Assembly: GCF_002243645.1 (NCBI RefSeq) | Contig: NZ_CP017704.1 | Coordinates: 2,209,501 to 2,273,500, forward strand | Reading direction: 5' to 3' | Source: Peribacillus simplex NBRC 15720 = DSM 1321 | Lineage (GTDB): Bacteria > Bacillota > Bacilli > Bacillales > DSM-1321 | Length of the DNA stretch: 64,000 bases | Shown: positions 1 to 64,000 of the stretch, piece by piece | How positions within the stretch are numbered: the first letter of the stretch is position 1 | How the letters are laid out: each line of letters starts with the position of its first letter | Made by a program: the position numbers and the translations under genes | Notes under the pieces: model-generated | Told to the model about the DNA's origin: nothing | What the model saw: the letters and a program-made list of their open reading frames with translations, nothing else | The model's database searches: none

Positions 1-2083
1 GGTTAACTGGCGGTTCGGCCTCTATTTCAGGAACTTCCGTATGATCTGACAAATTGGCAGACACTTCTTGAGCCTTCCCGGTAATTGCCGCTAATTCAGC
101 TAAAGTAGCTTTCTGCCCCGTTTCAACGTTAGCATCATATTCTTTCATATAACCCATAATGGAATCTGAGAACATCCCGAAGTTCTCATTGACTCCTGCT
201 AAACTGGCTTTAACGAGTTTCGCTTCTTCATCTACGTTTCCGGAAACCCCATTTTTCAAGTTTTCCAATTCTTTTATATTGGCTGCAAATACCTTATCTA
301 CATTTGCTTCCGTGACTCTTTCAGCCAATTCACCATAAGATGAGAGTGAACCGTAATAGGCAAGGAGGGTAGTAGAATCCCGATTGGTGATAGAATTCTC
401 AAAGGCCTTTACCAGCACCGCTCGCCTTTCTCCCCCCACTTTTTCAAGAAGTGACTGTTCGAGAGTCTTGATTTCTGCGATGGTCTCATCGATTGTCATA
501 CTCTGGATATCCTGTAATTTTTGAATATCTTCTTGTGACTTTTTCCATTGGTCACCTAAATCCTTATAATTCGTACCGAGTTCATTATAATCAGCTTGTA
601 ATTGCGTAAACTGCGCCAGCAAATCATTATATGAATCTACCAGTGTATTAAACTCCGTTATCACTTGATTATAATTTCCCGTTCTGCCGTTTACCGTTCC
701 GCTGAGATTATTGATTTCCGCTTGAAGCTCTGCTGTAAGAATGTTGATTTGTTCAGCAGCTCCTTCACTTCCTTCTGCCGGTACCAAACTTTCAAGTGCC
801 GTGTTGATCCCGTTAATTTGATCCAGTAGCACCTGCAGTGACAGTTCATCAATCGGGTCCTTCTTTTCAGGTGCAGCAACCGATTCACCTTTTCCCGTTT
901 CCGTTTCAATATCTTCTATAGGCGTCGTTCCATCATCAATAACCTCCCCCTCGCCAGAGCTGCTTGCAAGATTTCCTCTTTGCACAAGCAAGGTGGACTG
1001 AAGGTTATCAAGACCCGCCTCTTCCGATTGTTTAAATTGCTCAATCGAGCTTTGTTGATCTTGGGTGATTTTCGTAATTTGTTCTACTTGTTTGTCTTTC
1101 ATGCTTGTTGAAAATTGTTCCAATTCATTACTGCTGGAATCGAGTTTCTGCTGCATGATTCCAACATTCTCACTAATGCCTTGATCATTAAGGCTGTATT
1201 TCGTATTCATCCCTTGTTGAATCTCTGGTATAGATTGGTTCCCCTCATTCAGCACCTTGTCATATGATTGAACACTCTCCTTGACAAGCTGCTGATTTTG
1301 GACTGAAGTCTTCTCAAAAAGGATACTTTGAGCTTTTTGATATTCCTCAAAAGATACTACATCTTGTACAAAGGAAGCCATTTGAGTCTTAGTGTTTCCT
1401 ATTTCATCCATTGTTTCATTACTCGTTTTCCCTGCATCCTTAGTCTGGGCAAAGACTCCTTCAAGCATGTCTTTATGCTGCTTGATATCGCCAGCTAGGC
1501 TTTCCGAGCTTGGAGTATAAAACTCATACATCGTGTTTTGAAAAGCGATTTCTTTAGCAAGGACATTATCGAACTTCTTACGGATGTCCTCGACTGATTG
1601 GGAAACATAGCTCCAATACTGTGTTGAAATATGCTTATTCATTTTGCTCTTTGTCTTCTCTAATTCTTTCTGTACCTTTTCCATGTTCTCTGCATTCAAA
1701 CTAGGTTGTACCTTGTATTTTATCCCCGCCTTAACAGGCTGTTCATCATCGAAGGTATAAATATTCTTTGAAAAATCGGATGGAAAATATATAACTGCAT
1801 CATACTTTTCATTTGCAAGTCCACTTTCCGCCGTACTTCTATTAACCACAAACCACTCATATTCAGAATCCTTGTCCAATGTAGTAACAAGCTCTGTACC
1901 CACGTAAATGGGATTATTGTTAAATTCAGTGCCATTATCTTCATTTACAATGGCGATTTCACGAGAAGCCGTTTCTGTCTTTTTCATTGGATTTTGGCCA
2001 ATATATGAAAAAAACAAGATTGGCAGCGCTAAGATCACCAGTATTTTACCGATTAATAACATCGGTTTTATTTTTTCAGACAC
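1..2083 (-). CDS. esaA: Type VII secretion membrane protein EsaA/YueB (C-terminus beyond window)
   Basis: Large surface-exposed subunit of the Firmicute type VII secretion system; in B. subtilis the homologue YueB is also the receptor of phage SPP1. About 694 codons are present and the frame is still open at the left edge, so the C-terminal membrane segments are missing. One hydrophobic segment lies near the N-terminus (about residues 9-27), followed by a long Gln/Glu/Lys-rich region with heptad-like patterns, as expected of the elongated extracellular domain. I chose the GTG at 2083, which follows AAGGAG by 11 bases and overlaps the essC stop by 8 bases; an ATG seven codons in is the alternative. 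It is the last gene of the secretion operon visible here. The family call rests on context plus architecture. Confidence 0.87.
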   Translation of the reverse strand, partial: MSEKIKPMLLIGKILVILALPILFFSYIGQNPMKKTETASREIAIVNEDNGTEFNNNPIYVGTELVTTLDKDSEYEWFVVNRSTAESGLANEKYDAVIYFPSDFSKNIYTFDDEQPVKAGIKYKVQPSLNAENMEKVQKELEKTKSKMNKHISTQYWSYVSQSVEDIRKKFDNVLAKEIAFQNTMYEFYTPSSESLAGDIKQHKDMLEGVFAQTKDAGKTSNETMDEIGNTKTQMASFVQDVVSFEEYQKAQSILFEKTSVQNQQLVKESVQSYDKVLNEGNQSIPEIQQGMNTKYSLNDQGISENVGIMQQKLDSSSNELEQFSTSMKDKQVEQITKITQDQQSSIEQFKQSEEAGLDNLQSTLLVQRGNLASSSGEGEVIDDGTTPIEDIETETGKGESVAAPEKKDPIDELSLQVLLDQINGINTALESLVPAEGSEGAAEQINILTAELQAEINNLSGTVNGRTGNYNQVITEFNTLVDSYNDLLAQFTQLQADYNELGTNYKDLGDQWKKSQEDIQKLQDIQSMTIDETIAEIKTLEQSLLEKVGGERRAVLVKAFENSITNRDSTTLLAYYGSLSSYGELAERVTEANVDKVFAANIKELENLKNGVSGNVDEEAKLVKASLAGVNENFGMFSDSIMGYMKEYDANVETGQKATLAELAAITGKAQEVSANLSDHTEVPEIEAEPPVN

Positions 2084-5000
2084 TCTCTTGCACTCTCCTT
2101 CTTTCTTCACTTAGTGGAATTTGGATTTTACTCTCCTGGCCATTCAGAACAAAATATCCGTAACCCGGCTGTATTTCTTCTTCTTTTCTGGAATAGGAGA
2201 GAGTATACAAGCTTTGGTCCGATTTTTTAAGAAGCAAAACAGCCTGTCTGACTTGTTTCAGTTCGGTTGTCAACGAATCATACCCCTTGGTGAAGTCGTT
2301 GGCATTTCCAGCGACAATCAGACTAAACCCGAGATGGCCGTACTGTTTCATCAAACCGCTGATCCTATCCTGAATCCTGCCGTCTATTGTTTGTTGGATC
2401 CTTGAAATGCTATCTATGACAAACATGATCGGTGGGAATTCCAGTTGCTTCATCGGTTTCATTTCCAATGCCGCTAGATAGCTTCGTTCACGTTCTTCAA
2501 ATATTTCAGTGATATGATCGAGCCATTCGGTTATCTGATCTTTTGTTTCCACATAGCTCACCTTCTCCTCCAAAGCATAAGAAGATAGACCACGATCAAC
2601 TCCGTCAAATAAACCAATTTCCCCAATTGTCTGTGTAAGCAACGATTCCAAGAGCACTTTAAGGACATTCGTTTTCCCTTTACGTGACTGTCCTACGACA
2701 AGCAGGAATGGATTGGAATTCAACTCCACGAAAACAGGTGCAACGCTTTCCTCTGAAAGCCCGATTGGAATGGAATCCTTCTTAATGGCTTGTGAGCAGT
2801 AACTCTTGAAGCTGTTGGAATCAAGACGTGTCGGTAACATCGGAATTGCCGGCGGTTTGGCCATTTCCTTATATTTAACCTTATGTTCTGCCACGGCTTG
2901 TTTCATTTCTTCCAAAACGGCTATATCATCGGCTCCATCGGCTGGTAAATAAACCTGCGTGAGATAGGTTTGGTCCTTTTTCACCAACGCCCTACCAGGC
3001 ACAGGTTCATTTTCATAAGGGGTTCTCCCCAAAACTGAATATTGTTCCGAACTGTCCATTAAGTAATGGACGACCTTCGTCTTAAGACTATTCATTAACG
3101 GCTGGCGAATCGCATTGATTCTCGTTGCCGTTAAAATCATGAATATTCCAAGTGATTGTCCATCACGTGCAAACTGAACGAATTGCGCTTCCTGGTCCTG
3201 CATCTCATCCTTCACTAAGTCAAAATTGTCGACCACAATATAAATAATCGGCAATTCATCTTCCACTAATGCATTATAAAGCTTTATATTACTTAGCTCC
3301 TTTTCTGAAAAAAGCTGCTTACGCCTTTCCATTTCCGCCTTCATGAATAACATGAATTTTTCAATTTTCCTTAACTCATCGAACCTAAAGTATTCCCCAG
3401 TATGAGGCAGCTGACGCATTGGCAGTAAAGCGCTATTCCCGAAATCGAAAATATAATAATGCAGTTCTTCAGGACTGAATTGATCTGCAAAACTAAAGAG
3501 AAGTGTCAAAACGGTAGTTGACTTGCCGTATCCGGAAGAACCAAAAACCCCAACATTCCCGTCTTCAATCCAGTTATAGACATAATTTGTCTGGCTCTGA
3601 AATTCGGGCTCATCCTTCATTCCCAGGTGGAATTGATTCCTCGTCAGGCTTCTTTCAGTGTTTCTCGATAAACGATTTGAAAGAGGCGGCAGCCATGGGC
3701 TTGCCAACTTCATAATCTCCATTTCTTCCTGTGTCGCCACAATTCGATCCGCCACAGCTTCAATTTCACTAATCTTTTCTTTCCTCTTATTAGTTATCTG
3801 TTCCGATACATTTGAGATTTGAACCAGACCGAGGTCTGTGACAAGTGCCACTTCATCCTCAGATCCAACCGTATCTTCTAAATATGGTGCACCGCTCCAC
3901 GCAGACTGGAACAATTCATAAACCTCGTTATTTCCTACCTGCAAATATCCCCGTCCGGTGACAGTGATATTTGCCGCATCGCTATTTTTAAGAATTTCCT
4001 TACTATCATTGGCATCCTGCACTTTCAAGGAAATTTTAAAACGGGCATTACTCCAAATCTGATTATCAATTACACCGCCTGGCTTTTGTGTAGCAAGAAT
4101 TAAATGAACTCCCAAGCTCCGTCCTATTCGAGCCGTACTCACTAATTCGCGAATGAAATCTGGTTCTTCGTTTTTAAGTTCCGCAAACTCATCTGATATC
4201 AAAAATAAGTGCGGTAACGGTTCATCCGCTTTGCCTTCTTTGTATAAGTCCGTGTAATCGTTGATATGATTGACTTCGTATCGATCAAACATGCGCTGGC
4301 GTTTCTTCAATTCGCTATTGATGGAGGCTAGTGCCCTGGCACTGAAGTTCTTGCTTCCCTCAATATTCGTAATGACTCCCAGCAGATGCGGAATCTGCCT
4401 GAATGGCTGTGCCATTCCCCCACCTTTATAATCAATGAGCAAAAAGGCAACTTCATGTGGATGATAATGAACAGCTAATGATAGGATGTAGGTTTGCAGT
4501 AATTCACTTTTCCCCGATCCTGTCGTTCCAGCAACCAATCCATGTGGGCCATGCGCCTTTTCATGTAAGTTCAATTCAACCCTATCCGTTTTCCCTTTCA
4601 ATCCAATGGGAACTGCCAAGGATTTGGAAGACTGATTGGTCCGCCAGTTTTGGCTGATAGGCAGCTCTTCCACTTCACGAGCTTTTAATAATTCCAGAAA
4701 TGATACCGTTTCTGGTATGGAATTGTTCATGCCTTTTTGATGATCTAGTGAACGCAGCGTTCGTGCATAACGCTCATTCCCTTCTTTTGAATATGCATCA
4801 AGTTTAAAAGGAGTATGAACGGCCTTCGTTTGCTGGATGAGAATTTCACCTTCAAGATCATTTATATACTTCACAAGCGTATGGACATTTTCAGTCAAAC
4901 TTTCTTTTGCATCCGCTGCAAAAATCGTCGAGATACCTAAATCGTCTGTTTTACCTTCTAAATATTCCAATATGACATGCTCCGCAATTAAATTACGATC

Positions 5001-6554
5001 CGTGACAATAAAAACAAAGTGGGGAGTAAATCTCAATTTCCCTTTGTTTTCATCCAAATCTCTTTCCCTCAATATCTGATAAATCGAAGTCAGTAGCTGG
5101 TCACGTGATTGATCATTATATATAAAGCCTTTTGCATAGGCATGCGGCAATTGAAAATGAGGGAGCCATTTCATCCATTCCCATTCTTGGTAATCCTTTT
5201 CCGGAAAAATGGCCACAAATCGAACATCATGATAACTATGAAAAAAGGCCAGTTGCCCAATCAGTTGTTGCAGCTCCCGTTTAACAATCGATTCCTTTCC
5301 TACCAGGCCCATCGATCCGTTTGATAAATCGATAGATAAAGGAAGATCATCCAGGTTTTTGTATACATCCACAAGTTCCTGTGACTGCTCAAGTAAATCA
5401 TCAATATCCCGATTGGACATATCGCTACTATTTACCGACACCTGATAGCTTGAGGGTATGGTCGCCGTTCCGATCTTAAAGTGCAGAGCGTCTTCACTAT
5501 CCAAAGTCCGCTCCCATATACGGTCGCTAATACTATCAGTTAGATGCTTCATCCTTTCAAAGGAAGGGTAATGATAGAACAGCACATTCTTTTGTTTTTC
5601 AGACAGCTCTTGCAGTTCTTCCCTCTTCTGCTCTAAATACCTGGTATACACACGTTGACGTTTCTCTTCTCTGAATTTTTGCTTCTTTTTGTCTTTAAAG
5701 TATTGTACCGTCGAGGTAACTAAAGTCGTTGTGAACATCACAATCGATATGATGATGAAAATGCCCCGAGGCTGAATGACCGTGATGACCCCCATGACGA
5801 TTAGCATCATTAAAGGCGGCATAAGGATTAGCCATAACCCTCTATTATTATCTTCCGATTCTTGGCTCGGAAAAGATATCGTCACTTTCTCATCCGGCAA
5901 TTCGTAGATCATCCTTGGTGTTCGACGAAATTGTGGATAGCTTTTTTTCATTTCAGAGATGGGCTTCTTCATTTTAGATAAGGAAGTTTCATAACTTTCA
6001 GCACTATGAATCATCAATAAGTCGCCTTCAATCAACCTCAGCGCCATATTCGGCCAGCAAATCAGATCACCATTTTGAATGGGAACAGCCTTCGTTACCC
6101 TTTCACCATTCAGGTAAATCCTGTTTTCCTTTGGCATGAGATGCCACTGCCCTTTATGAAGCACAATGGAAAAGCCATTGCCGGAAACTGGTCCTTCTTT
6201 ACGGAAAGTTGCACCCACCTTGGTCGATAAAGTGATTTCTTTCAAGTTGCCTATATAATAGAGGCTTTCTTCCAATTCCCCTGCCGTATAAAAAATCTCG
6301 ACCGTTTCTTCTCCTTCATGAAAGGTGAAGCCTTGGAATGACTTTACATCGCCAAGCTTCTTGTCCTCTCTAAACACCTCATATCCATCAAATCCCTCAT
6401 GTTTTTCCAGCTTGATAGGACCATGTTCAAAGGGAATGGAATAAACGGTGATCGTATCCTGTTTTGATGGCCCAATCGTAATTGGACCGTTATGATTATC
6501 CTTGATCGTATAGGATTGGTAGGTCCCCTTAGAATAAATCCATAATAAACTCAT
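2076..6554 (-). CDS. essC: Type VII secretion ATPase EssC/YukB
   Basis: Membrane-anchored FtsK/SpoIIIE-type motor that recognises and drives WXG100 substrates. At 1492 residues it has the full family length (about 1480-1495). Residues ~1-185 resemble the tandem FHA-like cytosolic domains. Two membrane segments lie at ~239-280. Three ATPase modules follow: Walker A GTTGSGKS near 676 with Walker B-like LLIDYKGGG near 705 and the LISDEF segment near 785; Walker A GSSGYGKS near 1005; and a weaker third P-loop GQSRKGKT near 1288. This degradation from D1 to D3 is typical of the family. It lies between essB and esaA, 30 bases after essB, in one transcription unit. The protein is intact. Confidence 0.95.
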   Translation of the reverse strand: MSLLWIYSKGTYQSYTIKDNHNGPITIGPSKQDTITVYSIPFEHGPIKLEKHEGFDGYEVFREDKKLGDVKSFQGFTFHEGEETVEIFYTAGELEESLYYIGNLKEITLSTKVGATFRKEGPVSGNGFSIVLHKGQWHLMPKENRIYLNGERVTKAVPIQNGDLICWPNMALRLIEGDLLMIHSAESYETSLSKMKKPISEMKKSYPQFRRTPRMIYELPDEKVTISFPSQESEDNNRGLWLILMPPLMMLIVMGVITVIQPRGIFIIISIVMFTTTLVTSTVQYFKDKKKQKFREEKRQRVYTRYLEQKREELQELSEKQKNVLFYHYPSFERMKHLTDSISDRIWERTLDSEDALHFKIGTATIPSSYQVSVNSSDMSNRDIDDLLEQSQELVDVYKNLDDLPLSIDLSNGSMGLVGKESIVKRELQQLIGQLAFFHSYHDVRFVAIFPEKDYQEWEWMKWLPHFQLPHAYAKGFIYNDQSRDQLLTSIYQILRERDLDENKGKLRFTPHFVFIVTDRNLIAEHVILEYLEGKTDDLGISTIFAADAKESLTENVHTLVKYINDLEGEILIQQTKAVHTPFKLDAYSKEGNERYARTLRSLDHQKGMNNSIPETVSFLELLKAREVEELPISQNWRTNQSSKSLAVPIGLKGKTDRVELNLHEKAHGPHGLVAGTTGSGKSELLQTYILSLAVHYHPHEVAFLLIDYKGGGMAQPFRQIPHLLGVITNIEGSKNFSARALASINSELKKRQRMFDRYEVNHINDYTDLYKEGKADEPLPHLFLISDEFAELKNEEPDFIRELVSTARIGRSLGVHLILATQKPGGVIDNQIWSNARFKISLKVQDANDSKEILKNSDAANITVTGRGYLQVGNNEVYELFQSAWSGAPYLEDTVGSEDEVALVTDLGLVQISNVSEQITNKRKEKISEIEAVADRIVATQEEMEIMKLASPWLPPLSNRLSRNTERSLTRNQFHLGMKDEPEFQSQTNYVYNWIEDGNVGVFGSSGYGKSTTVLTLLFSFADQFSPEELHYYIFDFGNSALLPMRQLPHTGEYFRFDELRKIEKFMLFMKAEMERRKQLFSEKELSNIKLYNALVEDELPIIYIVVDNFDLVKDEMQDQEAQFVQFARDGQSLGIFMILTATRINAIRQPLMNSLKTKVVHYLMDSSEQYSVLGRTPYENEPVPGRALVKKDQTYLTQVYLPADGADDIAVLEEMKQAVAEHKVKYKEMAKPPAIPMLPTRLDSNSFKSYCSQAIKKDSIPIGLSEESVAPVFVELNSNPFLLVVGQSRKGKTNVLKVLLESLLTQTIGEIGLFDGVDRGLSSYALEEKVSYVETKDQITEWLDHITEIFEERERSYLAALEMKPMKQLEFPPIMFVIDSISRIQQTIDGRIQDRISGLMKQYGHLGFSLIVAGNANDFTKGYDSLTTELKQVRQAVLLLKKSDQSLYTLSYSRKEEEIQPGYGYFVLNGQESKIQIPLSEERRRVQESV

Positions 6555-6584
6555 TAAATCTCACCTCCGCAAAAGGCCCATTGC

Positions 6585-7934
6585 TCACTCTTTGCTTTTC
6601 TCTTTTTCTTCAGATGATTTTTTTGAGGAATCCTTACTTTCTTCTTTTCCCCCAGAAGCAGGTTCGTTTTCCACTTCTTCTTTTACAGCAGGTTTTGCTT
6701 CCGCTGCGCCTTTATCCTCTATATTCGACTCTGTTGCAGCAGGGTTCTGATCTTGCTGTTCTTCCATTTGCTTTTTCAATTCCTTTAATTCCTTTTCATA
6801 TTGGGACAGCTCAGTATCGATTTCTTTAATTTGCGTTTCCTTTTCTTCCCCTGAAAGGTTATCGTCTAACTTAATCTGTTCTTTCTGATTTAACAGACCA
6901 TATGTAATCAATTCGCGATCCTCCATGATTCTCGCCAAATCGATCGCGTCCTCGTTCATGCCCCTGCCTATATAAATCCAATATAGAAGGTACTGACTAT
7001 CGGTCTGCAAAGTGATGGCATTTTCTACATTCTTCTTCGGGACACCCTCCAACGGCTCATAAGTGACATAAGATCTTGCCAGTTCATATTGAACGACATA
7101 CGGCATCTTTTTTGGATCGTAGTTTTCCAAACGGTCAATGACTTCACTATATTTTTGTTTTAAGAAGCTTTCACCGCTCTCTACATAGGCATCCTGTCTT
7201 GGGTGGGAGAAGAATAGTGTGTAAATCGTAAACCACAGCAGTGGTACTAGAACGATCACCGTTCCCCAAAGTGTATAACGGCCCGTTTTCCATTTCTTTT
7301 CAGGGATATGCACAAAAGCTTTTTCTTCCTTCTCTAAAGCATCTATCCGATCTTGAATGACCGTGGAAAGTTCATCCCAAGTCCCCGATGCCAATATACT
7401 TTGTGATTCGTTCGATAGTTTTAGTGTTTTATGGTAAAGCAGATACTCTTCGAATGTATACTGCCCATCCACAAGCGCCGAAATGGTTGCCTTCGTTTCT
7501 TTAAATAGCTCATCTTGATTATGCTCATAAGGAGGCAAACTGTCTTTTACGCCATAATGCAGGAAATATGGGGCCAAGCTTGAATCAAAAACGATATTTT
7601 CTGGACAGACGACTAGTTGCAGGCGACTCAACTCATGATTCCTGATTTTCTTCAAGATTTGATAAGACGATAACCATCGACCCAATAGATTTTTATCTTT
7701 AGCTTTGGAAAAAACAAAAAAAGAGGCTGGTGGATTAACTCTGATCTGCACCTCGTCCTCTGTCACTTCTATATTTTTCTGGAGAGCATCATCCGCTTCA
7801 TGAATAAGCTGTAATTCCAATGGGTCTTGCATCGATAGTTTTGCCCGTTGGAAAACGAACAATTGCCCATTATCATCCTTCTTCATTGCAGCTTCTGTTT
7901 TTTTCTCCAGATATGAGGATTTTTTCTCATCCAT
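6585..7934 (-). CDS. essB: Type VII secretion pseudokinase-fold protein EssB/YukC
   Basis: Single-pass membrane component of the type VII secretion machine; EssB/YukC proteins have a cytosolic pseudokinase-like domain and a surface domain. The 449 residues match the family length. Residues 1-215 are the cytosolic part, one strong transmembrane segment lies at ~221-242, and the outer part ends in a charged Glu/Lys-rich coiled tail (~370-449) of low complexity. It lies between yukD and essC in the conserved order. No P-loop or catalytic kinase motif is visible, as expected for a pseudokinase. Confidence 0.93.
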   Translation of the reverse strand: MDEKKSSYLEKKTEAAMKKDDNGQLFVFQRAKLSMQDPLELQLIHEADDALQKNIEVTEDEVQIRVNPPASFFVFSKAKDKNLLGRWLSSYQILKKIRNHELSRLQLVVCPENIVFDSSLAPYFLHYGVKDSLPPYEHNQDELFKETKATISALVDGQYTFEEYLLYHKTLKLSNESQSILASGTWDELSTVIQDRIDALEKEEKAFVHIPEKKWKTGRYTLWGTVIVLVPLLWFTIYTLFFSHPRQDAYVESGESFLKQKYSEVIDRLENYDPKKMPYVVQYELARSYVTYEPLEGVPKKNVENAITLQTDSQYLLYWIYIGRGMNEDAIDLARIMEDRELITYGLLNQKEQIKLDDNLSGEEKETQIKEIDTELSQYEKELKELKKQMEEQQDQNPAATESNIEDKGAAEAKPAVKEEVENEPASGGKEESKDSSKKSSEEKEKSKE

Positions 7935-8004
7935 TTTATGTACTCCTTTACCCCTGCTAAAGGGCTTTAGACTTTTTTACTATAAAGAGTCCACACTTAA
8001 TCCA

Positions 8005-8253
8005 TTAGAGGATCTCAAGGCGGTCCCCCGTCGTAATTCCGCTATCAAGCAGGGTTTCATAACCTGAACATACGAACTCTTTATTCTGGACCCGCACCCA
8101 ATAGCCTTCTTTAGGTGCATTGGCAATATCCTTTACCTGCCATATTATCTCCACAACCTTCTTGATGGAGCGGTAATTCGACACTTGCAAATCAAATACT
8201 TCCCCTGTATACCTGTTTAAATCGATCGTTAGTTGAATATATATGGAAGCCAC
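8005..8253 (-). CDS. esaB: Ubiquitin-like type VII secretion protein EsaB/YukD
   Basis: Small ubiquitin-fold protein of the type VII secretion operon (YukD in B. subtilis, 79 residues), thought to be regulatory. The body matches the family, from TIDLNRYTG through GITTGDRLEIL at the C-terminus. The open frame reaches an ATG at 8286, but that start lies inside a terminator hairpin and adds a non-homologous head (MKTWCFFALKEV). I report the GTG at 8253. However, the best Shine-Dalgarno (AAAGAGGTGG) covers that GTG and sits 5 bases ahead of an ATA codon at 8244, which would give exactly 79 residues beginning where the family begins. The start is therefore unsettled; the gene itself is clear. Confidence 0.85.
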   Translation of the reverse strand: MASIYIQLTIDLNRYTGEVFDLQVSNYRSIKKVVEIIWQVKDIANAPKEGYWVRVQNKEFVCSGYETLLDSGITTGDRLEIL

Positions 8254-8265
8254 CTCTTTTAAAGC

Positions 8266-8306
8266 AAAAAAGCACCACGTCTTCATAAAGAGTCGCGGTG
8301 CTTTTT
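8266..8306 (-). terminator. Intrinsic terminator/attenuator between yukE and yukD
   Basis: On the minus strand a 10-bp perfect stem (AAAAAGCACC with GGTGCTTTTT), extended by a CG pair after one mismatch, runs into a T tract just after yukE and before yukD. It would let the WXG100 gene be made in excess over the membrane machinery, with read-through supplying the rest of the operon. Confidence 0.8.
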
Positions 8307-8339
8307 CCTAGAAATTTCTTTATCTCTTTGACCTAATGA

Positions 8340-8630
8340 TTATCCGCGAATTTGACTAGCAATCTGATTATCTGTGTCTTCAAGGATTTGAGCTGATTTA
8401 TTCAATTGTTGAGAAACTTCATTCAACAAGCGAGCCATATCCATGAATGAAGGCTTTAATTCTTCGTATTGACCTACGAAAGCCTCACTGGAAGAACCTT
8501 CCCAGATACCAGTTAAATGATCTCTCATTCTATCTAAACGACCAATCATATCCGTTACTTGTTGGCTCTCATTGTCATATTGTCTAGCTACATCTTTCAG
8601 TTCCGAAGGTGTTACGCGAATTTGTGACAT
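8340..8630 (-). CDS. esxA: WXG100 family secreted effector/chaperone EsxA/YukE
   Basis: Small helical-hairpin protein exported by the type VII secretion system. It has 96 residues, the standard WXG100 length, with the turn motif W43-E44-G45 between two amphipathic helices. The start is well supported: AAAGGAGG lies 8-9 bases ahead of the ATG. As first gene of the yuk operon, followed by a terminator, it is probably the most abundant product. No LXG-type toxin or immunity gene accompanies it in this window. Confidence 0.97.
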   Translation of the reverse strand: MSQIRVTPSELKDVARQYDNESQQVTDMIGRLDRMRDHLTGIWEGSSSEAFVGQYEELKPSFMDMARLLNEVSQQLNKSAQILEDTDNQIASQIRG

Positions 8631-8640
8631 AGAAAAAATC

Positions 8641-9234
8641 CTCCTTTTATCTTATATAATACATTTTAATAGAACCATACATTTTCTGCCATATAAATAA
8701 GTGCAAAGTCGAAAAATGGTAAATTATGATTATGCAAAAAAACCTAAATATGGCATTACGAAAGTCTATGTACCTGTTTTTCCAAATCTTTAAACCCATT
8801 TTTTAATTATTTTTTTATATTTTACTTTTTTATGGTAAAAAAAGTTCCTTATACCCAATATTCCTTAACCATTATGCAATAATATGGTTTTCACCATAAT
8901 AATAGTGACTTTAGACTTTCTTTTCTAGGAAATTAATCAAACGTTTGATTAAAGTCTGAAATTAAATCGTTTCCATACTGATCGTAAAAAAGGTCCTCCG
9001 TTCATTCGGATGTCTTTTTTTTGAACAAAATATATTGTGGCCTGACTCCGCTTTTTTCGGCCTCCTACTTACTTCAAATACAGCAGAATACGACATATAG
9101 CGAGAATCAATTTATTCAACAGAAACAGGCATCTCTTCCCAAAGGTTTTTGGAAAAGTGATAGCCTTTATACCTAATACATGATTTCAATTACGTTGCCT
9201 AGTCAATGAAAGTCCTTATCAAATGATCAAGTCC
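8641..9234. other. Gene-free AT-rich gap upstream of yukE
   Basis: This gap must contain the yukE promoter, but I could not pick one convincing -35/-10 pair among the many AT-rich hexamers. The only clear structure is an imperfect bidirectional hairpin at 8986-9022 with A and T runs on its two sides, a plausible terminator for the nucleoside hydrolase read from the right. No coding potential was seen on either strand. Confidence 0.5.
8986..9022 (-). terminator. Possible terminator downstream of the nucleoside hydrolase
   Basis: A run of A, a GC-containing imperfect stem (CCG paired with CGG around TTCATT) and a run of T form a symmetric hairpin about 210 bases after the nucleoside hydrolase stop codon. 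Mismatches in mid-stem lower confidence. Confidence 0.45.
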
Positions 9235-10149
9235 TCATATAACCCGTTCCAAGAAATGTTTCACAAACCGATCACTTTCCACATTCGTACAGACGCGGAT
9301 TCTAGGTTCGCCACCCTTTTGACCGATTGTCCTGCCTGTTTCTTCACCTTCGGTCACCACCTTGACGTTCATCCATTCTGTACTCACAAAACTGGAATCA
9401 ATCGCAACCCCTACAGCCAGCGGATCGTGTAGGGCACAACCGCCTAAACCAGGATGAGAGTTTTCATATGCTTTCATATAATAATCGGTCATTTCCGCTA
9501 AAAATTTGGCGCTTTCCTTACCAGTGGCACGCCAATCATCAAGCTTCGATTTCAGTAGGTATGTTTGCAGTGTCACATCAAGCCCCACTAAGGTGATTGG
9601 CAGCCCTGAAGCAAATACCTGATCAGCTGCCTCAGGATCTGATATTATGTTCGCTTCAGCATAGGGCGTTACATTTCCTGGTACGTTTACGGCACCGCCC
9701 ATAATAACGACCTCTTTTACCAAGGACATGATCGTTGGGGCTTTTTTAATCGCCAATGCGATGTTAGTCAGTGGACCAACTGCAATAATCGTAATTTCAT
9801 GCGGTCGGCTCTTCACTTGATCGATAATGAAATCTACTGCATTTCCTTGTGAAGCTTTGATACTCGGTTCAAACTGAAGGGTATTTCCTAACCCGTCTTC
9901 CCCATGAACATGCTTGGGATATTTCTTCTTCCTTCCGCGCACCAAAGTTTGGTCAGCACCTTCAAAAACCGGAATGCGCCTATTTAATTTCTCCAAAACG
10001 GCAAGTGTATTGCGGGTCGATTCAACAACGGGCACGTTACCAAAGCAAGTGGTGAATCCGAGCACTTCCAATTCTTGAGAATTTAAAGCATACGCCATCG
10101 CCATGGCATCATCAATCCCAGTATCAACATCAAATATGATTGGCTTCAA
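9235..10149 (-). CDS. Inosine-uridine-preferring nucleoside hydrolase family enzyme
   Basis: Hydrolyses the N-glycosidic bond of nucleosides to base plus ribose, for salvage. The N-terminus carries the calcium-binding signature DVDTGIDDAMA (the family's DxDxGxDD), and the C-terminal part has HDPLA, the conserved histidine-aspartate segment; the length of 304 residues is usual. I chose TTG at 10149 because GGAAGGTG precedes it by 8 bases and translation then begins MKPIIFDVD, as in homologues. A GTG at 10173 would add eight residues without a good ribosome site. It is a single gene with no transporter beside it. The substrate cannot be told from sequence. Confidence 0.9.
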   Translation of the reverse strand: MKPIIFDVDTGIDDAMAMAYALNSQELEVLGFTTCFGNVPVVESTRNTLAVLEKLNRRIPVFEGADQTLVRGRKKKYPKHVHGEDGLGNTLQFEPSIKASQGNAVDFIIDQVKSRPHEITIIAVGPLTNIALAIKKAPTIMSLVKEVVIMGGAVNVPGNVTPYAEANIISDPEAADQVFASGLPITLVGLDVTLQTYLLKSKLDDWRATGKESAKFLAEMTDYYMKAYENSHPGLGGCALHDPLAVGVAIDSSFVSTEWMNVKVVTEGEETGRTIGQKGGEPRIRVCTNVESDRFVKHFLERVI

Positions 10150-10510
10150 TATTTCCACACCTTCCAAAATCACTTTTCGAGAGCTCTTTCAATGCCTCTC
10201 TTTTCTCTTTCTTATGTATCAAGAAACACTGTTTTCCAACTGAATTTTAACATTCAACGATAGGCAGTTCCACAGAAAGTTAGGAATACTCATAATTTGC
10301 AAACAAATGACAATGCCCGCGGGTTCTTGCATCTGCCAGTAAAAATAGTTGACCGCTCATAAATATCAATGATATAAAAAGTGGAAAGAAGAAGTTGTAT
10401 CTTAGTAGTGACCTATTTCCTTTTCAACTTGTTCAATGCTATTACGTCTACTCCATAGGTAGTTATGAATACATGCGGTACGAATTTATCATATCCAAGG
10501 TGGAAAAAGG
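10150..10510. other. Intergenic gap with divergent regulatory space
   Basis: This gap separates the leftward hydrolase from a rightward small gene. Apart from a rightward sigma-A-like promoter near 10349 I see no RNA gene or repeat. The leader between that promoter and the small gene is about 130 bases, without an obvious riboswitch fold. Confidence 0.4.
10349..10378 (+). promoter_or_regulatory. Candidate sigma-A promoter for the 60-residue orphan
   Basis: TTGACC, an 18-base spacer, then TATAAA. The -35 is one base from consensus and the -10 one base from TATAAT. It points right towards the small gene starting at 10511. Confidence 0.45.
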
Positions 10511-10693
10511 ATGAAAATGTTTAAGTTGATTGAAGATGATCCTTCTGCGTATAAGAAGGGAACAAAGTTCTTTTTAATATCACATTCAGAATTCATTGGT
10601 GTGAAAAGTTATGTATTATTGGCTGAAGATTTGAAAGGAAAGATCGAAGTAACGGAAGAGGAATTGAGGAGTAAGTTCGTTTCCATACATTGA
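10511..10693 (+). CDS. Small acidic/basic hypothetical protein, 60 residues
   Basis: I do not recognise this protein. It is probably real: the ATG follows AAGGTGG at 7-8 bases, a sigma-A-like promoter lies upstream, and a bidirectional terminator follows within 40-80 bases. The 60 residues are soluble and charged (begins MKMFKLIEDDPS, ends with EVTEEELRSKF), with no signal peptide, membrane segment or cysteine. It stands alone between the nucleoside hydrolase and the opuA operon, facing the latter. Confidence 0.6.
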   Translation: MKMFKLIEDDPSAYKKGTKFFLISHSEFIGVKSYVLLAEDLKGKIEVTEEELRSKFVSIH

Positions 10694-10731
10694 ATTTCAG
10701 TATTTATAAACCCCAGCGGCCCATTAAAAAT

Positions 10732-10773
10732 AAAAAAAAGAGGGAATTTCATTTCTGAAATCCCCTCGTTTTT
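10732..10773. terminator. Bidirectional terminator between the orphan gene and opuA operon
   Basis: An A8 run, a stem pairing GAGGG/ATTTCA with TGAAAT/CCCTC around TTTC (one mismatch), and a T run. It serves the leftward opuA operon, whose stop is adjacent, and the rightward 60-residue gene. Confidence 0.8.
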
Positions 10774-10774
10774 C

Positions 10775-12502
10775 TTATTTTAAGTCTTCAATCGAATCAA
10801 TATCGACGTAATCCGGTACGACCAGACCAAGCTTTGTTCCTTTTAAGTTTGGTCCAAGGTCAACCATGTCAGCTTTATACTTATTATAGTATTCAAGATG
10901 TGTTCCCGGGAGCCATGCAGCCACCATTGCGTCCGCACTTCCGTTTGCAACGCCGGCAAACATTGGTCCGACTTCAACTTGACTTAATGTTACGTCATAA
11001 CCATTTTGCTCCAGAACCTTGCCAATCACATTTGTGCTGGCAATTTCAGTGTCCCATGCAACATAAACCAGTTTGATTTTTTCACCATTTCCTGATTCAG
11101 CACCTTTGGTCCATTCGGATACTTTGTCTTGATTTTCCTTTATCCATTTTTCTGCTGCTTCTGAAGGAGACATACCTTCAGTAACTTTGACCATTACATC
11201 TTCCATATCTTTAGTATCCCAGAAGAATTGATCAAGAATTTTATAAGCGCCGGGGGCATCTTGCTCGAGGCCTTTTCTGGCAATCGAATTAATATTTTCA
11301 GCCTTGCCGAAGGATTCATTCGGGTCTTCGAGATATTTCAAGTCATATTTCGAGAACATCCAATGCGGTGACCATCCTGTAACGACGATTGGTTCTTTTT
11401 TATCAATTGCTTTTTTCAATTCTGCAACCATCGCTGCCGATGACCCTTCAACCACGTTCCAATCATCCAGCTTATAATCATCTATAGCCGTTTTAGTCAA
11501 CTTCATTATTCCTGCTCCAGGTTCAATTCCGATGATTTCATAATTGGCTTTGGCAGCAAGACTGTTTTCATCCCCGTTCACAGCTTTTTCTTTTGTAAAA
11601 ATACCGAATAATGCTGTACCTACAACGAGTAAAGCCAATATTATAAAAATGATTTTCCTGCTAACGAGATTTTCGTAAGCTGGTTTACGAAGATTTTGCG
11701 TGATACGATCGAGAATGATTGCAATGATTACGATGGATAATCCTGCTTCAAATCCTTGTCCCACATTAATTTGGCTGACAGCCCTGTAGACATCCGCCCC
11801 AAGTCCGGGTGCTCCCACCAATGAGGCTGTAACAACCATGGATAGTGCGAGCATGATACTTTGGTTGACTCCTGCCATAATCGTTGGAGTAGCCAATGGT
11901 ATTTGTACCTTGAATAGCTTTTGGCTGCTGGTTGAACCAAAAGCATCCGATGCCTCGATCAAATCATTAGGCACTTCCTGAATCCCAAGATTGGTCATTC
12001 GGATTGTCGGTGCGATAGCGAAAATGAATGACGCAATAATCCCCGGTACTACCCCTATTCCAAAGAATAAAATCGAAGGAATCAAATAAACGAATGCGGG
12101 CATAGTTTGCATGAAATCCAAGATCGGGGTAACGATCTTACGCACCGTGTTATTTTGGGCACACCATATTCCGATCGGTATCCCGATCACTATCGTTAAG
12201 GCTCCTGACAATATAACGATTGCCAGTGTTTGGATGCTTGATTCCCAATAACCCAGATTATCAATCAATAGTAAGCTGATGAATGTAAATATTCCCAATG
12301 GCCATCTACTTGTATAGGCAACCAGAAGGGTCAGGACTATAATTAAAACGATCGAAGGTCCTGCACTCATTACATCGACCAAGATATTCAATAGACCCTC
12401 GATCACATTTGTTATAAATGTAAATAATCCAGCAAATACAATAGTTATCCAATCCACTAAAGAATCGACCCATGCTCCTAGTGGGATTTTCGGCATATTC
12501 AT
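10775..12502 (-). CDS. Glycine betaine ABC transporter permease fused to substrate-binding domain (OpuABC type)
   Basis: Imports glycine betaine or a related compatible solute with the ATPase upstream. About residues 1-285 are a ProW/OpuAB-like permease with several membrane segments and the coupling loop around SDAFGSTSSQKLFKVQIPLA. After another membrane segment (~286-306) comes a type II binding-protein domain. Its lobes appear in the order NYEIIGIEPGAG...VVTGWSPHWMF, then LVYVAWDTEIA...GLVVPDYVDIDSIEDL, which is permuted relative to stand-alone OpuAC as I recall it. The start is ATG at 12502, 4 bases after the ATPase stop and 11 bases after GGAGAG; a frame-open ATG at 12526 would overlap the ATPase gene. 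In B. subtilis the binding protein is a separate lipoprotein. Confidence 0.9.
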   Translation of the reverse strand: MNMPKIPLGAWVDSLVDWITIVFAGLFTFITNVIEGLLNILVDVMSAGPSIVLIIVLTLLVAYTSRWPLGIFTFISLLLIDNLGYWESSIQTLAIVILSGALTIVIGIPIGIWCAQNNTVRKIVTPILDFMQTMPAFVYLIPSILFFGIGVVPGIIASFIFAIAPTIRMTNLGIQEVPNDLIEASDAFGSTSSQKLFKVQIPLATPTIMAGVNQSIMLALSMVVTASLVGAPGLGADVYRAVSQINVGQGFEAGLSIVIIAIILDRITQNLRKPAYENLVSRKIIFIILALLVVGTALFGIFTKEKAVNGDENSLAAKANYEIIGIEPGAGIMKLTKTAIDDYKLDDWNVVEGSSAAMVAELKKAIDKKEPIVVTGWSPHWMFSKYDLKYLEDPNESFGKAENINSIARKGLEQDAPGAYKILDQFFWDTKDMEDVMVKVTEGMSPSEAAEKWIKENQDKVSEWTKGAESGNGEKIKLVYVAWDTEIASTNVIGKVLEQNGYDVTLSQVEVGPMFAGVANGSADAMVAAWLPGTHLEYYNKYKADMVDLGPNLKGTKLGLVVPDYVDIDSIEDLK

Positions 12503-12506
12503 TGAA

Positions 12507-13715
12507 TTATTCACTCTCCATTTCATTCAAGGAATCTTTATTTCCTGCCAAAGCACCGATAACGGCACCGCGAAGAAGAATTCCTTTAATTCTTTTCTGA
12601 TCATCGATGACTGATATTGGCAAGCTTGAAGTCGCCATCACATCCATGAGGTTTCCAAGTAATTCATCCTCTTTTACAGTTGGGATATCGGTTGACATCA
12701 CTTCAGAGATCGATTGGTTATTGCTCATTGCCTGACGAGCCTGTTCAGCAGTCACGGCCCCCAATAACTTCTGCTTTCTATCCACAACAAAAATGCTGGA
12801 ATACCCTTGTTTGCGCATGATTTCCAAGGCAACCCTCGGACCTCTGTCCACCGCGATCTTCTCTGGGCGTATCATCACATGAGATGCTGTCAATACTTTT
12901 GATAGATCAACATCTTCCACAAACTTCTCGACGAATTCATTGGCTGGATTCATCATGATTTGTTCAGGGGTTCCCAATTGTATTACACTTCCATCTTTCA
13001 TTAGGGCAATTCTATCCCCGATTCTTAATGCTTCATCAAGATCATGGGTAATGAAAATGATCGTTTTTTTGTACTGATCTTGGATTTGAATCAGTTCATC
13101 CTGCATATCCTTACGAATCAATGGATCAAGGGCACTGAAGGCTTCATCCATCAATAGGATATCCGTATCACTTGCGAGTGCGCGGGCTAACCCAACCCTT
13201 TGCTGCATTCCACCGCTAAGCTGTGATGGCAGCTGATTTTCGTAGCCTTTCAATCCAACGGCCTCAAGAGCCTTCATCGCATTTTCATGACGTTTTGCTG
13301 GATCCACTTTTTGAATTTCGAGCCCAAATTCAGCGTTTTCCAATATCGTTTTATGCGGAAATAAAGCAAAGTTCTGAAATACCATGCTTATTTTCTTTTG
13401 TCTGACTTCCCTTAACCTGGCAGCGTTCATCTTCACGATATCTTCATCATCAATTAAGATTTCACCCAAAGTGGGATCGATCAAACGATTGAACATGCGG
13501 ATCAAAGTGGATTTCCCGCTTCCTGATAGGCCCATGATGACAAAAATCTCGCCGGGATAAATCTCGAAATTAACATTATTCACTCCGACCGTTTGTCCCG
13601 TTTCTTTCAATATTTCTTTTTTCGATTTGCCTTGCTTCAATAAGTCTGTTGCTGCTTTTGGAGATTTGCCAAAAATTTTCGAGACATTTCTGACTTCTAC
13701 ATACGGCTTCATCAA
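12507..13715 (-). CDS. opuAA: Glycine betaine ABC transporter ATPase with CBS domains
   Basis: Energy-coupling subunit of the osmoprotectant importer. Walker A GLSGSGKST, signature LSGGMQQRVGLARAL and Walker B ILLMDEAFSALDPL are all present. The ~120 C-terminal residues form a CBS pair, which in OpuA-type transporters senses ionic strength or nucleotides to gate transport. Its length (402 residues) is close to B. subtilis OpuAA. It is the first gene of a two-gene operon; the next gene begins 4 bases after its stop. Confidence 0.94.
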   Translation of the reverse strand: MMKPYVEVRNVSKIFGKSPKAATDLLKQGKSKKEILKETGQTVGVNNVNFEIYPGEIFVIMGLSGSGKSTLIRMFNRLIDPTLGEILIDDEDIVKMNAARLREVRQKKISMVFQNFALFPHKTILENAEFGLEIQKVDPAKRHENAMKALEAVGLKGYENQLPSQLSGGMQQRVGLARALASDTDILLMDEAFSALDPLIRKDMQDELIQIQDQYKKTIIFITHDLDEALRIGDRIALMKDGSVIQLGTPEQIMMNPANEFVEKFVEDVDLSKVLTASHVMIRPEKIAVDRGPRVALEIMRKQGYSSIFVVDRKQKLLGAVTAEQARQAMSNNQSISEVMSTDIPTVKEDELLGNLMDVMATSSLPISVIDDQKRIKGILLRGAVIGALAGNKDSLNEMESE

Positions 13716-13990
13716 GTCACCTCATTCTAATAGTTGCCCATATGATATTCAGTTTTGCTGAATTCCCCCATTTTATGCGAGTGATGATTATTAATGCACA
13801 AGTATCTTTAAATAACCGAAATTAACAAAGCTATTCTACCCCATTACTTTTTCTTCAAAAAAAAGCGGAAGTGACACTTATTCAGTGGCTCAGGGCATAA
13901 CGTGCATAAAAAATAATCTATATTTATTATTCCCAAGAAGTAATTCTTTACTTGGATTATATTATGTGTGATAAATTGAGCATTTCAAGT

Positions 13991-14131
13991 AGGAAAAAAG
14001 AGGTGCAATCACAACTGAGGAAACTAGCAGGCACAACATATACCAACTGTAATATAAACGATTTCCACTTAGAGTTTTGTCCAGATGGTGGACTTACGAC
14101 TACCCTCTAAAGTACTTCATTTCCTTAACCA
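13991..14131. repeat. Diverged direct repeat, copy 1
   Basis: About 140 bases, recurring at 14220-14363. Shared blocks include AAAGAGGTGCAAT, AACTGAGGAAACTA, GCATATACCAACTG-like text, TTAGAGTTTTGT and TAAAGTACTTCATT. Copy 1 has one extra base after GTGCAAT, so a shared reading frame is not kept. Confidence 0.8.
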
Positions 14132-14219
14132 GGTGGAATGATACTTGCAGTGCAGTATAACACCAAAACGCATAGAAATATGATTATGGGATTCCCAATG
14201 TGTCTAATTTGAGCTTTGC

Positions 14220-14363
14220 AGGGAAAAGAGGTGCAATACAACTGAGGAAACTAACAGGCACAGCATATACCAACTGAAATATAATGGTTTTTTATTTTAG
14301 AGTTTTGTTCAGTCCAACCACACTGACTGAACCTGTATCCCTAAAGTACTTCATTACCTTAAC
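14220..14363. repeat. Diverged direct repeat, copy 2
   Basis: Second copy of the repeat at 13991-14131, same orientation, centre-to-centre distance about 230 bases. Similarity is high at both ends and lower in the middle. It could be a duplicated regulatory region or the remains of a duplicated mobile or coding element. Confidence 0.8.
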
Positions 14364-14691
14364 AAAGAATGAATATAAGTTCAAATGATGTGGGACGGAA
14401 TTCTTGCCTAAAAAGCCCATTTACGCCATCGATTCTAAAGGTTCCCGAAGACTCTAAAAACGTTGATATACCAACACTTTGGCTTCCTATAATCATAAAC
14501 GCCCATCATCCGCCACAAATTTTTTTGATTTTTTTTAAATACCTAAATGATCCAAAAAAAGGGAAAAGCGATTTTTAGTCCTAAATAACGGGTAAATTTA
14601 AGCGGTTCCGGATCTGGCAAAATTGGAATTTCATACTTTTTTTATTGGTTATGTTTTATGCAGACATACATGAAAATATGTCACATTTACA

Positions 14692-14728
14692 GAAAAAAAC
14701 CTTGAAACAACTATTTCATTTCAAGGTT
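14692..14728 (-). terminator. Terminator of the amino-acid permease gene
   Basis: Leftward stem CCTTGAAA with TTTCAAGG, 11-base loop, followed by a T7 run, 22 bases after the permease stop. Confidence 0.85.
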
Positions 14729-14749
14729 AATGTTTATTATCGATACATC

Positions 14750-16240
14750 CTAATTGGCATTCCTATGTTCATCAAAATCAATTTGGCATTCCTCTAGCGG
14801 AATTACTTTTGTTTTCTTAATGAACTTATAACCTAGCCACATTACCAGAAAGAATGGGATGCCAAGATAGGCAGCGAACACACCAGCCCAGTTAATGTCA
14901 TCGCCAATAAAGGCCTGATAGTTTTGCGCCAATAAAACGAAAAAACAAAGAGCAAAGGAAAATATCGGTCCGAAAGGAAACCACTTTGACTTATAGGGAA
15001 GATCGTCCAGTGAATACCCTTGAGCAATATAAGCTTTTCTAAATCTGTAATGGCTTGCCGCTATACCCAGCCAAAATATAAATCCAGTGACTCCAACCGC
15101 ATTCATAAGCCAAATATAAATAACTCCATCACCAAAAATGGAAGCAAAAAAGGCCAACATCCCTACAAGTGAAGTGATAACCAGTCCCCAAATGGGAACG
15201 CCGCGCTTGTTAAGCTTCCCAAAAATACGCGGTGCCAGCCCTTCGTTTGCCATTGAGTACAACATTCGGCTTGTCACGTAAAGACTTGAATTACCAGCGG
15301 ATAATACAGCCGTCAAAATGATGGCGTTCATCACGGATGCAGCAAATGCCAGTCCCACTTTTTCAAACACCATCGTAAACGGGCTAACCATGATCGTGTG
15401 TCCCTGTAGACTGCCATTCGTATAAGGAACGATCAATCCAATTACAAGTATGGCTAGGATGTAAAAAAGGAAGATTCTCCAAAAGATACTGCGAACTGCA
15501 CGAGGTACATTTTTTGCCGGGTTTTCACTTTCACCCGCTGCCACACCGACTATTTCAGTACCTTGAAAAGAAAATCCAGCAGCAATGAAAATACCCAATG
15601 TTGCCAAAAAACCACCGGCAAACGGAGCGTCACCAACTGTGAAGTTTTTAAAGCCGATTGCCTCTCCGTTCATGATCCCAAATATCATCAATATTCCGAC
15701 AACGATAAAAATGATGATGGTTGCCACTTTAATGAGGGAAAACCAATATTCCCCTTCTCCATACCCTTTAACAGATACGTAATTCAATAAGAATATCAAT
15801 ACTAAAAACAAAGAACTCCATAAAAATGACGGACTGTTCGGAAACCAAAACTTCATTACCATCGTTGCGGCAGATAGTTCCGCGGCAAGAGTCATCGCCC
15901 AAGTGAACCAATAGTTCCAACCAAGCGCAAACCCTAATGCCGGGTCGATGAAGCGCGTAGCATAGGTACTGAAAGCTCCGCTGACTGGCATGAATGAGGC
16001 CAGTTCTCCGAGGCTTGTCATAATAAAATAAACCATTATACCAATTACGGCGTAAGCGACCAAAGCACCGCCAGGCCCTGCAGAGTGAATGGCCGGTCCG
16101 CTTCCGAGAAACAGCCCTGTTCCAATTGCACCGCCCAGCGAAATCATCGTAAGATGGCGCGCTTTTAGCTTTCTTTGTAAAGTATTTGATGGCTGGTTTT
16201 GTTCATTTATGACAGGTGGTTGCAATTGCCGATTTTCCAA
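14750..16240 (-). CDS. APC-family amino-acid permease
   Basis: Proton-coupled uptake of an amino acid. The 496 residues contain about twelve membrane segments and the APC signature region GGAIGTGLFLGSG near the N-terminus, with GELASFMPVSGAFSTYATRF shortly after, as in the LysP/RocE/HutM group. Translation starts at a TTG at 16240 with GGAGGGG 8 bases ahead. It follows hutH at 230 bases with no clear terminator between them, so histidine is an attractive substrate, but lysine or another amino acid cannot be excluded. A weak inverted repeat (TAGGCTTA/TAAGCCTA, 16407-16443) in the gap lacks a leftward T tract. Confidence 0.87.
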   Translation of the reverse strand: MENRQLQPPVINEQNQPSNTLQRKLKARHLTMISLGGAIGTGLFLGSGPAIHSAGPGGALVAYAVIGIMVYFIMTSLGELASFMPVSGAFSTYATRFIDPALGFALGWNYWFTWAMTLAAELSAATMVMKFWFPNSPSFLWSSLFLVLIFLLNYVSVKGYGEGEYWFSLIKVATIIIFIVVGILMIFGIMNGEAIGFKNFTVGDAPFAGGFLATLGIFIAAGFSFQGTEIVGVAAGESENPAKNVPRAVRSIFWRIFLFYILAILVIGLIVPYTNGSLQGHTIMVSPFTMVFEKVGLAFAASVMNAIILTAVLSAGNSSLYVTSRMLYSMANEGLAPRIFGKLNKRGVPIWGLVITSLVGMLAFFASIFGDGVIYIWLMNAVGVTGFIFWLGIAASHYRFRKAYIAQGYSLDDLPYKSKWFPFGPIFSFALCFFVLLAQNYQAFIGDDINWAGVFAAYLGIPFFLVMWLGYKFIKKTKVIPLEECQIDFDEHRNAN

Positions 16241-16473
16241 ATTAGATTCCCCTCCAAAAATGCATATTTAATCTAGCACGAATAGGTAAAGTCGATCATT
16301 CCATCAATAGTCGTTTCCTGTATTTATTACTATTTCTAGGTCATATTCTCTAATGCTGAGACCGTTTTTGGATTCTGGGATCTATGTAGCATTTACATAA
16401 AGATGCTAGGCTTAAAAACCCATGTCAAAGGTCTATAAGCCTATTTTAAGATTCGGATATTCCGCACTTCCTA

Positions 16474-17991
16474 TTATGCGGTAGGTAAACTCCTATGAAT
16501 GAATGAATTCCAATCGATTTGATTTAACCAGCTTGCCGTAGCTTCAATATCTTTTGAAAAGATACGATCTTGTGTAATGCTTGGAATGAGCTTTCTTGCT
16601 TCCGTATAAAACTCTTTTGTAAACGGAGCCATCAATTCTATTCCACGGTATTCCACCGCTTGTAAGGCACAAATGAGCTCAATCGCCAAAACGCGGCGAA
16701 CGTTTTGAATGATTTGATGTGCGTGTCGGGACCCAATCGTTCCCATGCTTACATGATCTTCCTGGTTCGCTGAAGATGGAATGGAATCAACACTTGCAGG
16801 ATGTGCGAGTGTTTTATTCTCAGAGACGAGTGAAGCTGCACAATATTGCATGATCATCGCTCCCGACTGCAAGCCAGGTGACGGACTTAAGAATGGCGGT
16901 AAATCATTCAGCTGAGGATTGACGAGTCGCTCAATGCGGCGCTCTGAAATGTTCGCAAGCTCGGCAACAGCGATTTTCATGAAGTCCATCGCAAATGCAA
17001 TCGGCTGGCCATGGAAGTTACCCCCTGAAATAACCTTTTCCCCATCGTCAAAAATAAGCGGATTATCCGTCGCAGCATTCATTTCGATCTCCAATTTCTC
17101 TTTTACATAATCAAGAGTTTGCCATGATGCACCATGCACTTGCGGGATGCAGCGGAGCGAATAAGCATCCTGTACCCGCAGTTCTCCTTGCTTGGTGATG
17201 AGCTGGCTGCCGCTGATCATGCGACGAATCCGTTCCGCGACCTCTGTTTGCTGGCGGTAACCGCGTGCTAGATGAACATCCTGATCAAAGGCATCTTCAA
17301 TGCCGCGTAATCCTTCTAAAGTCAGTGAAGCAATCGCTTCAGTTTGATGGGCCAGCTGTTCAGCTTCAATGTAATTTACGAGGCCCATCCCCGTCATGGC
17401 CTGTGTTCCGTTAATTAATGCAAGACCTTCTTTTGCTTTAAGTGTCACTGGAAGAATGCCTTCCTTCGATAAAGCTACGATGGCCTCCATTCGCTCTCCT
17501 TTATAAAACACTTCCCCTTCTCCCATCAATACTAGCGCCAAATGGGAAAGCGGCGCCAAGTCCCCACTTGCCCCAAGAGAACCTTGCTGAGGGATGACCG
17601 GGTGGATATGAGCATTCAAAAGATCGATCAAACGTTCAATGACAACAGGACGGACACCGGAAAACCCTTTTAATAGTGCATTGGCACGGAGAAGGACCAT
17701 TGCTCTCGAAACCACCTCAGGAAACGGCTCCCCGACTCCGCATGCATGAGAATGAATCAAATTCCACTGTAGCTGCTCTGCGTCCTCTGCATCAATCAAA
17801 ACATCGCTGAACTTTCCAAAACCTGTTGTGATACCATAGATGACCTTCTTTTGTTTCACGATATTTTCAACCGCTTCCCGGCTTTTCTCAACTTTCTTAA
17901 CACTCTCAGCAGAAGCCGTGACAAATGCCTCCCCATACAATACTTTTTTCGCTTCTTCAATCGTTAAAGTTTGGCCCGTTAACATAATCAT
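16474..17991 (-). CDS. hutH: Histidine ammonia-lyase
   Basis: Deaminates L-histidine to urocanate, the first step of histidine degradation. The 505 residues carry [10 protein letters not shown], whose Ala-Ser-Gly cyclises to the MIO electrophile, and [10 protein letters not shown] near the N-terminus. Start: AGGGGTG lies 6 bases before the ATG at 17991. It is controlled by the HutP attenuator immediately upstream. The later genes hutU, hutI and hutG do not follow here; a permease does, so the rest of the pathway would have to be encoded elsewhere or be absent. Confidence 0.97.
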
Positions 17992-18015
17992 TTCCTACAC
18001 CCCTATTCTTTTTTT

Positions 18016-18090
18016 AAACAAACAAAAGGAGGCCATATTGACAGACTTATCCAGTCTTTCAATACAGCCCCCTAATTTACTAAATAACTA
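18016..18090 (-). promoter_or_regulatory. HutP-dependent attenuator (HutP-binding triplets plus terminator)
   Basis: In the hutP-hutH gap the leftward transcript carries three UAG triplets at 18090-18088, 18082-18080 and 18074-18072, each exactly 8 bases apart (5-base spacers). They lead directly into a 20-bp stem with one A/G mismatch and several G-U pairs (arms 18072-18053 and 18047-18028, loop GGATA), then a T-rich tail. HutP bound to histidine and Mg is known to bind NAG triplet arrays and open such a terminator. The strong stem and regular triplets match that mechanism. Confidence 0.88.
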
Positions 18091-18105
18091 TAGGCTTTTA
18101 ATTAT

Positions 18106-18555
18106 TTAAATGTGGTTAATTCCCAAGCCAACGGCTTCATGTTCAAATCCCCGAACCGGTGCTCCAATCGTTCCATACACGGCGACTGCAATCCATTCAC
18201 CTTCGTCCCCGCTTTTAAACGGCCTACCCCGAACGATTGCAAACCGAAGGCCTGCAGTCCTCAAAAGACCGCCAAGCTCGACTTGGCCTCGTGTCACGCC
18301 TTGGAGTGCTTCGATGATCGCATGATACAGCGCATGCATTTCACGATACATATCGGGATTGACTAATCCAAGTCTTTTCGCTGATGTCTCAATGGCCGCA
18401 ACTATTTTCTGCAGCTCCATTGAACCGACTTTACCTTTTCCATAAAGCCAATCCATCCGCTTTAGATCATTCGTCAATATGACTTCTTCCTCTTCGTCCG
18501 CAAACGCGTACATGATTGCATGGCGCCCGATTCTTCTGTCGAATTCCTTTGTCAT
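18106..18555 (-). CDS. hutP: Histidine-utilisation antiterminator HutP
   Basis: RNA-binding antiterminator that, with L-histidine and Mg, allows transcription into hutH. I start at the ATG at 18555, which has AGAGGT upstream and gives 149 residues beginning [11 protein letters not shown], like the B. subtilis protein (148). Conserved blocks include [43 protein letters not shown] and the C-terminal GLGINHI. An upstream in-frame ATG at 18588 lacks a ribosome site. It is the first gene of the hut transcript. Confidence 0.95.
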
Positions 18556-18603
18556 GCAGGTACCTCTTTTACAATTTTCTAAATACACTAATAACTAAAT
18601 ATC

Positions 18604-18633
18604 ATTGTAAGCGGATACAAGCTATTCGGTCAA
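18604..18633 (-). promoter_or_regulatory. hutP promoter (sigma-A) overlapped by a cre site
   Basis: Leftward TTGACC, 18-base spacer, TACAAT. A cre-like sequence TGTAAGCGGATACA (18606-18619; one mismatch to TGWAANCGNTNWCA) covers the -10 and part of the spacer, so CcpA would block polymerase. Catabolite repression of hut by CcpA is established in B. subtilis. Confidence 0.72.
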
Positions 18634-18737
18634 CATATTTTTTAAAATATTTCTTTTTGGGGATGATTTATAACACTCCAATCCTGCTTTCTACCGTAAA
18701 GCCCTCATTAATATCCTTTAAAAATCACCCATAATGC

Positions 18738-18781
18738 AAAAAAGCCCATTCTCATAAACGTCCTGGAAAATGGGCTTTTTT
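18738..18781. terminator. Terminator after the FecCD remnant
   Basis: AAAAAGCCCATT pairs with AATGGGCTTTTT around an 18-base loop, with A and T runs on both sides, so it can act in both directions. It lies 30 bases beyond the remnant's stop. Confidence 0.85.
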
Positions 18782-18811
18782 CTGAAATTTTTCTATACTT
18801 CTCCGTATATA

Positions 18812-19411
18812 TTAAATGTTTTTCACGAGTAAATAGATAAAATACGGCGCTCCTAAAATCGAAACGATAATCCCCACTGGCAATTCCATTGGGGCCATGA
18901 TGACTCTTCCTAAAGTATCGGCAGATAACAGCAATAATGAACCTAAGATTGCAGTCAGTGGAAGTAGTTTTGCATGTCTCGCCCCCACTAATCTCCTGGC
19001 TATATGCGGTGCAATCAGGCCTAAAAACGTAATGCCTCCGCCCACCGAAACGCATACACCTGCCAATGCGACTGAAATCAGCAGTAAAAGCCTGCGTTCC
19101 TTTTCTATCTGCACACCAACTCCAATGGCAATCGAGTCACCTAAGCGCAAAACATCCAATACTTTGGATTTATAAATCGCTAAAGGTATCAATAAGACCA
19201 ACCACGGTAATAACGCCCATACAAAAGTCCAATTTGTCCCCCAGATCGTCCCGGATAACCAGATTAATGCCTTCATGAAATTGTTCGGTTCCATTTTCAT
19301 CTGGAAGATGACCAGACCTGCACCGAATGCTGCATTAATTCCTATGCCTACCAATAATAGTCTCGCAGGCGTCACCTGCCCTTTCCCGACACAAATGGGA
19401 GGTCTTTCACT
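18812..19411 (-). pseudogene. FecCD-family iron-siderophore permease, C-terminal fragment
   Basis: The frame encodes only the second half of a FecCD ABC permease: TPARLLLVGIG, the conserved GGGITFLGLIAPHIARRLVG coupling region and the final GAPYFIYLLVK. A full member has about 330 residues; fewer than 200 remain. The first possible start (GTG 19375) falls inside a transmembrane region, homology extends a little further back to about 19385, and a stop precedes it at about 19410. The N-terminal half has been replaced by the end of the AmiE-like gene 17 bases away. No ATPase or binding protein is nearby, so the fragment is very unlikely to function. The preserved terminator suggests a deletion event. 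Confidence 0.85.
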
Positions 19412-19427
19412 TTATGGAGATATACAA

Positions 19428-20786
19428 TTATTCATTCGTTTCCAATGCTTCATAAATCGCAGTTACAACACTTCCATAGCTTCCTGTTTTGAAGAGGTCT
19501 CCGAAAAACTGATTGGAATTGGCTACAGGGTTAACGAGCGGAGAGTGCTTTTTATTTGTAAGTAAAACAATCCCTAAATCTATTTCGGGATCAATGATCG
19601 TGACTGTCCCAGTCCATCCAGTATGACCGTAAGCACTGTCGCTCGCATAAGGACTGAACATCCACTCCATGCTAGCATCGCCATTTCGTCTCCATCCAAG
19701 TCCATAGGTAGGATTCATCTCGGAAGGCGCCACGAATTCATCAATGGTTCCTTGATCAAACAACTTATGTTTACCGTATCCCCCGCCATTCAGCATAACC
19801 TGCAGAAGGACAGCCATATCTTTCGTATTGGAGAAAAGACCGGCATGCCCTGAAACGCCTCCCATCGAATAAAAGGCTTTTTCATCATGTACTTCCCCTT
19901 GAAGTGTGTATGTGCGAATGTTAGGGAAATCTATCACGCCATCCCGGGTGTTACCAAGCAATTCCGTTGCAGCAAAATCCTTTGGTTTAAAGCCCTTTTG
20001 AAGAGGATTGAACTTTGTATTTTTCAACCCAAGCGGCTTGTACAATTCATTTTCAACATAGCTGTCAAGCTGCTGACCCGTTATTTCTTCAACAATGGCG
20101 CCAAGCAGCATATAATCGACATCACTGTATACATTCTGTGTTCCAGGTACATATGTGAGCGGTGTTTTGGAAATGAACTCGATGGTCTTATCCCGTTCCT
20201 GGGAATAAAGTTCTTTAGAAACCTTTGGATTATGGTATTGCGGATCAGGTCTAAACCCTGCAGTATGATGAAGAACATCAATAATCCTCAGATTGTCCTT
20301 TCCTTTGATCACATCTTCCTCCGTGTCTTTGAATTCGGGTATGTATTGCTGAACTCTTGCCTGGATATTCAGCTTGCCTTCACTTACTAATTTCTGAATA
20401 GCAAAATTGGTTGCATACATCTTAGTGTTTGAAGCAAGGTCAAATAACGTGTCAGTTTCCATTTTCTGAAACTTCTTAAGAGGTGTATGTTCATTATATT
20501 TCTGTTTGTACCCGTAGCTTTCATTTTTAACGATCTTCCCGTCCTTTATGACAATCAGGGCAGCACCAGGGAAACCGGCAGCCACTTCCATTTCAATAAG
20601 CTGATCCACCTTTTCCAGCTTTTCAGACGAAAAGCCCGCTTCTTCTGGATTTTTTGCTTTCTTTAATATTGGATACTGACTGGCGGCTTCCTTATTTAGA
20701 TTTTCATTAGCAAAAGACACGGATGGCGCTAGTAGGGAAAGTGCCAGAATTGAACTTAGTGTGAAGCTTGTCCATATATTCATCAT
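19428..20786 (-). CDS. Secreted serine beta-lactamase-fold hydrolase, AmiE/YbbE-like
   Basis: Class C-type serine hydrolase of the group including B. subtilis AmiE (YbbE), an N-acetylmuramoyl-L-alanine amidase of muropeptide recycling, and PbpE/PbpX. The N-terminus is a signal peptide (~1-26, ending at SFA). The catalytic SxxK is SNTK at ~119-122, the Tyr motif is Y-S-D near 210, and the third motif is GHTGWTG near 395. The 452 residues are full length. Start: GGGGTGG upstream of two adjacent ATGs. It stands beside a FecCD fragment; in B. subtilis amiE and the feu iron-permease genes are near neighbours, which supports the AmiE assignment. Esterase or penicillin-binding activity is the alternative. 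Confidence 0.82.
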   Translation of the reverse strand: MMNIWTSFTLSSILALSLLAPSVSFANENLNKEAASQYPILKKAKNPEEAGFSSEKLEKVDQLIEMEVAAGFPGAALIVIKDGKIVKNESYGYKQKYNEHTPLKKFQKMETDTLFDLASNTKMYATNFAIQKLVSEGKLNIQARVQQYIPEFKDTEEDVIKGKDNLRIIDVLHHTAGFRPDPQYHNPKVSKELYSQERDKTIEFISKTPLTYVPGTQNVYSDVDYMLLGAIVEEITGQQLDSYVENELYKPLGLKNTKFNPLQKGFKPKDFAATELLGNTRDGVIDFPNIRTYTLQGEVHDEKAFYSMGGVSGHAGLFSNTKDMAVLLQVMLNGGGYGKHKLFDQGTIDEFVAPSEMNPTYGLGWRRNGDASMEWMFSPYASDSAYGHTGWTGTVTIIDPEIDLGIVLLTNKKHSPLVNPVANSNQFFGDLFKTGSYGSVVTAIYEALETNE

Positions 20787-21407
20787 TTTCCACCCCTTTG
20801 AAATCGCACTTTAGAAAATAAGGAACAACTTTACCTTTTGACCAATACCGATAGATAATATTCTCATTCATTCCATTCATTTTCCACCGGGCTTCACAAT
20901 CCTATAAAGCGCTAATCGTGTATCCTTTTCCGTCCCTGGTTGTGATTAGATATCTAATTATCAAGTTGATAAATGTGAATATTTCCCAAAAGTGGATAAT
21001 ACTTAACAATAATTCTCAATTTTCAGTATATATGATTTCGAAAATCATTTCAATTTGTTATTTATATTTTTAAAATTACATTTCAATATCTTGAGCATAA
21101 GTCTTCTCCATTTCAAAGAGGAAAAGCCAATTATAAAAATAATTCCCTCATTTCATCGTTAATTAAGATACCCAGTAAAAGCACCGATAAAAAAACACCC
21201 TCTATTTTTTTCTTTCTAAAGCCTCACTAAACATCTCAATCAATTGTTCACGATTCATGTTTATTAAATCTCACTATAATCATTCGGATAAGTCCCAGAT
21301 ATCGATTTCTCTCCTTTCTCTCCTCTACTATATTCAAAATCACTTTTTCCACATAGCTATTGCGAAGTATAAATTGATGCAAATACGCTAGTGGCTTTTA
21401 ACTTCAT
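20787..21407. other. AT-rich gap between amiE-like gene and the ger operon
   Basis: Divergent promoter space for the leftward hydrolase and the rightward germination operon. A leftward 18-codon frame (MNREQLIEMFSEALERKK, about 21205-21262) reads like the head of a protein but has no strong ribosome site and stops at once, so I do not call it a gene. No RNA gene was recognised. Confidence 0.4.
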
Positions 21408-21438
21408 TGCATAAGAAACGAAGAAGATATTAATACTA
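21408..21438 (+). promoter_or_regulatory. Sigma-G-like promoter of the germination operon
   Basis: TGCATA, 18 bases, AATACTA. The sigma-G consensus is TGMATA-N17/18-CATACTA, so the -35 is perfect and the -10 has one mismatch. The position, about 50 bases before the first reading frame, and the known sigma-G control of gerA-type operons support it. Confidence 0.7.
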
Positions 21439-21496
21439 TTTGAGAAATAAAGGAATTTTACATAATTCTGCTGCTATCTGAGGCAAGTATAGGGTG

Positions 21497-21628
21497 ATGA
21501 AAATGTGGAAAACGATTGTTTCCTACCTTCCAGAATGGCAGGTTTTTATACAAGCTTTTATTGTGTTTTTTATACCGTATTCAATCAGCAAATTGTTTAA
21601 TTGGCTTCGTACCTCAAAGGGTGAGTGA
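21497..21628 (+). CDS. 43-residue membrane micro-ORF at the head of the ger operon
   Basis: An unrecognised small frame: AGGGTG overlaps the approach to ATG at 21497, and its TGA overlaps the first ATG of gerA, so translation may be coupled. The product starts [14 protein letters not shown], has one hydrophobic segment (~residues 14-30) and ends with basic residues (LRTSKGE), consistent with a single-pass inner spore-membrane peptide. Small membrane D-type proteins accompany some germination operons, but I cannot show that it belongs to that family. The sigma-G-like promoter lies directly upstream. Confidence 0.5.
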
Positions 21629-23202
21629 TGATAATGAAAGAGTGGATATCAAAGATTAGTAAAAAAGGAAAAGGTAATGATAAAGACAAACAAGAAGCAT
21701 ATACCTCCCAGGATACAACGTGTCAGTTTACAGATAATATTAATTTTAATCTTGATTGTGTTAAACAAGAAATCGGTCATAATTGGGATGTCCATTTTCG
21801 AGAATTTAATCTAGGGCGTACCGGTATTCGGTCAGTTATCATTTTTGCGGATGGACTATCGGATAAAGATCTCATTGATAAGCATATTATGCCTTCATTG
21901 ATGGTTGATTTTTCAGCAGAATATAACCAGGACCTTCCCTACCTCAAAGGAAGCATTTCAAAAGAATTTATAAAAAATGAAGTGTTATCCATTAGTGAAA
22001 TAGAAGCAGTTCGTTCCATTAAAGAATTAGCAGCTAAAGTACTCACAGGTTCTACCGCTCTTTTAATTGATGGATCATTGGATGCGCTGATCCTTGGAAC
22101 TACAAAACTTAAAACAAGGACGATTGAAGAACCGGTATCAGAGGCATTAGTCAGAGGCCCACGGGTCGGTTTCACTGAATCATTGAGCGATAATACATCT
22201 TTTTTAAGGGGTAGTGGTGAAATTGAGAATTTATCATTAATAAAATTCCAAGTAGGAAAGCGTTCAAAAAAAGACTTGGTTGTCGCTTACATAAAAGATA
22301 TTGTTGATCCCGAATTAGTTCAAGAGGTAGAAAACCGAATTAAGAAAATAGATATTGATAATGTTCCTGAATCAGGTTATGTAGAGCAACTTATCGAAGA
22401 TAATTACCTTAGTCCTTTTCCGCAAGTACAGAATACAGAGCGTCCAGATCGCGTGATCGCTGCTTTAATGGAAGGTCGAGTGGCCATCTTATTAGATGGG
22501 ACGCCCTTCGCTTTGATCGTTCCAGTAACATTAAGCATGATGTTACAATCACCGGAGGATTATTATGAAAGGTGGATTCCTGGTACATTCATCCGTATGC
22601 TTCGTTACATCGCGGCTATTCTGGCTCTTTTTACACCGTCTTTGTATATTGCTTTCATCTCATTTCATTCAGGGTTGATTCCGACCAAACTGGCCATCTC
22701 CATTATCGGAACCAGGTCCGGGGTTCCGTTTCCGGCACTTATCGAAGCTTTATTCATGGAAATATCCATCGAGATATTAAGGGAAGCAGGACTGCGCTTA
22801 CCTAAGCCAATCGGTCCCGCAATGGGCATTGTCGGCGGTTTAATCATTGGGGAAGCTGCTGTACAGGCAGGGATTGTTAGCCCTGTTTTGGTGATTGTAG
22901 TAGCGTTAACTGCTATTTCATCATTTTCTATTCCGCACTATAGTATTGGGATTACATTACGGATTTTGCGTTTTCCAGCTATGATTTGTGCTGCCACATT
23001 TGGATTGTATGGGGTCATTCTCTTTTTTCTTTTAATGACCAGTCATTTAGTGAAATTAAAAAGCTTTGGTGTGCCTTATTTGAGTCCAGCCGTTCCTTAT
23101 CGCTTAAGTGAGTGGAAAGACCTGATGGTTCGCATGCCACTTATGATGATGAAAAGCCGTCCAAAGATGTTGCATACAAAAAACCCCATGCGTAAAGGAT
23201 AA
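21628..23202 (+). CDS. Spore germination protein, GerA family (A subunit)
   Basis: A subunit of a nutrient germinant receptor in the inner spore membrane. The 525-codon frame has a hydrophilic N-terminal half with the family blocks [12 protein letters not shown] and [13 protein letters not shown], then [13 protein letters not shown] and several membrane segments in the C-terminal half. I start at the ATG 21628 (AAGGGTG just upstream); another ATG follows at 21634. It is followed 26 bases on by the B subunit. The germinant cannot be deduced. Confidence 0.95.
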
Positions 23203-23228
23203 TCTATTGGTGAAAGGGTGGTTAAAGA

Positions 23229-24332
23229 ATGATTCTCAGTCCGAAAGACAAAATCACAACTCCTCAAGCAGCTGTCATTGTCATCAACTTCATACTCGGC
23301 ACAGGATTACTCACCCTACCCAGATCAGCTACAGAGAAGGTACATACACCAGATGTATGGATAAGCGTTATTTTTGGCGGAGTTATCGCGATAATCGCGG
23401 GGGTGATCATGGTCAAATTAAGCCAACAGTTTCCCGAAAAAACCTTTTATCAATACATCAATGATATTGTTGGAAAATGGGTGGGTAGGTTACTCAGTTT
23501 GGTTGTAATCTGCTATTTTCTTATGACTTCCGGGTTTCAGCTCCGTTCAATGGCGGAGGTAGTAAGGTATTTACTTCTTGAAGGTACCCCTACTTGGGCA
23601 ATTACCATGATTTTCATGTGGGTAGGTCTTTATCTCATCATCGGTGGCATTAACCCGATCGCCCGTCTTTTTGAGATTATATTACCTTTGACAGTTATCC
23701 TTTTTTTGGCTGTTACCTTTATGAGCTTTAAAATATTTGAGATCGATAATCTGCGTCCTGTATTAGGAGACGGAGTCATCCCTGTACTAAAAGGAGTAAA
23801 AACAACCGCTCTCGCTTTTTCAGGGCCTGAAATCATGCTACTGCTTGTTCCGTTTATGAATCAGCCAAAAAAAGCAGTAAAAGCCCTGCTTGTAGGAGTT
23901 TCCATTCCATTGATTTTTTATGTAATAACGGTCGTAATGGTTATCGGGGCATTATCTGTTGATGGAGTGGTCCTGAGAACATGGCCGACACTTGATCTTA
24001 TACGGAGTTTTGAAATCTCCGGTTTGATCTTTGAACGGTTTGAATCTTTATTGCTCGGGGTTTGGATCATGCAAATATTCGCCACATTTACCATAACCTA
24101 CTTTGCAGCCGCTTTAGGGCTGGCTCAACTTACGAAAAAGAGCATTCACCCATTTATGTTTGGCTTGCTCCCAATTCTCTACATCATTGCCATGATACCG
24201 AGAAATATCAATGACCTATTTAAACAAGGAGATTTCGTCGGCAATATCGCCTTGTTATTATTTGGTTTACTCCCGCTTCTCCTGCTTATCATCTCAAGAA
24301 TTAAGGGAGGGAAATATGAAACAATCACATAG
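23229..24332 (+). CDS. Spore germination protein, GerB family (B subunit)
   Basis: B subunit of the germinant receptor, an APC-superfamily transporter-like protein with about ten membrane segments and the likely germinant-binding site. The 367 residues match the family (~365). The N-terminus (KITTPQAAVIVINFILGTGLL) shows the typical ILGTGLL motif in the first membrane helix. Middle gene of A-B-C; its 3' end overlaps the C-subunit start by 17 bases. Confidence 0.95.
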   Translation: MILSPKDKITTPQAAVIVINFILGTGLLTLPRSATEKVHTPDVWISVIFGGVIAIIAGVIMVKLSQQFPEKTFYQYINDIVGKWVGRLLSLVVICYFLMTSGFQLRSMAEVVRYLLLEGTPTWAITMIFMWVGLYLIIGGINPIARLFEIILPLTVILFLAVTFMSFKIFEIDNLRPVLGDGVIPVLKGVKTTALAFSGPEIMLLLVPFMNQPKKAVKALLVGVSIPLIFYVITVVMVIGALSVDGVVLRTWPTLDLIRSFEISGLIFERFESLLLGVWIMQIFATFTITYFAAALGLAQLTKKSIHPFMFGLLPILYIIAMIPRNINDLFKQGDFVGNIALLLFGLLPLLLLIISRIKGGKYETIT

Positions 24333-25530
24333 CAATATACGCCCCCTCTTCATTTCCCTCTTCGTTCTTTTGTTCTTATTCCTTACAGGATGTTGGAGCA
24401 GTCATGAAATCGAAGAGCAAAGTTTAGGTATAGGTTTGGCATTCGATAAAGGCAAGCAGTCCTCCATCGAGAAAAAGTTAAACGAACAAGGGGATGGTTA
24501 TTCAAAAAAGGACCTGATTACTGGAACCTATCAATTTATCACTCCACAAGTAGCAAGTTCAACAACGAAACAATCAGGACCACAACAAAAATCTTATGTT
24601 AACGTTTCTGAAACTGGAGATTCGTTCCATCAAATGGTTCGTGAAATATCATTGAGAAGTGAACAACCCGTAACCGCTCACCATATGAAAGTGGTTGTTA
24701 TCGGCGAAGATCTTGCAAAATCGTATAGATTGGAACAATTACTTGATCAAAACTTTCGAGAAAGTGAAGTTAGACCAAGCTGTCTTGTGCTCATAAGTAA
24801 AGGAAGAGCAAGCAAGACACTGGAAACAAAGAAAGCAGGAGAAATTCCAGCGTTTCGTCTGGCTGGCATTGTAGAAAATGCATATCGAACAGCGAGGATT
24901 TTACCTCCCATGTCTCATATTAAAGTAGAAAGCAAAATCAAATCAGGATCTAGTTTTCTAATGCAAAAAGTTCTATCAGCGGATGGGCAAGTCAAATTTG
25001 CTGGAGCTGCCGTGATTGATGGAAAGACACACAAAATGGCTGGTACTTTGAATGAGGAAGAACTGGAGGGCGTAACATGGATTACAGGTAAGGGGAAAGG
25101 CGGTGTAGTGAAAAGCTTTTATAAAGAAACCGGTCAGCTGATTGTGTATGAAATAGAGTCCATGAAAAGCACTATCATACCTCGAGTTACAGGAAACAAC
25201 ATCTCTTTTGATGTAAACATTGAATCCGTGGGTAGACTGTCTGAAAATTGGGTAGTTTCGGGAAATACTTTTAAAAATGAATTTCTCAAAAAAGCAGAAA
25301 AATCATCTGAAAAAGAAGTGAAACGCTTGGTAGGGAATGTAATAGAAAAAATGCAAAAAGAATACCAACTGGACGTTGCTGGCTTCGGAAATCGATTGAG
25401 AATTGAGCACCCAAAAGTATGGAATAAGGTCAAAAAGGATTGGGACCAAACATTTAGTGAAACTCAGATCAACTACGATGTAAAATTAACCATTAATGAT
25501 TATGGAACATCAGGAGGATCAAAGAAGTGA
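24316..25530 (+). CDS. Spore germination lipoprotein, GerC family (C subunit)
   Basis: Lipid-anchored subunit of the germinant receptor. The true start is the ATG at 24316, behind GGGAGG; the longer frame from 24211 would put 35 foreign residues in front of the signal peptide. From there a signal sequence leads to lipobox LTGC-WSS, a hallmark of GerC proteins. The ~404 residues cover the usual domains, including the SRGRASKTLE-like middle block and a charged C-terminus. Last clear gene of the receptor operon. Confidence 0.95.
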   Translation: MKQSHSNIRPLFISLFVLLFLFLTGCWSSHEIEEQSLGIGLAFDKGKQSSIEKKLNEQGDGYSKKDLITGTYQFITPQVASSTTKQSGPQQKSYVNVSETGDSFHQMVREISLRSEQPVTAHHMKVVVIGEDLAKSYRLEQLLDQNFRESEVRPSCLVLISKGRASKTLETKKAGEIPAFRLAGIVENAYRTARILPPMSHIKVESKIKSGSSFLMQKVLSADGQVKFAGAAVIDGKTHKMAGTLNEEELEGVTWITGKGKGGVVKSFYKETGQLIVYEIESMKSTIIPRVTGNNISFDVNIESVGRLSENWVVSGNTFKNEFLKKAEKSSEKEVKRLVGNVIEKMQKEYQLDVAGFGNRLRIEHPKVWNKVKKDWDQTFSETQINYDVKLTINDYGTSGGSKK

Positions 25531-25700
25531 ACCCTCAGGATATAGAGCTTCTAGCATTAAATGTTGAAAATGAAAACTTTTTCTTAAACATTATAAAGTA
25601 CCATGGGAAGCTATTAAACGGTGACCATGGGAATACAAATACGATGAGCATGAAAAGGCCTCCCACAGTATACTGTGGGAGGCCTTTAACTTTAAAGTGA
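25527..25700 (+). CDS. Doubtful 57-residue ORF coupled to the gerC stop
   Basis: GTG at 25527 overlaps the gerC TGA and has AGGAGG 9 bases upstream, an excellent ribosome site that argues for translation. The first ~42 codons (MNPQDIELLALNVENENFF...) look like a protein, but the last third is the translated 34-bp palindrome. Either a small operon-tail gene was interrupted by insertion of the hairpin element, or the Shine-Dalgarno match is incidental to gerC codons. No family is recognised. Confidence 0.35.
   Translation: MNPQDIELLALNVENENFFLNIIKYHGKLLNGDHGNTNTMSMKRPPTVYCGRPLTLK
25654..25687. repeat. Perfect 34-bp palindrome (hairpin element, copy 1)
   Basis: AAAGGCCTCCCACAGTA is followed at once by its exact reverse complement. 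The inner 28 bases recur at 46769-46798 with only a two-base change at the centre. In RNA it folds on either strand and is followed rightward by a short T run; it probably terminates the ger operon. Its recurrence suggests a dispersed element. Confidence 0.85.
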
Positions 25701-25908
25701 GTTATTTTCCACTCACGGCCCTTTTTAGATAAAACCTTAACCGATGCACCAGGTGGGACATCTACCATTTATAACACTCAAATAGCTTCTTTATTTATTC
25801 ATATCCTAAATTTATTACGTGGTGTTATCGACTTCGTGCACTATCTGTTGTGTGTTTACGAAAATATTTTTCGTTTAACATATCTTCCTAAATTTTTTTA
25901 GCGAAAGA

Positions 25909-28900
25909 TCAGCTTAATTCCACTTTAGTAATTTCACTTAAATAAACCCCATTTAAAATCGAGTCTTCGTCTGCAACAACATATTCAATAACAGTCGGGC
26001 TTAAGGTTCGAATATAAACAAAAGCTGAATCATCTACATGCTCAATTCGAAGCTTTTTCCTCTGTGCCTGCTTAATATCAAGCTGGTTGGTACTAGCTTC
26101 CGGCAGGCTTGTGTAATAAAGTTCAAAATCTTCTTCTGACGCATCAATGAAAAGATGCCATATGTTATACTCTTCTTCTTGATCAATCACTGTTTTTAAC
26201 TTCCCTTTTCTCCCGATGCCAAGAAAATACTTGAACTTTGATTCACCATTCACCATATCGCGGTCAATAACTTTTATACTTCCGCCTTTTCTGCTTTGTA
26301 CAAGTCCAAAAGCTACGCCTGTTTTTCCCGTAGGAGCTGTTAAAATATCTCGGTTAACCACTCTGTTTCTCTCTTCTTGCTTTAAATAAGCGCCTTCTGT
26401 CCCCAGTGGTGGAAGAATCTCAAAAAGATTATCAGACACTTCCCCCCAGTTTTGAGTGTTCTGTACTTCCCTTTCAATCCATTTATTAAATAGATTCATA
26501 ACGACCGGGGATTTACTTGAATTACCCGCAAGCAGTATATTTACTTTATTAATTTTGCCGGGTTCTGACCGGGCAAAAGCGCGCCTTAATGACTCAAAGA
26601 AATTTTTAATGCCTTTTTCAATTCTTTCCTCAATCAGTTGTTCCATTTCATCTTGATCGATCAAAAGTTCCACATTGAGTTTTGCGTGGCCGGCTTTGTC
26701 AAACAAGTCTGCCCGAATCATGCCTTTTCCAAACTGTTCTTCATACCGTTCATGTCTTTCCCAAAGTGGCCTTAATTTTTCTACCAATTGTTTCGTATTT
26801 AAATAGGATTCTTGTGACTCATTAATCAGCGTTTCACTTCCGGGAAATTTCACACATTCTGCTGGGAGAGTAAAAGGAATATTTAGCTCACGCATTGTTC
26901 TTTGATTGTTTTTAAACACTTGGAACGCCAAAAGCTCTAGCACGTTCTCTCCGCCTAAATAACGGTCCCCGCCCGCTGCAAAATGCTCAATGACATAATC
27001 ATATCTGCTTTCTTTCAAGCCCGCTTCACGCCAAATACCAAAATCAAAATCTGTCGTTCCTCCACCAAAATCAAACACACCGTAGTACGTTTTTTCATCC
27101 TCTTCCGGTTCAAACCCGTATTCCTGTAAGGCACAAACGGCATAGGCAGCAGGTTCACTAGCCCCAGCGGTGACACGAAACTTTTTCATTAATTCTTCAT
27201 CCTGCTGAATCGGCATAGGAAGCGTCTTTTTTAACCCACGCTCAAAACACTTTAGAATTTTTTCTCTTACCTCTTTTTCATACGTCACCGGGAAAGATAA
27301 GGTGTAGTCCAGGTAAATTCCATTGTTCTGGTTATTGATATACAAACCGAGGTAGTAGGCGTATAACTCAATTGGGTTGATTTCCTGATCGGTTAAGTCC
27401 AGAAAGGAACGCAGTACAACGGCATATCCCCTCTTGTCTTTTAATCGGAGTTCGTTTTTCTTTTCTCCAGCCCACTGCTTTAGATTATTCAATATGGAAT
27501 AATAATGGTCACTCTTTCCATTCATCAAGTTGTTAAGGGCATTGTGGGAAACCGTCACATCCTGCCACCTTGTATCTGGTCTTCCTTCTTTTTCTTGATA
27601 AAGCTCCAGGAAATGTTCTAAATCAATAAATTCAATCACGGTTGGATTTTCATAATGCCAGTCTTGTACTTCCGTGTTAAGGTAGCCAACCCCAATACGC
27701 ATGGGAAGAGTAAAATCACTTTCTTCTTGATGAACGACCACTGTACTTTTCGTTCCAAAATCAATGCCAACTATGCCGTCCTCCCTAATATCCAATTTAG
27801 GGTTTCTGGCCATTATTTCTTCGTTCAGTTTTATCGTTAAAGGTTTTTCATCAGAGTGGACAGGCCATAAATCCCAATGTCCTCGGTTTGGATCTATTAA
27901 CATCTTTTCATCATATGTATCAATATCAGCTCTTACTTTTTCAGAGTTTAAAAGTTTCACATAAAACGTCTTGGAATCGATAGCTATTGATGGCAATTCT
28001 TTTAGAAAACTTTCATGATCTAAACCCTTTAATTGATACAATGCCAGCAAATAATCATACTCCTTCTGGCGTTCTGCGCTTAATCCACTTGGTACTAATC
28101 GGTTTTCCAGCCAGAGATGGAGAGCCATTTGATCATTGATTTCAAAGGCATTTTCCCCATTTAAACGGAAAACAGGAACGAAAAATCCTTTTCCTAGCAA
28201 ATTGTTTTTTTGATTTACTACATCGAAACTTTGAATGTCGTACCCGTTGAATTTAAAAGCTATTGATTTAGAAGAGTTCGTCGCTTGATTGGCAAATATC
28301 CTTGAAATGGAAGGATTTTTACTTGTGGAGTAATCATCTAAAGCTATTATTTTCTTATATACAGGGTGATCGGTTGTATTGAAACTTTTGGCAGCTTCTT
28401 CCCGTGTCATGGCATCACCTATAAAACCGGCAACGTCCAGATGCTTTTTGTAGTCAAAATCTTCGTCCATTAATTCATAGTATTTTCTATAAGGAAATAA
28501 AGCTGCAATGTTGTGATCATATATAACATTTCCGTTATTCATGTAAACCCATCTGGAACGGAGCATCTTTTTAATGTCTTGAAAGAAGCCCGCTTCATCC
28601 TTAAAAAAGGTTTCTTCTGCACTCTGATATAAATGACTGATTAAAGATCTCACTTCTTTATAAGTCATTGAAATGGCAGAGACCGGAACGGTTTGGGAAT
28701 CAGGTGAGTATAGATCCTGCTCTTCGTTCTTATTCATTAAGTAAATAGAACTGTCTATGTTATTTTTTTCAGCTAAACTTGTTACGTTCTCAAGGGGCTC
28801 TTTATCTTCTATTATTTCTTGTTCTTCAACTTCTTTTAATAATTCTCCTGAAAGGGCTTCACCAGAATCCAAATAACATATCAGATCACCAATCTTGACA

Positions 28901-29094
28901 ATAGTGTCCTCCGCTACATGCAATTCTTTAAGGGTACCTTCTTTTTCTGAAAAGAGGTCAAATTCGATGCCCTCACAGCTGAATTTGGCTAAGCTTTCGC
29001 CCACCGTAATATAATCGCCTGGCTGTTTATACCATTGCACAAGAAGGATTTTTTCAATGCCTTCTTCAATCTCTGGGACAATAATCGATGTCAT
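25909..29094 (-). CDS. Hsp70/actin-like ATPase with N-terminal degenerate lipoyl-like domain
   Basis: A 1061-residue protein that I do not recognise as a characterised family. Residues ~1-77 resemble a biotinyl/lipoyl swinging-arm domain (QPGDYITVGESLAKF...GTLKELHVAEDTIVKIGDLICYL), but the modified lysine position reads CEGIE instead of the usual DKA, so modification is unlikely. Residues ~80-435 are of unknown type. An Hsp70-type ATPase follows: phosphate-1 VGIDFGTKS (~442), connect-like ASEPAAYA (~645), phosphate-2 FDFGGGTTDFD (~674) and adenosine motif LLAGNSSKS (~854). No canonical DnaK substrate-binding domain follows; the tail (~920-1061) looks beta-rich. Start: AAAGGAG 8 bases before ATG. 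It lies 35 bases downstream of the GrpE-like gene. Likely a specialised chaperone or ATP-driven switch. Confidence 0.85.
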   Translation of the reverse strand: MTSIIVPEIEEGIEKILLVQWYKQPGDYITVGESLAKFSCEGIEFDLFSEKEGTLKELHVAEDTIVKIGDLICYLDSGEALSGELLKEVEEQEIIEDKEPLENVTSLAEKNNIDSSIYLMNKNEEQDLYSPDSQTVPVSAISMTYKEVRSLISHLYQSAEETFFKDEAGFFQDIKKMLRSRWVYMNNGNVIYDHNIAALFPYRKYYELMDEDFDYKKHLDVAGFIGDAMTREEAAKSFNTTDHPVYKKIIALDDYSTSKNPSISRIFANQATNSSKSIAFKFNGYDIQSFDVVNQKNNLLGKGFFVPVFRLNGENAFEINDQMALHLWLENRLVPSGLSAERQKEYDYLLALYQLKGLDHESFLKELPSIAIDSKTFYVKLLNSEKVRADIDTYDEKMLIDPNRGHWDLWPVHSDEKPLTIKLNEEIMARNPKLDIREDGIVGIDFGTKSTVVVHQEESDFTLPMRIGVGYLNTEVQDWHYENPTVIEFIDLEHFLELYQEKEGRPDTRWQDVTVSHNALNNLMNGKSDHYYSILNNLKQWAGEKKNELRLKDKRGYAVVLRSFLDLTDQEINPIELYAYYLGLYINNQNNGIYLDYTLSFPVTYEKEVREKILKCFERGLKKTLPMPIQQDEELMKKFRVTAGASEPAAYAVCALQEYGFEPEEDEKTYYGVFDFGGGTTDFDFGIWREAGLKESRYDYVIEHFAAGGDRYLGGENVLELLAFQVFKNNQRTMRELNIPFTLPAECVKFPGSETLINESQESYLNTKQLVEKLRPLWERHERYEEQFGKGMIRADLFDKAGHAKLNVELLIDQDEMEQLIEERIEKGIKNFFESLRRAFARSEPGKINKVNILLAGNSSKSPVVMNLFNKWIEREVQNTQNWGEVSDNLFEILPPLGTEGAYLKQEERNRVVNRDILTAPTGKTGVAFGLVQSRKGGSIKVIDRDMVNGESKFKYFLGIGRKGKLKTVIDQEEEYNIWHLFIDASEEDFELYYTSLPEASTNQLDIKQAQRKKLRIEHVDDSAFVYIRTLSPTVIEYVVADEDSILNGVYLSEITKVELS

Positions 29095-29129
29095 TGTTAT
29101 TTCTCCTTTATTATCATCTTTTTCGCCTG

Positions 29130-29822
29130 CTAGATTCTCACAACGGCTTTTTTAATGGTTTTACCATTAATGCTTATATATCCTGGCAGCAGGATGTCCG
29201 TAATGTTCCCGGACATTTTGCTATTGAGGGCTCTTATGTACAAGTCTTCTCTGAAGACCTCATTCATTTTCACTTCCTGTATTTTATATAAAGGGGTATC
29301 GTATGTTTTACTGTACTCTTGAAAGAAAAACAGAAAAAGGGCGAGCAAAATCTCTCTTTCCTGCTCTCGTCCTTCCATAATCTCGTTTTTAATAAAATCC
29401 CACAAAGATGAAATGTTTTCATATTGCACACCACAGACAATAAATTCCTGCACCGAACCGCCCTTGAAGATTCCTTTTAAGGAACTTTTGGTGGTTTCGG
29501 ATAATTGTTGAACAGCTTCATAAAGTTCTTCTGCTTCCCGATAGTCTGCTCTTCTCTTTTGCAATTCATTAAAATAAGATTCCATTTTCTCATTTAGATG
29601 GTGGATCATTATTTGATACTCACTAATTTCCTCTTTTTTCGACTCAATCACTTGTTGGAGCCTTGCAATTTCTTTTTCTTTTTCTCTCAGTAGCTCCTTA
29701 TGTTCCCCTATTTGACTAAACGAGCCCGCTTCTGCTATTTCTTTTATCTTTTCAATGACCCTTTCGTCTTGAAGGGAAACCATTAATGCCCCAATAAAAC
29801 CATCATCTAATTCTTTATTCAT
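29130..29822 (-). CDS. Coiled-coil protein with GrpE-like C-terminus
   Basis: First gene of a two-gene operon with the Hsp70-like ATPase. Residues ~40-120 are a strongly charged coiled coil (EKEKEIARLQQVIESKKEE...). The C-terminus ends ILLPGYISINGKTIKKAVVRI-like text, which resembles the beta-domain of the nucleotide-exchange factor GrpE (proline-Gly-Tyr, then Gly-Lys and a terminal V-x-I). At 230 residues it is in the GrpE size range. The start has AAAGGAG 7 bases ahead. I infer it is the dedicated exchange factor or adaptor of the neighbouring Hsp70-like protein; the sequence likeness is short, so this needs a profile search. There is no DnaJ-like partner. Confidence 0.7.
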   Translation of the reverse strand: MNKELDDGFIGALMVSLQDERVIEKIKEIAEAGSFSQIGEHKELLREKEKEIARLQQVIESKKEEISEYQIMIHHLNEKMESYFNELQKRRADYREAEELYEAVQQLSETTKSSLKGIFKGGSVQEFIVCGVQYENISSLWDFIKNEIMEGREQEREILLALFLFFFQEYSKTYDTPLYKIQEVKMNEVFREDLYIRALNSKMSGNITDILLPGYISINGKTIKKAVVRI

Positions 29823-29861
29823 CTTTACACTCCTTTCAAAGTGTTAACCAACCATGAATAG

Positions 29862-30077
29862 CTACATAAGCTTGCTCTGCTGTTTTTGTACCAAATATAC
29901 CTTCTCTGCCCATTTATTTTGGACTTTCTTTACCCAATTCGCTATTCGAGCATCACTTTTGATACCAAATCGCTAACGAAGCTGACGGATATGACAGCCT
30001 TCCTCCAACTTCAAACGAGCAACTTTCCGCTTTAATTCTTCTGTATATGTATGAAAGGCTTGCCCCTTTTTTGCCAT
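29862..30077 (-). pseudogene. IS3-family transposase OrfA remnant
   Basis: Reading left from ATG 30077 (GGAAGGGG upstream) gives MAKKGQAFHTYTEELKRKVA, then LKLEEG, an in-frame TAG, and FGIKSDARIANWVKK, the helix-turn-helix of IS3/IS150-type OrfA. It stops at 29864. No orfB follows and no terminal inverted repeats were found, so only a decayed fragment remains. It lies directly upstream of the GrpE/Hsp70-like operon. Confidence 0.78.
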
Positions 30078-30151
30078 AGAAAAATCCCCTTCCAGATAGA
30101 CTGTTAGGAGAATACAACCATAACTTATATTCTAAGAAAGCAGTAGTGAGA

Positions 30152-30433
30152 TTACTTATTTCCATCAAAAATACGTATATAACGTATTAAAGATGTATTG
30201 ATAATATGATGCTTACTATCACTTTTTACAATAAAATACTCACAGTGTTCCATCCTTTTTAAGACTTCTTGTAAAACATCCTCTTTTTTACTACTCAGTC
30301 CTTTTTTTATTTTCTCCCACTTAACATCAGCGTCAAGAGTATAACAAACATTGAATTCCTTTAACAGGTTAATCTTCCCCTTATATGCTTTAGTTTCTTT
30401 AACTGTTTTTATTTTGATAAAATCCTGATACAC
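30152..30433 (-). CDS. Hypothetical protein, 93 residues, doubtful
   Basis: Unrecognised lysine-rich soluble frame (begins MYQDFIKIKTVKET, ends IRYIRIFDGNK), starting at a GTG without a clear Shine-Dalgarno. The amino-acid composition is protein-like (KKEDVLQEVLKRMEHCEYF reads as a helix and strand), so it may be a real small gene or the surviving C-terminal part of a larger one. The neighbours are a broken IS3 orfA and coding fragments, which favours a remnant. Confidence 0.4.
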   Translation of the reverse strand: MYQDFIKIKTVKETKAYKGKINLLKEFNVCYTLDADVKWEKIKKGLSSKKEDVLQEVLKRMEHCEYFIVKSDSKHHIINTSLIRYIRIFDGNK

Positions 30434-30859
30434 AAGAAATAAAGAGCAATATTGTTAAAGCTAAAGACAAATATCACCATTACTTATTTAGATACCCATC
30501 TGTTGTATACAAAAATATTTGTTAATATCTAATTCAAATTCATTAATTAAATCATGCATCAAATTTAATTTTTCCTCACTTCGATATACTACCTCATAAG
30601 TACTACTTAATAATATTCGGTATGATCATATTGTTTAAGTGGGTTGAAATAACTAGGGTTAAACCTCCTGCTTGCTGGATTCAAATTAGGTGAAGATAAT
30701 TACTTGCAGTTACATTAATATTCATTATCTACATCCATGTTCAAACAAAGATGAAGCTCCATTCTCACATGAAGAAAAGGAATATATATCAATATTTCAC
30801 AAGGGTTCGACTAGATTAAACTAAAATGCGATATTATTAAGAAGATGACAAACCCGAAC
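30434..30859. other. Decayed DNA in the accessory island
   Basis: No intact gene. A leftward frame at about 30488-30626 reads YRILLSSTYEVVYR, then SEEKLNLMHDLINEFELD and ends IQQMGI-stop. It looks like the C-terminus of a lost protein but has no start or ribosome site. Family unknown. Base composition is strongly AT-rich. Confidence 0.35.
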
Positions 30860-30888
30860 AAAAAAAGCCCTTCTCGTTTGAGATGGCC
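30860..30888 (-). terminator. Terminator of the zinc-ribbon microprotein gene
   Basis: Leftward GGCC-A-TCTC pairs with GAGA-A-GGGC around AAAC (two internal mismatches), followed by T7. It lies about 55 bases beyond the small gene's stop. Confidence 0.6.
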
Positions 30889-30943
30889 TCTAGTTATGCT
30901 GTTTCAGCGTAATCGCTTAACTTTCAAATCGCATTGCTTGATG

Positions 30944-31120
30944 CTAGTGGGTTCTTGATTGTTCGCATACATGTTTGTATGGGAACTTAAACAAATTATC
31001 CATAACAGCAGTAACACAATCTTCACAATAATAATTGACGAACTCTCTACCTTGTTCAAAAATTGGTGTCAACGTATCTATGTCAGCCCATTTAAAACAG
31101 TAAATACACATTTTCCTCAT
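30944..31120 (-). CDS. 58-residue zinc-ribbon-like microprotein
   Basis: An unrecognised small gene. The start is convincing: AAAGGAGTG lies 7-8 bases before the ATG at 31120, and a terminator follows the stop. The product carries two CxxC knuckles, CIYC (residues 5-8) and CEDC (~31-34), about 22 residues apart, which is the spacing of a treble-clef or zinc-ribbon fold, and begins MRKMCIYCFKWADID. The rest is short and acidic/aromatic with no membrane segment. A nucleic-acid or protein adaptor role is possible but not shown. A longer frame on the opposite strand is its shadow. Confidence 0.6.
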   Translation of the reverse strand: MRKMCIYCFKWADIDTLTPIFEQGREFVNYYCEDCVTAVMDNLFKFPYKHVCEQSRTH

Positions 31121-31491
31121 GATATATCACTCCTTTTTTATCCGGAAATAATTGGTAATAATCAAAAGAAGAATATGTGCCACTTGCCGACATTATTCAT
31201 GAAACGATACTATTTCATAGTGAACCCCGACCATAAAATTAAGGTAGCAGGGGATAAACTGCTATAAACCGATATCATTTATATACCACTTAACCTGAGT
31301 ATTAAACCTCCCAAAAAAACATTATTCGCTGTCTGTCAATCTTTTCCACCAAGACTTTTTCTATTTTGGTAGAGGTTCTCCCAGGGTTAAAATTTGTGTT
31401 TACTTCGTTTGATGATTGGAAATAACATAATAAATCTTTTTGCCATAACTAAAATTCCTTTATCCACTCCCCTGCCCCTTTTGTTACATAA
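31121..31491. other. Gene-free gap between island and gnt operon
   Basis: Apart from the ribosome site of the microprotein at its left edge and a gnt terminator at its right edge I see no feature. Frames on the plus strand here have no ribosome-binding sites. Confidence 0.4.
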
Positions 31492-31516
31492 GAAAAAGAG
31501 CTGCCAAAGCAACTCT
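31492..31516 (-). terminator. Terminator of the gnt operon
   Basis: Leftward AGAGTTGC, loop TTTG, GCAGCTCT, then TTTTCTT: an 8-bp stem (one G-U pair) with T tract, 79 bases beyond gntZ. Confidence 0.75.
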
Positions 31517-31594
31517 CTTATTGAAGTAAAGTATCTGTCTCAAATTCAAGAACGGTTATTGAGAAATGATTGTCTCTTTTTTTGTCACTTTCTA

Positions 31595-32998
31595 TCACTG
31601 CCAGTTTGTGTGAAAGACTCCTGCTAAATCACGTCGTTCATAGGTATGTGCTCCAAAATAATCACGTTGTGCTTGCAAAAGGTTAGCATTTGAGATGCCT
31701 GTTCGATAACTATCGTAATAAGTAAGTGACGCGCTTAAACATGGAAACGAGATACCAGAATTTATTCCCTCACAGACAACCTTTCGCAATCCTACCTGGT
31801 AACCTGTAACCTTTTCAGCAAAATATGGTGAGATTAATAAATTAGCCAGATTCGGCTGCTTTTGATAGGCTTCGCTAATGACGTTTAAAAATTCGGCACG
31901 AATGATGCAACCACCGCGGAAAATCAGCGCAATATCCTTTAAAGGCAATTCCCAGCCGTAAAGTTCAGAAGACATTTTATATTGAGTGAAACCTTGTGCG
32001 TATGCACAAACTTTTCCCATATATAATGCTTGTCTAATATAGTCAACCCACTCATTTTTATCTAATTTTTGCTGAACGTTCTCAGGGCCTGTTAGAATAT
32101 TTTCTGCATTAACCCGTTCTTCTTTTAAAGCAGAAATGTAACGAGCAAACAAAGACTCTGTAATAATCGATGCTGGTATTCCGTTATCAATAGCTTGCAT
32201 GCTGGTCCATTTACCTGTGCCTTTTTGTCCTGCTTTATCAAGAATCACATCGATCAAGGGTAAGCCCGTTACTTCATCTTTTTTCCTTAAAATTTCGGCT
32301 GTGATTTCGATTAAATAACTTTTCAGTTCGCCTTGATTCCATGTTTCAAAGATGTCAGCAATTTCATTAACTTCTAAATGCAACTTTTCTCTTAAAAACG
32401 TATAAGCTTCGGCGATTAATTGCATATCTGCATACTCAATCCCGTTATGTACCATTTTTACAAAATGACCTGCTCCTTTTGGACCGATATAGGTACAGCA
32501 AGGGTCATCATTTACTTTTGCTGCGATTTTTGTCAGAATTGGAGCTACTTTTTCATAGGCGTCTTTATCTCCACCTGGCATGATTGAAGGTCCTTTTAAC
32601 GCCCCGACTTCTCCACCAGAAATACCAATTCCTAAATAACTGATTCCTTTAGATTTCAATTCATCATATCTGCGTTCAGTATCTTCGTAATGAGAGTTAC
32701 CGCCGTCCATGATAATATCGCCTGATTCAAGATGAGGAAGTAATGAATTGATCACCGAGTCGATCGGTTTACCCGCAGTCACCATTAGAAAAATCTTTCT
32801 TGGAGTTTCCAGTGACTGAACAAAGTCCTGGATTTCGTAATACGGATGAAGCGACTGACTGTCTAAATTAGCAACAAGCTGATCCGTTAAATCTCTTGTG
32901 TAGTTATAGACAGCTACTTGTTCCCCTTTACTAGCCATATTTAAAGCGATATTACTGCCCATGACCCCTAAACCAATGACACCAATTGTATTGAACAT
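31595..32998 (-). CDS. gntZ: 6-phosphogluconate dehydrogenase, decarboxylating
   Basis: Oxidises and decarboxylates 6-phosphogluconate to ribulose 5-phosphate. The 467 residues carry the dinucleotide-binding GLGVMGSNIALNMA at the N-terminus, the signature GAGHFVKMVHNGIEYADMQLI with catalytic Lys and His, and GGCIIRAEFL towards the C-terminus. Last gene of gntRKPZ. A hairpin in the 78-base gap after gntP may tune its expression. Confidence 0.95.
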   Translation of the reverse strand: MFNTIGVIGLGVMGSNIALNMASKGEQVAVYNYTRDLTDQLVANLDSQSLHPYYEIQDFVQSLETPRKIFLMVTAGKPIDSVINSLLPHLESGDIIMDGGNSHYEDTERRYDELKSKGISYLGIGISGGEVGALKGPSIMPGGDKDAYEKVAPILTKIAAKVNDDPCCTYIGPKGAGHFVKMVHNGIEYADMQLIAEAYTFLREKLHLEVNEIADIFETWNQGELKSYLIEITAEILRKKDEVTGLPLIDVILDKAGQKGTGKWTSMQAIDNGIPASIITESLFARYISALKEERVNAENILTGPENVQQKLDKNEWVDYIRQALYMGKVCAYAQGFTQYKMSSELYGWELPLKDIALIFRGGCIIRAEFLNVISEAYQKQPNLANLLISPYFAEKVTGYQVGLRKVVCEGINSGISFPCLSASLTYYDSYRTGISNANLLQAQRDYFGAHTYERRDLAGVFHTNWQ

Positions 32999-33029
32999 TT
33001 ATTTCTGCTCCTTTTATGTAAGAATAATA

Positions 33030-33067
33030 GGCAGCAAATCCCTTCCATAAGTGGGGGATTTACTGCC
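33030..33067 (-). promoter_or_regulatory. Hairpin in the gntP-gntZ gap
   Basis: GGCAG-CAAATCCC pairs with GGGGATTT-A-CTGCC. There is no long T tract, so an RNA-stability or processing element is more likely than a terminator. Confidence 0.55.
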
Positions 33068-33076
33068 GGGAAAAGC

Positions 33077-34423
33077 CTATACAAATAAGCTTAGTAATAG
33101 AATAAATCCTAATCCAGCTACTGAAATAATCGTCTCAAGCAAGGTCCATGTTGCAAATGTTTCTTTCATGCTTAAACCAAAATATTCTTTAAACATCCAG
33201 AAACCAGCATCGTTAACGTGTGAAGCGATTAAACTTCCCGCTCCTGTAGCAAGTACAACTAGAGCAAGGTTAACGTCCGTCTGACCTAACATCGGAATAA
33301 CTAAACCAGCTGTCGTTAAAGCGGCAACGGTAGCAGATCCTAAGGAAATACGGAGGATTGCCGCGATGATCCAGGCAAGCAAGATTGGTGATAATGATGT
33401 TCCTTTGAATAATTCAGCTACATAGTCACCTACACCGCCGTCGATCAATACTTGCTTGAAGGCTCCGCCGCCCCCTATGATTAAGAGCATCATTCCGATA
33501 TGCAAGATTGCTGATGTACAAGATTCCATAATATCTTTCATTGGAATCTTTCTTGCTAATCCCATTGAATAGACCGCAAATAATAAGGAAAGCAACATGG
33601 AAGTACCGGCTTCACCAATAAAACGGATAGCTGCTAGTGCACCATTGTCTTCAAAGCCCATTGTTTTTTGCATCAAAGTGATAATCGTAGCAATTGACAT
33701 TAATATAACCGGAAGTAAAGCGGTAAATACACTGATTCCAAATCCAGGTGTATCTTCAAGTTTAAAAGATTTTTGTTCTCCTAAAGAGGCAATGCTGCCT
33801 GTTTTCGTAAATGATTCAGGTACTAATCTTTTAGCTATCTTCGTAAATACTGGTCCAGCTAAAATAACGGTTGGAACCGCAATAATGAAGCCGTAAAGTA
33901 AAACCTGGCCAATGTCTGCACCATATTCACCAGCGATAACGGTTGGTCCTGGATGCGGCGGTAAGAAACCGTGAGTTACGGATAATGCCGCTACCATTGG
34001 AATACCAAGATATAATATCGAAACTTTTAATTCTCTAGAAATGGCAAATACGATTGGAATTAATAATACTAATCCCACTTCAAAAAATAACGCGACACCG
34101 ATAATAAATGATGCTGCTACGACCGCCCATTGAATATTCTTTTCACCGAATTTTTTAACAAGGGTCATGGCAATGCGCTGCGCGCCGCCTGAATCTGCGA
34201 TTAACTTACCCAACATCGCTCCAAGACCAAAGATCAACGCTAAGTGACCAAGTGTTCCGCCTAGTCCAGCTTCAATGGTTTTGACAATTCCATCAAGTGG
34301 CATCCCAAGTGCTAAAGCAACTCCAAACGATACAATGATTAAGGAAATAAAGGTGTTTAATTTTAAGCCCATTATTAAAATTAATAAAGCGACAATTCCT
34401 AAAGCGACAATAACTAATGGCAT
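33077..34423 (-). CDS. gntP: Gluconate permease GntP
   Basis: Proton-coupled gluconate importer of the GntP family. The 448 residues form about 12-14 hydrophobic segments, with the family motif region THGFLPPHPGPTVIAGEYGAD in mid-protein and GGGGAFKQVLIDGGVGDY later. It lies between gntK and gntZ in the classical order. Complete. Confidence 0.95.
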   Translation of the reverse strand: MPLVIVALGIVALLILIMGLKLNTFISLIIVSFGVALALGMPLDGIVKTIEAGLGGTLGHLALIFGLGAMLGKLIADSGGAQRIAMTLVKKFGEKNIQWAVVAASFIIGVALFFEVGLVLLIPIVFAISRELKVSILYLGIPMVAALSVTHGFLPPHPGPTVIAGEYGADIGQVLLYGFIIAVPTVILAGPVFTKIAKRLVPESFTKTGSIASLGEQKSFKLEDTPGFGISVFTALLPVILMSIATIITLMQKTMGFEDNGALAAIRFIGEAGTSMLLSLLFAVYSMGLARKIPMKDIMESCTSAILHIGMMLLIIGGGGAFKQVLIDGGVGDYVAELFKGTSLSPILLAWIIAAILRISLGSATVAALTTAGLVIPMLGQTDVNLALVVLATGAGSLIASHVNDAGFWMFKEYFGLSMKETFATWTLLETIISVAGLGFILLLSLFV

Positions 34424-34441
34424 TGTAATTCCTCCTTGTCT

Positions 34442-35986
34442 TTACTTTGTAGCATTTATTAAGTTTCTTTGATAATTCGCAATCTGTGTATATTCGTTTC
34501 CCAATACCCTTGATAGGTTAATAAAAATCGGCAGTAGTTGCCTATATTCTTTTACAGAATCATCTTTCGGTGTGTGCTTGTGGGTATTGCCTATCATTTC
34601 AGAAACTACCTCGAAGGAATCAATTTCCCCGGTGGCATATAATCCTAATATACAAGCACCTAGGCACGAACTTTCGTAGCTTTCTGGAACCACGACTTCC
34701 GATTCGAAGATATCGGACATCATTTGCCGCCAAACAGCCGACCTTGCGAAGCCTCCCGTAGCTTGAATTCGGGTCACGGGACCGTCCATGCATTCGGTTA
34801 AGGCTAAAAATACTGTGTATAAATTGTAAATGACTCCTTCTAGAGCCGCTCGAATCATATGTTCTTTCTTATGCGACAGTGTTAATCCGAAAAATGAACC
34901 CCGTACGTCTGGATTCCATAATGGTGCACGTTCACCTGCAAGATATGGATGGAATAGCAATCCATCAGCGCCTGGTCTTACACGTTCGGCAATCTTGGTT
35001 AAGACTTCATAAGCGTCGATTCCGAGCCTTTTAGCTGTTTCTACCTCGGAAGAAGCAAACTCATCGCGAATCCAGCGAAGGACCATCCCTCCATTGTTTA
35101 CCGGCCCGCCAATCACCCAATGCTTTTCCGTTAAGGCATAGCAAAAGATTCTTCCTTTTTCGTCTGTTTTCGGCTCGTCAATAATCGTCCGAATCGCACC
35201 GCTTGTCCCAATCGTGACAGCGATTTCGCCTTTCCGGATAGCGTTTACACCTAGATTTGAAAGGACACCATCACTTGCCCCAATGACAAAAGAGGTTTGT
35301 GGATCAATCCCAATTTGTTTGGCTAAATCCGGGTCACAGTTGTTAAAGATCTTTGTTGTTGGTACGAGTTCAGATAATTGACCACGCGTTATTCCAGCAA
35401 TTCTTAAAGCTTCCTCATCCCAATCCAAGTTTTTGAGATTCAACATGCCCATGGATGAAGCAAGGGAATAATCGACAACATATTGATCAAAGAACTTTTT
35501 AAAGATATATTCTTTAATCCCGATATACTTTTTAACATTAGTTGCGATCTCTGGGTGATCATTCACAATCCAGGTGATTTTGGATAATGGAGACATCGGG
35601 TGTATCGGTGTTCCGGTTCGTTTGTAAACTTCATGCCCATCTAATTCATCTTTTATTTTATGGGCCCAAGCTTCACTGCGATTATCTGCCCAAGTGATAC
35701 AACGGGTTAGCGGCTGGTCATTTTCATCCATAGCTATAACACTATGCATCGCACTGCTAAATGAAATAAATGATATCTTTTTATCTGGATGCTGTTTCGT
35801 TATATTTGAAAAGGCTTTCAGAACAGCCTGGAAAATCTCCTCAGGGTCTTGTTCCGCTGTTGTCATATCCGGTGTGTAAAGAGGATAACCAACATTCTCT
35901 TGCTGAATGACATCGCCTTTTTTCGTAAATAATACAGCTTTTGTACTTGTTGTACCGATGTCTACACCTAACATATAGCTAGTCAT
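34442..35986 (-). CDS. gntK: Gluconokinase
   Basis: FGGY-family kinase that converts gluconate to 6-phosphogluconate with ATP. The chosen start is ATG 35986, giving MTSYMLGVDIGTTSTKAVLF as in B. subtilis; the open frame reaches 36061 but the extra 25 residues overlap gntR. Motifs: DIGTTSTKAV phosphate loop, IGTSGAIRT, and ATGGFARSAVWRQMM with the adenosine region. 514 residues. The start overlaps the gntR stop by 8 bases, so translation is likely coupled. Confidence 0.95.
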   Translation of the reverse strand: MTSYMLGVDIGTTSTKAVLFTKKGDVIQQENVGYPLYTPDMTTAEQDPEEIFQAVLKAFSNITKQHPDKKISFISFSSAMHSVIAMDENDQPLTRCITWADNRSEAWAHKIKDELDGHEVYKRTGTPIHPMSPLSKITWIVNDHPEIATNVKKYIGIKEYIFKKFFDQYVVDYSLASSMGMLNLKNLDWDEEALRIAGITRGQLSELVPTTKIFNNCDPDLAKQIGIDPQTSFVIGASDGVLSNLGVNAIRKGEIAVTIGTSGAIRTIIDEPKTDEKGRIFCYALTEKHWVIGGPVNNGGMVLRWIRDEFASSEVETAKRLGIDAYEVLTKIAERVRPGADGLLFHPYLAGERAPLWNPDVRGSFFGLTLSHKKEHMIRAALEGVIYNLYTVFLALTECMDGPVTRIQATGGFARSAVWRQMMSDIFESEVVVPESYESSCLGACILGLYATGEIDSFEVVSEMIGNTHKHTPKDDSVKEYRQLLPIFINLSRVLGNEYTQIANYQRNLINATK

Positions 35987-36710
35987 TTTCTTGTTCGACT
36001 CCTTTTGAAAGCATCTGTTGGGCCATCCATAAGTCTTCAACTTCCCCTTGAACATCATCAAAGTTTACATGTAACGACTTAATCATGAGGTCTCGATCTT
36101 TTGTTCTGATTGCATCAATATAAAGTTGATGATTATTAATGATCCGTGTAAAGTCTTCATACTTTTCTTTAAAACGACAACGCATGGATAGAAGAATCAA
36201 ACTTTCCATCACAGGTTTTAAATTATCCCAGATCATCAGAATGTAGGAATGATTGATGGACCGAATAATTGTTTCGTGGAACAGGACATCCTGATAGGAA
36301 AACTCATCAGCATCTCTGTATTTTATGGAAATTTTCATCATTTCCAGTATTTTACTAAGTTCCATTACTAATTCATTCGTGTCCACCCTTACTAGACGTT
36401 CAAATACAAACGTCTCGATGAGTATCCGTACATCATATATTTCTGCATATTTTTTTTCTGTTAAACCAATGACAACCGCACCCATTCTTTCTAATCGGAT
36501 GATATTTTCAGATGCCAGTATTTTTAACGCTTCACGAACTGGTGAGCGGCTAACACCAAAATCGGCAGCTAATTTATTTTCAGATAGGATGGTACCGCTT
36601 TCAATCATCCCCGAAATAATACGCATTCTAAGCTCGGATGTTACACGATCACCAGCTGAAGCTTTTGAAAGCCATTTTACAGGATAAAGAAATTCCTTTG
36701 ATTCAACCAT
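35979..36710 (-). CDS. gntR: Gluconate operon repressor GntR
   Basis: FadR-subfamily GntR repressor, released by gluconate. The 243 residues hold an N-terminal winged helix-turn-helix (LAADFGVSRSPVREALKIL) and a helical effector domain (EIYDVRILIETFVFERLV). The close match along the whole length to B. subtilis GntR, including LSKILEMMKISIKYRDADEF, and the operator upstream make the assignment firm. First gene of the operon. Confidence 0.96.
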   Translation of the reverse strand: MVESKEFLYPVKWLSKASAGDRVTSELRMRIISGMIESGTILSENKLAADFGVSRSPVREALKILASENIIRLERMGAVVIGLTEKKYAEIYDVRILIETFVFERLVRVDTNELVMELSKILEMMKISIKYRDADEFSYQDVLFHETIIRSINHSYILMIWDNLKPVMESLILLSMRCRFKEKYEDFTRIINNHQLYIDAIRTKDRDLMIKSLHVNFDDVQGEVEDLWMAQQMLSKGVEQEND

Positions 36711-36739
36711 AAATTCACCTTCTTGTAGAGTTCAAGTAC

Positions 36740-36759
36740 ACTTGTATACAAGTATTATA
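36740..36759 (-). promoter_or_regulatory. gnt operator and -10 element
   Basis: Perfect 14-bp palindrome ACTTGTATACAAGT (36740-36753) next to a leftward TATAAT (36759-36754). The core is the GntR operator known from B. subtilis (ATACTTGTATACAAGTAT). It covers the transcription start. A good -35 at 17 bases is not evident; TTGCAT lies about 20 bases upstream. Confidence 0.85.
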
Positions 36760-36869
36760 ATAAAAAAAAATAATGAATAATGCAAGCTTTTTGAATTTAA
36801 CTAGACTCTTGATAATATAAGGTTAAAAAAATAGAAACATAGAAATATAATATCCTGTTAACTTTGGGT

Positions 36870-37097
36870 TTAAGCAGCTACTCCGAACAACTTATGAATG
36901 AATTCAACCTCATTTTGGGCAGACTTTGCCCGTTGATGAGGTTGTTTTTTTTTTAACCCTATGCATAGCTTCGATACCACCCAAAATATATATGGCTGTT
37001 CGAAACGATTTTAATCCCCAAATGGCAAGGATCCGTTTTTATAAAACGATGATCTTGTTCCACAATGTTGTTCAGATACTGCAGTTCAAAGTCAGCC
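36870..37097 (-). pseudogene. IS6-family transposase, C-terminal remnant
   Basis: Leftward translation gives ELQYLNNIVEQDHRFIK, then a degraded stretch, GGIEAMHR, and the tail FIHKLFGVAA-stop. This is the end of an IS6/IS240-type transposase, whose DDE glutamate lies in the VEQDHR segment. About 75 of ~230 residues remain, with no N-terminus or flanking inverted repeats seen. Confidence 0.78.
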
Positions 37098-37151
37098 CTT
37101 TTTTATGGTTTTTTTAGAAACTAGTATCATTTAACACTTTTGCCGTACTGT

Positions 37152-37699
37152 TCATGGATCCAGAAGCGTTTTCCTGCCATATTGTAGGTGTTCTTCAATA
37201 TTTCGAACTACTTCTTCCGTGTTGCCTTTTTCCAGGGCCTCTACAATTAATACGTGTTCATCATATGTTTGCTTTAGGCGATCTATTTTTTTCTTTAATA
37301 CTTCTTTCCCGTAAAATTTCAGCTTTTCTCTAATGCTTTTAAACATCTCTAACATTTGTTCATTTTATTAAACTCCATTATTCTAAGATGGAACCTCATA
37401 TCGTATTCAAGTGCTGAATAGGAATCTTCATTTTTTATATACTCGTATTGCTTGTTTAAGATGTCATATAGTTCTTCGAGTTGGTGTTTTTCAATACTAT
37501 GTGAAAGCTTTCGTAACGCAAATGTTTCAAGTGCAATTCGTATTTCATACACTTCATTGACTTGTTTTACAGAAATATCACATATATAGATACCTTGCTT
37601 TGGATGAATACGAACCAATCCATCATGTTCTAAACGCTGAAGGGCTGACCGAATAGGAGTCCTGCTCATTTCTAACCCTACTATCAAAGCTAAAGTCAA
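37152..37699 (-). pseudogene. Frameshifted GntR/FadR-type regulator
   Basis: Two overlapping frames together make one FadR-type GntR protein. The first (37349-37699) has the recognition helix MSRTPIRSALQRLEHDGLV and the start of the effector domain; the second (37152-37355) supplies the rest (EHVLIVEALEKGNTEEVVRNIEEHL). The frame shift is near 37350. The first DNA-binding helix, normally before MSRTPIR, is replaced by unrelated residues (MTLALIVGLE), so the N-terminus is lost as well. Two lesions make function improbable. It follows the IS6 remnant, in an area of decay. Confidence 0.8.
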
Positions 37700-38089
37700 C
37701 TCTTACTGACCTATTACTAGTAAAGTAAAAAATCAAGCCATCATAAAAATATATCTTTGCAACTTTAGCTGAAAATCCTGCAATAATTACTGCATAGATA
37801 TCAATTTTACCCAATAAGTGTGCCTGGCTACGAATTTAGTCATATTTACTCTTTTCAATATACTTATGTTTTACTACATCTTTTAGAAGCTTCTAATTTT
37901 GTCGATATCTACTCAGAATTTGTAGTTATTTCTCGGGAAATTGTTGAAATTTGAAAATAGTGATTCTGAATGGTTGGAACAAAAGAATTTACACTTTTGA
38001 TTTGATTGCCTTAGGTTTAATAGTTATTAACGCAAATTAACACCTCAATATCGTAAAAGAGACTAAAAAAAAGGTAATGAAACCTTTTT
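37700..38089. other. Gene-free gap in the decay zone
   Basis: AT-rich, with no convincing frame or ribosome site. A weak hairpin (AAAAAGGT / ACCTTTTT) sits at about 38066-38090, close to the start of the degenerate copy A. Confidence 0.35.
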
Positions 38090-38534
38090 CTTATTGAAGT
38101 AATGTTTCGTAATGGTTTTTTGTTGTTCAGTTTTAAGATATGACATATCGTTTGTCAGTTAGATGTTCATTTCACGCGTAGCTGCGAGTTCATTGGTTAA
38201 AAAATGAAGCTCTCTTTTAATTAAATGAGAACATGGGTTAATTTGTCATATGTATCGGGTATCGCTATCCCTGTTTTATTGGTTCCATCTAATCTTTCTT
38301 TTTCTTGATAAAATTGTCTTTAGCTCTATCGTTTAGGGGGGCCATATCGCGTAACGCTTTAAGCGTTTCGATATCGGATTGAACGAAGATGTATTAATTT
38401 CCATATTTTAACAATAAATATCCATTTCGCTCTAAATTTTAAACATACTTTCGAACATTGATTTTGCATCTCCACTTCTTTGCCACTTCATTGGAAGAGG
38501 ATGCTCATTCATTCGGATGTATATCCTGTCGCAT
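38090..38534 (-). pseudogene. Degenerate copy A of the HTH/coiled-coil (DUF3967-type) gene
   Basis: Recognisable by alignment to the intact gene at 39606-40313: MRQDIHPNE, then a stop, SSNEVAKKW, VRKY, LERNGYLLLK, FVQSDIETLKALRDMAPL and ETLLQ in order, interrupted by several stops and frame changes. The region just upstream (38580-38640: CAGCGATACGAAACACA) also recurs near copy B. Confidence 0.8.
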
Positions 38535-38654
38535 ATCGGACCTCCCTTTCTATTAAAGATGAAGGTTCTCTGGATTTATTTTCATGTTATATCGCCCAGC
38601 GATACGAAACACAAAAAAGAACCGATAAGCCTCTTTCTTGAGGAACACTATTAA

Positions 38655-39088
38655 GGACATGGATCTTGCTGGAGCTGGGAAACCGTTGTTTTAAGCTGAG
38701 ACATATCGTTTGTCAGTGGACGTTCATTTCACGCGTAGCTGCGAGTTCATTGGTTAAAACAATTAAAATCTCTTTTATTTGTTTGGAATTATGGGTTAAG
38801 TTGTCATATATATCGGGTATCGCTATCTCTGTTTCATTAGATTCATCTAATCCATCTTTTTGTAGATACACAAGGTCTTTAGCTGTACCCTCTAGGGACT
38901 TGTCCGTATCGCGTAGCGCTATGTGCGATTCGAAGTCAGATTGAATAAAGATAGGCAACCTTAAAAACTCATATCCGTTTCGTTCTAGTTTTAACCATAC
39001 TTTTGAACAGTGGGAGTTGCATCCCCACTGCTTCTTCCACTCCTTAGAAAAGAATACTCGTTCATTTGGATGTATATCATGTTTGCAT
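38655..39088 (-). pseudogene. Degenerate copy B of the HTH/coiled-coil (DUF3967-type) gene
   Basis: Second decayed copy. From its former ATG at 39088 a one-base insertion shifts the frame before KHDIHPNERVFFSKE. A long frame then runs through LERNGYEFLR, FIQSDFESHIALRDTDKSLEG, TAKDLVYLQK and NELAATREMNV, then breaks again where the intact protein continues QLTNDMSQLK. It is less eroded than copy A, so it is probably younger. Confidence 0.82.
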
Positions 39089-39605
39089 ATCGAACGCCGT
39101 TTTTCTATTAAACCTAAAGGTTTCGAATCTATTAGCAAGTTATATCGCCCAGCGATATGAAACACACAAAAAAAGAACCGATCAATCCCTGTCTGGAGCA
39201 ACTCTAGTAAGGATGACTCTTATTTTTGAATGCAAGTACTTAACCGCCTCAACTCTCATTTTATCAAACTGCCTTTTTTGCTTGCTTCAAATTGTGTATT
39301 TTGTTTTAGATGCATATCGCTTAAACAAATCTCCAATGAATTTCAATTAAGCCTTCGTTTGCCTTTGGTAGAACGTCCGATACATTGGTATCGCCGAGCT
39401 CTTACATAGCAGGCACCAAATCCTGTAAAGTCGAAATATTCTTTCTTAATTCTGTGTTTCAGCTACGCGAATCATATATGGCACTATGATTTTTTATAAG
39501 TTTTGTGGATTCGCATCTCAATGCTTTTATCCATCATTATTTATTTAAAAAAGATTTATCAAATGTTTCTACATAAATACACAGCTAGGCTAAAAAACAG
39601 TCACC
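39089..39605. other. Gap between copies B and C
   Basis: Contains the upstream segment shared with copy A (TTATATCGCCCAGCGATATGAAACACA near 39140) and otherwise nothing recognisable. No gene call. Confidence 0.4.
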
Positions 39606-40313
39606 TTATTTTTTGAATATGGAGAAAAGCCCCCGCCATTTTTCGGAACGTTTTTGTATAGTTACTTCTAAACGTTTATTAAATTCATTTTGTGAACTCC
39701 ATTCTTTTTTCTGTTCGTCCCGCATATTTTGTATTTCTTTTTGTAAGAGTTCACTTTTTTGTTTTTCTTGTTCCAACAATGTTTCGTAATGGGTATTTTG
39801 TTGTTCAGTTAATTGTTCAATCTTAGTATTAGTTCTTTGCGCTGAATTTCCAATACTAGAACTTATAACATGATGATCTTGCTGGAGCCGGGAAACCTTT
39901 GTTTTAAGCTGTGACATATCGTTTGTCAGTTGGACATTCATTTCACGTGTGGCTGCGAGTTCATTGACTAAAAACATTAAGACCTCGTTTAATTGATTAG
40001 GGTCGTGGGGTAAATTTTCATATGTATCGGGTATCGCTATCTGTGTTTCATTGGATCCTTCTAATCTTTCTTTTTGTTGATATACAAGGTCTTTAGCTGT
40101 ATCGTCTAAGGGCTTGTCCGTATCGCGTAGCGCTATAAGAGCTACGATGTCAGATTGAACAAAGATACGCCGATCTCCATCTTTCAAAAACTCATATCCA
40201 TTCCGCTCTAAGATTTGACCATACTTTCGAACAGTGGGAGTTGCAATCCCCACTTCTTCTGCCACTTCCTTGGAAGAGAAAGCTCGTTCATTCAATTGTA
40301 TATCACGTCGCAT
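39606..40313 (-). CDS. MerR-like HTH, coiled-coil DUF3967-type protein (intact copy)
   Basis: Predicted DNA-binding protein of a family common on Bacillus plasmids and accessory regions. The 235 residues begin with a MerR-like helix-turn-helix (FSSKEVAEEVGIATPTVRKYGQILERNGYEF), followed by a linker and a long coiled coil (~115-205) and a basic C-terminus typical of DUF3967. Start: AGAGGT 7 bases before ATG. Two decayed relatives lie downstream in the same orientation, so this is the survivor of a tandem family. A role in plasmid replication or partition, or in regulation, is possible; I cannot decide which. Confidence 0.8.
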   Translation of the reverse strand: MRRDIQLNERAFSSKEVAEEVGIATPTVRKYGQILERNGYEFLKDGDRRIFVQSDIVALIALRDTDKPLDDTAKDLVYQQKERLEGSNETQIAIPDTYENLPHDPNQLNEVLMFLVNELAATREMNVQLTNDMSQLKTKVSRLQQDHHVISSSIGNSAQRTNTKIEQLTEQQNTHYETLLEQEKQKSELLQKEIQNMRDEQKKEWSSQNEFNKRLEVTIQKRSEKWRGLFSIFKK

Positions 40314-40515
40314 ATCGGACCTCTTTTCTATAACTAGTTGTATCTGTAGTCTACCTGACCTTAAATTTTCTGTCTAGATAAGTATAGCCTATCCAGAAGT
40401 TGTTAGGGATACCGATAAGATTTCCTTTTCCTTTCTTCTGTTTTCATTGGTACTTTATTTCCCTAAGACTAAGTTTAAATAAGAGTTCTCTGGAAACTCC
40501 TCTGTAATTTAATTA

Positions 40516-40548
40516 AAAACTGACTACATCAAAGATATAGTCAGTTTT
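40516..40548 (-). terminator. Terminator of the PTS-aldolase-kinase operon
   Basis: Perfect 11-bp stem AAAACTGACTA / TAGTCAGTTTT with an 11-base loop and a leftward T run, 39 bases beyond the kinase stop. Confidence 0.88.
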
Positions 40549-40586
40549 GTCACCACTTATAAAAAAAAGCCTCTATGTTTTGAATT

Positions 40587-41213
40587 TCACAATTCTTTGC
40601 TAGTTTCAGAAATGTATCCCAGTTCTATATCTTCCAACAACCTAGAATAATTCACTTTTGTATAATTTGATACATCCACTTCATATAATTTCCCTAATTC
40701 AAACGTGTCATATCCTCTTGTTGTACATCTATTAATAAATTCCTCATAGGTCAATAAATTATCTGCATTACTTCTATTAGCTAAATGATCCCCTTTTTTG
40801 TAGGAAGTTACGATATGACTCAAATGCCTTGTCGGATCCAAATCTCGCTTTTTTTGCCGTTCAAACAAAACATCTAAATCTGCAATTAACCGAATAGTAA
40901 CGACCTCATAACCATATTTATCTACTAATTGCTGAATATGAGGTTTTTGTTTCTGACTAAAAGGATAATCAGACATGATATTGTCGCCTACTTGCATTTG
41001 CTGTTCCATTATTTCATAGTACTTCGCCCATGCTATCTTTTCTATCTTCTGCTTTTCTTCTAAATTACGATAACCATACATATCACAAAAATATTCTTTC
41101 AAGTCATCCTGAGAAAGATTATAAAATGACCCTAATTTACTATTGATGATATTACTCAAGTAGGTTTTCCCTGTTCCTGGTAAACCTGCTAATAAGATTA
41201 AGGCTTTATCCAT
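40587..41213 (-). CDS. P-loop kinase-like protein (zeta/AAA_33-type fold)
   Basis: ATP-binding protein of 208 residues whose N-terminus has a clear P-loop GLPGTGKT. The downstream SQDDLKEYF resembles the substrate-binding loop of small-molecule or polynucleotide kinases, and ERQKKRDLDPTRH resembles the arginine-rich lid. Start: GAGGTGG 5 bases before the ATG. It is the last gene of the PTS operon, about 110 bases after the aldolase with a hairpin between. Within that operon a sugar-phosphate or nucleotide kinase role is plausible, but the fold family also includes toxins and RNA kinases, so the substrate is unknown. Confidence 0.8.
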   Translation of the reverse strand: MDKALILLAGLPGTGKTYLSNIINSKLGSFYNLSQDDLKEYFCDMYGYRNLEEKQKIEKIAWAKYYEIMEQQMQVGDNIMSDYPFSQKQKPHIQQLVDKYGYEVVTIRLIADLDVLFERQKKRDLDPTRHLSHIVTSYKKGDHLANRSNADNLLTYEEFINRCTTRGYDTFELGKLYEVDVSNYTKVNYSRLLEDIELGYISETSKEL

Positions 41214-41235
41214 CTTACCACCTCATAATCTAACG

Positions 41236-41277
41236 AATAAAGAAAGAGTACTAGGAATTCCCCGTACTCTCTTTATT
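41236..41277 (-). terminator. Partial terminator between aldolase and kinase genes
   Basis: Leftward GAGAGTAC ... GTACTCTTTC stem-loop extended by AATAAA/TTTATT pairing, with a U-rich 3' side. It probably reduces, rather than stops, transcription into the kinase. Confidence 0.6.
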
Positions 41278-41327
41278 AGCCATCCTCTCCAACTCTATTG
41301 AAAAAGGCTAATGAGCTTTTTTTGTAA

Positions 41328-42194
41328 TTATTTTACTTGAAGGGTACGGTCTTCTTTATTCATGAAGATTCCTATTTTATGTTTGACAATTTCTTTTACT
41401 GCCTGATTACATGGAATAATATTATGTCGTAATGATTTAGTTACTTTTGTTTCTCCGAATGTTTCTTTCGCTGTTTTCGTCCATGCTACTAACAACTCAG
41501 TACCTACATTAAATTTACGAATCCCATTATTAATTAATTCATGAATATCCATTTCATTAACACCTGTACCTCCATGAATAACTAAAGGTACATCTACTAC
41601 AGCATTGATTTCTTTTAATAGTGGTAGATTTACTTCTGTTTTAGATTTATATTGACCATGATTAGTACCGATTGCAATGGCCAAAGCATCAACCCCTGTT
41701 GCTTTAACAAACTCTTCTGCATCTTTTGGGTCAGTATAAACCTTATCATCCTCATCTACATGAATCCCTTCTTCAGTACCGCCAATTGTCCCTAGTTCTC
41801 CCTCTACTGAAACACCATATTTGTGTGCATATTCTACTACTGCTCTTGTTTTCATAATGTTCTCTTTGAATGGTAAATGAGAACCATCAAACATCACTGA
41901 TGTATATCCTTTATTGATTGCCTCTTTAATATCATCAAAATCCCTTGCATGGTCTAAATGCAATACCACATCTACCATTTCATTTGTGGCCATAGTTTTA
42001 CATACAGCAACAAAATTTTCATGACCAATGTATTTCGCAGTATCTATACTTGTTTGAATAATAATTGGTGCTCCTTGCTCTTTTGCTGCACGTATCATAT
42101 CAGGTAACATCTCTAAATTATGTGCATTAAATGAACCAACTGTATAATTCAATTCTTCAGCCCTAAGTGTTACTTCTTTTAATGTTATATACAT
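41328..42194 (-). CDS. Class II fructose-bisphosphate/tagatose-type aldolase
   Basis: Zinc-dependent aldolase cleaving a ketose 1,6-bisphosphate or a related ketose phosphate. Motifs in order: VGSFNAHNLE, HLDHA (zinc-binding His), VEGELGTIGG, AIGTNHGQYK, VIHGGTG, KFNVGTEL. Start: ATG 42194, with GGGAGAG 8-9 bases upstream (the frame extends two codons further to a TTG). The 288 residues match the GatY/KbaY/FbaA group. Being inside a PTS operon it probably splits the phosphorylated form of the imported sugar; which isomer cannot be read from the sequence. Confidence 0.9.
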   Translation of the reverse strand: MYITLKEVTLRAEELNYTVGSFNAHNLEMLPDMIRAAKEQGAPIIIQTSIDTAKYIGHENFVAVCKTMATNEMVDVVLHLDHARDFDDIKEAINKGYTSVMFDGSHLPFKENIMKTRAVVEYAHKYGVSVEGELGTIGGTEEGIHVDEDDKVYTDPKDAEEFVKATGVDALAIAIGTNHGQYKSKTEVNLPLLKEINAVVDVPLVIHGGTGVNEMDIHELINNGIRKFNVGTELLVAWTKTAKETFGETKVTKSLRHNIIPCNQAVKEIVKHKIGIFMNKEDRTLQVK

Positions 42195-42236
42195 GATCAA
42201 TTACTCTCCCTTTATACTAATCTTTTATTTTCTTCC

Positions 42237-42635
42237 TTATCGAACACCACGCGTAACCTCTTTAGAAACTTGCATCATTTGATCCATTTTCTTTAGATAT
42301 ATCTGTAATAATTCTTCATCATTCACTTTTGCTGCTTCTGCACGCTTCTTGTTATAAAGTTTTAATAAAGTTTTGTAACCATCGCCTAATGACTTTTTAG
42401 CCTGAATACTTTTTTCTAACGAATCAATAGCATTATCTTCTTCACCAAGTTCATTAAATGCTAGGCCAATCTCCTCATGAATTTTTGCTTGTTCTTCTCC
42501 AACTGTTTGATTTACTTCTTCCTTTTTAATGGAGATGGTACGTACTAACTTTTCTTTTCGTTCTACTGTTAACACTACCTTTTCGGTTGTTTCTTTTTTC
42601 GGTTCTTTAGGTTTTTTCTTACCAAATCCAAACAT
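42237..42635 (-). CDS. Small helical-repeat (TPR-like) protein of the PTS operon
   Basis: An unrecognised 132-residue protein. Start ATG 42635 has AAGGAGG 8 bases upstream. The N-terminus is a short basic tail (MFGFGKKKPKEPKK), then helices with a TPR-like pattern (EIGLAFNELGEEDNAIDSLEKSI), and a charged C-terminus. There is no signal peptide, membrane segment or phosphorylation motif. It lies between the EIIC and aldolase genes, 3 to 40 bases from each, so it is surely co-expressed. It could be a scaffold or regulator at the membrane transporter; that is inference only. Confidence 0.72.
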   Translation of the reverse strand: MFGFGKKKPKEPKKETTEKVVLTVERKEKLVRTISIKKEEVNQTVGEEQAKIHEEIGLAFNELGEEDNAIDSLEKSIQAKKSLGDGYKTLLKLYNKKRAEAAKVNDEELLQIYLKKMDQMMQVSKEVTRGVR

Positions 42636-42665
42636 TACTTGAACCTCCTTTTCTCTTTCCACATC

Positions 42666-43955
42666 CTAGAAAGCTTTTAAAAGTGGACCAATGAGCCATG
42701 CATATAGTAAAGCAGCTGTTACTGTATCAACATCTGTAGCTGTTGCATTGACAAATCCCATAGAATTGAAAGTCGTTACTAACAGTGCTGGTAATAATGT
42801 AATGAAGAAACCATGTACAATACCACCAATAATTGCACCGCGAATACCACCTGTTAAGTTACCGAAGATACCGGCAGTCCCACCCGCGAAGAAGGCTGTC
42901 AGAATACCTGGTAAGATCATTGCCAACCCAAAGACTGGTAATACAAACATTGCAATAATTGAACCTATAGTAGTTGTGATAAACCCTACAATGACTGCAT
43001 TAGGGCTAAATGGAAATAGGACTGGACAATCTAATGCAGGCTTTGCATTTGGAACCAACCGCATGGCAATCCCTCTAAATGCCGGAACAATTTCACCTAG
43101 TAATAAGCGAACCCCTGCTAATAATACATACACTCCAACTACGAATTGGATAGATTGTAAGAAAGCAAACATTAAATAGTTTGTATTTTCCGATAATTTA
43201 GAAGCGAACTCTTCACCTGCGAACGCTGCTGTAATAATATAAAGAGGAGTCATTACCACCATCAAAGATAGATAGGTATCTTGTAAGAATTCAAATTGAG
43301 CTGGTAATTTCAAATCTTCAACAGATTTTTTCTTTTCGCCTTTTCCCCCAACTAGTTTTGCTACACCGGCTTCAAACACATACCCAACCGTACAAAAGTG
43401 TCCTAATGCAATATCATCCATACCAGTAATCTTACGAACAAATGGTTGTGCAATCGCAGGCATTGCTACCGCAAAGACGCCCCCAATGAAACCGCCTACT
43501 AAAATCAATGCAACACCACGTAAACCTGCAAAGTAACCAAATACTGTTGTCATAGTAGCCATCCAAAGAATTGCCTGACCAGTTAAAAAGATGTATTTCC
43601 ATTTAGTAAACCGGGCAATTAAAATATTAAAAACAAAGATAGCTAAGAAAGTTAGTGCGATATCACGACCCAAGCCTAACTCATTCATTGCTTGGCCATT
43701 AATGGCTTCAATCGAAGGAATAATCCCTTGCATATGGAAACCCTCTGTAAAAATTTGACCGAAATATATTAAACTACCAACTATAATGCTAGATCCGGCC
43801 GACAATACCATAAATCCTAACATCGTCTTTAACGAACCAGAAATAACTTGCCCTGTTGATTTCTTTTGCAAAATTAACCCCAACATAGCAATCAAAGCGA
43901 TTGTGACTGATGCCTGTGTCAAAATATTCTCGATAATAAAGTTGACTACACCCAT
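42666..43955 (-). CDS. PTS ascorbate-type (UlaA/SgaT family) EIIC permease
   Basis: Membrane channel that imports and co-phosphorylates a sugar with EIIB and EIIA. The 429 residues form ten or more hydrophobic segments. The family features include GHFCTVGYVFEAGVAKLVGGKGE in mid-protein and glycine-rich FFAGGTAGIFGNLTGGIRGA near the C-terminus, as in SgaT/UlaA proteins. GGGGGAG precedes the ATG closely. Ascorbate is the known substrate for UlaA, but the aldolase and kinase neighbours are not ula genes, so another substrate is likely here. Confidence 0.9.
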   Translation of the reverse strand: MGVVNFIIENILTQASVTIALIAMLGLILQKKSTGQVISGSLKTMLGFMVLSAGSSIIVGSLIYFGQIFTEGFHMQGIIPSIEAINGQAMNELGLGRDIALTFLAIFVFNILIARFTKWKYIFLTGQAILWMATMTTVFGYFAGLRGVALILVGGFIGGVFAVAMPAIAQPFVRKITGMDDIALGHFCTVGYVFEAGVAKLVGGKGEKKKSVEDLKLPAQFEFLQDTYLSLMVVMTPLYIITAAFAGEEFASKLSENTNYLMFAFLQSIQFVVGVYVLLAGVRLLLGEIVPAFRGIAMRLVPNAKPALDCPVLFPFSPNAVIVGFITTTIGSIIAMFVLPVFGLAMILPGILTAFFAGGTAGIFGNLTGGIRGAIIGGIVHGFFITLLPALLVTTFNSMGFVNATATDVDTVTAALLYAWLIGPLLKAF

Positions 43956-43990
43956 TTTCTCCCCCCATCTCTAGCTATCTCTATTTATTT

Positions 43991-44299
43991 CTAAACTAAA
44001 ACGCCTTTTTCCCTTAATACCGGGGTGATTTTTTCTTCAATCTCTAGTTTAGATACAATATTTCTCAAATAAACAATTGTCGTTTGTTTTGGATCAACTG
44101 AAAATTTCTCAAATTGGGATTTAAAATTCTGTGCCGTAATAATAATATCGGGTTTTACTGAAACAGCAGACGAGATATCACTATGATCTAGCTTGGCATT
44201 GATACCTAACTTGCTTAATACATCCTCTGCCGCCATTTGACAAGCAAAACTGCTTCCTAAACCTGCTCCACATACAAATAAGATATTTACTTTTTTCAT
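43991..44299 (-). CDS. PTS EIIB component (SgaB/UlaB-like)
   Basis: Cytosolic phosphocarrier. The phospho-cysteine lies in the N-terminal loop ILFVCGAGLGSSFACQM. The start at ATG 44299 (AGAGGAGAG upstream) gives 102 residues, the usual size; the open frame to 44365 adds residues without homology. Takes phosphate from the EIIA domain and passes it to the sugar in EIIC. Second gene of the operon. Confidence 0.92.
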   Translation of the reverse strand: MKKVNILFVCGAGLGSSFACQMAAEDVLSKLGINAKLDHSDISSAVSVKPDIIITAQNFKSQFEKFSVDPKQTTIVYLRNIVSKLEIEEKITPVLREKGVLV

Positions 44300-44386
44300 T
44301 TCACTCTCTCCTCTTTCGTTTTTTGGGTTATATAATTCATCTTCTCCTACTTGCATCTTCACCAATTGTAATAACCATAGCTTTCC

Positions 44387-46495
44387 TCATTCCATTACTT
44401 CACTTCCATATAACACCTGATTAAACATGGTTACATCTTGTGCTGTAATTAACTGGTCTAATTTCTCTTCATCATTAATTAACTCAATCAGATTTTTCAT
44501 CACATTTAGATGCGAATAAGAATCCACTGCAGCTAGACAAAAAACAATTTTCACCGGATCATTATCCGGATTTCCGAAATTCACCGGTTCCTTTAACGTC
44601 ATGACACTAATACCTAATTTATTTACTCCATCTTCTGGCCTTGCGTGTGCTAACGCTAAATGCTTCCCTACTACTATATAAGGCCCATACTCTTCCACAG
44701 ATTTAATCATGGCGTTTATATATCGCTCTTCGATGACCTCTTCTGTTAACAATATCTGGGCAGATTTCGTAATCGCCTCTTTCCAGTCTTTACATTCTTG
44801 CTTTAGTAGAATGTTGGAATCCCTCAAAATATCCTGTAACATCGGCTGTATCTCCCTTGTATTAATATTTAAATGATGTTCTTTAAAAGTCTCTTCTACT
44901 TTCTGGTAGCTTTCCTTTGTTACCGTACCGCCGCTTTCTACAATTAACATCAGAATATCCTGCATTAGCTTTGTGGCATCTAACTTATTGGAAACGATCC
45001 TTCTCTTATTCTTATTTTTAAGTAAAAAATCTTTAATTTCCTTCTTATCACTTTCTCTTAATATTGGATTAAGCAATAATACGGGTTTTCTTGGATAATC
45101 AATTGAAATGGTCGTAAAAACTAAATCAACATCCAGCTTGTCAATAAAGGCTAATTCAAACGTACTCAATACTGCTACAATTTCGATATTGAATTGCTCT
45201 TTCAAATTCGCTGCCAATAACTTTCCAGTTGAAATCCCATGATTACAAAGCACAACCGCCTGATAAACATATTGTTCTTTCTGCTTTATCTGGCTGGCAG
45301 AAGTTGAAAAATAAACGGTCAAAAACCCGATCTCATCTTCTGATAATGGTTTTTTTATATAGTCCTCTATTTGCTTACTAAAGCAAGTGACTGCCTGATA
45401 AATCTCGGCAAAGGACTCCTTAATAGTGTCTTTCAACGGATTAAATACCTGTAAATCGTTCTTCGCCCTGCTTAATAACCCCGTGATATGCTTATACAAA
45501 CCTTCATACAAATCTTCTTCTCTCTGAGAAAAGGGGATTCTGGTTACTTTTTCTACATGCTCAATTAATTGAATAGCTAATAATTGTGCGGTAACCCAAT
45601 CGAATGAATTATTCATATCTTTTGGATTAAACGATTCGATTGTAAAGGTAGTATATTTTATTTCATTTAATGATGGATATAAGCCAAACTCCATACAGAT
45701 GAAATCCACAAAATTTCTGACAGGATCTTCTTTTATCTCGGCTCTAACTTTGGCTAATTCCCTAAGGTTATTTCCTTCTTGCAACCGCCTTACCCATATA
45801 CCTAAAAATAGAATGCTTTGATTTCGATATACATGATTAATCTCTACTCTAGACTTTTCAAAGACTTCGTCATAATGTTCTCCAATGACCCTCAAAGCAC
45901 TTGTATCCAAATAATCAAGGATAAATTGATCTGCAAAGGTATTCACTGTATCCCTATCTCGGTACCCCAATAGGTTGGAAATATCTGTCACACTATTAAT
46001 TACGTCGTACAACATAGTGCGTATTGATCGTTCATCTCCTTTTAATACAATGCCTTGCTTCGTTAAACTCACTACAGAAATCCCATATTCCTTTAAAAAC
46101 TGACGAAGTCTTCTCATATCCTCATCCAATGTACTTTTCGATACCTGCAGTTTTTCTTCCATTTCAAAAAGCATTGTCGTTTTTGTGGTATCGGCAATAT
46201 CTAAAAGTAAGGCAAGAAAACGTTCATTGGGCCTATAATAATCCGTTTCCCTATCATCACCCATTTTCAACAGGAGCTTTCCGCGGTCCACATCAGACAG
46301 GTCTAACTTCAACCCCTTTCCTCTTGTCGTCGTAATGAATGGATAATTATTTTCAGACAGATATTTATTAATCAGGACCAATTCGTTTCGAAAAGTACGC
46401 TCACTAATATTGAACTCTTTACTTAAATCCTCACAAGTCAAAAAGGTATTTACTTTCAAAAATCTGGTAAGTACTCGTTGAGACCGTTCTTTCAT
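44387..46495 (-). CDS. PRD-containing BglG/ManR-type regulator with EIIB-like and EIIA domains
   Basis: Transcriptional activator of the PTS operon, controlled by phosphorylation. Domains in order: two N-terminal helix-turn-helix modules (first ~15-60, NISERTFRNEL), two PTS-regulation domains (~190-400), a GatB-like EIIB domain with the cysteine in VVLCNHGISTGKL, and a mannitol-type EIIA domain at the C-terminus with LALAHARPEDGV holding the phospho-histidine. Since no separate EIIA gene exists here, the EIIA domain may also serve transport. Start: ATG 46495 behind AAAGGGG; the open frame runs back to 46570. 702 residues. A perfect cre site lies about 85 bases upstream. Confidence 0.92.
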   Translation of the reverse strand: MKERSQRVLTRFLKVNTFLTCEDLSKEFNISERTFRNELVLINKYLSENNYPFITTTRGKGLKLDLSDVDRGKLLLKMGDDRETDYYRPNERFLALLLDIADTTKTTMLFEMEEKLQVSKSTLDEDMRRLRQFLKEYGISVVSLTKQGIVLKGDERSIRTMLYDVINSVTDISNLLGYRDRDTVNTFADQFILDYLDTSALRVIGEHYDEVFEKSRVEINHVYRNQSILFLGIWVRRLQEGNNLRELAKVRAEIKEDPVRNFVDFICMEFGLYPSLNEIKYTTFTIESFNPKDMNNSFDWVTAQLLAIQLIEHVEKVTRIPFSQREEDLYEGLYKHITGLLSRAKNDLQVFNPLKDTIKESFAEIYQAVTCFSKQIEDYIKKPLSEDEIGFLTVYFSTSASQIKQKEQYVYQAVVLCNHGISTGKLLAANLKEQFNIEIVAVLSTFELAFIDKLDVDLVFTTISIDYPRKPVLLLNPILRESDKKEIKDFLLKNKNKRRIVSNKLDATKLMQDILMLIVESGGTVTKESYQKVEETFKEHHLNINTREIQPMLQDILRDSNILLKQECKDWKEAITKSAQILLTEEVIEERYINAMIKSVEEYGPYIVVGKHLALAHARPEDGVNKLGISVMTLKEPVNFGNPDNDPVKIVFCLAAVDSYSHLNVMKNLIELINDEEKLDQLITAQDVTMFNQVLYGSEVME

Positions 46496-46580
46496 GATAG
46501 TAACCCCTTTCATAATTTGATTATAAATGGACATATTCAAATAGTTTAGTACATCTTTTTGCAACTTCAATCTGCAAAAA

Positions 46581-46594
46581 TGTAAGCGTTAACA
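46581..46594. promoter_or_regulatory. cre site (CcpA-binding) of the PTS operon
   Basis: TGTAAGCGTTAACA fits the cre consensus TGWAANCGNTNWCA at every position. It lies in the leader region upstream of the regulator gene and indicates carbon catabolite repression of the operon. Confidence 0.88.
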
Positions 46595-46764
46595 ATTTTA
46601 GCAATCTACAAATCAAACATCCATCGAAAAAAGGGAAAACCTCCTTTGGATGATCCTTCACTAAGTTAAAAACATTTTTAATCCAACTTTCAACAGTTCA
46701 CAACAATTAGGACATACAGATATTCAAATAACGATGTATGTTCACATGGCTGACAACAAAGAAG

Positions 46765-46802
46765 AAAGAGGCCTCCCACAGTAAACTGTGGGAGGCCTTT
46801 TT
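46765..46802 (-). terminator. Hairpin element copy 2, terminator after ggt-like gene
   Basis: AGGCCTCCCACAGT-AA-ACTGTGGGAGGCCT, a 14-bp perfect stem with A and T runs outside. It is nearly identical to the palindrome at 25654-25687. It lies about 95 bases beyond the stop of the gamma-glutamyltransferase-like gene, between it and the PTS operon. Confidence 0.8.
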
Positions 46803-46896
46803 CTTTAAAATTAATATTCACATGTTAGGTGAGCATTCATTACTGAATCCTCGTTAAAAGTATTATGAAAACGGGTTACCATTATCATTTTTATTT

Positions 46897-48480
46897 TCAC
46901 CTGCCTACAGCTGCACCATCACTTCTTGGATCGACACCACCATGAACAAAGCCTTGATCATCTATTAAAATTACATTTGCATGACCCATAACACCGTCAA
47001 ATTCTTTTACTCTATTAACTAAATGTCCTGCTTTTGCTAGCTGTTCAATTACGTTAAGATTAACTCGTCCTTCTATTTTTAATTCTTGTGAATCAGCTCC
47101 CCATGTTCTTCCCCAAACAAATCTAGGTTCACTGATTGCTCTCCCGGGATCCATACCATAGTCAATCATTCTCGTGATGATGACAGTTTGGGTTTGCGGC
47201 TGTCCCTCCCCTCCTTGTGTACCGTACAGAATCCGCGGTCGTTCATTTTTTAATGCCATCGCTGGCATAAGGGTGTGGAAAGTTCTCTTATTTGGCTCTA
47301 GACAGTTTACATGCGATTCATCAAGTGAAAAGAATGACCCTCTATTTTGCATAATAATCCCCGTATTACCTGTTACGACCCCAGAGCCAAATTCGAAGTA
47401 AAGACTCTGAATAAAGGAAACCGCATTGCCTTCCTCATCCATAATGGCAGCATAAGCTGTATCACTACCGACTGATTGCGTTTGAATATCCCTTGCAATA
47501 TGTAGATCAATTGAATCTGCGATTTCTTTCGCATAGGATTTACTTAATAATTGCTCTAAGGGAATGGAGTGAAAATCAGGATCTGTTAGTACTGCATTAC
47601 GATCTTGAAAGGACCTTTTTAATGATTCTACTAATAAATGATAATATTCATAAGAACCTTCTGGTATTAAAGAAAGATCAAAATTCTCTAATATATTAAG
47701 AGCCATTAATCCGACAAACCCGTGTGAATTTGGAGGAACCTGGTATATTTGATACTCTCGATATGACGTTGAAAGCGGATCAGTCCACACACCTTGATGA
47801 TTAGCGAAATCTTCCAGCGTTAACATTCCACCCTTTTCTTTTAAACTCGAAATAATTCGAGCTGCCAACTCTCCTTTATAAAAACCTTCTCTTCCATATC
47901 GAGCAAGATCTTTTAATGTAGTTGCTAGATTAGTTTGTACAAATCTTTCATTTAAATCAGGTATTCTTTCATTTGGTAAAAAAATTGCTGCTGTATCCGG
48001 ATCAATCCGTAGTAAATCAGCATTTTTTACCGTATTTTCATGCTGATCCTTTGAAAAAGGAAAACCTATTGACGCATACTGAATGGCTGGCTCTAAAACT
48101 TCAGCTAAAGATAGTTGCCCATATTCTGTTAACACAGCATCCCAACTATCCACCATTCCAGGTACTGTAATGATACTTTCTACACCACGATGGGGAATTG
48201 ATTTTTTCCCCTTAAATACTTCGCGTGTAAGTTTAGAACCTGAACGGCCACTCCCATTATAAGCACGAACCTTTTGATCCTTTACACTATATGTAAGCCA
48301 AAAGGAGTCACCACCAAGTCCCGTCATATGTGGATATACGACTGCTAAACAAGCGCTAACAGCTACTGCAGCATCAAATGCGTTTCCGCCTTTTTGGAGA
48401 ATGGAATTTCCAGCTTGTGATGCAAGATAATGAGGACTAACTACCATTGTTTTGGATCCAACAATTGTTTTATTCATCAT
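46897..48480 (-). CDS. Gamma-glutamyltransferase-like Ntn hydrolase (YwrD-like)
   Basis: Belongs to the gamma-glutamyltranspeptidase superfamily. The 527-residue precursor keeps the large-subunit core (GGNAFDAAVAVSACLAVVYPHMTGLGGD), the predicted autocleavage threonine in SVGSDTAYAA, and the small-subunit motifs GSGVVTGNTGIIMQNRG and GTQGGEGQPQTQ. There is no signal peptide, so the enzyme is probably cytosolic, like B. subtilis YwrD and unlike secreted Ggt. AAGGAGG precedes the ATG pair, and the start overlaps the MFS gene stop by 4 bases, so both genes work together. Cleavage of an imported gamma-glutamyl compound or related amide is likely. Confidence 0.88.
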   Translation of the reverse strand: MMNKTIVGSKTMVVSPHYLASQAGNSILQKGGNAFDAAVAVSACLAVVYPHMTGLGGDSFWLTYSVKDQKVRAYNGSGRSGSKLTREVFKGKKSIPHRGVESIITVPGMVDSWDAVLTEYGQLSLAEVLEPAIQYASIGFPFSKDQHENTVKNADLLRIDPDTAAIFLPNERIPDLNERFVQTNLATTLKDLARYGREGFYKGELAARIISSLKEKGGMLTLEDFANHQGVWTDPLSTSYREYQIYQVPPNSHGFVGLMALNILENFDLSLIPEGSYEYYHLLVESLKRSFQDRNAVLTDPDFHSIPLEQLLSKSYAKEIADSIDLHIARDIQTQSVGSDTAYAAIMDEEGNAVSFIQSLYFEFGSGVVTGNTGIIMQNRGSFFSLDESHVNCLEPNKRTFHTLMPAMALKNERPRILYGTQGGEGQPQTQTVIITRMIDYGMDPGRAISEPRFVWGRTWGADSQELKIEGRVNLNVIEQLAKAGHLVNRVKEFDGVMGHANVILIDDQGFVHGGVDPRSDGAAVGR

Positions 48481-49712
48481 GCTGTTTCCTCCTTAGACAA
48501 GTTCATTGATTTTGAAGTAACGGCTGTTGCTTTTAAGCGTTTATCCGTAAAAATAAACAACATTGCTCCAATTAACAATAAACCTCCTGATAGATAAAAA
48601 CCGAATTCTAGGCTCCCTGTTCTGTCAGCGAAATATCCAGTAATATAAGGGGCGAATATGGAAGAGAGCATTCCACTAAAGTTGAAAAATCCATATACTC
48701 TTGAATACATTGAAGAAGGAGTTATATCTGCCAGATAAGATATTAATACTGGATCAAGTGCCAACTTTCCAAGGAACCCATATAAGATTAATCCAATAAG
48801 AAGCAAGGAATAGTTTTCAATATATGGAATTGCAAACTGACAACCAGCTCCCGCAACTGCTAATATGATAATAAGTGGTTTTTTGCTTTTTATTTTGTCT
48901 GACAAGTAACCAAAGATAATTGCTCCTGGTATTGAAGCCCATGGTACCAACGATGCGATGATTCCTGTTTGTGAAGCTTCAACTCCACGCGTTGTTTGTA
49001 AATAGTAAGGGAGCCATGTCAGCATTCCAAAAAATCCATACAATGAACAAAAGATTAAAATATATACCAATATATGATTTTTTGTAAATAATTGTTTTAT
49101 ACTACCTTTTTCTCGTATTACCTGTTTTTGTTTCTTTTCTTGTTTTTGATTGTCTCGTACAAATAGTCCAATTAAAATCGCAACAATGATAGTAGGTATA
49201 GCAAAAACATAAAATGGAAATTGCCATCCTTTATTTAAAGTATATGTAAAATAACTCGATGCAATAAATCCAAGAGAAATACCAAAGGCCATTCCACTAT
49301 TTATAAGTGCAGAAATTAGTCCCCTATATTTTTTAGGAGTTATACTTGATGAAATTCCATATTGTGAACCATAATATGTACCTTCGCCAAGACCTGTTAA
49401 CGCACGCATTAATAGAAAAATACCAAAGCTTGCAGCTAGTCCACTAAAATATGTTCCAACACCGAATAGTATATATCCAATAACTAAAACTCTCACTCTT
49501 CCAAACTTATCTGCTAAAAATCCAGTTGGAATTTGCATAAGTGCATAAGCGGCAAAAAATACAGTCGACATTAACCCTAATTGAGAATTATCAAGTCCCC
49601 ATTCATCACCAATACTCCCCATAACTGGCGAAAGTATGTTTCGATCAGCATACATAAAAACCCAACCTAAAAAGAAAAGAAAAATAACAATTGCTGGATG
49701 TGTTTTTTTCAT
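48477..49712 (-). CDS. MFS transporter (anion:cation symporter-like)
   Basis: 411-residue major facilitator protein with twelve membrane segments. The loop 2-3 motif appears as GFLADKFGRVRV, and the N-terminus YADRNILSPVM with GLGEGTYYG is typical of the organic-anion (ACS) group. GGGGGAT precedes the ATG. Translationally coupled to the gamma-glutamyltransferase-like gene, so it probably imports that enzyme's substrate. A leftward TATAAT lies about 45 bases upstream of the start without a clear -35. Confidence 0.88.
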   Translation of the reverse strand: MKKTHPAIVIFLFFLGWVFMYADRNILSPVMGSIGDEWGLDNSQLGLMSTVFFAAYALMQIPTGFLADKFGRVRVLVIGYILFGVGTYFSGLAASFGIFLLMRALTGLGEGTYYGSQYGISSSITPKKYRGLISALINSGMAFGISLGFIASSYFTYTLNKGWQFPFYVFAIPTIIVAILIGLFVRDNQKQEKKQKQVIREKGSIKQLFTKNHILVYILIFCSLYGFFGMLTWLPYYLQTTRGVEASQTGIIASLVPWASIPGAIIFGYLSDKIKSKKPLIIILAVAGAGCQFAIPYIENYSLLLIGLILYGFLGKLALDPVLISYLADITPSSMYSRVYGFFNFSGMLSSIFAPYITGYFADRTGSLEFGFYLSGGLLLIGAMLFIFTDKRLKATAVTSKSMNLSKEETA

Positions 49713-50721
49713 TCATATCCCCCTTAAGTTTTCCTAATATTGGGGTTATTATAACAACAAACATTACAGGAAAAGTCGTTTATGTTAGGCTTCCTTACAT
49801 GGTTTTTTCGCATTATGAAATTAATATAACTATTTCATATCCGTTTCGAAAGAGTTTTTCATATTTTTATTCCCAAACGGGGTCTCGCCACATCGCCATC
49901 AAGCTAAGCATACCAAAGGGTAAAATGGTGGTGGGTTCTCATTGATTTTCTAAGACTACACCAAAAAGACGCATAGCAAATAAACCTATTGAATAAGTAT
50001 TTTAAAATATCATTATGTAGATTTGAGATTTTGTGACATCGTACAATCATATACAACACCTAAGATATCAAAGACCGTTTTCTTCTCATATAGGTGAGAT
50101 TTTGTCCATTTTTCTCCAAAAGGTAAAAAAGATGCAGAAAAATCTTTGATAATTCTTGAGTGGCCCCTGCGCGGGCTTGGCTTCGCCACGAGAAATGTAT
50201 CCCTGGCCTTTGGGTTCCTCTCTTTATCTTCGGCCTTAGCCTTGTTCTCCTTGCCTTGCTTGTAGACTTGTTGTGATGTCCGAGCGAGCATAGGTCGCTA
50301 CTTGCGGGGATTTAGCTGCCTTCTGTACTATCGTAGGTTGGACCTCATTCACCTCTTTATTACTTATATGAGTCCTAAAAGGTGTGTTCCTCTAAAACAC
50401 ATACGCTTTCCTTTTCATGCAAAAGAACATATACATGCAAACTGCTTTTTTCCATGTTCTCCCCTTGAAACCGGAGAAAAGAACGGGTTTGTGGTATGTC
50501 TCCTAAAAACACGAATTCATGTTTTAGTTTCTTTACTCGATCCCCAATTCCGGTTAACTTAACAGCTAGTTATCTTTTAATCCAGAATTTTTGACATGTT
50601 AAACCTGTGCTAGTGATGGCAATTAGGTGGGACTCCTAAAATAGTAAAATATATCCGATGTCTAATTATGGATGGTATACTATTATTTAGGTATATTTTC
50701 AAATTCAGAGGAGGTTATTCA
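49713..50721. other. 1-kb region without a recognised gene
   Basis: Between the divergent MFS and SpoIID-like genes. The stretch ~50150-50300 is distinctly more GC-rich than its surroundings (GCGCGGGCTTGGCTTCGCCA and AAGGCCGAAGATAAAG in it). Frames there (leftward 50013-50291, rightward 50302-50562) have no ribosome site or recognisable domain, so I leave them out. It may be a dispersed intergenic repeat or an RNA. Confidence 0.4.
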
Positions 50722-53182
50722 ATGAAAAAGGTACGGTTTGGAATATGGATGTTTGTTTCACTCGTTCTCATGCTATTTTTGCTTCCAGAAATATCAGTTA
50801 AGGCGACATCCGATCCGATCATTAAGGTTAAATTAAAAAGCTATCTTGGTAACAAATCTGAGATTACCGTCGAACCGGAAGTCACGTACACTACGAATCT
50901 AGCAAATGTAAAGCTAGAATCGAACAAGAAGTATACGTTGAGGGTCAGCGGGTACGGACATTGTTGTTCTGACAGATTCAAAAGAAATAGGCAAAGCTTC
51001 TGAGATTGAAGTGAAACCTGAAACAGGGAACGGTCCACTTTCGATTAATGGCCGTACATACTTAGGTAGTTTCCGTTTTATTATGGAAGATGGGAAATTC
51101 ATCCGTCCGTATAACTCAATTGGTCTTGAAGATTATTTAAAAGGGGTTGTTCCAGCTGAAATGCCGGCTTTATGGAATCAGGAAGCCTTAAAGGCACAGG
51201 CTGTTGCGGCAAGAACCTATGCGATGAGCTACATTAACAGAACGCCCGATGACACAATGAGTTACCAGGTATACGGTGGCTACACTTGGCACGAAAACTC
51301 AACAAAAGCTGTTAAAGCAACAGAAGGTCAGGTCATTGGTTATGGTGAAAAACTACATATAGGTTCAGATGCACTTTTTTCCTCTAGCAATGGAGGGAAA
51401 ACCGAGTCCAACAAAAATGTTTGGGTTGGTCCAGAGCTACCATATTTAATGGTTAAAGAAGATCCATATGATCCGCAAGCTGTCTGGAGTTTTAGTGTAA
51501 AAAAGCAACAAATAGACCTTACAAACTTAGATCTGACAAAAGCAGATACATGGTGGGCTAATACCAAGGAAACTGAACAAACACCAGTAATTTCTAATAT
51601 AAGAGCATGGCTACAGAAAAATGGCTATACCGGCAAAGACATTAAAATAACTGCTGTCCCTCATCTATCCCTTCACGCACTAACAAGTGGCGGCAGGGTG
51701 AGTAAAGGAAGTATTACGATTGAATTTATAGTGAAAGAAAAGGGGAAAGCGCTACAGCAAAGTGTAATATTAGAAGATGTAACGGCTTCGAAAATTAGAG
51801 ACATTATCGGTCTGAGTTTCATGAAAAGCTTTTTAGTAGACAAAGTGGATACTGCAAGGGATGTGATTAACGTTTCAGGCAAGGGCTACGGCCATGGTGT
51901 CGGACTAAGTCAGTATGGAGCGAAAAAGGCTGGCGAAAAGGGAAATACGTATCACGAGATTCTTGCTTTCTATTATGAAGGGACAAGCTTAAAACAAGCT
52001 TATGAGCCAGAGCCTGAAGAAGTAGAACCAGTCAAGCCGGACCCTGCACCTGTCATTCCAACCCCAATCCCAACACCAGTTCCGGACCCTGCACCTAAGG
52101 ATGAAACAGCACCAGCGATTAAAGATATAAAAACGTATTACGATTCTAAAACAAACCAAGTCAAAATAACCTTTGATACAAATGAAAAAGCGAAGGTGAC
52201 AGTGGAAGTTAAGGATGAAAAAGAGCAAATCATCGCTTCTCTTGTCAAAGGGGATCAAAAGCCATCAGGATCGCAATTAGCCATTTGGGATGCATCGAAG
52301 GTAAGTAACGGTTCATACTCCTTTGAAGTTAGAGCGATTGATAGTAGTAATAATGCAAGTTCAGCATCTGTTCCATTTTCATTAACAAAGCCCGACACAG
52401 CGGCTCCAGTTATTAAAAATACAAATACCTCATATGACTCAAAAACGAATAAAGTTTTCCTGAAGTATGAGATCAATGAAAAATCAAAGGTTATCGTTCA
52501 AGTAAAAGATGCAAAAGGCAAAATCCAAGCTACTCCGATCAATAATGCAGAGAAAAATGCCGGTGTCCAATGGACATCGTGGAATGTATCGAAGGTTTCG
52601 AACGGTAAGTATTCATTTGAAATTGCAACGATCGACAGAAATCAAAATAAAAGCTCAGCAACGGTTCCATTTACATTAACGAAACCCGATACAACGGCAC
52701 CTTCCATTAATCATATAAAAACCTCATATGATTCAAAAACGAGTAAAGTTGATTTGAAGTATGATATTAACGAAAGGGCGAAGGTCACCGTTCAAGTAAA
52801 AGATGCAAAAGGCAAAATCTTGGTGACACTAACCAATAATGCAGAGAAAAATGCCGGTATCCAAAGTGCATCATGGAATGTAACAAAGGAATCGAACGGA
52901 AAGTATACATTTACCATTACAGCGATTGATCCAAGCAAGAACAAACGTACAACGACGACTTCCTACACATTAAACAAACCGGCAGCGAAGAATTTGACTG
53001 GCAAGGTCAATGCTACGAAGTTAAATGTCCGTTCCAAACCATCAACATCAGGGAAAGTTCTTGGCTCTTTGAAGAAAAACCAAATCGTTACCGTAATTAC
53101 TAAGAGCAGTTCTTGGTACAAAATTCAGTACGGTAAGGGAACAGGTTATGTACACGCAAATTACCTAACGAACGTCCGATAA
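50722..53182 (+). pseudogene. SpoIID/LytB-domain wall protein with Ig-like repeats and SH3b, frameshifted
   Basis: Secreted peptidoglycan-active protein. The start (ATG 50722, AGAGGAGG upstream) opens a signal peptide ending near VKATS. Near 50958, about codon 79, the frame breaks: the first frame ends at 51003, while homology (TDIVVLTDSKEIGK) continues in another frame and runs to 53182. The SpoIID domain (GLEDYLKGVVPAEMP, SSNGGKTES, GYGHGVGLSQYGA) is followed by a Pro-rich linker, three Ig-like repeats of ~95 residues each starting near TAP and ending in TKP/NKP, and a C-terminal SH3b domain (TKLNVRSKPSTSGKVLG). A one-base error or true mutation would explain the break. The later part could also be translated from GTG 51011, but without its signal peptide. 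LytB-like amidase enhancer or lytic transglycosylase-like roles are possible. Confidence 0.85.
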
Positions 53183-53226
53183 CGAATTCGATCAGTGAAA
53201 CGGGCATCAAAATTTAGAGCATTGAA

Positions 53227-53262
53227 AAGACCATGATTTTTTATAAGTCATGGTCTTCTTTT
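53227..53262 (+). terminator. Terminator after the SpoIID-like gene
   Basis: AAGACCATGA / TCATGGTCTT perfect 10-bp stem, 11-base loop, then TCTTTTAT. It lies 45 bases after the stop. Confidence 0.82.
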
Positions 53263-53507
53263 ATAAAATTATTTCCGATACTGTACTGTGGTAATAAAGA
53301 TTGATCAAAATGGAACTTTTCTGGTGATTTATTATACAGTTGGGCCTTTGCTCTTGCACGTCCCTCAGCCGTTCTTTTAACATCAGATCCCGTTCTCAGC
53401 GATTCCCTTAGCATGGAAAACATTTGTTTCCCAGCTGGTGAAAAGAAATCGTTCCTCTGGAAAACATATGGGACGTATTTTAAAGGTGGATAAAAATTGC
53501 GGTTGGT
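53241..53507 (-). pseudogene. Truncated gene of unknown family (C-terminal part)
   Basis: A leftward open stretch without a proper start reads NFYPPLKYVPYVFQRNDFF, then SPAGKQMFSMLRESL and continues to the end IGNNFIKEDHDL-stop. The text is protein-like for ~85 residues. It begins just beside the integrase remnant, so the 5' part was probably lost in a rearrangement; an internal ATG at 53423 has no good ribosome site. The last codons lie in the SpoIID-gene terminator. I do not recognise the family. Confidence 0.4.
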
Positions 53508-53513
53508 TTAAGA

Positions 53514-53681
53514 GGAGATACATCCCTTCTCATTAAAGCTGGGGCAGGCGTAAAAGAGATTCAAGAAAGATTAGGGCATTCAGACATAGACACGACGATG
53601 AACATTTACGCTCATATGACCAAAAATATCGAAGAAAAGACCTCCCATAAGTTCAGTGAACTTACGAAAGGCCTCCTCTAA
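53514..53681 (+). pseudogene. Tyrosine recombinase (phage integrase) C-terminal remnant
   Basis: Translation gives GDTSLLIKAGAGVKEIQERLGHSDIDT, then TMNIYAHMT and FSELTKGLL-stop. LGH with the nucleophile tyrosine in IYAH is the end of an integrase catalytic domain; the HxxR of box II and everything upstream is missing. It lies downstream of groEL, facing it. It marks a former integrated element. Confidence 0.85.
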
Positions 53682-53785
53682 TTGGTGAAATAAAGTTGTT
53701 TCAAAAACTGAAAGTTAGCAAAAAGTTAGCATTTGATCGTATTAAAACTTACAAAACCTTATATATCAAGGTTTATAAGTGTTTA

Positions 53786-55423
<1,638 letters not shown>

Positions 55424-55482
55424 TTATAAGTACCTCCCTAAAATTTTAAGAAAATTTTCGTTCAGTTAAGTATGATGTATAA

Positions 55483-55767
55483 TTAGCCGATAACAGCTAG
55501 AATGTCGCTTTCACGTAAAATTAAGTATTCAGTGTCTTCGTATTTAACTTCAGTACCTGCATATTTTGAGAAGATAATTAGATCGCCTTGGGCAACCTCT
55601 AAAGCAACACGTTCGCCATTTTCAAGGACACGGCCAGTACCAACTGCTACTACCTTACCTTCTTGTGGCTTTTCTTTAGCAGTATCAGGAAGAACAATAC
55701 CGCTTGCAGTTTTTTCTTCAGTTTGAACTAGTTCAATAATAACGCGATCACCTAATGGTTTTAACAA
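55483..55767 (-). CDS. groES: Co-chaperonin GroES (Hsp10)
   Basis: Lid of the GroEL chamber. I choose a TTG start at 55767, with GAGGAGG 9 bases upstream, giving 94 residues beginning (M)LKPLGDRVI as in other Bacillus GroES proteins. A longer frame from 55830 would run through CIRCE and the leader. The mobile loop region ([21 protein letters not shown]) and the roof hairpin are intact. First gene of the operon. Confidence 0.96.
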
Positions 55768-55813
55768 GTGAAACAACCTCCTCATATTCTCTTGATAATT
55801 TGTTTCATGATTA

Positions 55814-55840
55814 TTAGCACTCTTCATCATCGAGTGCTAA
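55814..55840. promoter_or_regulatory. CIRCE element (HrcA operator)
   Basis: TTAGCACTC, 9 bases, GAGTGCTAA: a perfect match to the CIRCE consensus, placed between the groES promoter and its ribosome site. HrcA represses groESL here and is released on heat shock. Confidence 0.98.
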
Positions 55841-55850
55841 CACATTTATA

Positions 55851-55879
55851 ATATTAAATAAACCGAGCCTTTTTTGCAA
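55851..55879 (-). promoter_or_regulatory. groESL sigma-A promoter
   Basis: Leftward TTGCAA, 17-base spacer, TAATAT, ending about 10 bases before CIRCE. Confidence 0.65.
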
Positions 55880-56104
55880 GTATCTTATTGAAAATTTTTT
55901 ATTAATTTCTGATAAATTACGGGTATACTACTTTAGCATAATGATTTCCTTAACCAAGTAATTGAAATGTTTTATTAGGGGGTACCTTTAAGTGGAGTTC
56001 TGCCTCAATATTTGATACCATTTTGGAGTATGCGTTTATAGATGGTCCCCATATCAGGAACGTTCCAAGCGGAATGGGTGACTAAATAAAAGGAGTTTTC
56101 ATTT

Positions 56105-56830
56105 TTGAAAAAAGAATATTGGTTCGTCATCATCACTTATATTGCCATGCAATTATCCAGTATTGTTGGGGTACCCATTTTCATGCTGATCGGGTCTTAT
56201 ACCGGAATGCCGGCTGATGAACTCGAAGTGAAGTCTGCAGCATACTGGATAGTTTTCAGTTTTCTCGCTGCTTTATTCTTGATTCTTTTTTTAATGAGAA
56301 AAGATATGAGGGAAAAGTTGGACACGAGAAATCAAACTTCCGTTCCCATGTCCGTATTATGGTCAATTGCAGGAGTTTTCATGGCTCTTTTTGCGCAAAG
56401 CATTGCCGGCAGCATTGAACAAATGCTTGGGGTGGAGTCTGAATCTGAAAATACGCAGCAACTCATTTCACTCATTTACAAAGTCCCCATGGTCATTTTC
56501 GTCACTTCAGTAATTGGACCTATATTGGAAGAATTAATTTTCCGGAAAATCATTTTCGGATCACTTCATAAACGCTTTAACTTCTTTATTTCAGCTTTAA
56601 TCAGCTCAGTTATTTTCGGCTTGGCGCATGGTGAATTTGAACATCTTCTTTTATATACAGCAATGGGCTTCACCTTTGCTTTCCTTTATGCAAAAACAGG
56701 CCGCATTCTCGTTTCCATGAGCGCTCATATTGCAATGAATACGCTTGTTATCATCCTTCAAGTGGTATATCGGGAGGATATTGAGAAGATGCTAGATACT
56801 GCACAGGCCTTCATCGGAGGTTTATTATGA
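56105..56830 (+). CDS. ydiL: CPBP-family intramembrane metalloprotease (YdiL-like)
   Basis: Predicted membrane glutamic/metal protease of the CPBP (Abi) family. The 241 residues have about six to eight membrane segments with the motifs EELIFRK (motif 1), FGLAHGEFEH (motif 2) and HIAMN (motif 3). Translation starts at TTG with AAAGGAG 8-9 bases upstream. It diverges from groES, as ydiL does from neighbours in B. subtilis, and overlaps the next gene by 4 bases. Confidence 0.9.
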   Translation: MKKEYWFVIITYIAMQLSSIVGVPIFMLIGSYTGMPADELEVKSAAYWIVFSFLAALFLILFLMRKDMREKLDTRNQTSVPMSVLWSIAGVFMALFAQSIAGSIEQMLGVESESENTQQLISLIYKVPMVIFVTSVIGPILEELIFRKIIFGSLHKRFNFFISALISSVIFGLAHGEFEHLLLYTAMGFTFAFLYAKTGRILVSMSAHIAMNTLVIILQVVYREDIEKMLDTAQAFIGGLL

Positions 56831-57039
56831 AACGTCAATCACCATTATTCATGGGCATCATCTATGCAGGCTTAGGAGCTCTTTTTACAGCTATCGCGAT
56901 TCAAACCGTCAATTCTTCCGGATGGGGAATCTTTGCCTACATACTTGTCCTTATTGCAACTCTTGACTTTGGATCGGGATTACGCATGATCATGCTGCAC
57001 TTTAAGATTAAAGCCGCACAAAAAAATAAGAAAAAATAA
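56827..57039 (+). CDS. ydiK: YdiK-like DUF4305 membrane protein
   Basis: 70-residue protein with two hydrophobic segments and a lysine-rich end (AAQKNKKK). It is the partner of ydiL in the conserved Bacillus pair next to groESL; the start overlaps the ydiL stop (ATGA) after GGAGG. Function unknown. Confidence 0.85.
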   Translation: MKRQSPLFMGIIYAGLGALFTAIAIQTVNSSGWGIFAYILVLIATLDFGSGLRMIMLHFKIKAAQKNKKK

Positions 57040-57068
57040 AAAAAAGCTGCAATGATGCAGCGTTCAGA

Positions 57069-57113
57069 CTGTAGACAAACTCGATGAAAGTTGAGTTTGT
57101 CTACAGTTTTTTT
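57069..57113 (+). terminator. Strong terminator of ydiL-ydiK
   Basis: Perfect 14-bp stem CTGTAGACAAACTC / GAGTTTGTCTACAG, 10-base loop, then T7. Confidence 0.92.
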
Positions 57114-57132
57114 ATGGCTTTTACAATTTGGA

Positions 57133-57182
57133 CGTTGATTTCCGCTCCAGGTACGCGCTTTTCCCGCAGGTGTCTCGCACCT
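57133..57182. repeat. Remnant of a dispersed Bacillaceae intergenic repeat
   Basis: GTTGATTTCCGCTCCAGG followed by CGCGCTTTTCCCGCAGG and TGTCTCGCAC resembles a repeat I recall from many Bacillaceae intergenic regions (TTGATTTCCGCTCCAGGCGC, CTTTCCGCGGGC type). It is incomplete. The rest of this ~500-base gap holds no gene. Confidence 0.5.
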
Positions 57183-57473
57183 TCCTCTCCAATCAACTTC
57201 GTTATAAAATTTAGATAGAAACCATACCTTAGGAATTGAAGGTTTTGCTTTGGACCAGTTGGTTCGGGATCAGCATTTGATGAAAGATACGTTTTATGAA
57301 CCCCTTTCTCCTACAGTCTCTTTAAAATAGAAGGATTAAAACTTGAAGTGATGAGGATGCTTTTTATTCTATATAGCTCAACTTGATTTGATTACTTTAG
57401 TCCAACTGGTGCCAGTGAACGATTTGGTTCGTAAAATTTTGGCAGCCTTTAATTAACCTCGGGCCAAAATTTC

Positions 57474-57511
57474 AAAAGGGGTGCGGAATTAAAAAATTCC
57501 GCACCCCTTTT
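57474..57511. terminator. Bidirectional terminator downstream of rex
   Basis: AAAAGGGGTGCGGAATT / AATTCCGCACCCCTTTT, a perfect 17-bp stem with a 4-base loop, 38 bases beyond the rex stop. Confidence 0.9.
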
Positions 57512-57548
57512 GTATACAAACTGAACGATGCAATGATGCAGTGTTTTT

Positions 57549-58208
57549 TCATTCCTCTATTGCAGCTTCTTCCACTACAGGATAATGTTTCAGGAAGTAG
57601 ATGAGCGACTGAAGCTCTACCGCCAGGTCAATGTGGTGAACCCTTATGGATGGAGGCACGGTCAGCCGTGCAGGAGTAAAATTCAATATTCCTTTTATAT
57701 CAGCTTTGACTAAACGATCGGTTATTGTCTGGGCTACCTGTGCAGGCACTGTCAATATAGCCGCAGTAATATTATTTTCCTGCAATAGTGTATCGTTTTG
57801 ATCCATATGATAGATGGGCACATCAGCTATTCGCTTGCCGACCTTTTCTTCAGAAACTTCGAAAGCCATTTCAATTTTAGTATTATTATTTTTCATGAAA
57901 TTGTAATTTAAAAAAGCGGTTCCTAAATTTCCTACCCCGATTAAAGCGACTTTGGTCAATTCATCTTGATCTAGTGTTTTTCTAAAGAAGGATAATAAAT
58001 AATTGACATTGTAGCCGTAGCCTTTTTTCCCAAGCGCGCCAAAGTAGGAAAAATCACGGCGAATGGTAGCAGAATCCACTTTTACAGCTTCGCTTAGCTC
58101 TGCCGAAGAAACTCTTTGTTTGCCTGAGGAATGTAAGTTCTTTAAAAATCGATAATACAATGGCAACCTTTTGGCTGTCGCCTGCGGTATCTTTGGGTCA
58201 TGGTTCAT
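57549..58208 (-). CDS. rex: Redox-sensing transcriptional repressor Rex
   Basis: Represses fermentative and respiratory genes when NADH is low; NADH releases it. The 219 residues comprise an N-terminal winged helix ([21 protein letters not shown]) and a Rossmann domain with [14 protein letters not shown], ending with a helix that swaps between subunits. Located downstream of moaC with the 33-base gap of the conserved ydi cluster. Confidence 0.96.
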
Positions 58209-58241
58209 TGTTCTTCCCCGCCTTCACACATGCTTTTCAAC

Positions 58242-58748
58242 TTAATCTCTATCTGTTTGTTTTACTTGTCTTTTATAATCGTTACTGGAAACTCCGCCTG
58301 TTTTCTCCACTAAGAATGTAGGCCCGATCACCATTCCCTTATCAAGGGCCTTACACATGTCATAAACAGTCAAGGCAGTCACGGATGCAGCTGTTAACGC
58401 TTCCATTTCAACACCTGTACTCCCTTTTGTCTTAGCTTCCGTTTCAATCCTAAGCCTATATCCTTGTTCTTCTTTTTCCCAATCAAAGGCTATATTGACC
58501 CCTTGCAGAGCAATGGGATGGCACATCGGAATTATATTGGATGTATTTTTGCTGGCCATTATTCCTGCAACTTGTGCAACAGCCAGTACATCACCTTTTT
58601 TCATTTTCTGGTTCGTGACCAATTCATATATTTCATCATTCAATAAAATGCTCGATTGAGCTACTGCCGTCCGGGTTGTTTCAGGCTTAGCACTCACATC
58701 GACCATTTTGGCCCTGCCCTGTTCATTAAAATGCGTTAAGTTTCCCAT
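58242..58748 (-). CDS. moaC: Cyclic pyranopterin monophosphate synthase MoaC
   Basis: Molybdenum-cofactor synthesis enzyme, converts 3',8-cyclo-GTP to cyclic pyranopterin monophosphate. The 168 residues contain [35 protein letters not shown] and the C-terminal EKTGG, all family hallmarks. Start ATG 58748, with AGGAGGGG upstream. Conserved position before rex. Confidence 0.96.
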
Positions 58749-58881
58749 TTAAGTAACCCCTCCTAAATCATACACTATTATTCCACTTTATGTAACAGCT
58801 TTTCTTTTAGCTTGGAACCAAGCTGTTGCCGATAATAACTAAAATACGTTACACTAACAATAATCAATTGAGGTGAAATCT

Positions 58882-60801
58882 ATGATTTTATTACAAATCA
58901 ATCAACTATCGAAATATTATGGAGCTGAACTTATTTTATCAAATATGAAGCTCGAAGTTCAAAATAAAGATCGAATTGCACTTGTCGGCCGAAATGGCGC
59001 CGGTAAATCCACTTTGCTAAAAATCATAGCCGGGCAGCTTTCCCATGATGGCGGTGAAATAATCAAACCAAAAGGCGTCACCATCGGCTATATGGCCCAG
59101 GATACGGGATTGGAATCCGAACTGACCATTTGGGATGAGATGCTGACTGTATTCACGGACCTTATAGAGCAAGAAAAGGAACTGCGTCGCCTTGAGGCTG
59201 ATATGGCCAGACCTGACATCTTTGAAAACGAAACAATTTACCAAAAAGTGCTGAATGAATACGACACTTTGATGGTGGCATTCAAAGAGAAGGGCGGTTA
59301 TCAATATGAAGCGGATATCCGTTCCGTATTGCATGGACTTCAGTTTGCTGACTTTGACTATTCTACCCCAATTTCCACTTTAAGCGGTGGGCAAAAAACA
59401 AGGCTTGCATTAGGAAAACTGCTTTTAAGGAAACCGGATATATTGATTCTGGATGAGCCGACGAACCATTTGGATATCGAAACCCTCTCTTGGCTTGAAC
59501 AATATTTACAAAGCTACCAGGGAGCTGTCCTTATTGTTTCCCATGACCGTTATTTTTTAGATAAAGTAGTAAACCTGGTATATGAGATTTCCCGGAATAA
59601 CATGAAAAAATACCATGGTAATTATAGTTCTTACCTAGAGGGAAAAGCGGAAGATTATGAGCGGGACATGAAACTGTTCGAGAAGCAACAAGGGGAAATT
59701 GAAAAGCTTCGCGACTTTGTCCAACGTAATATCACAAGGGCTTCCACCACGAAAAGAGCACAAAGCAGACGCAAACAGCTCGAAAAGATGGATCTATTGG
59801 ACAAGCCGCAAGGTGATGAAAAATCCGCGAATTTTTCTTTTCAAATTGAAAGGCAAAGCGGAAATGAAGTACTCCACCTTCAGGACCTGGCTATCGGATA
59901 CGAAGGGGAAACTGTATCAAAGAATATAAATTCCCGGATGACAAAAGGAGAGAGCATAGCTCTTGTTGGCCCAAATGGAGTCGGAAAATCAACGTTACTG
60001 AAAACGATCATCTCTAATCTGCCTGCACTTTCTGGGGACTTCCGTTTTGGAACGAACGTAGAAGTCAGCTACTACGATCAAGAACAAGCTAACCTTGTTT
60101 CCAATAAACGCGTACTCAATGAATTATGGGACGACTATCCCCTTAAACCGGAAAAGGACATTCGCACCGTACTCGGTAATTTCCTATTTAGCGGGGACGA
60201 TGTTTTGAAAATCGTTTCCACACTAAGCGGGGGCGAAAAGGCTCGGCTTGCGCTAGCCAAAATGATGATGGAAAAAGGGAATTTTTTAATTCTTGATGAA
60301 CCAACAAACCATTTGGACCTCGATAGTAAATTGGTGCTTGAAAACGCATTGATCGATTATCCGGGAACTATTCTATTCGTTTCACATGACCGTTATTTCA
60401 TAAATCGGATAGCAACGAAAGTGATAGAACTCTCCAAAGACGGCAATGAAGAATTCCTCGGTGATTATGATTACTATTTAGAGAAGAAACAGGAGCAAGC
60501 GGAAATCCAAGCACTTGAACAGCAGGATCAGGCGAAAACATTAGATACAGCCGTAGAAAAAACAAATTACAAAATTGATAAAGAAGCAAAAAAAGCTGAA
60601 CGCCAGCGAAAACGTCGCATTGAGGAAATCGAGACAGCCATGGAGCTTCTTGAAACCGAAATAAACGAATATAATGACCTCCTTTGTGATCCAAATGTTT
60701 TCCAGGATCACGAAAAAGTAATGGAAGTCCAAGCAAAGCTTGATAATGCACAGGAAAGTTTGGACCAGCTTCTCGAAGAATGGGCTGAACTGGAAGAATG
60801 A
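58882..60801 (+). CDS. ydiF: ABC-F family ATP-binding protein (YdiF-like)
   Basis: Ribosome-associated ABC-F ATPase; relatives act as translation factors or give antibiotic protection. Two ABC modules: Walker A GRNGAGKST and GPNGVGKST, signatures LSGGQKTRLAL and LSGGEKARLAL, both Walker B ILDEPTNHLD, with the inter-domain linker between. A C-terminal charged coiled coil (~545-639) follows. I start at ATG 58882, which has GAGGTG 7 bases upstream; the frame is open to a GTG at 58873. 639 residues. Same position as ydiF in B. subtilis. Confidence 0.93.
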   Translation: MILLQINQLSKYYGAELILSNMKLEVQNKDRIALVGRNGAGKSTLLKIIAGQLSHDGGEIIKPKGVTIGYMAQDTGLESELTIWDEMLTVFTDLIEQEKELRRLEADMARPDIFENETIYQKVLNEYDTLMVAFKEKGGYQYEADIRSVLHGLQFADFDYSTPISTLSGGQKTRLALGKLLLRKPDILILDEPTNHLDIETLSWLEQYLQSYQGAVLIVSHDRYFLDKVVNLVYEISRNNMKKYHGNYSSYLEGKAEDYERDMKLFEKQQGEIEKLRDFVQRNITRASTTKRAQSRRKQLEKMDLLDKPQGDEKSANFSFQIERQSGNEVLHLQDLAIGYEGETVSKNINSRMTKGESIALVGPNGVGKSTLLKTIISNLPALSGDFRFGTNVEVSYYDQEQANLVSNKRVLNELWDDYPLKPEKDIRTVLGNFLFSGDDVLKIVSTLSGGEKARLALAKMMMEKGNFLILDEPTNHLDLDSKLVLENALIDYPGTILFVSHDRYFINRIATKVIELSKDGNEEFLGDYDYYLEKKQEQAEIQALEQQDQAKTLDTAVEKTNYKIDKEAKKAERQRKRRIEEIETAMELLETEINEYNDLLCDPNVFQDHEKVMEVQAKLDNAQESLDQLLEEWAELEE

Positions 60802-60806
60802 CAATT

Positions 60807-60834
60807 GACCGAGTCAAATGACTCGGTCTTTTCT
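60807..60834 (+). terminator. Terminator of ydiF
   Basis: GACCGAGTCA / TGACTCGGTC perfect 10-bp stem, 2-base loop, then TTTTCTTTT, 6 bases after the stop. Confidence 0.92.
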
Positions 60835-60860
60835 TTTCCAATTAAACTGTTTCACGAAAG

Positions 60861-61007
60861 TTATCCACAAACTTGTTAACAAATCACTTACCGCTCATTA
60901 GCCATTAATTTGAGTTATACACATTATCCACAGAAACATATCCACTTATCCACAAAAACACCACTTTATACACATGCATTATGATTATCAAAAAAACTTT
61001 ATCCACA
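60861..61007 (+). promoter_or_regulatory. DnaA-box cluster in the ydiF-tsaD gap
   Basis: Four exact TTATCCACA boxes, all on the plus strand, begin at 60861, 60924, 60946 and 60999; two TTATACACA variants begin at 60915 and 60966. Six sites in ~150 bases cannot be chance. In B. subtilis a DnaA-binding cluster is reported beside gcp (tsaD), which is exactly this gap. It probably titrates DnaA to control initiation, as oriC-proximal clusters do. Confidence 0.9.
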
Positions 61008-61034
61008 GAATATTCTATTTTTTTATTAACAGGA

Positions 61035-61070
61035 CAAAAAAGACAGGATTCCGAAGTTTGGGATCCTGCC
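61035..61070 (-). terminator. Terminator of the tsaE-tsaB-rimI-tsaD operon
   Basis: Leftward GGCAGGATCC / GGAATCCTGTC imperfect stem followed by T6, directly after the tsaD stop. Confidence 0.85.
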
Positions 61071-61080
61071 TTCTCGTCAA

Positions 61081-62094
61081 TTAAAATGCTTCTATATCCA
61101 ATCCAGGATTTCCGTTCAAGTCCAAACCAGATCGTTTTCCCTTTTCAAACATGACACTGCCAGCAGCACCGATCATGGCGGCATTGTCCGTACAAAGATA
61201 GAGGGGCGGAATGGATATATCCATAGGTAAATCATTAAAAGCTTCCGTTAATGCTTCCCTAAGGCCTTTATTTGCCGCAACTCCTCCAGCAAGCAATACC
61301 TGCTTCACATTATATTCCTTTGCAGCCTTTACAGCTTTCATTACAAGCACTTCTATGACGCTTGCTTGGAAACTTGCAGCTAAATCTTTAGGTTCAATTT
61401 TTTCCCCGCGCTGTTCTGCATTATGCAAAGTGTTGATCACAGCTGATTTCAACCCGCTGAAAGAAAAGTCATAGCTGCCATCCAACCATGCCCGAGGCAG
61501 TTTCAAAGATGGTGAGCCTTCTTGTGCAAGCCTATCGATATGAGGCCCACCAGGATAAGGGAGCCCCAAGGTTCGAGCCACTTTATCATACGCCTCTCCT
61601 GCTGCATCATCCCGCGTCTCCCCTATCACCTTGAACGAACCCGGTTCTTCTAAAAGCACCAATTCCGTATGACCTCCCGAAACGACCAAAGAAAGCGCAG
61701 GATATTCGATCTCCTGAATAAGTCGATTTGCATAGATATGACCCGCGATATGATGCGTACCGACAATCGGGATTCCATGTGCGAAAGCTACAGCCTTCGC
61801 CGCATTCACACCTATTAATAGTGCCCCTACAAGTCCGGGACCTTCTGTAACGGCAATGGCATCCAAGTCTTCATATGTAACACCGGCTTGTAGCAGTGCT
61901 TCTTCAAGAACAATCGTAATTTGTTCTACATGATGACGGGATGCTATTTCTGGGACGACACCGCCAAAACGTTTATGGCTTTCGATTTGTGAAGCCACGA
62001 CATTACTCAGTATCTCCGTTCCATTTTTTATGACAGCTGCCGCAGTTTCATCGCAGCTCGTTTCAATTCCTAATATAAATTGATCTTTTTTCAT
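61081..62094 (-). CDS. tsaD: tRNA N6-threonylcarbamoyladenosine transferase TsaD
   Basis: Catalytic subunit that transfers threonylcarbamoyl to A37 of ANN-reading tRNAs, working with TsaB and TsaE. The 337 residues include [13 protein letters not shown] at the nucleotide site, metal ligands in [11 protein letters not shown], and the C-terminal [12 protein letters not shown] start at ATG 62094, whose ATGA overlaps the rimI stop; a GTG five codons earlier is less likely. Fourth gene of the operon. Confidence 0.96.
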
Positions 62095-62543
62095 GAAAAA
62101 TTCACCCACATAACATAAGCATCTTCTTGATTGTCTGTATAATAATTTTTTCGGATTCCACCCTTTTGGAAACCTAGTTTTTCATAAAGCGAAATGGCTA
62201 CTGCATTACTGACACGGACCTCAAGCGTCATCCTCACCACACCCATCGAAATGGAGATTTCAATCATCTTCCTGAGCAAAGCTTCTCCAAGCTTTTGCCC
62301 TCGGTATTCAGGTAATATCGCTATATTGGTAATGTGCGATTCATCAATGACGATCCATGCACCGCAATAACCGGCAATGTTCCCTTCATCCTCTATCACC
62401 ATGTATACAGCATATTGATTATGATTCAATTCATTAAAAAAGGCTTCCCGGCTCCAAGGTAAAGTAAAGGACTGCTTTTCCACATTAAGCACTTGGTCGA
62501 TATCTTCCGTATTCATCTTTCGGAACGTCAATGTTTTACTCAT
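62091..62543 (-). CDS. rimI: Ribosomal protein S18-alanine N-acetyltransferase RimI
   Basis: GNAT acetyltransferase. From ATG 62543 ([15 protein letters not shown]) the 150 residues cover the entire fold: [14 protein letters not shown], the acetyl-CoA loop [31 protein letters not shown] and the C-terminal [12 protein letters not shown]. The longer open frame from 62714 reads over tsaB in another phase. Sits between tsaB and tsaD. Confidence 0.93.
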
Positions 62544-62565
62544 AATAATCGGTCGCTTTCCTTGT

Positions 62566-63258
62566 TTATTTCCCCTGCTGTTCAAGCCACTTAGCTTCTG
62601 CTTCAGCCATCCGGATATAATTCGGTACAAACTGGTGAACATCCACTTCAGTCTTATCAAGGCCAATAAAGGCCAGTTCGCTTGGCCTTGAATTATATGA
62701 CTGTACTGGAGCAAATACCGCTAATTCGCCTAATGCATCCGTAATTGCATCCCGATGGATGTCCACATCTTGACCAACAAATAAAACAGGACGATTTAAT
62801 TCCTTCAATTGAATCGCCCAATCAGAGGATAGTATATTACAATCTTCAATGACTGTCTTTAGAGAATCCTTTTCCATTTCATATAATCCAGTATAAATCT
62901 GCCCTCTTCTTGCATCGAATAAGGGAGATATCAACCCGTTAAAATAACGTCCATTAGCAGCTAAAACCTCTAAGCTGGAAACACCTGATAACGGAATCTG
63001 AAGCGTCCAGGCCAAGCTTTTCGCAATCGTCACTCCAATCCTGACCCCTGTATAGGAGCCTGGACCTTGAGCGACCACTATCTTAGTCAATTCCTTCGGT
63101 TTAGTATCACAATCCCTCAGCAACGTTTCAATTGCTGGCATTACCCGCACCGAATGATTTTTCTTTAAGTTCGTCGTATACTCGCCAATTACTTGACTCC
63201 CGTTAACCAGTGCAATCCCTAATGTAAAATTCGATGTATCTATAGCTAAAACCTTCAT
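62566..63258 (-). CDS. tsaB: tRNA t6A biosynthesis protein TsaB
   Basis: Partner of TsaD in t6A formation; an ASKHA-fold protein without catalytic activity itself. MKVLAIDTSNFTLGIALV and VVAQGPGSYTGVRIGVTIAKSLA are typical. ~230 residues. I start at ATG 63258, which overlaps the tsaE stop (TGATG) with GGAG upstream; a TTG one codon earlier is open. Confidence 0.95.
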   Translation of the reverse strand: MKVLAIDTSNFTLGIALVNGSQVIGEYTTNLKKNHSVRVMPAIETLLRDCDTKPKELTKIVVAQGPGSYTGVRIGVTIAKSLAWTLQIPLSGVSSLEVLAANGRYFNGLISPLFDARRGQIYTGLYEMEKDSLKTVIEDCNILSSDWAIQLKELNRPVLFVGQDVDIHRDAITDALGELAVFAPVQSYNSRPSELAFIGLDKTEVDVHQFVPNYIRMAEAEAKWLEQQGK

Positions 63259-63710
63259 CAAATAATCTCCTTACATAACTTTACATATCGTTCGCCTTTG
63301 GCTTCCAAAACAATACGCCTGCTTGTATCGCCCAGACGATAAATATAAATGGTCAAGATTTCCTCTGGAAGGTGATCCTTTATTAAATGGGCCCATTCAA
63401 CGACAGTCACACCATAACCATCAAAATATTCATCAAAGCCTAAATCTTCTTCGGATTCACTTACCCTATAGACATCCATATGATATAAAGGCAAGCGACC
63501 CATGTACTCCTTTATTATAGTAAAGGTAGGGCTATTCACCATTCTGGTAACACCTAATCCTTTAGCCAGCACTTTTGTGAATGCCGTCTTCCCTGCACCC
63601 AAGTCACCTTCTAAAGCCAGCACATCTCCACTCGAAAGCTTTTGTGCCAATTTATGCGCAAATTGCGCTGTTTCTTCCTCATTCTGAGAAATCAATTCAA
63701 CATGTTGCAT
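63258..63710 (-). CDS. tsaE: tRNA t6A biosynthesis ATPase TsaE
   Basis: P-loop ATPase that supports turnover of the TsaB-TsaD complex. The 150 residues carry LEGDLGAGKTAFTK (Walker A), then NSPTFTIIKEY, and YHMDVYRV. First gene of the four-gene operon; the promoter must be in the 160 bases to the right, where I could not choose a clear one. Confidence 0.95.
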   Translation of the reverse strand: MQHVELISQNEEETAQFAHKLAQKLSSGDVLALEGDLGAGKTAFTKVLAKGLGVTRMVNSPTFTIIKEYMGRLPLYHMDVYRVSESEEDLGFDEYFDGYGVTVVEWAHLIKDHLPEEILTIYIYRLGDTSRRIVLEAKGERYVKLCKEII

Positions 63711-63874
63711 ATATCAATCACCTTTATCATTATTAGGAAAACGTCCTATAGTTCATGTCGAGTACCATAAACGCAATATTATGGAACAACAACCATTCTA
63801 TATGTAGTTTACCTTGTTTCAAAAGAAGAAACAAATAAGTTAGGGACATAATTATTCGAATTTCAGATAAAACA

Positions 63875-63902
63875 AAAAAACGAAACCTAAGTTTCGTTTT
63901 TT
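63875..63902 (-). terminator. Terminator downstream of the tRNA gene
   Basis: AAAAAACGAAAC-CTAA-GTTTCGTTTTTT, a perfect 12-bp stem just after the tRNA 3' end; usable in both directions. Confidence 0.88.
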
Positions 63903-63908
63903 TCATGA

Positions 63909-63982
<74 letters not shown>

Positions 63983-64000
63983 ACGGTATAAATGTTACTT

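Follow-up and report, generated by a model that had tools for sequence, protein, structure and literature searches.

The window (the whole 64,000-nucleotide stretch that was analysed, from Peribacillus simplex NBRC 15720 = DSM 1321) encodes on its minus strand two neighbouring genes that had been proposed, from the letters alone, to form an Hsp70/GrpE-like module (the original prediction). Both were confirmed in the window's ORF list at the positions proposed. The small gene (29,130–29,822) encodes a 230-residue GrpE-like partner, assigned from its ORF, profile comparison and an AlphaFold model, while the large gene (25,909–29,094) encodes a 1061-residue Hsp70-like ATPase, assigned from its ORF, predicted structure and motifs. 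They are separated by 35 bases (29,095–29,129) in which AAAGGAG precedes the large gene, and the same motif lies upstream of the start of the small gene, bearing out the gene layout as first described. Canonical DnaK and GrpE are already encoded by this genome, the single GrpE match lying at another place, and no DnaJ-like gene was noticed on reading the window's ORFs by eye.

Upstream of the pair on the same strand is an ORF of 93 amino acids (30,152–30,433), which is recognisable beside the pair in 13/13 loci of the genus and is possibly a third component; three copies carry a stop near the start and one is interrupted. Plasmids searched with this ORF and with the small protein gave no match for either. 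A strong palindrome (25,653–25,687; 15 pairs, −29 kcal/mol, z −7.2) separates the pair's operon from convergent germination-type genes and is a possible terminator, although it is absent from the terminator scan's list. The promoter and terminator scans returned 20 and 4 sites, respectively, versus 17.7 and 3.9 in shuffles, and Rfam found nothing over 20–40 kb of the window.

Domain architecture of the large protein

The large protein comprises a pseudo-lipoyl domain (residues 1–80), a linker (80–130), a tentatively Lcl_C-like domain (~135–400), a predicted Hsp70 ATPase domain (438–939) and a tentatively SBD-beta-like domain (940–1061), with no lid. The four ATPase motifs noticed at the outset are real: GIDFGTKST, ASEPAAY, FDFGGGTTDFD and LLAGNSSKS are conserved and align with the DnaK motifs that we take to be phosphate-1, connect-1, phosphate-2 and adenosine, respectively. 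An equivalent of the DnaK catalytic Lys70 could not be placed in the motif alignment. In the predicted structure, residues ~438–939 match the ATPase domains of DnaK, BiP and Hsc70 (Z ~20), with Foldseek E-values down to 3e-21. The Pfam HSP70 model PF00012 matched 0/37 family members at E≤0.01, and the window locus is not among the PF00012 matches in its own genome; the NCBIfam HscA model gives a match of 3.3e-6, well short of its cut-off, and a family profile run against PDB sequences found DnaK only at E=0.056. Motifs and model together predict an Hsp70-type ATPase domain in a protein that is Hsp70-like by fold and not filed as DnaK.

The original prediction held that a DnaK-type peptide-binding domain was missing. 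This stands for the helical lid (SBD-alpha), since the modelled chain ends after a beta-domain, but is doubtful for the remainder. Residues 940–1061 align structurally with Hsp70 SBD-beta, and several full-length Hsp70 chains align up to residue 1054–1061 (rmsd 6.5–10.1 Å) over 440–465 residues, versus ~344–368 for ATPase-only rows. The corresponding profile comparison was not significant (E=0.16, with a poor DnaK profile of Neff 1.1). At the other end of the protein, the ~135–400 domain of Bacillota members resembles Lcl_C at E=1e-3 and a probability of 22%, which is only suggestive; the Pfam Lcl_C model matches 4/37 family members, and is found below its curated cut-off in both Acinetobacter plasmid proteins.

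A lipoyl-like domain had also been proposed at the front of the protein and is indeed present (residues 4–75; PF00364, E=1.5e-8), within a segment coded by 28,855–29,094 on the minus strand. It resembles the domain of OdhB but lacks the lysine that would be lipoylated, the large protein reading SCEG where OdhB reads ETDK, such that glycine occupies the modified position. SCEG is found in 12/13 copies of the genus, including that of the window, the thirteenth ORF being without this part. Because the lipoyl lysine is lost, we rejected a working lipoyl carrier.

The GrpE-like partner

The AlphaFold model of the small protein (pLDDT 92.6) consists of a long helix (residues 20–104), a further helical part (109–172) and a GrpE-type beta tail (179–229), arranged in the same order as in GrpE, and the protein is probably a coiled-coil dimer. 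A profile of 23 partners compared with one of 18 GrpEs using hhalign gave E=6.9e-6 and a probability of 84.5% over 47 columns of the beta tail. GrpE came first in both structure searches, in keeping with the expected structural match, and accounts for Foldseek ranks 1, 2, 3 and 5 and for six of the first 12 VIA rows. The scores themselves are weak: the best Foldseek E is 0.045, the VIA Z of 6.4 comes with an rmsd of 11 Å, and unrelated long-helix proteins reach VIA Z 6.1. According to the tool's own guidance, Z values of this size may reflect no more than a common arrangement. PF01025, the Pfam GrpE model, has no match in the small protein at E≤1. The beta tail of GrpE carries the signature F-D-x-x-x-H ... 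G-Y ... K/R-x-A/S-x-V; the window protein has FREDLY in place of the FDxxxH seen in most partners. Overall, a resemblance to GrpE is supported by the sequence profile and by the predicted architecture.

Inheritance, family and gene neighbourhoods

Of 36 genomes of the genus, 13 carry both genes, adjacent by their coordinates in 13/13, and the other 23 have neither. The flanks are common to all seven genus loci compared, placing the pair at one chromosomal site, and the large proteins are 93–97% identical. The accessory island envisaged in the original prediction is therefore accessory in its distribution, but the shared site makes the pair look vertically inherited, and recent mobility was rejected. 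Comparison of the window copy with 12 others gave dN/dS values of 0.12–0.31 for the large and 0.13–0.41 for the small gene. These values indicate purifying selection on both genes within the genus, where the data also support their forming a unit.

The large-gene family extends to at least 53 loci from five or more phyla, a partner being recognisable in 30 of those listed, of which 26 supplied the profile's sequences; the two genes are 32–38 bases apart in seven further loci. This count includes loci cut by contig ends and L096, which duplicates the Megasphaera locus L049 and was kept out of the tree, and it was made after leaving out 35 weaker genome loci (L097–L131) and seven viral loci (L132–L138). 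Gene calls are rough in GC-rich loci. The original prediction named unlinked homologues as a finding that would count against it, and this partly applies: the pairing is constant in the 13 genus genomes, but elsewhere the large gene also occurs solo in some lineages. Of the 23 loci with no recognised partner, 17 genomes were tested (leaving out L057, L074, L075, L078, L087 and L094), and no partner was accepted elsewhere in 14 of them, five having weak matches (E 2e-6 to 3e-4) confined to the coiled-coil part, in frames of 481–1349 residues, that were discounted. The partner is therefore dispensable in some lineages. Phage records contained no family member, and viral contigs yielded one pattern match that is no relative, along with seven weak matches to Hsp70 (E 3e-8 to 2e-4), none from a family member.

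Within the DNA fetched around the at least 53 loci, and with neighbours named from tested representatives, a HerA-type ATPase was found in 17, a glycine-rich hydrophobic protein in 13, a DUF4280 gene in seven and a dynamin-like GTPase in four. Among the loci listed, the partner is present in 14/17 of those with HerA and 7/7 of those with DUF4280. Six DUF4280-type loci (L047, L048, L059, L069, L080 and L082) also carry VgrG-like and Hcp-like genes, with the GrpE-like/Hsp70-like pair coming first. Their domains were tested on L047, where the Hcp-like naming is one weak match (TssD, E=0.0024, below the curated cut-off).

No HerA-type relative was found by profile search in the window's genome or in Ureibacillus (L052), the two known genomes used as controls both being matched, and DUF4280 was likewise not found in the window's genome, with 3/3 positive-control genomes matched, of which one scored under the curated cut-off. 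Across the genus the DUF4280 search gave 0/36, but no control was matched either. The genus pairs have neither HerA-type nor DUF4280-set neighbours. With no such genes in the window's genome, the contexts seen in relatives are not directly applicable here.

A putative dedicated switch and its alternatives

Hsp70s are usually viewed as folding chaperones aided by J-proteins and GrpE. We consider it likely that the two proteins form an Hsp70/exchange-factor couple, and favour, with somewhat less assurance, a dedicated switch of this type that constitutes a family of its own. The nucleotide state of the ATPase domain would be passed to the SBD-beta-like and N-terminal domains, which would recognise a specific client protein, while the small protein, judged by its GrpE-like tail and the overall architecture, would open and reset the ATPase domain. 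A switch, or an assembly or release factor for one complex, seems more likely than a general folding chaperone because there is no lid and no J-protein was noticed beside the pair. Participation in a delivery or conflict machine is conceivable and put forward tentatively. In some relatives, judging by the neighbourhoods, the client is probably such a machine, candidates being the HerA-type ATPase with the glycine-rich hydrophobic protein, a VgrG/Hcp-like/DUF4280 phage-like injector, and the dynamin-like GTPase. With neither HerA-type relative nor DUF4280 in the window's genome, the pair would there serve another client.

Several other readings were weighed. The small protein might be a mere coiled-coil scaffold whose tail is GrpE-like by coincidence or no longer active in exchange, as the short profile match, the weak structure scores and the unmatched PF01025 would allow; however, the tail sequence, the succession of secondary-structure elements and the linkage with an Hsp70-like gene all agree, and we regard this as quite improbable. 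Still harder to credit is a second general DnaK-type heat-stress chaperone. Although the ATPase fold and GrpE-like partner would suit one, the lid is missing, most genomes of the genus manage without the pair, and the host already has canonical DnaK and GrpE.

An anti-phage or conflict system, in which the pair would detect an invader and set off an effector, would fit an accessory pair with relatives near WYL regulators (L006 and L047), HEPN and dynamin-family genes (L006), type I restriction genes (L095) or kinase and PP2C genes (L083). Two tested HerA-type ATPases also resemble the PADLOC HerA and mad8 models, and predicted conflict systems can include Hsp70 modules, as parts of two studies describe (PMC7159879, PMC11090510). 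Against this, the large protein has no PADLOC match, phage records and viral contigs contain no relative, the genus copies are closely similar at one site, and no effector gene was recognised beside the pair by reading. The stress or defence role first suggested thus went unsupported; defence is possible, but we judge this reading unlikely. We are similarly doubtful of an export factor that keeps a secreted protein, or a tube or spike component, usable and that in the genus serves a type VII system ~17 kb away. Relatives are indeed accompanied by VgrG-like, Hcp-like and DUF4280 genes, WXG100-like and FtsK-type genes adjoin the member on a Helicobacter plasmid, and a yuk/ess-type cluster, in which YukC was confirmed, lies at 1–8630 of the window. 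However, YukC is present in 12/13 genomes with the pair (G021 being the exception) and in 17/23 without it, so the pair does not track YukC, and unrelated genes lie between the two loci. A link to this cluster was rejected on the lack of correlation.

The favoured dedicated switch shares with the DnaK/GrpE pair (PF00012, PF01025) the Hsp70 ATPase domain, the GrpE-like partner and possibly the SBD-beta-like domain, but differs in having no lid and ~440 extra N-terminal residues, and in falling outside both Pfam models. Ssz1, an Hsp70 dedicated to a single assembly (the ribosome-associated complex), is among the best structural rows for the large protein, but its partner is a J-protein and not GrpE-like. 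As in the original prediction, no description of the pair's architecture was found in the literature searched; related ideas appear in the parts covered of two studies (PMC11090510, PMC7159879). In the first, type III CoCoNuT operons encoding the Hsp70 component CnuD can carry FtsK/HerA-type ATPases, WXG100 and glycine-zipper proteins, and so share with our family an Hsp70-like module beside similar kinds of gene; by description, this Hsp70 goes with McrB/McrC-type proteins, and the passages covered mention no GrpE-like partner (PMC11090510). In the second, ~14% of GAP1-N2/DO-GTPase neighbourhoods are described as carrying HSP70 and GrpE, a subset having a second HSP70 without a peptide-binding domain, but the companions of HSP70 there are DO-GTPases, GAP1 and, in many cases, a DnaJ-fused protein (PMC7159879).

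The result is a cross-phylum Hsp70-like family that has its own GrpE-like partner, lacks the lid and differs in its front domain; in several lineages its genes lie among those for protein pumps and phage-like injectors whose working is poorly understood. A far-reaching and very improbable extension would have such undescribed switches power or gate bacterial delivery machines, including Firmicutes phage-like translocation loci and HerA-type pumps; the genus switch would have taken over and inactivated an OdhB lipoyl domain, which would act as a built-in decoy signalling attack on 2-oxoglutarate dehydrogenase or on lipoylation. The family's DUF4280-bearing loci, although without counterpart in the window's genome, resemble the Firmicutes arrangement of DUF4280 (PAAR_H2) beside Phage_GPD, for which an 'unknown phage-like translocation system' was speculated and which, in the parts of that study covered, rests on gene neighbourhoods and speculation only (PMC8651086). 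Should the pair load, open or dismantle such machines, it would offer a handle on these translocation loci.

The Hsp70-like ATPase and its GrpE-like partner

The two genes of the pair were confirmed as ORFs at 25909–29094 (−; large gene, 1061 aa) and 29130–29822 (−; small gene, 230 aa), with the noted spacing of 35 bases between them and AAAGGAG ahead of both starts. Both are under purifying selection (dN/dS of the window copy against 12 other copies, 0.12–0.31 for the large gene and 0.13–0.41 for the small), and together they form a real, conserved and unusual Hsp70/exchange-factor-like couple. A strong palindrome (25653–25687; −29 kcal/mol, z −7.2) separates the pair from convergent germination-type genes.

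At the Pfam cut-off the large protein yields only Biotin_lipoyl (residues 4–75), which substantiates the lipoyl-like domain proposed ahead of the ATPase. NCBIfam gives hits, all under its cut-offs, to lipoyl-protein models at the protein's front and to models of HscA and DnaK at ~646–733. In searches of PDB sequences, all matches of the single protein are to lipoyl proteins; with a four-sequence profile, DnaK appears at E=0.056. An AlphaFold2 model based on 37 sequences (mean pLDDT 78.9, with poor values at 1–128 and 252–302) resembles Hsp70 ATPase domains over residues about 438–939 (Z about 20; Foldseek down to E=3e-21). The four Hsp70 ATPase motifs recognised originally all align with their DnaK counterparts; in this motif alignment no counterpart of the DnaK catalytic Lys70 could be placed.

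A DnaK-type peptide-binding domain had been thought absent. This holds for the lid, because the chain ends after residues 940–1061, but we read those residues as SBD-beta-like on the basis of structure alignment with the model, a reading that sequence-profile comparison with SBD-beta did not confirm (E=0.16). Several full-length Hsp70 chains align through residue 1054–1061 (440–465 residues, rmsd 6.5–10.1 Å), other full-length chains stop aligning near 939–973, and ATPase-only Hsp70 entries align over about 344–368 residues.

Residues 1–80 align well with OdhB-type lipoyl domains and display SCEG in place of ETDK, the motif with the lipoylated lysine. SCEG is present in 12 of the 13 genus copies, the window's among them, the 13th ORF being without that part. 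The domain is conserved (dN/dS 0.10–0.27) and the linker behind it looser (0.19–2.29); the window's protein was alone among 37 family members scanned in possessing the lipoyl-like domain. Residues 135–400 have counterparts in relatives. Lcl_C is seen by Pfam in 4 of the 37 family members and, under the cut-off, in both Acinetobacter plasmid proteins, and the non-proteobacterial and proteobacterial versions of the N-terminal domain weakly resemble one another (E=1e-3).

The small protein was noted to end in a GrpE beta-domain-like segment, and profile alignment of 23 partners with 18 GrpEs bears this out (E=6.9e-6, probability 84.5%, 47 columns). Its model (pLDDT 92.6) comprises a long helix (20–104), shorter helices (109–172) and strands (179–229), in the same order as in GrpE. 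In VIA-align, GrpE chains occupy ranks 1, 2, 6, 9, 10 and 12, with a best Z of 6.4 at rmsd 11 Å, on a scale where unrelated long helices reach Z 6.1 and such values may reflect only a common arrangement; in Foldseek they occupy ranks 1, 2, 3 and 5 (E 0.045–0.36). The Pfam GrpE model does not match the small protein. Tail profile, model and structure rankings, each weak alone, agree in pointing the same way, and the structural match to GrpE on which the original prediction depended was found at the top of both rankings, albeit with weak scores.

Linkage and occurrence of the two genes

Within the genus the large gene occurs in 13/36 genomes (the G024 copy is interrupted) and the small gene in the identical 13, adjoining the large gene by coordinates in each. 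Across seven genus loci whose flanks were compared, one side has a beta-lactamase-like gene in common (7/7) and germination-type genes in six (absent from locus L170); on the opposite side gluconate-type genes come next in five, L170 has other genes between and the contig of L167 ends. These flank gene names are presumptive, assigned by inspection. Just upstream of the small gene lies an insertion-sequence transposase remnant with stops (about 29860–30080, −; identified by eye), presumably of IS3-like type. A 93-residue ORF upstream of the pair (30152–30433, −) is conserved in 13/13 genus loci, with a stop close to the start in three copies and an interruption in one, and may be a third component.

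A yuk/ess-type cluster for type VII secretion also lies in the window (1–8630). By inspection we take its ORFs to be WXG100-, YukD-, YukC-, EssC- and YueB-like; YukC was confirmed. This marker is present in 12/13 genus genomes with the pair and 17/23 without it, and the cluster, rejected as a partner since its presence does not track the pair, is therefore a neighbour with no demonstrated partnership.

Outside the genus, a relative (E≤1e-15) was found in 5/397 other genomes sampled from the phylum, and a scan of named genomes and two plasmids raised the tally to at least 53 loci, the window included, spanning Bacillota, Pseudomonadota, Campylobacterota, Bacteroidota and Spirochaetota. Among the matches listed, the partner was recognisable at 30/53 loci (weakest at L007 and L092, about E=1e-6) and not recognised at 23. 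Seventeen genomes with solo loci were searched for a partner (4/4 positive controls matched; most genomes are drafts, which may be incomplete). Three have one elsewhere, nine lack any match, and in five the sole matches are weak ones to the coiled coil, which were discounted. In a tree of 54 sequences the window groups with Ureibacillus (support 100/99), and solo copies are spread over several groups, the well-supported branches requiring five changes or more. The partner was lost or never needed in some lineages, and the expected linkage of the two genes therefore stands for the genus copies but breaks down in part among their homologues.

Neighbouring genes and a possible role

Among the matches listed and within the fetched DNA, a HerA-type ATPase occurs at 17/53 loci, a glycine-rich hydrophobic protein at 13/53, a DUF4280 cluster at 7/53, a VgrG-like and Hcp-like gene set at 6/53 and a dynamin-like GTPase at 4/53. 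The names come from tested representative loci (HerA, L006 and L049; DUF4280, L052 and L047; dynamin, L089 and L073), the VgrG-like and, weakly, the Hcp-like name resting on L047. Neither a HerA-type relative nor DUF4280 was found in the window's own genome, in searches whose positive-control genomes matched.

On the basis of the observed motifs, predicted fold, linkage and gene contexts, we propose that the small protein would reset the ATPase of the large one, that the SBD-beta-like and N-terminal domains would hold a specific client, and that the pair would assemble, load or release a machine. The HerA and VgrG/DUF4280 neighbourhoods suggest delivery or conflict machines. The pair may also serve in defence, as raised originally: in single relatives the neighbours include HEPN, restriction, kinase/PP2C and dynamin genes, but PADLOC returned nothing for the large protein. 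Conflict-system neighbourhoods containing HSP70 plus GrpE have been described (PMC7159879), as have operons in which the Hsp70-like CnuD accompanies ATPases of the FtsK/HerA type, WXG100 or glycine-zipper proteins (PMC11090510). A literature search with most subscription journals outside its reach recognised no description of the pair's architecture, and found neither a link between the speculated phage-like translocation system with DUF4280 in Firmicutes (PMC8651086) and an Hsp70/GrpE-like pair nor a paper with DUF4280 and Hsp70 together.

The closest relative among the matches listed is that of Ureibacillus xyleni (62%). Upstream of this pair are an Hsp70-vWA fusion (L052:2566–4662; PF00012 at 25–547, von Willebrand A domain at 522–685), a protein of 1084 residues that matches no Pfam model, and a DUF4280 gene. 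At the Bacillota loci L047 (6964–19390), L048, L059, L069, L080 and L082, the pair is accompanied by DUF4280-cluster, VgrG-like and Hcp-like genes and further common families, and the DUF4280 of L047 forms a fusion with an AHH-nuclease-like part, whose score falls narrowly under the cut-off. On a Helicobacter plasmid (L007:5115–13810) the pair is followed by WXG100-like ORFs, a WHH nuclease and an FtsK-type ATPase, with an SMI1/KNR4 protein also present. The Hsp70-like gene of this locus is broken into two frames; PMC11090510 (section 10) describes ORF fragmentation in Helicobacter for another system.
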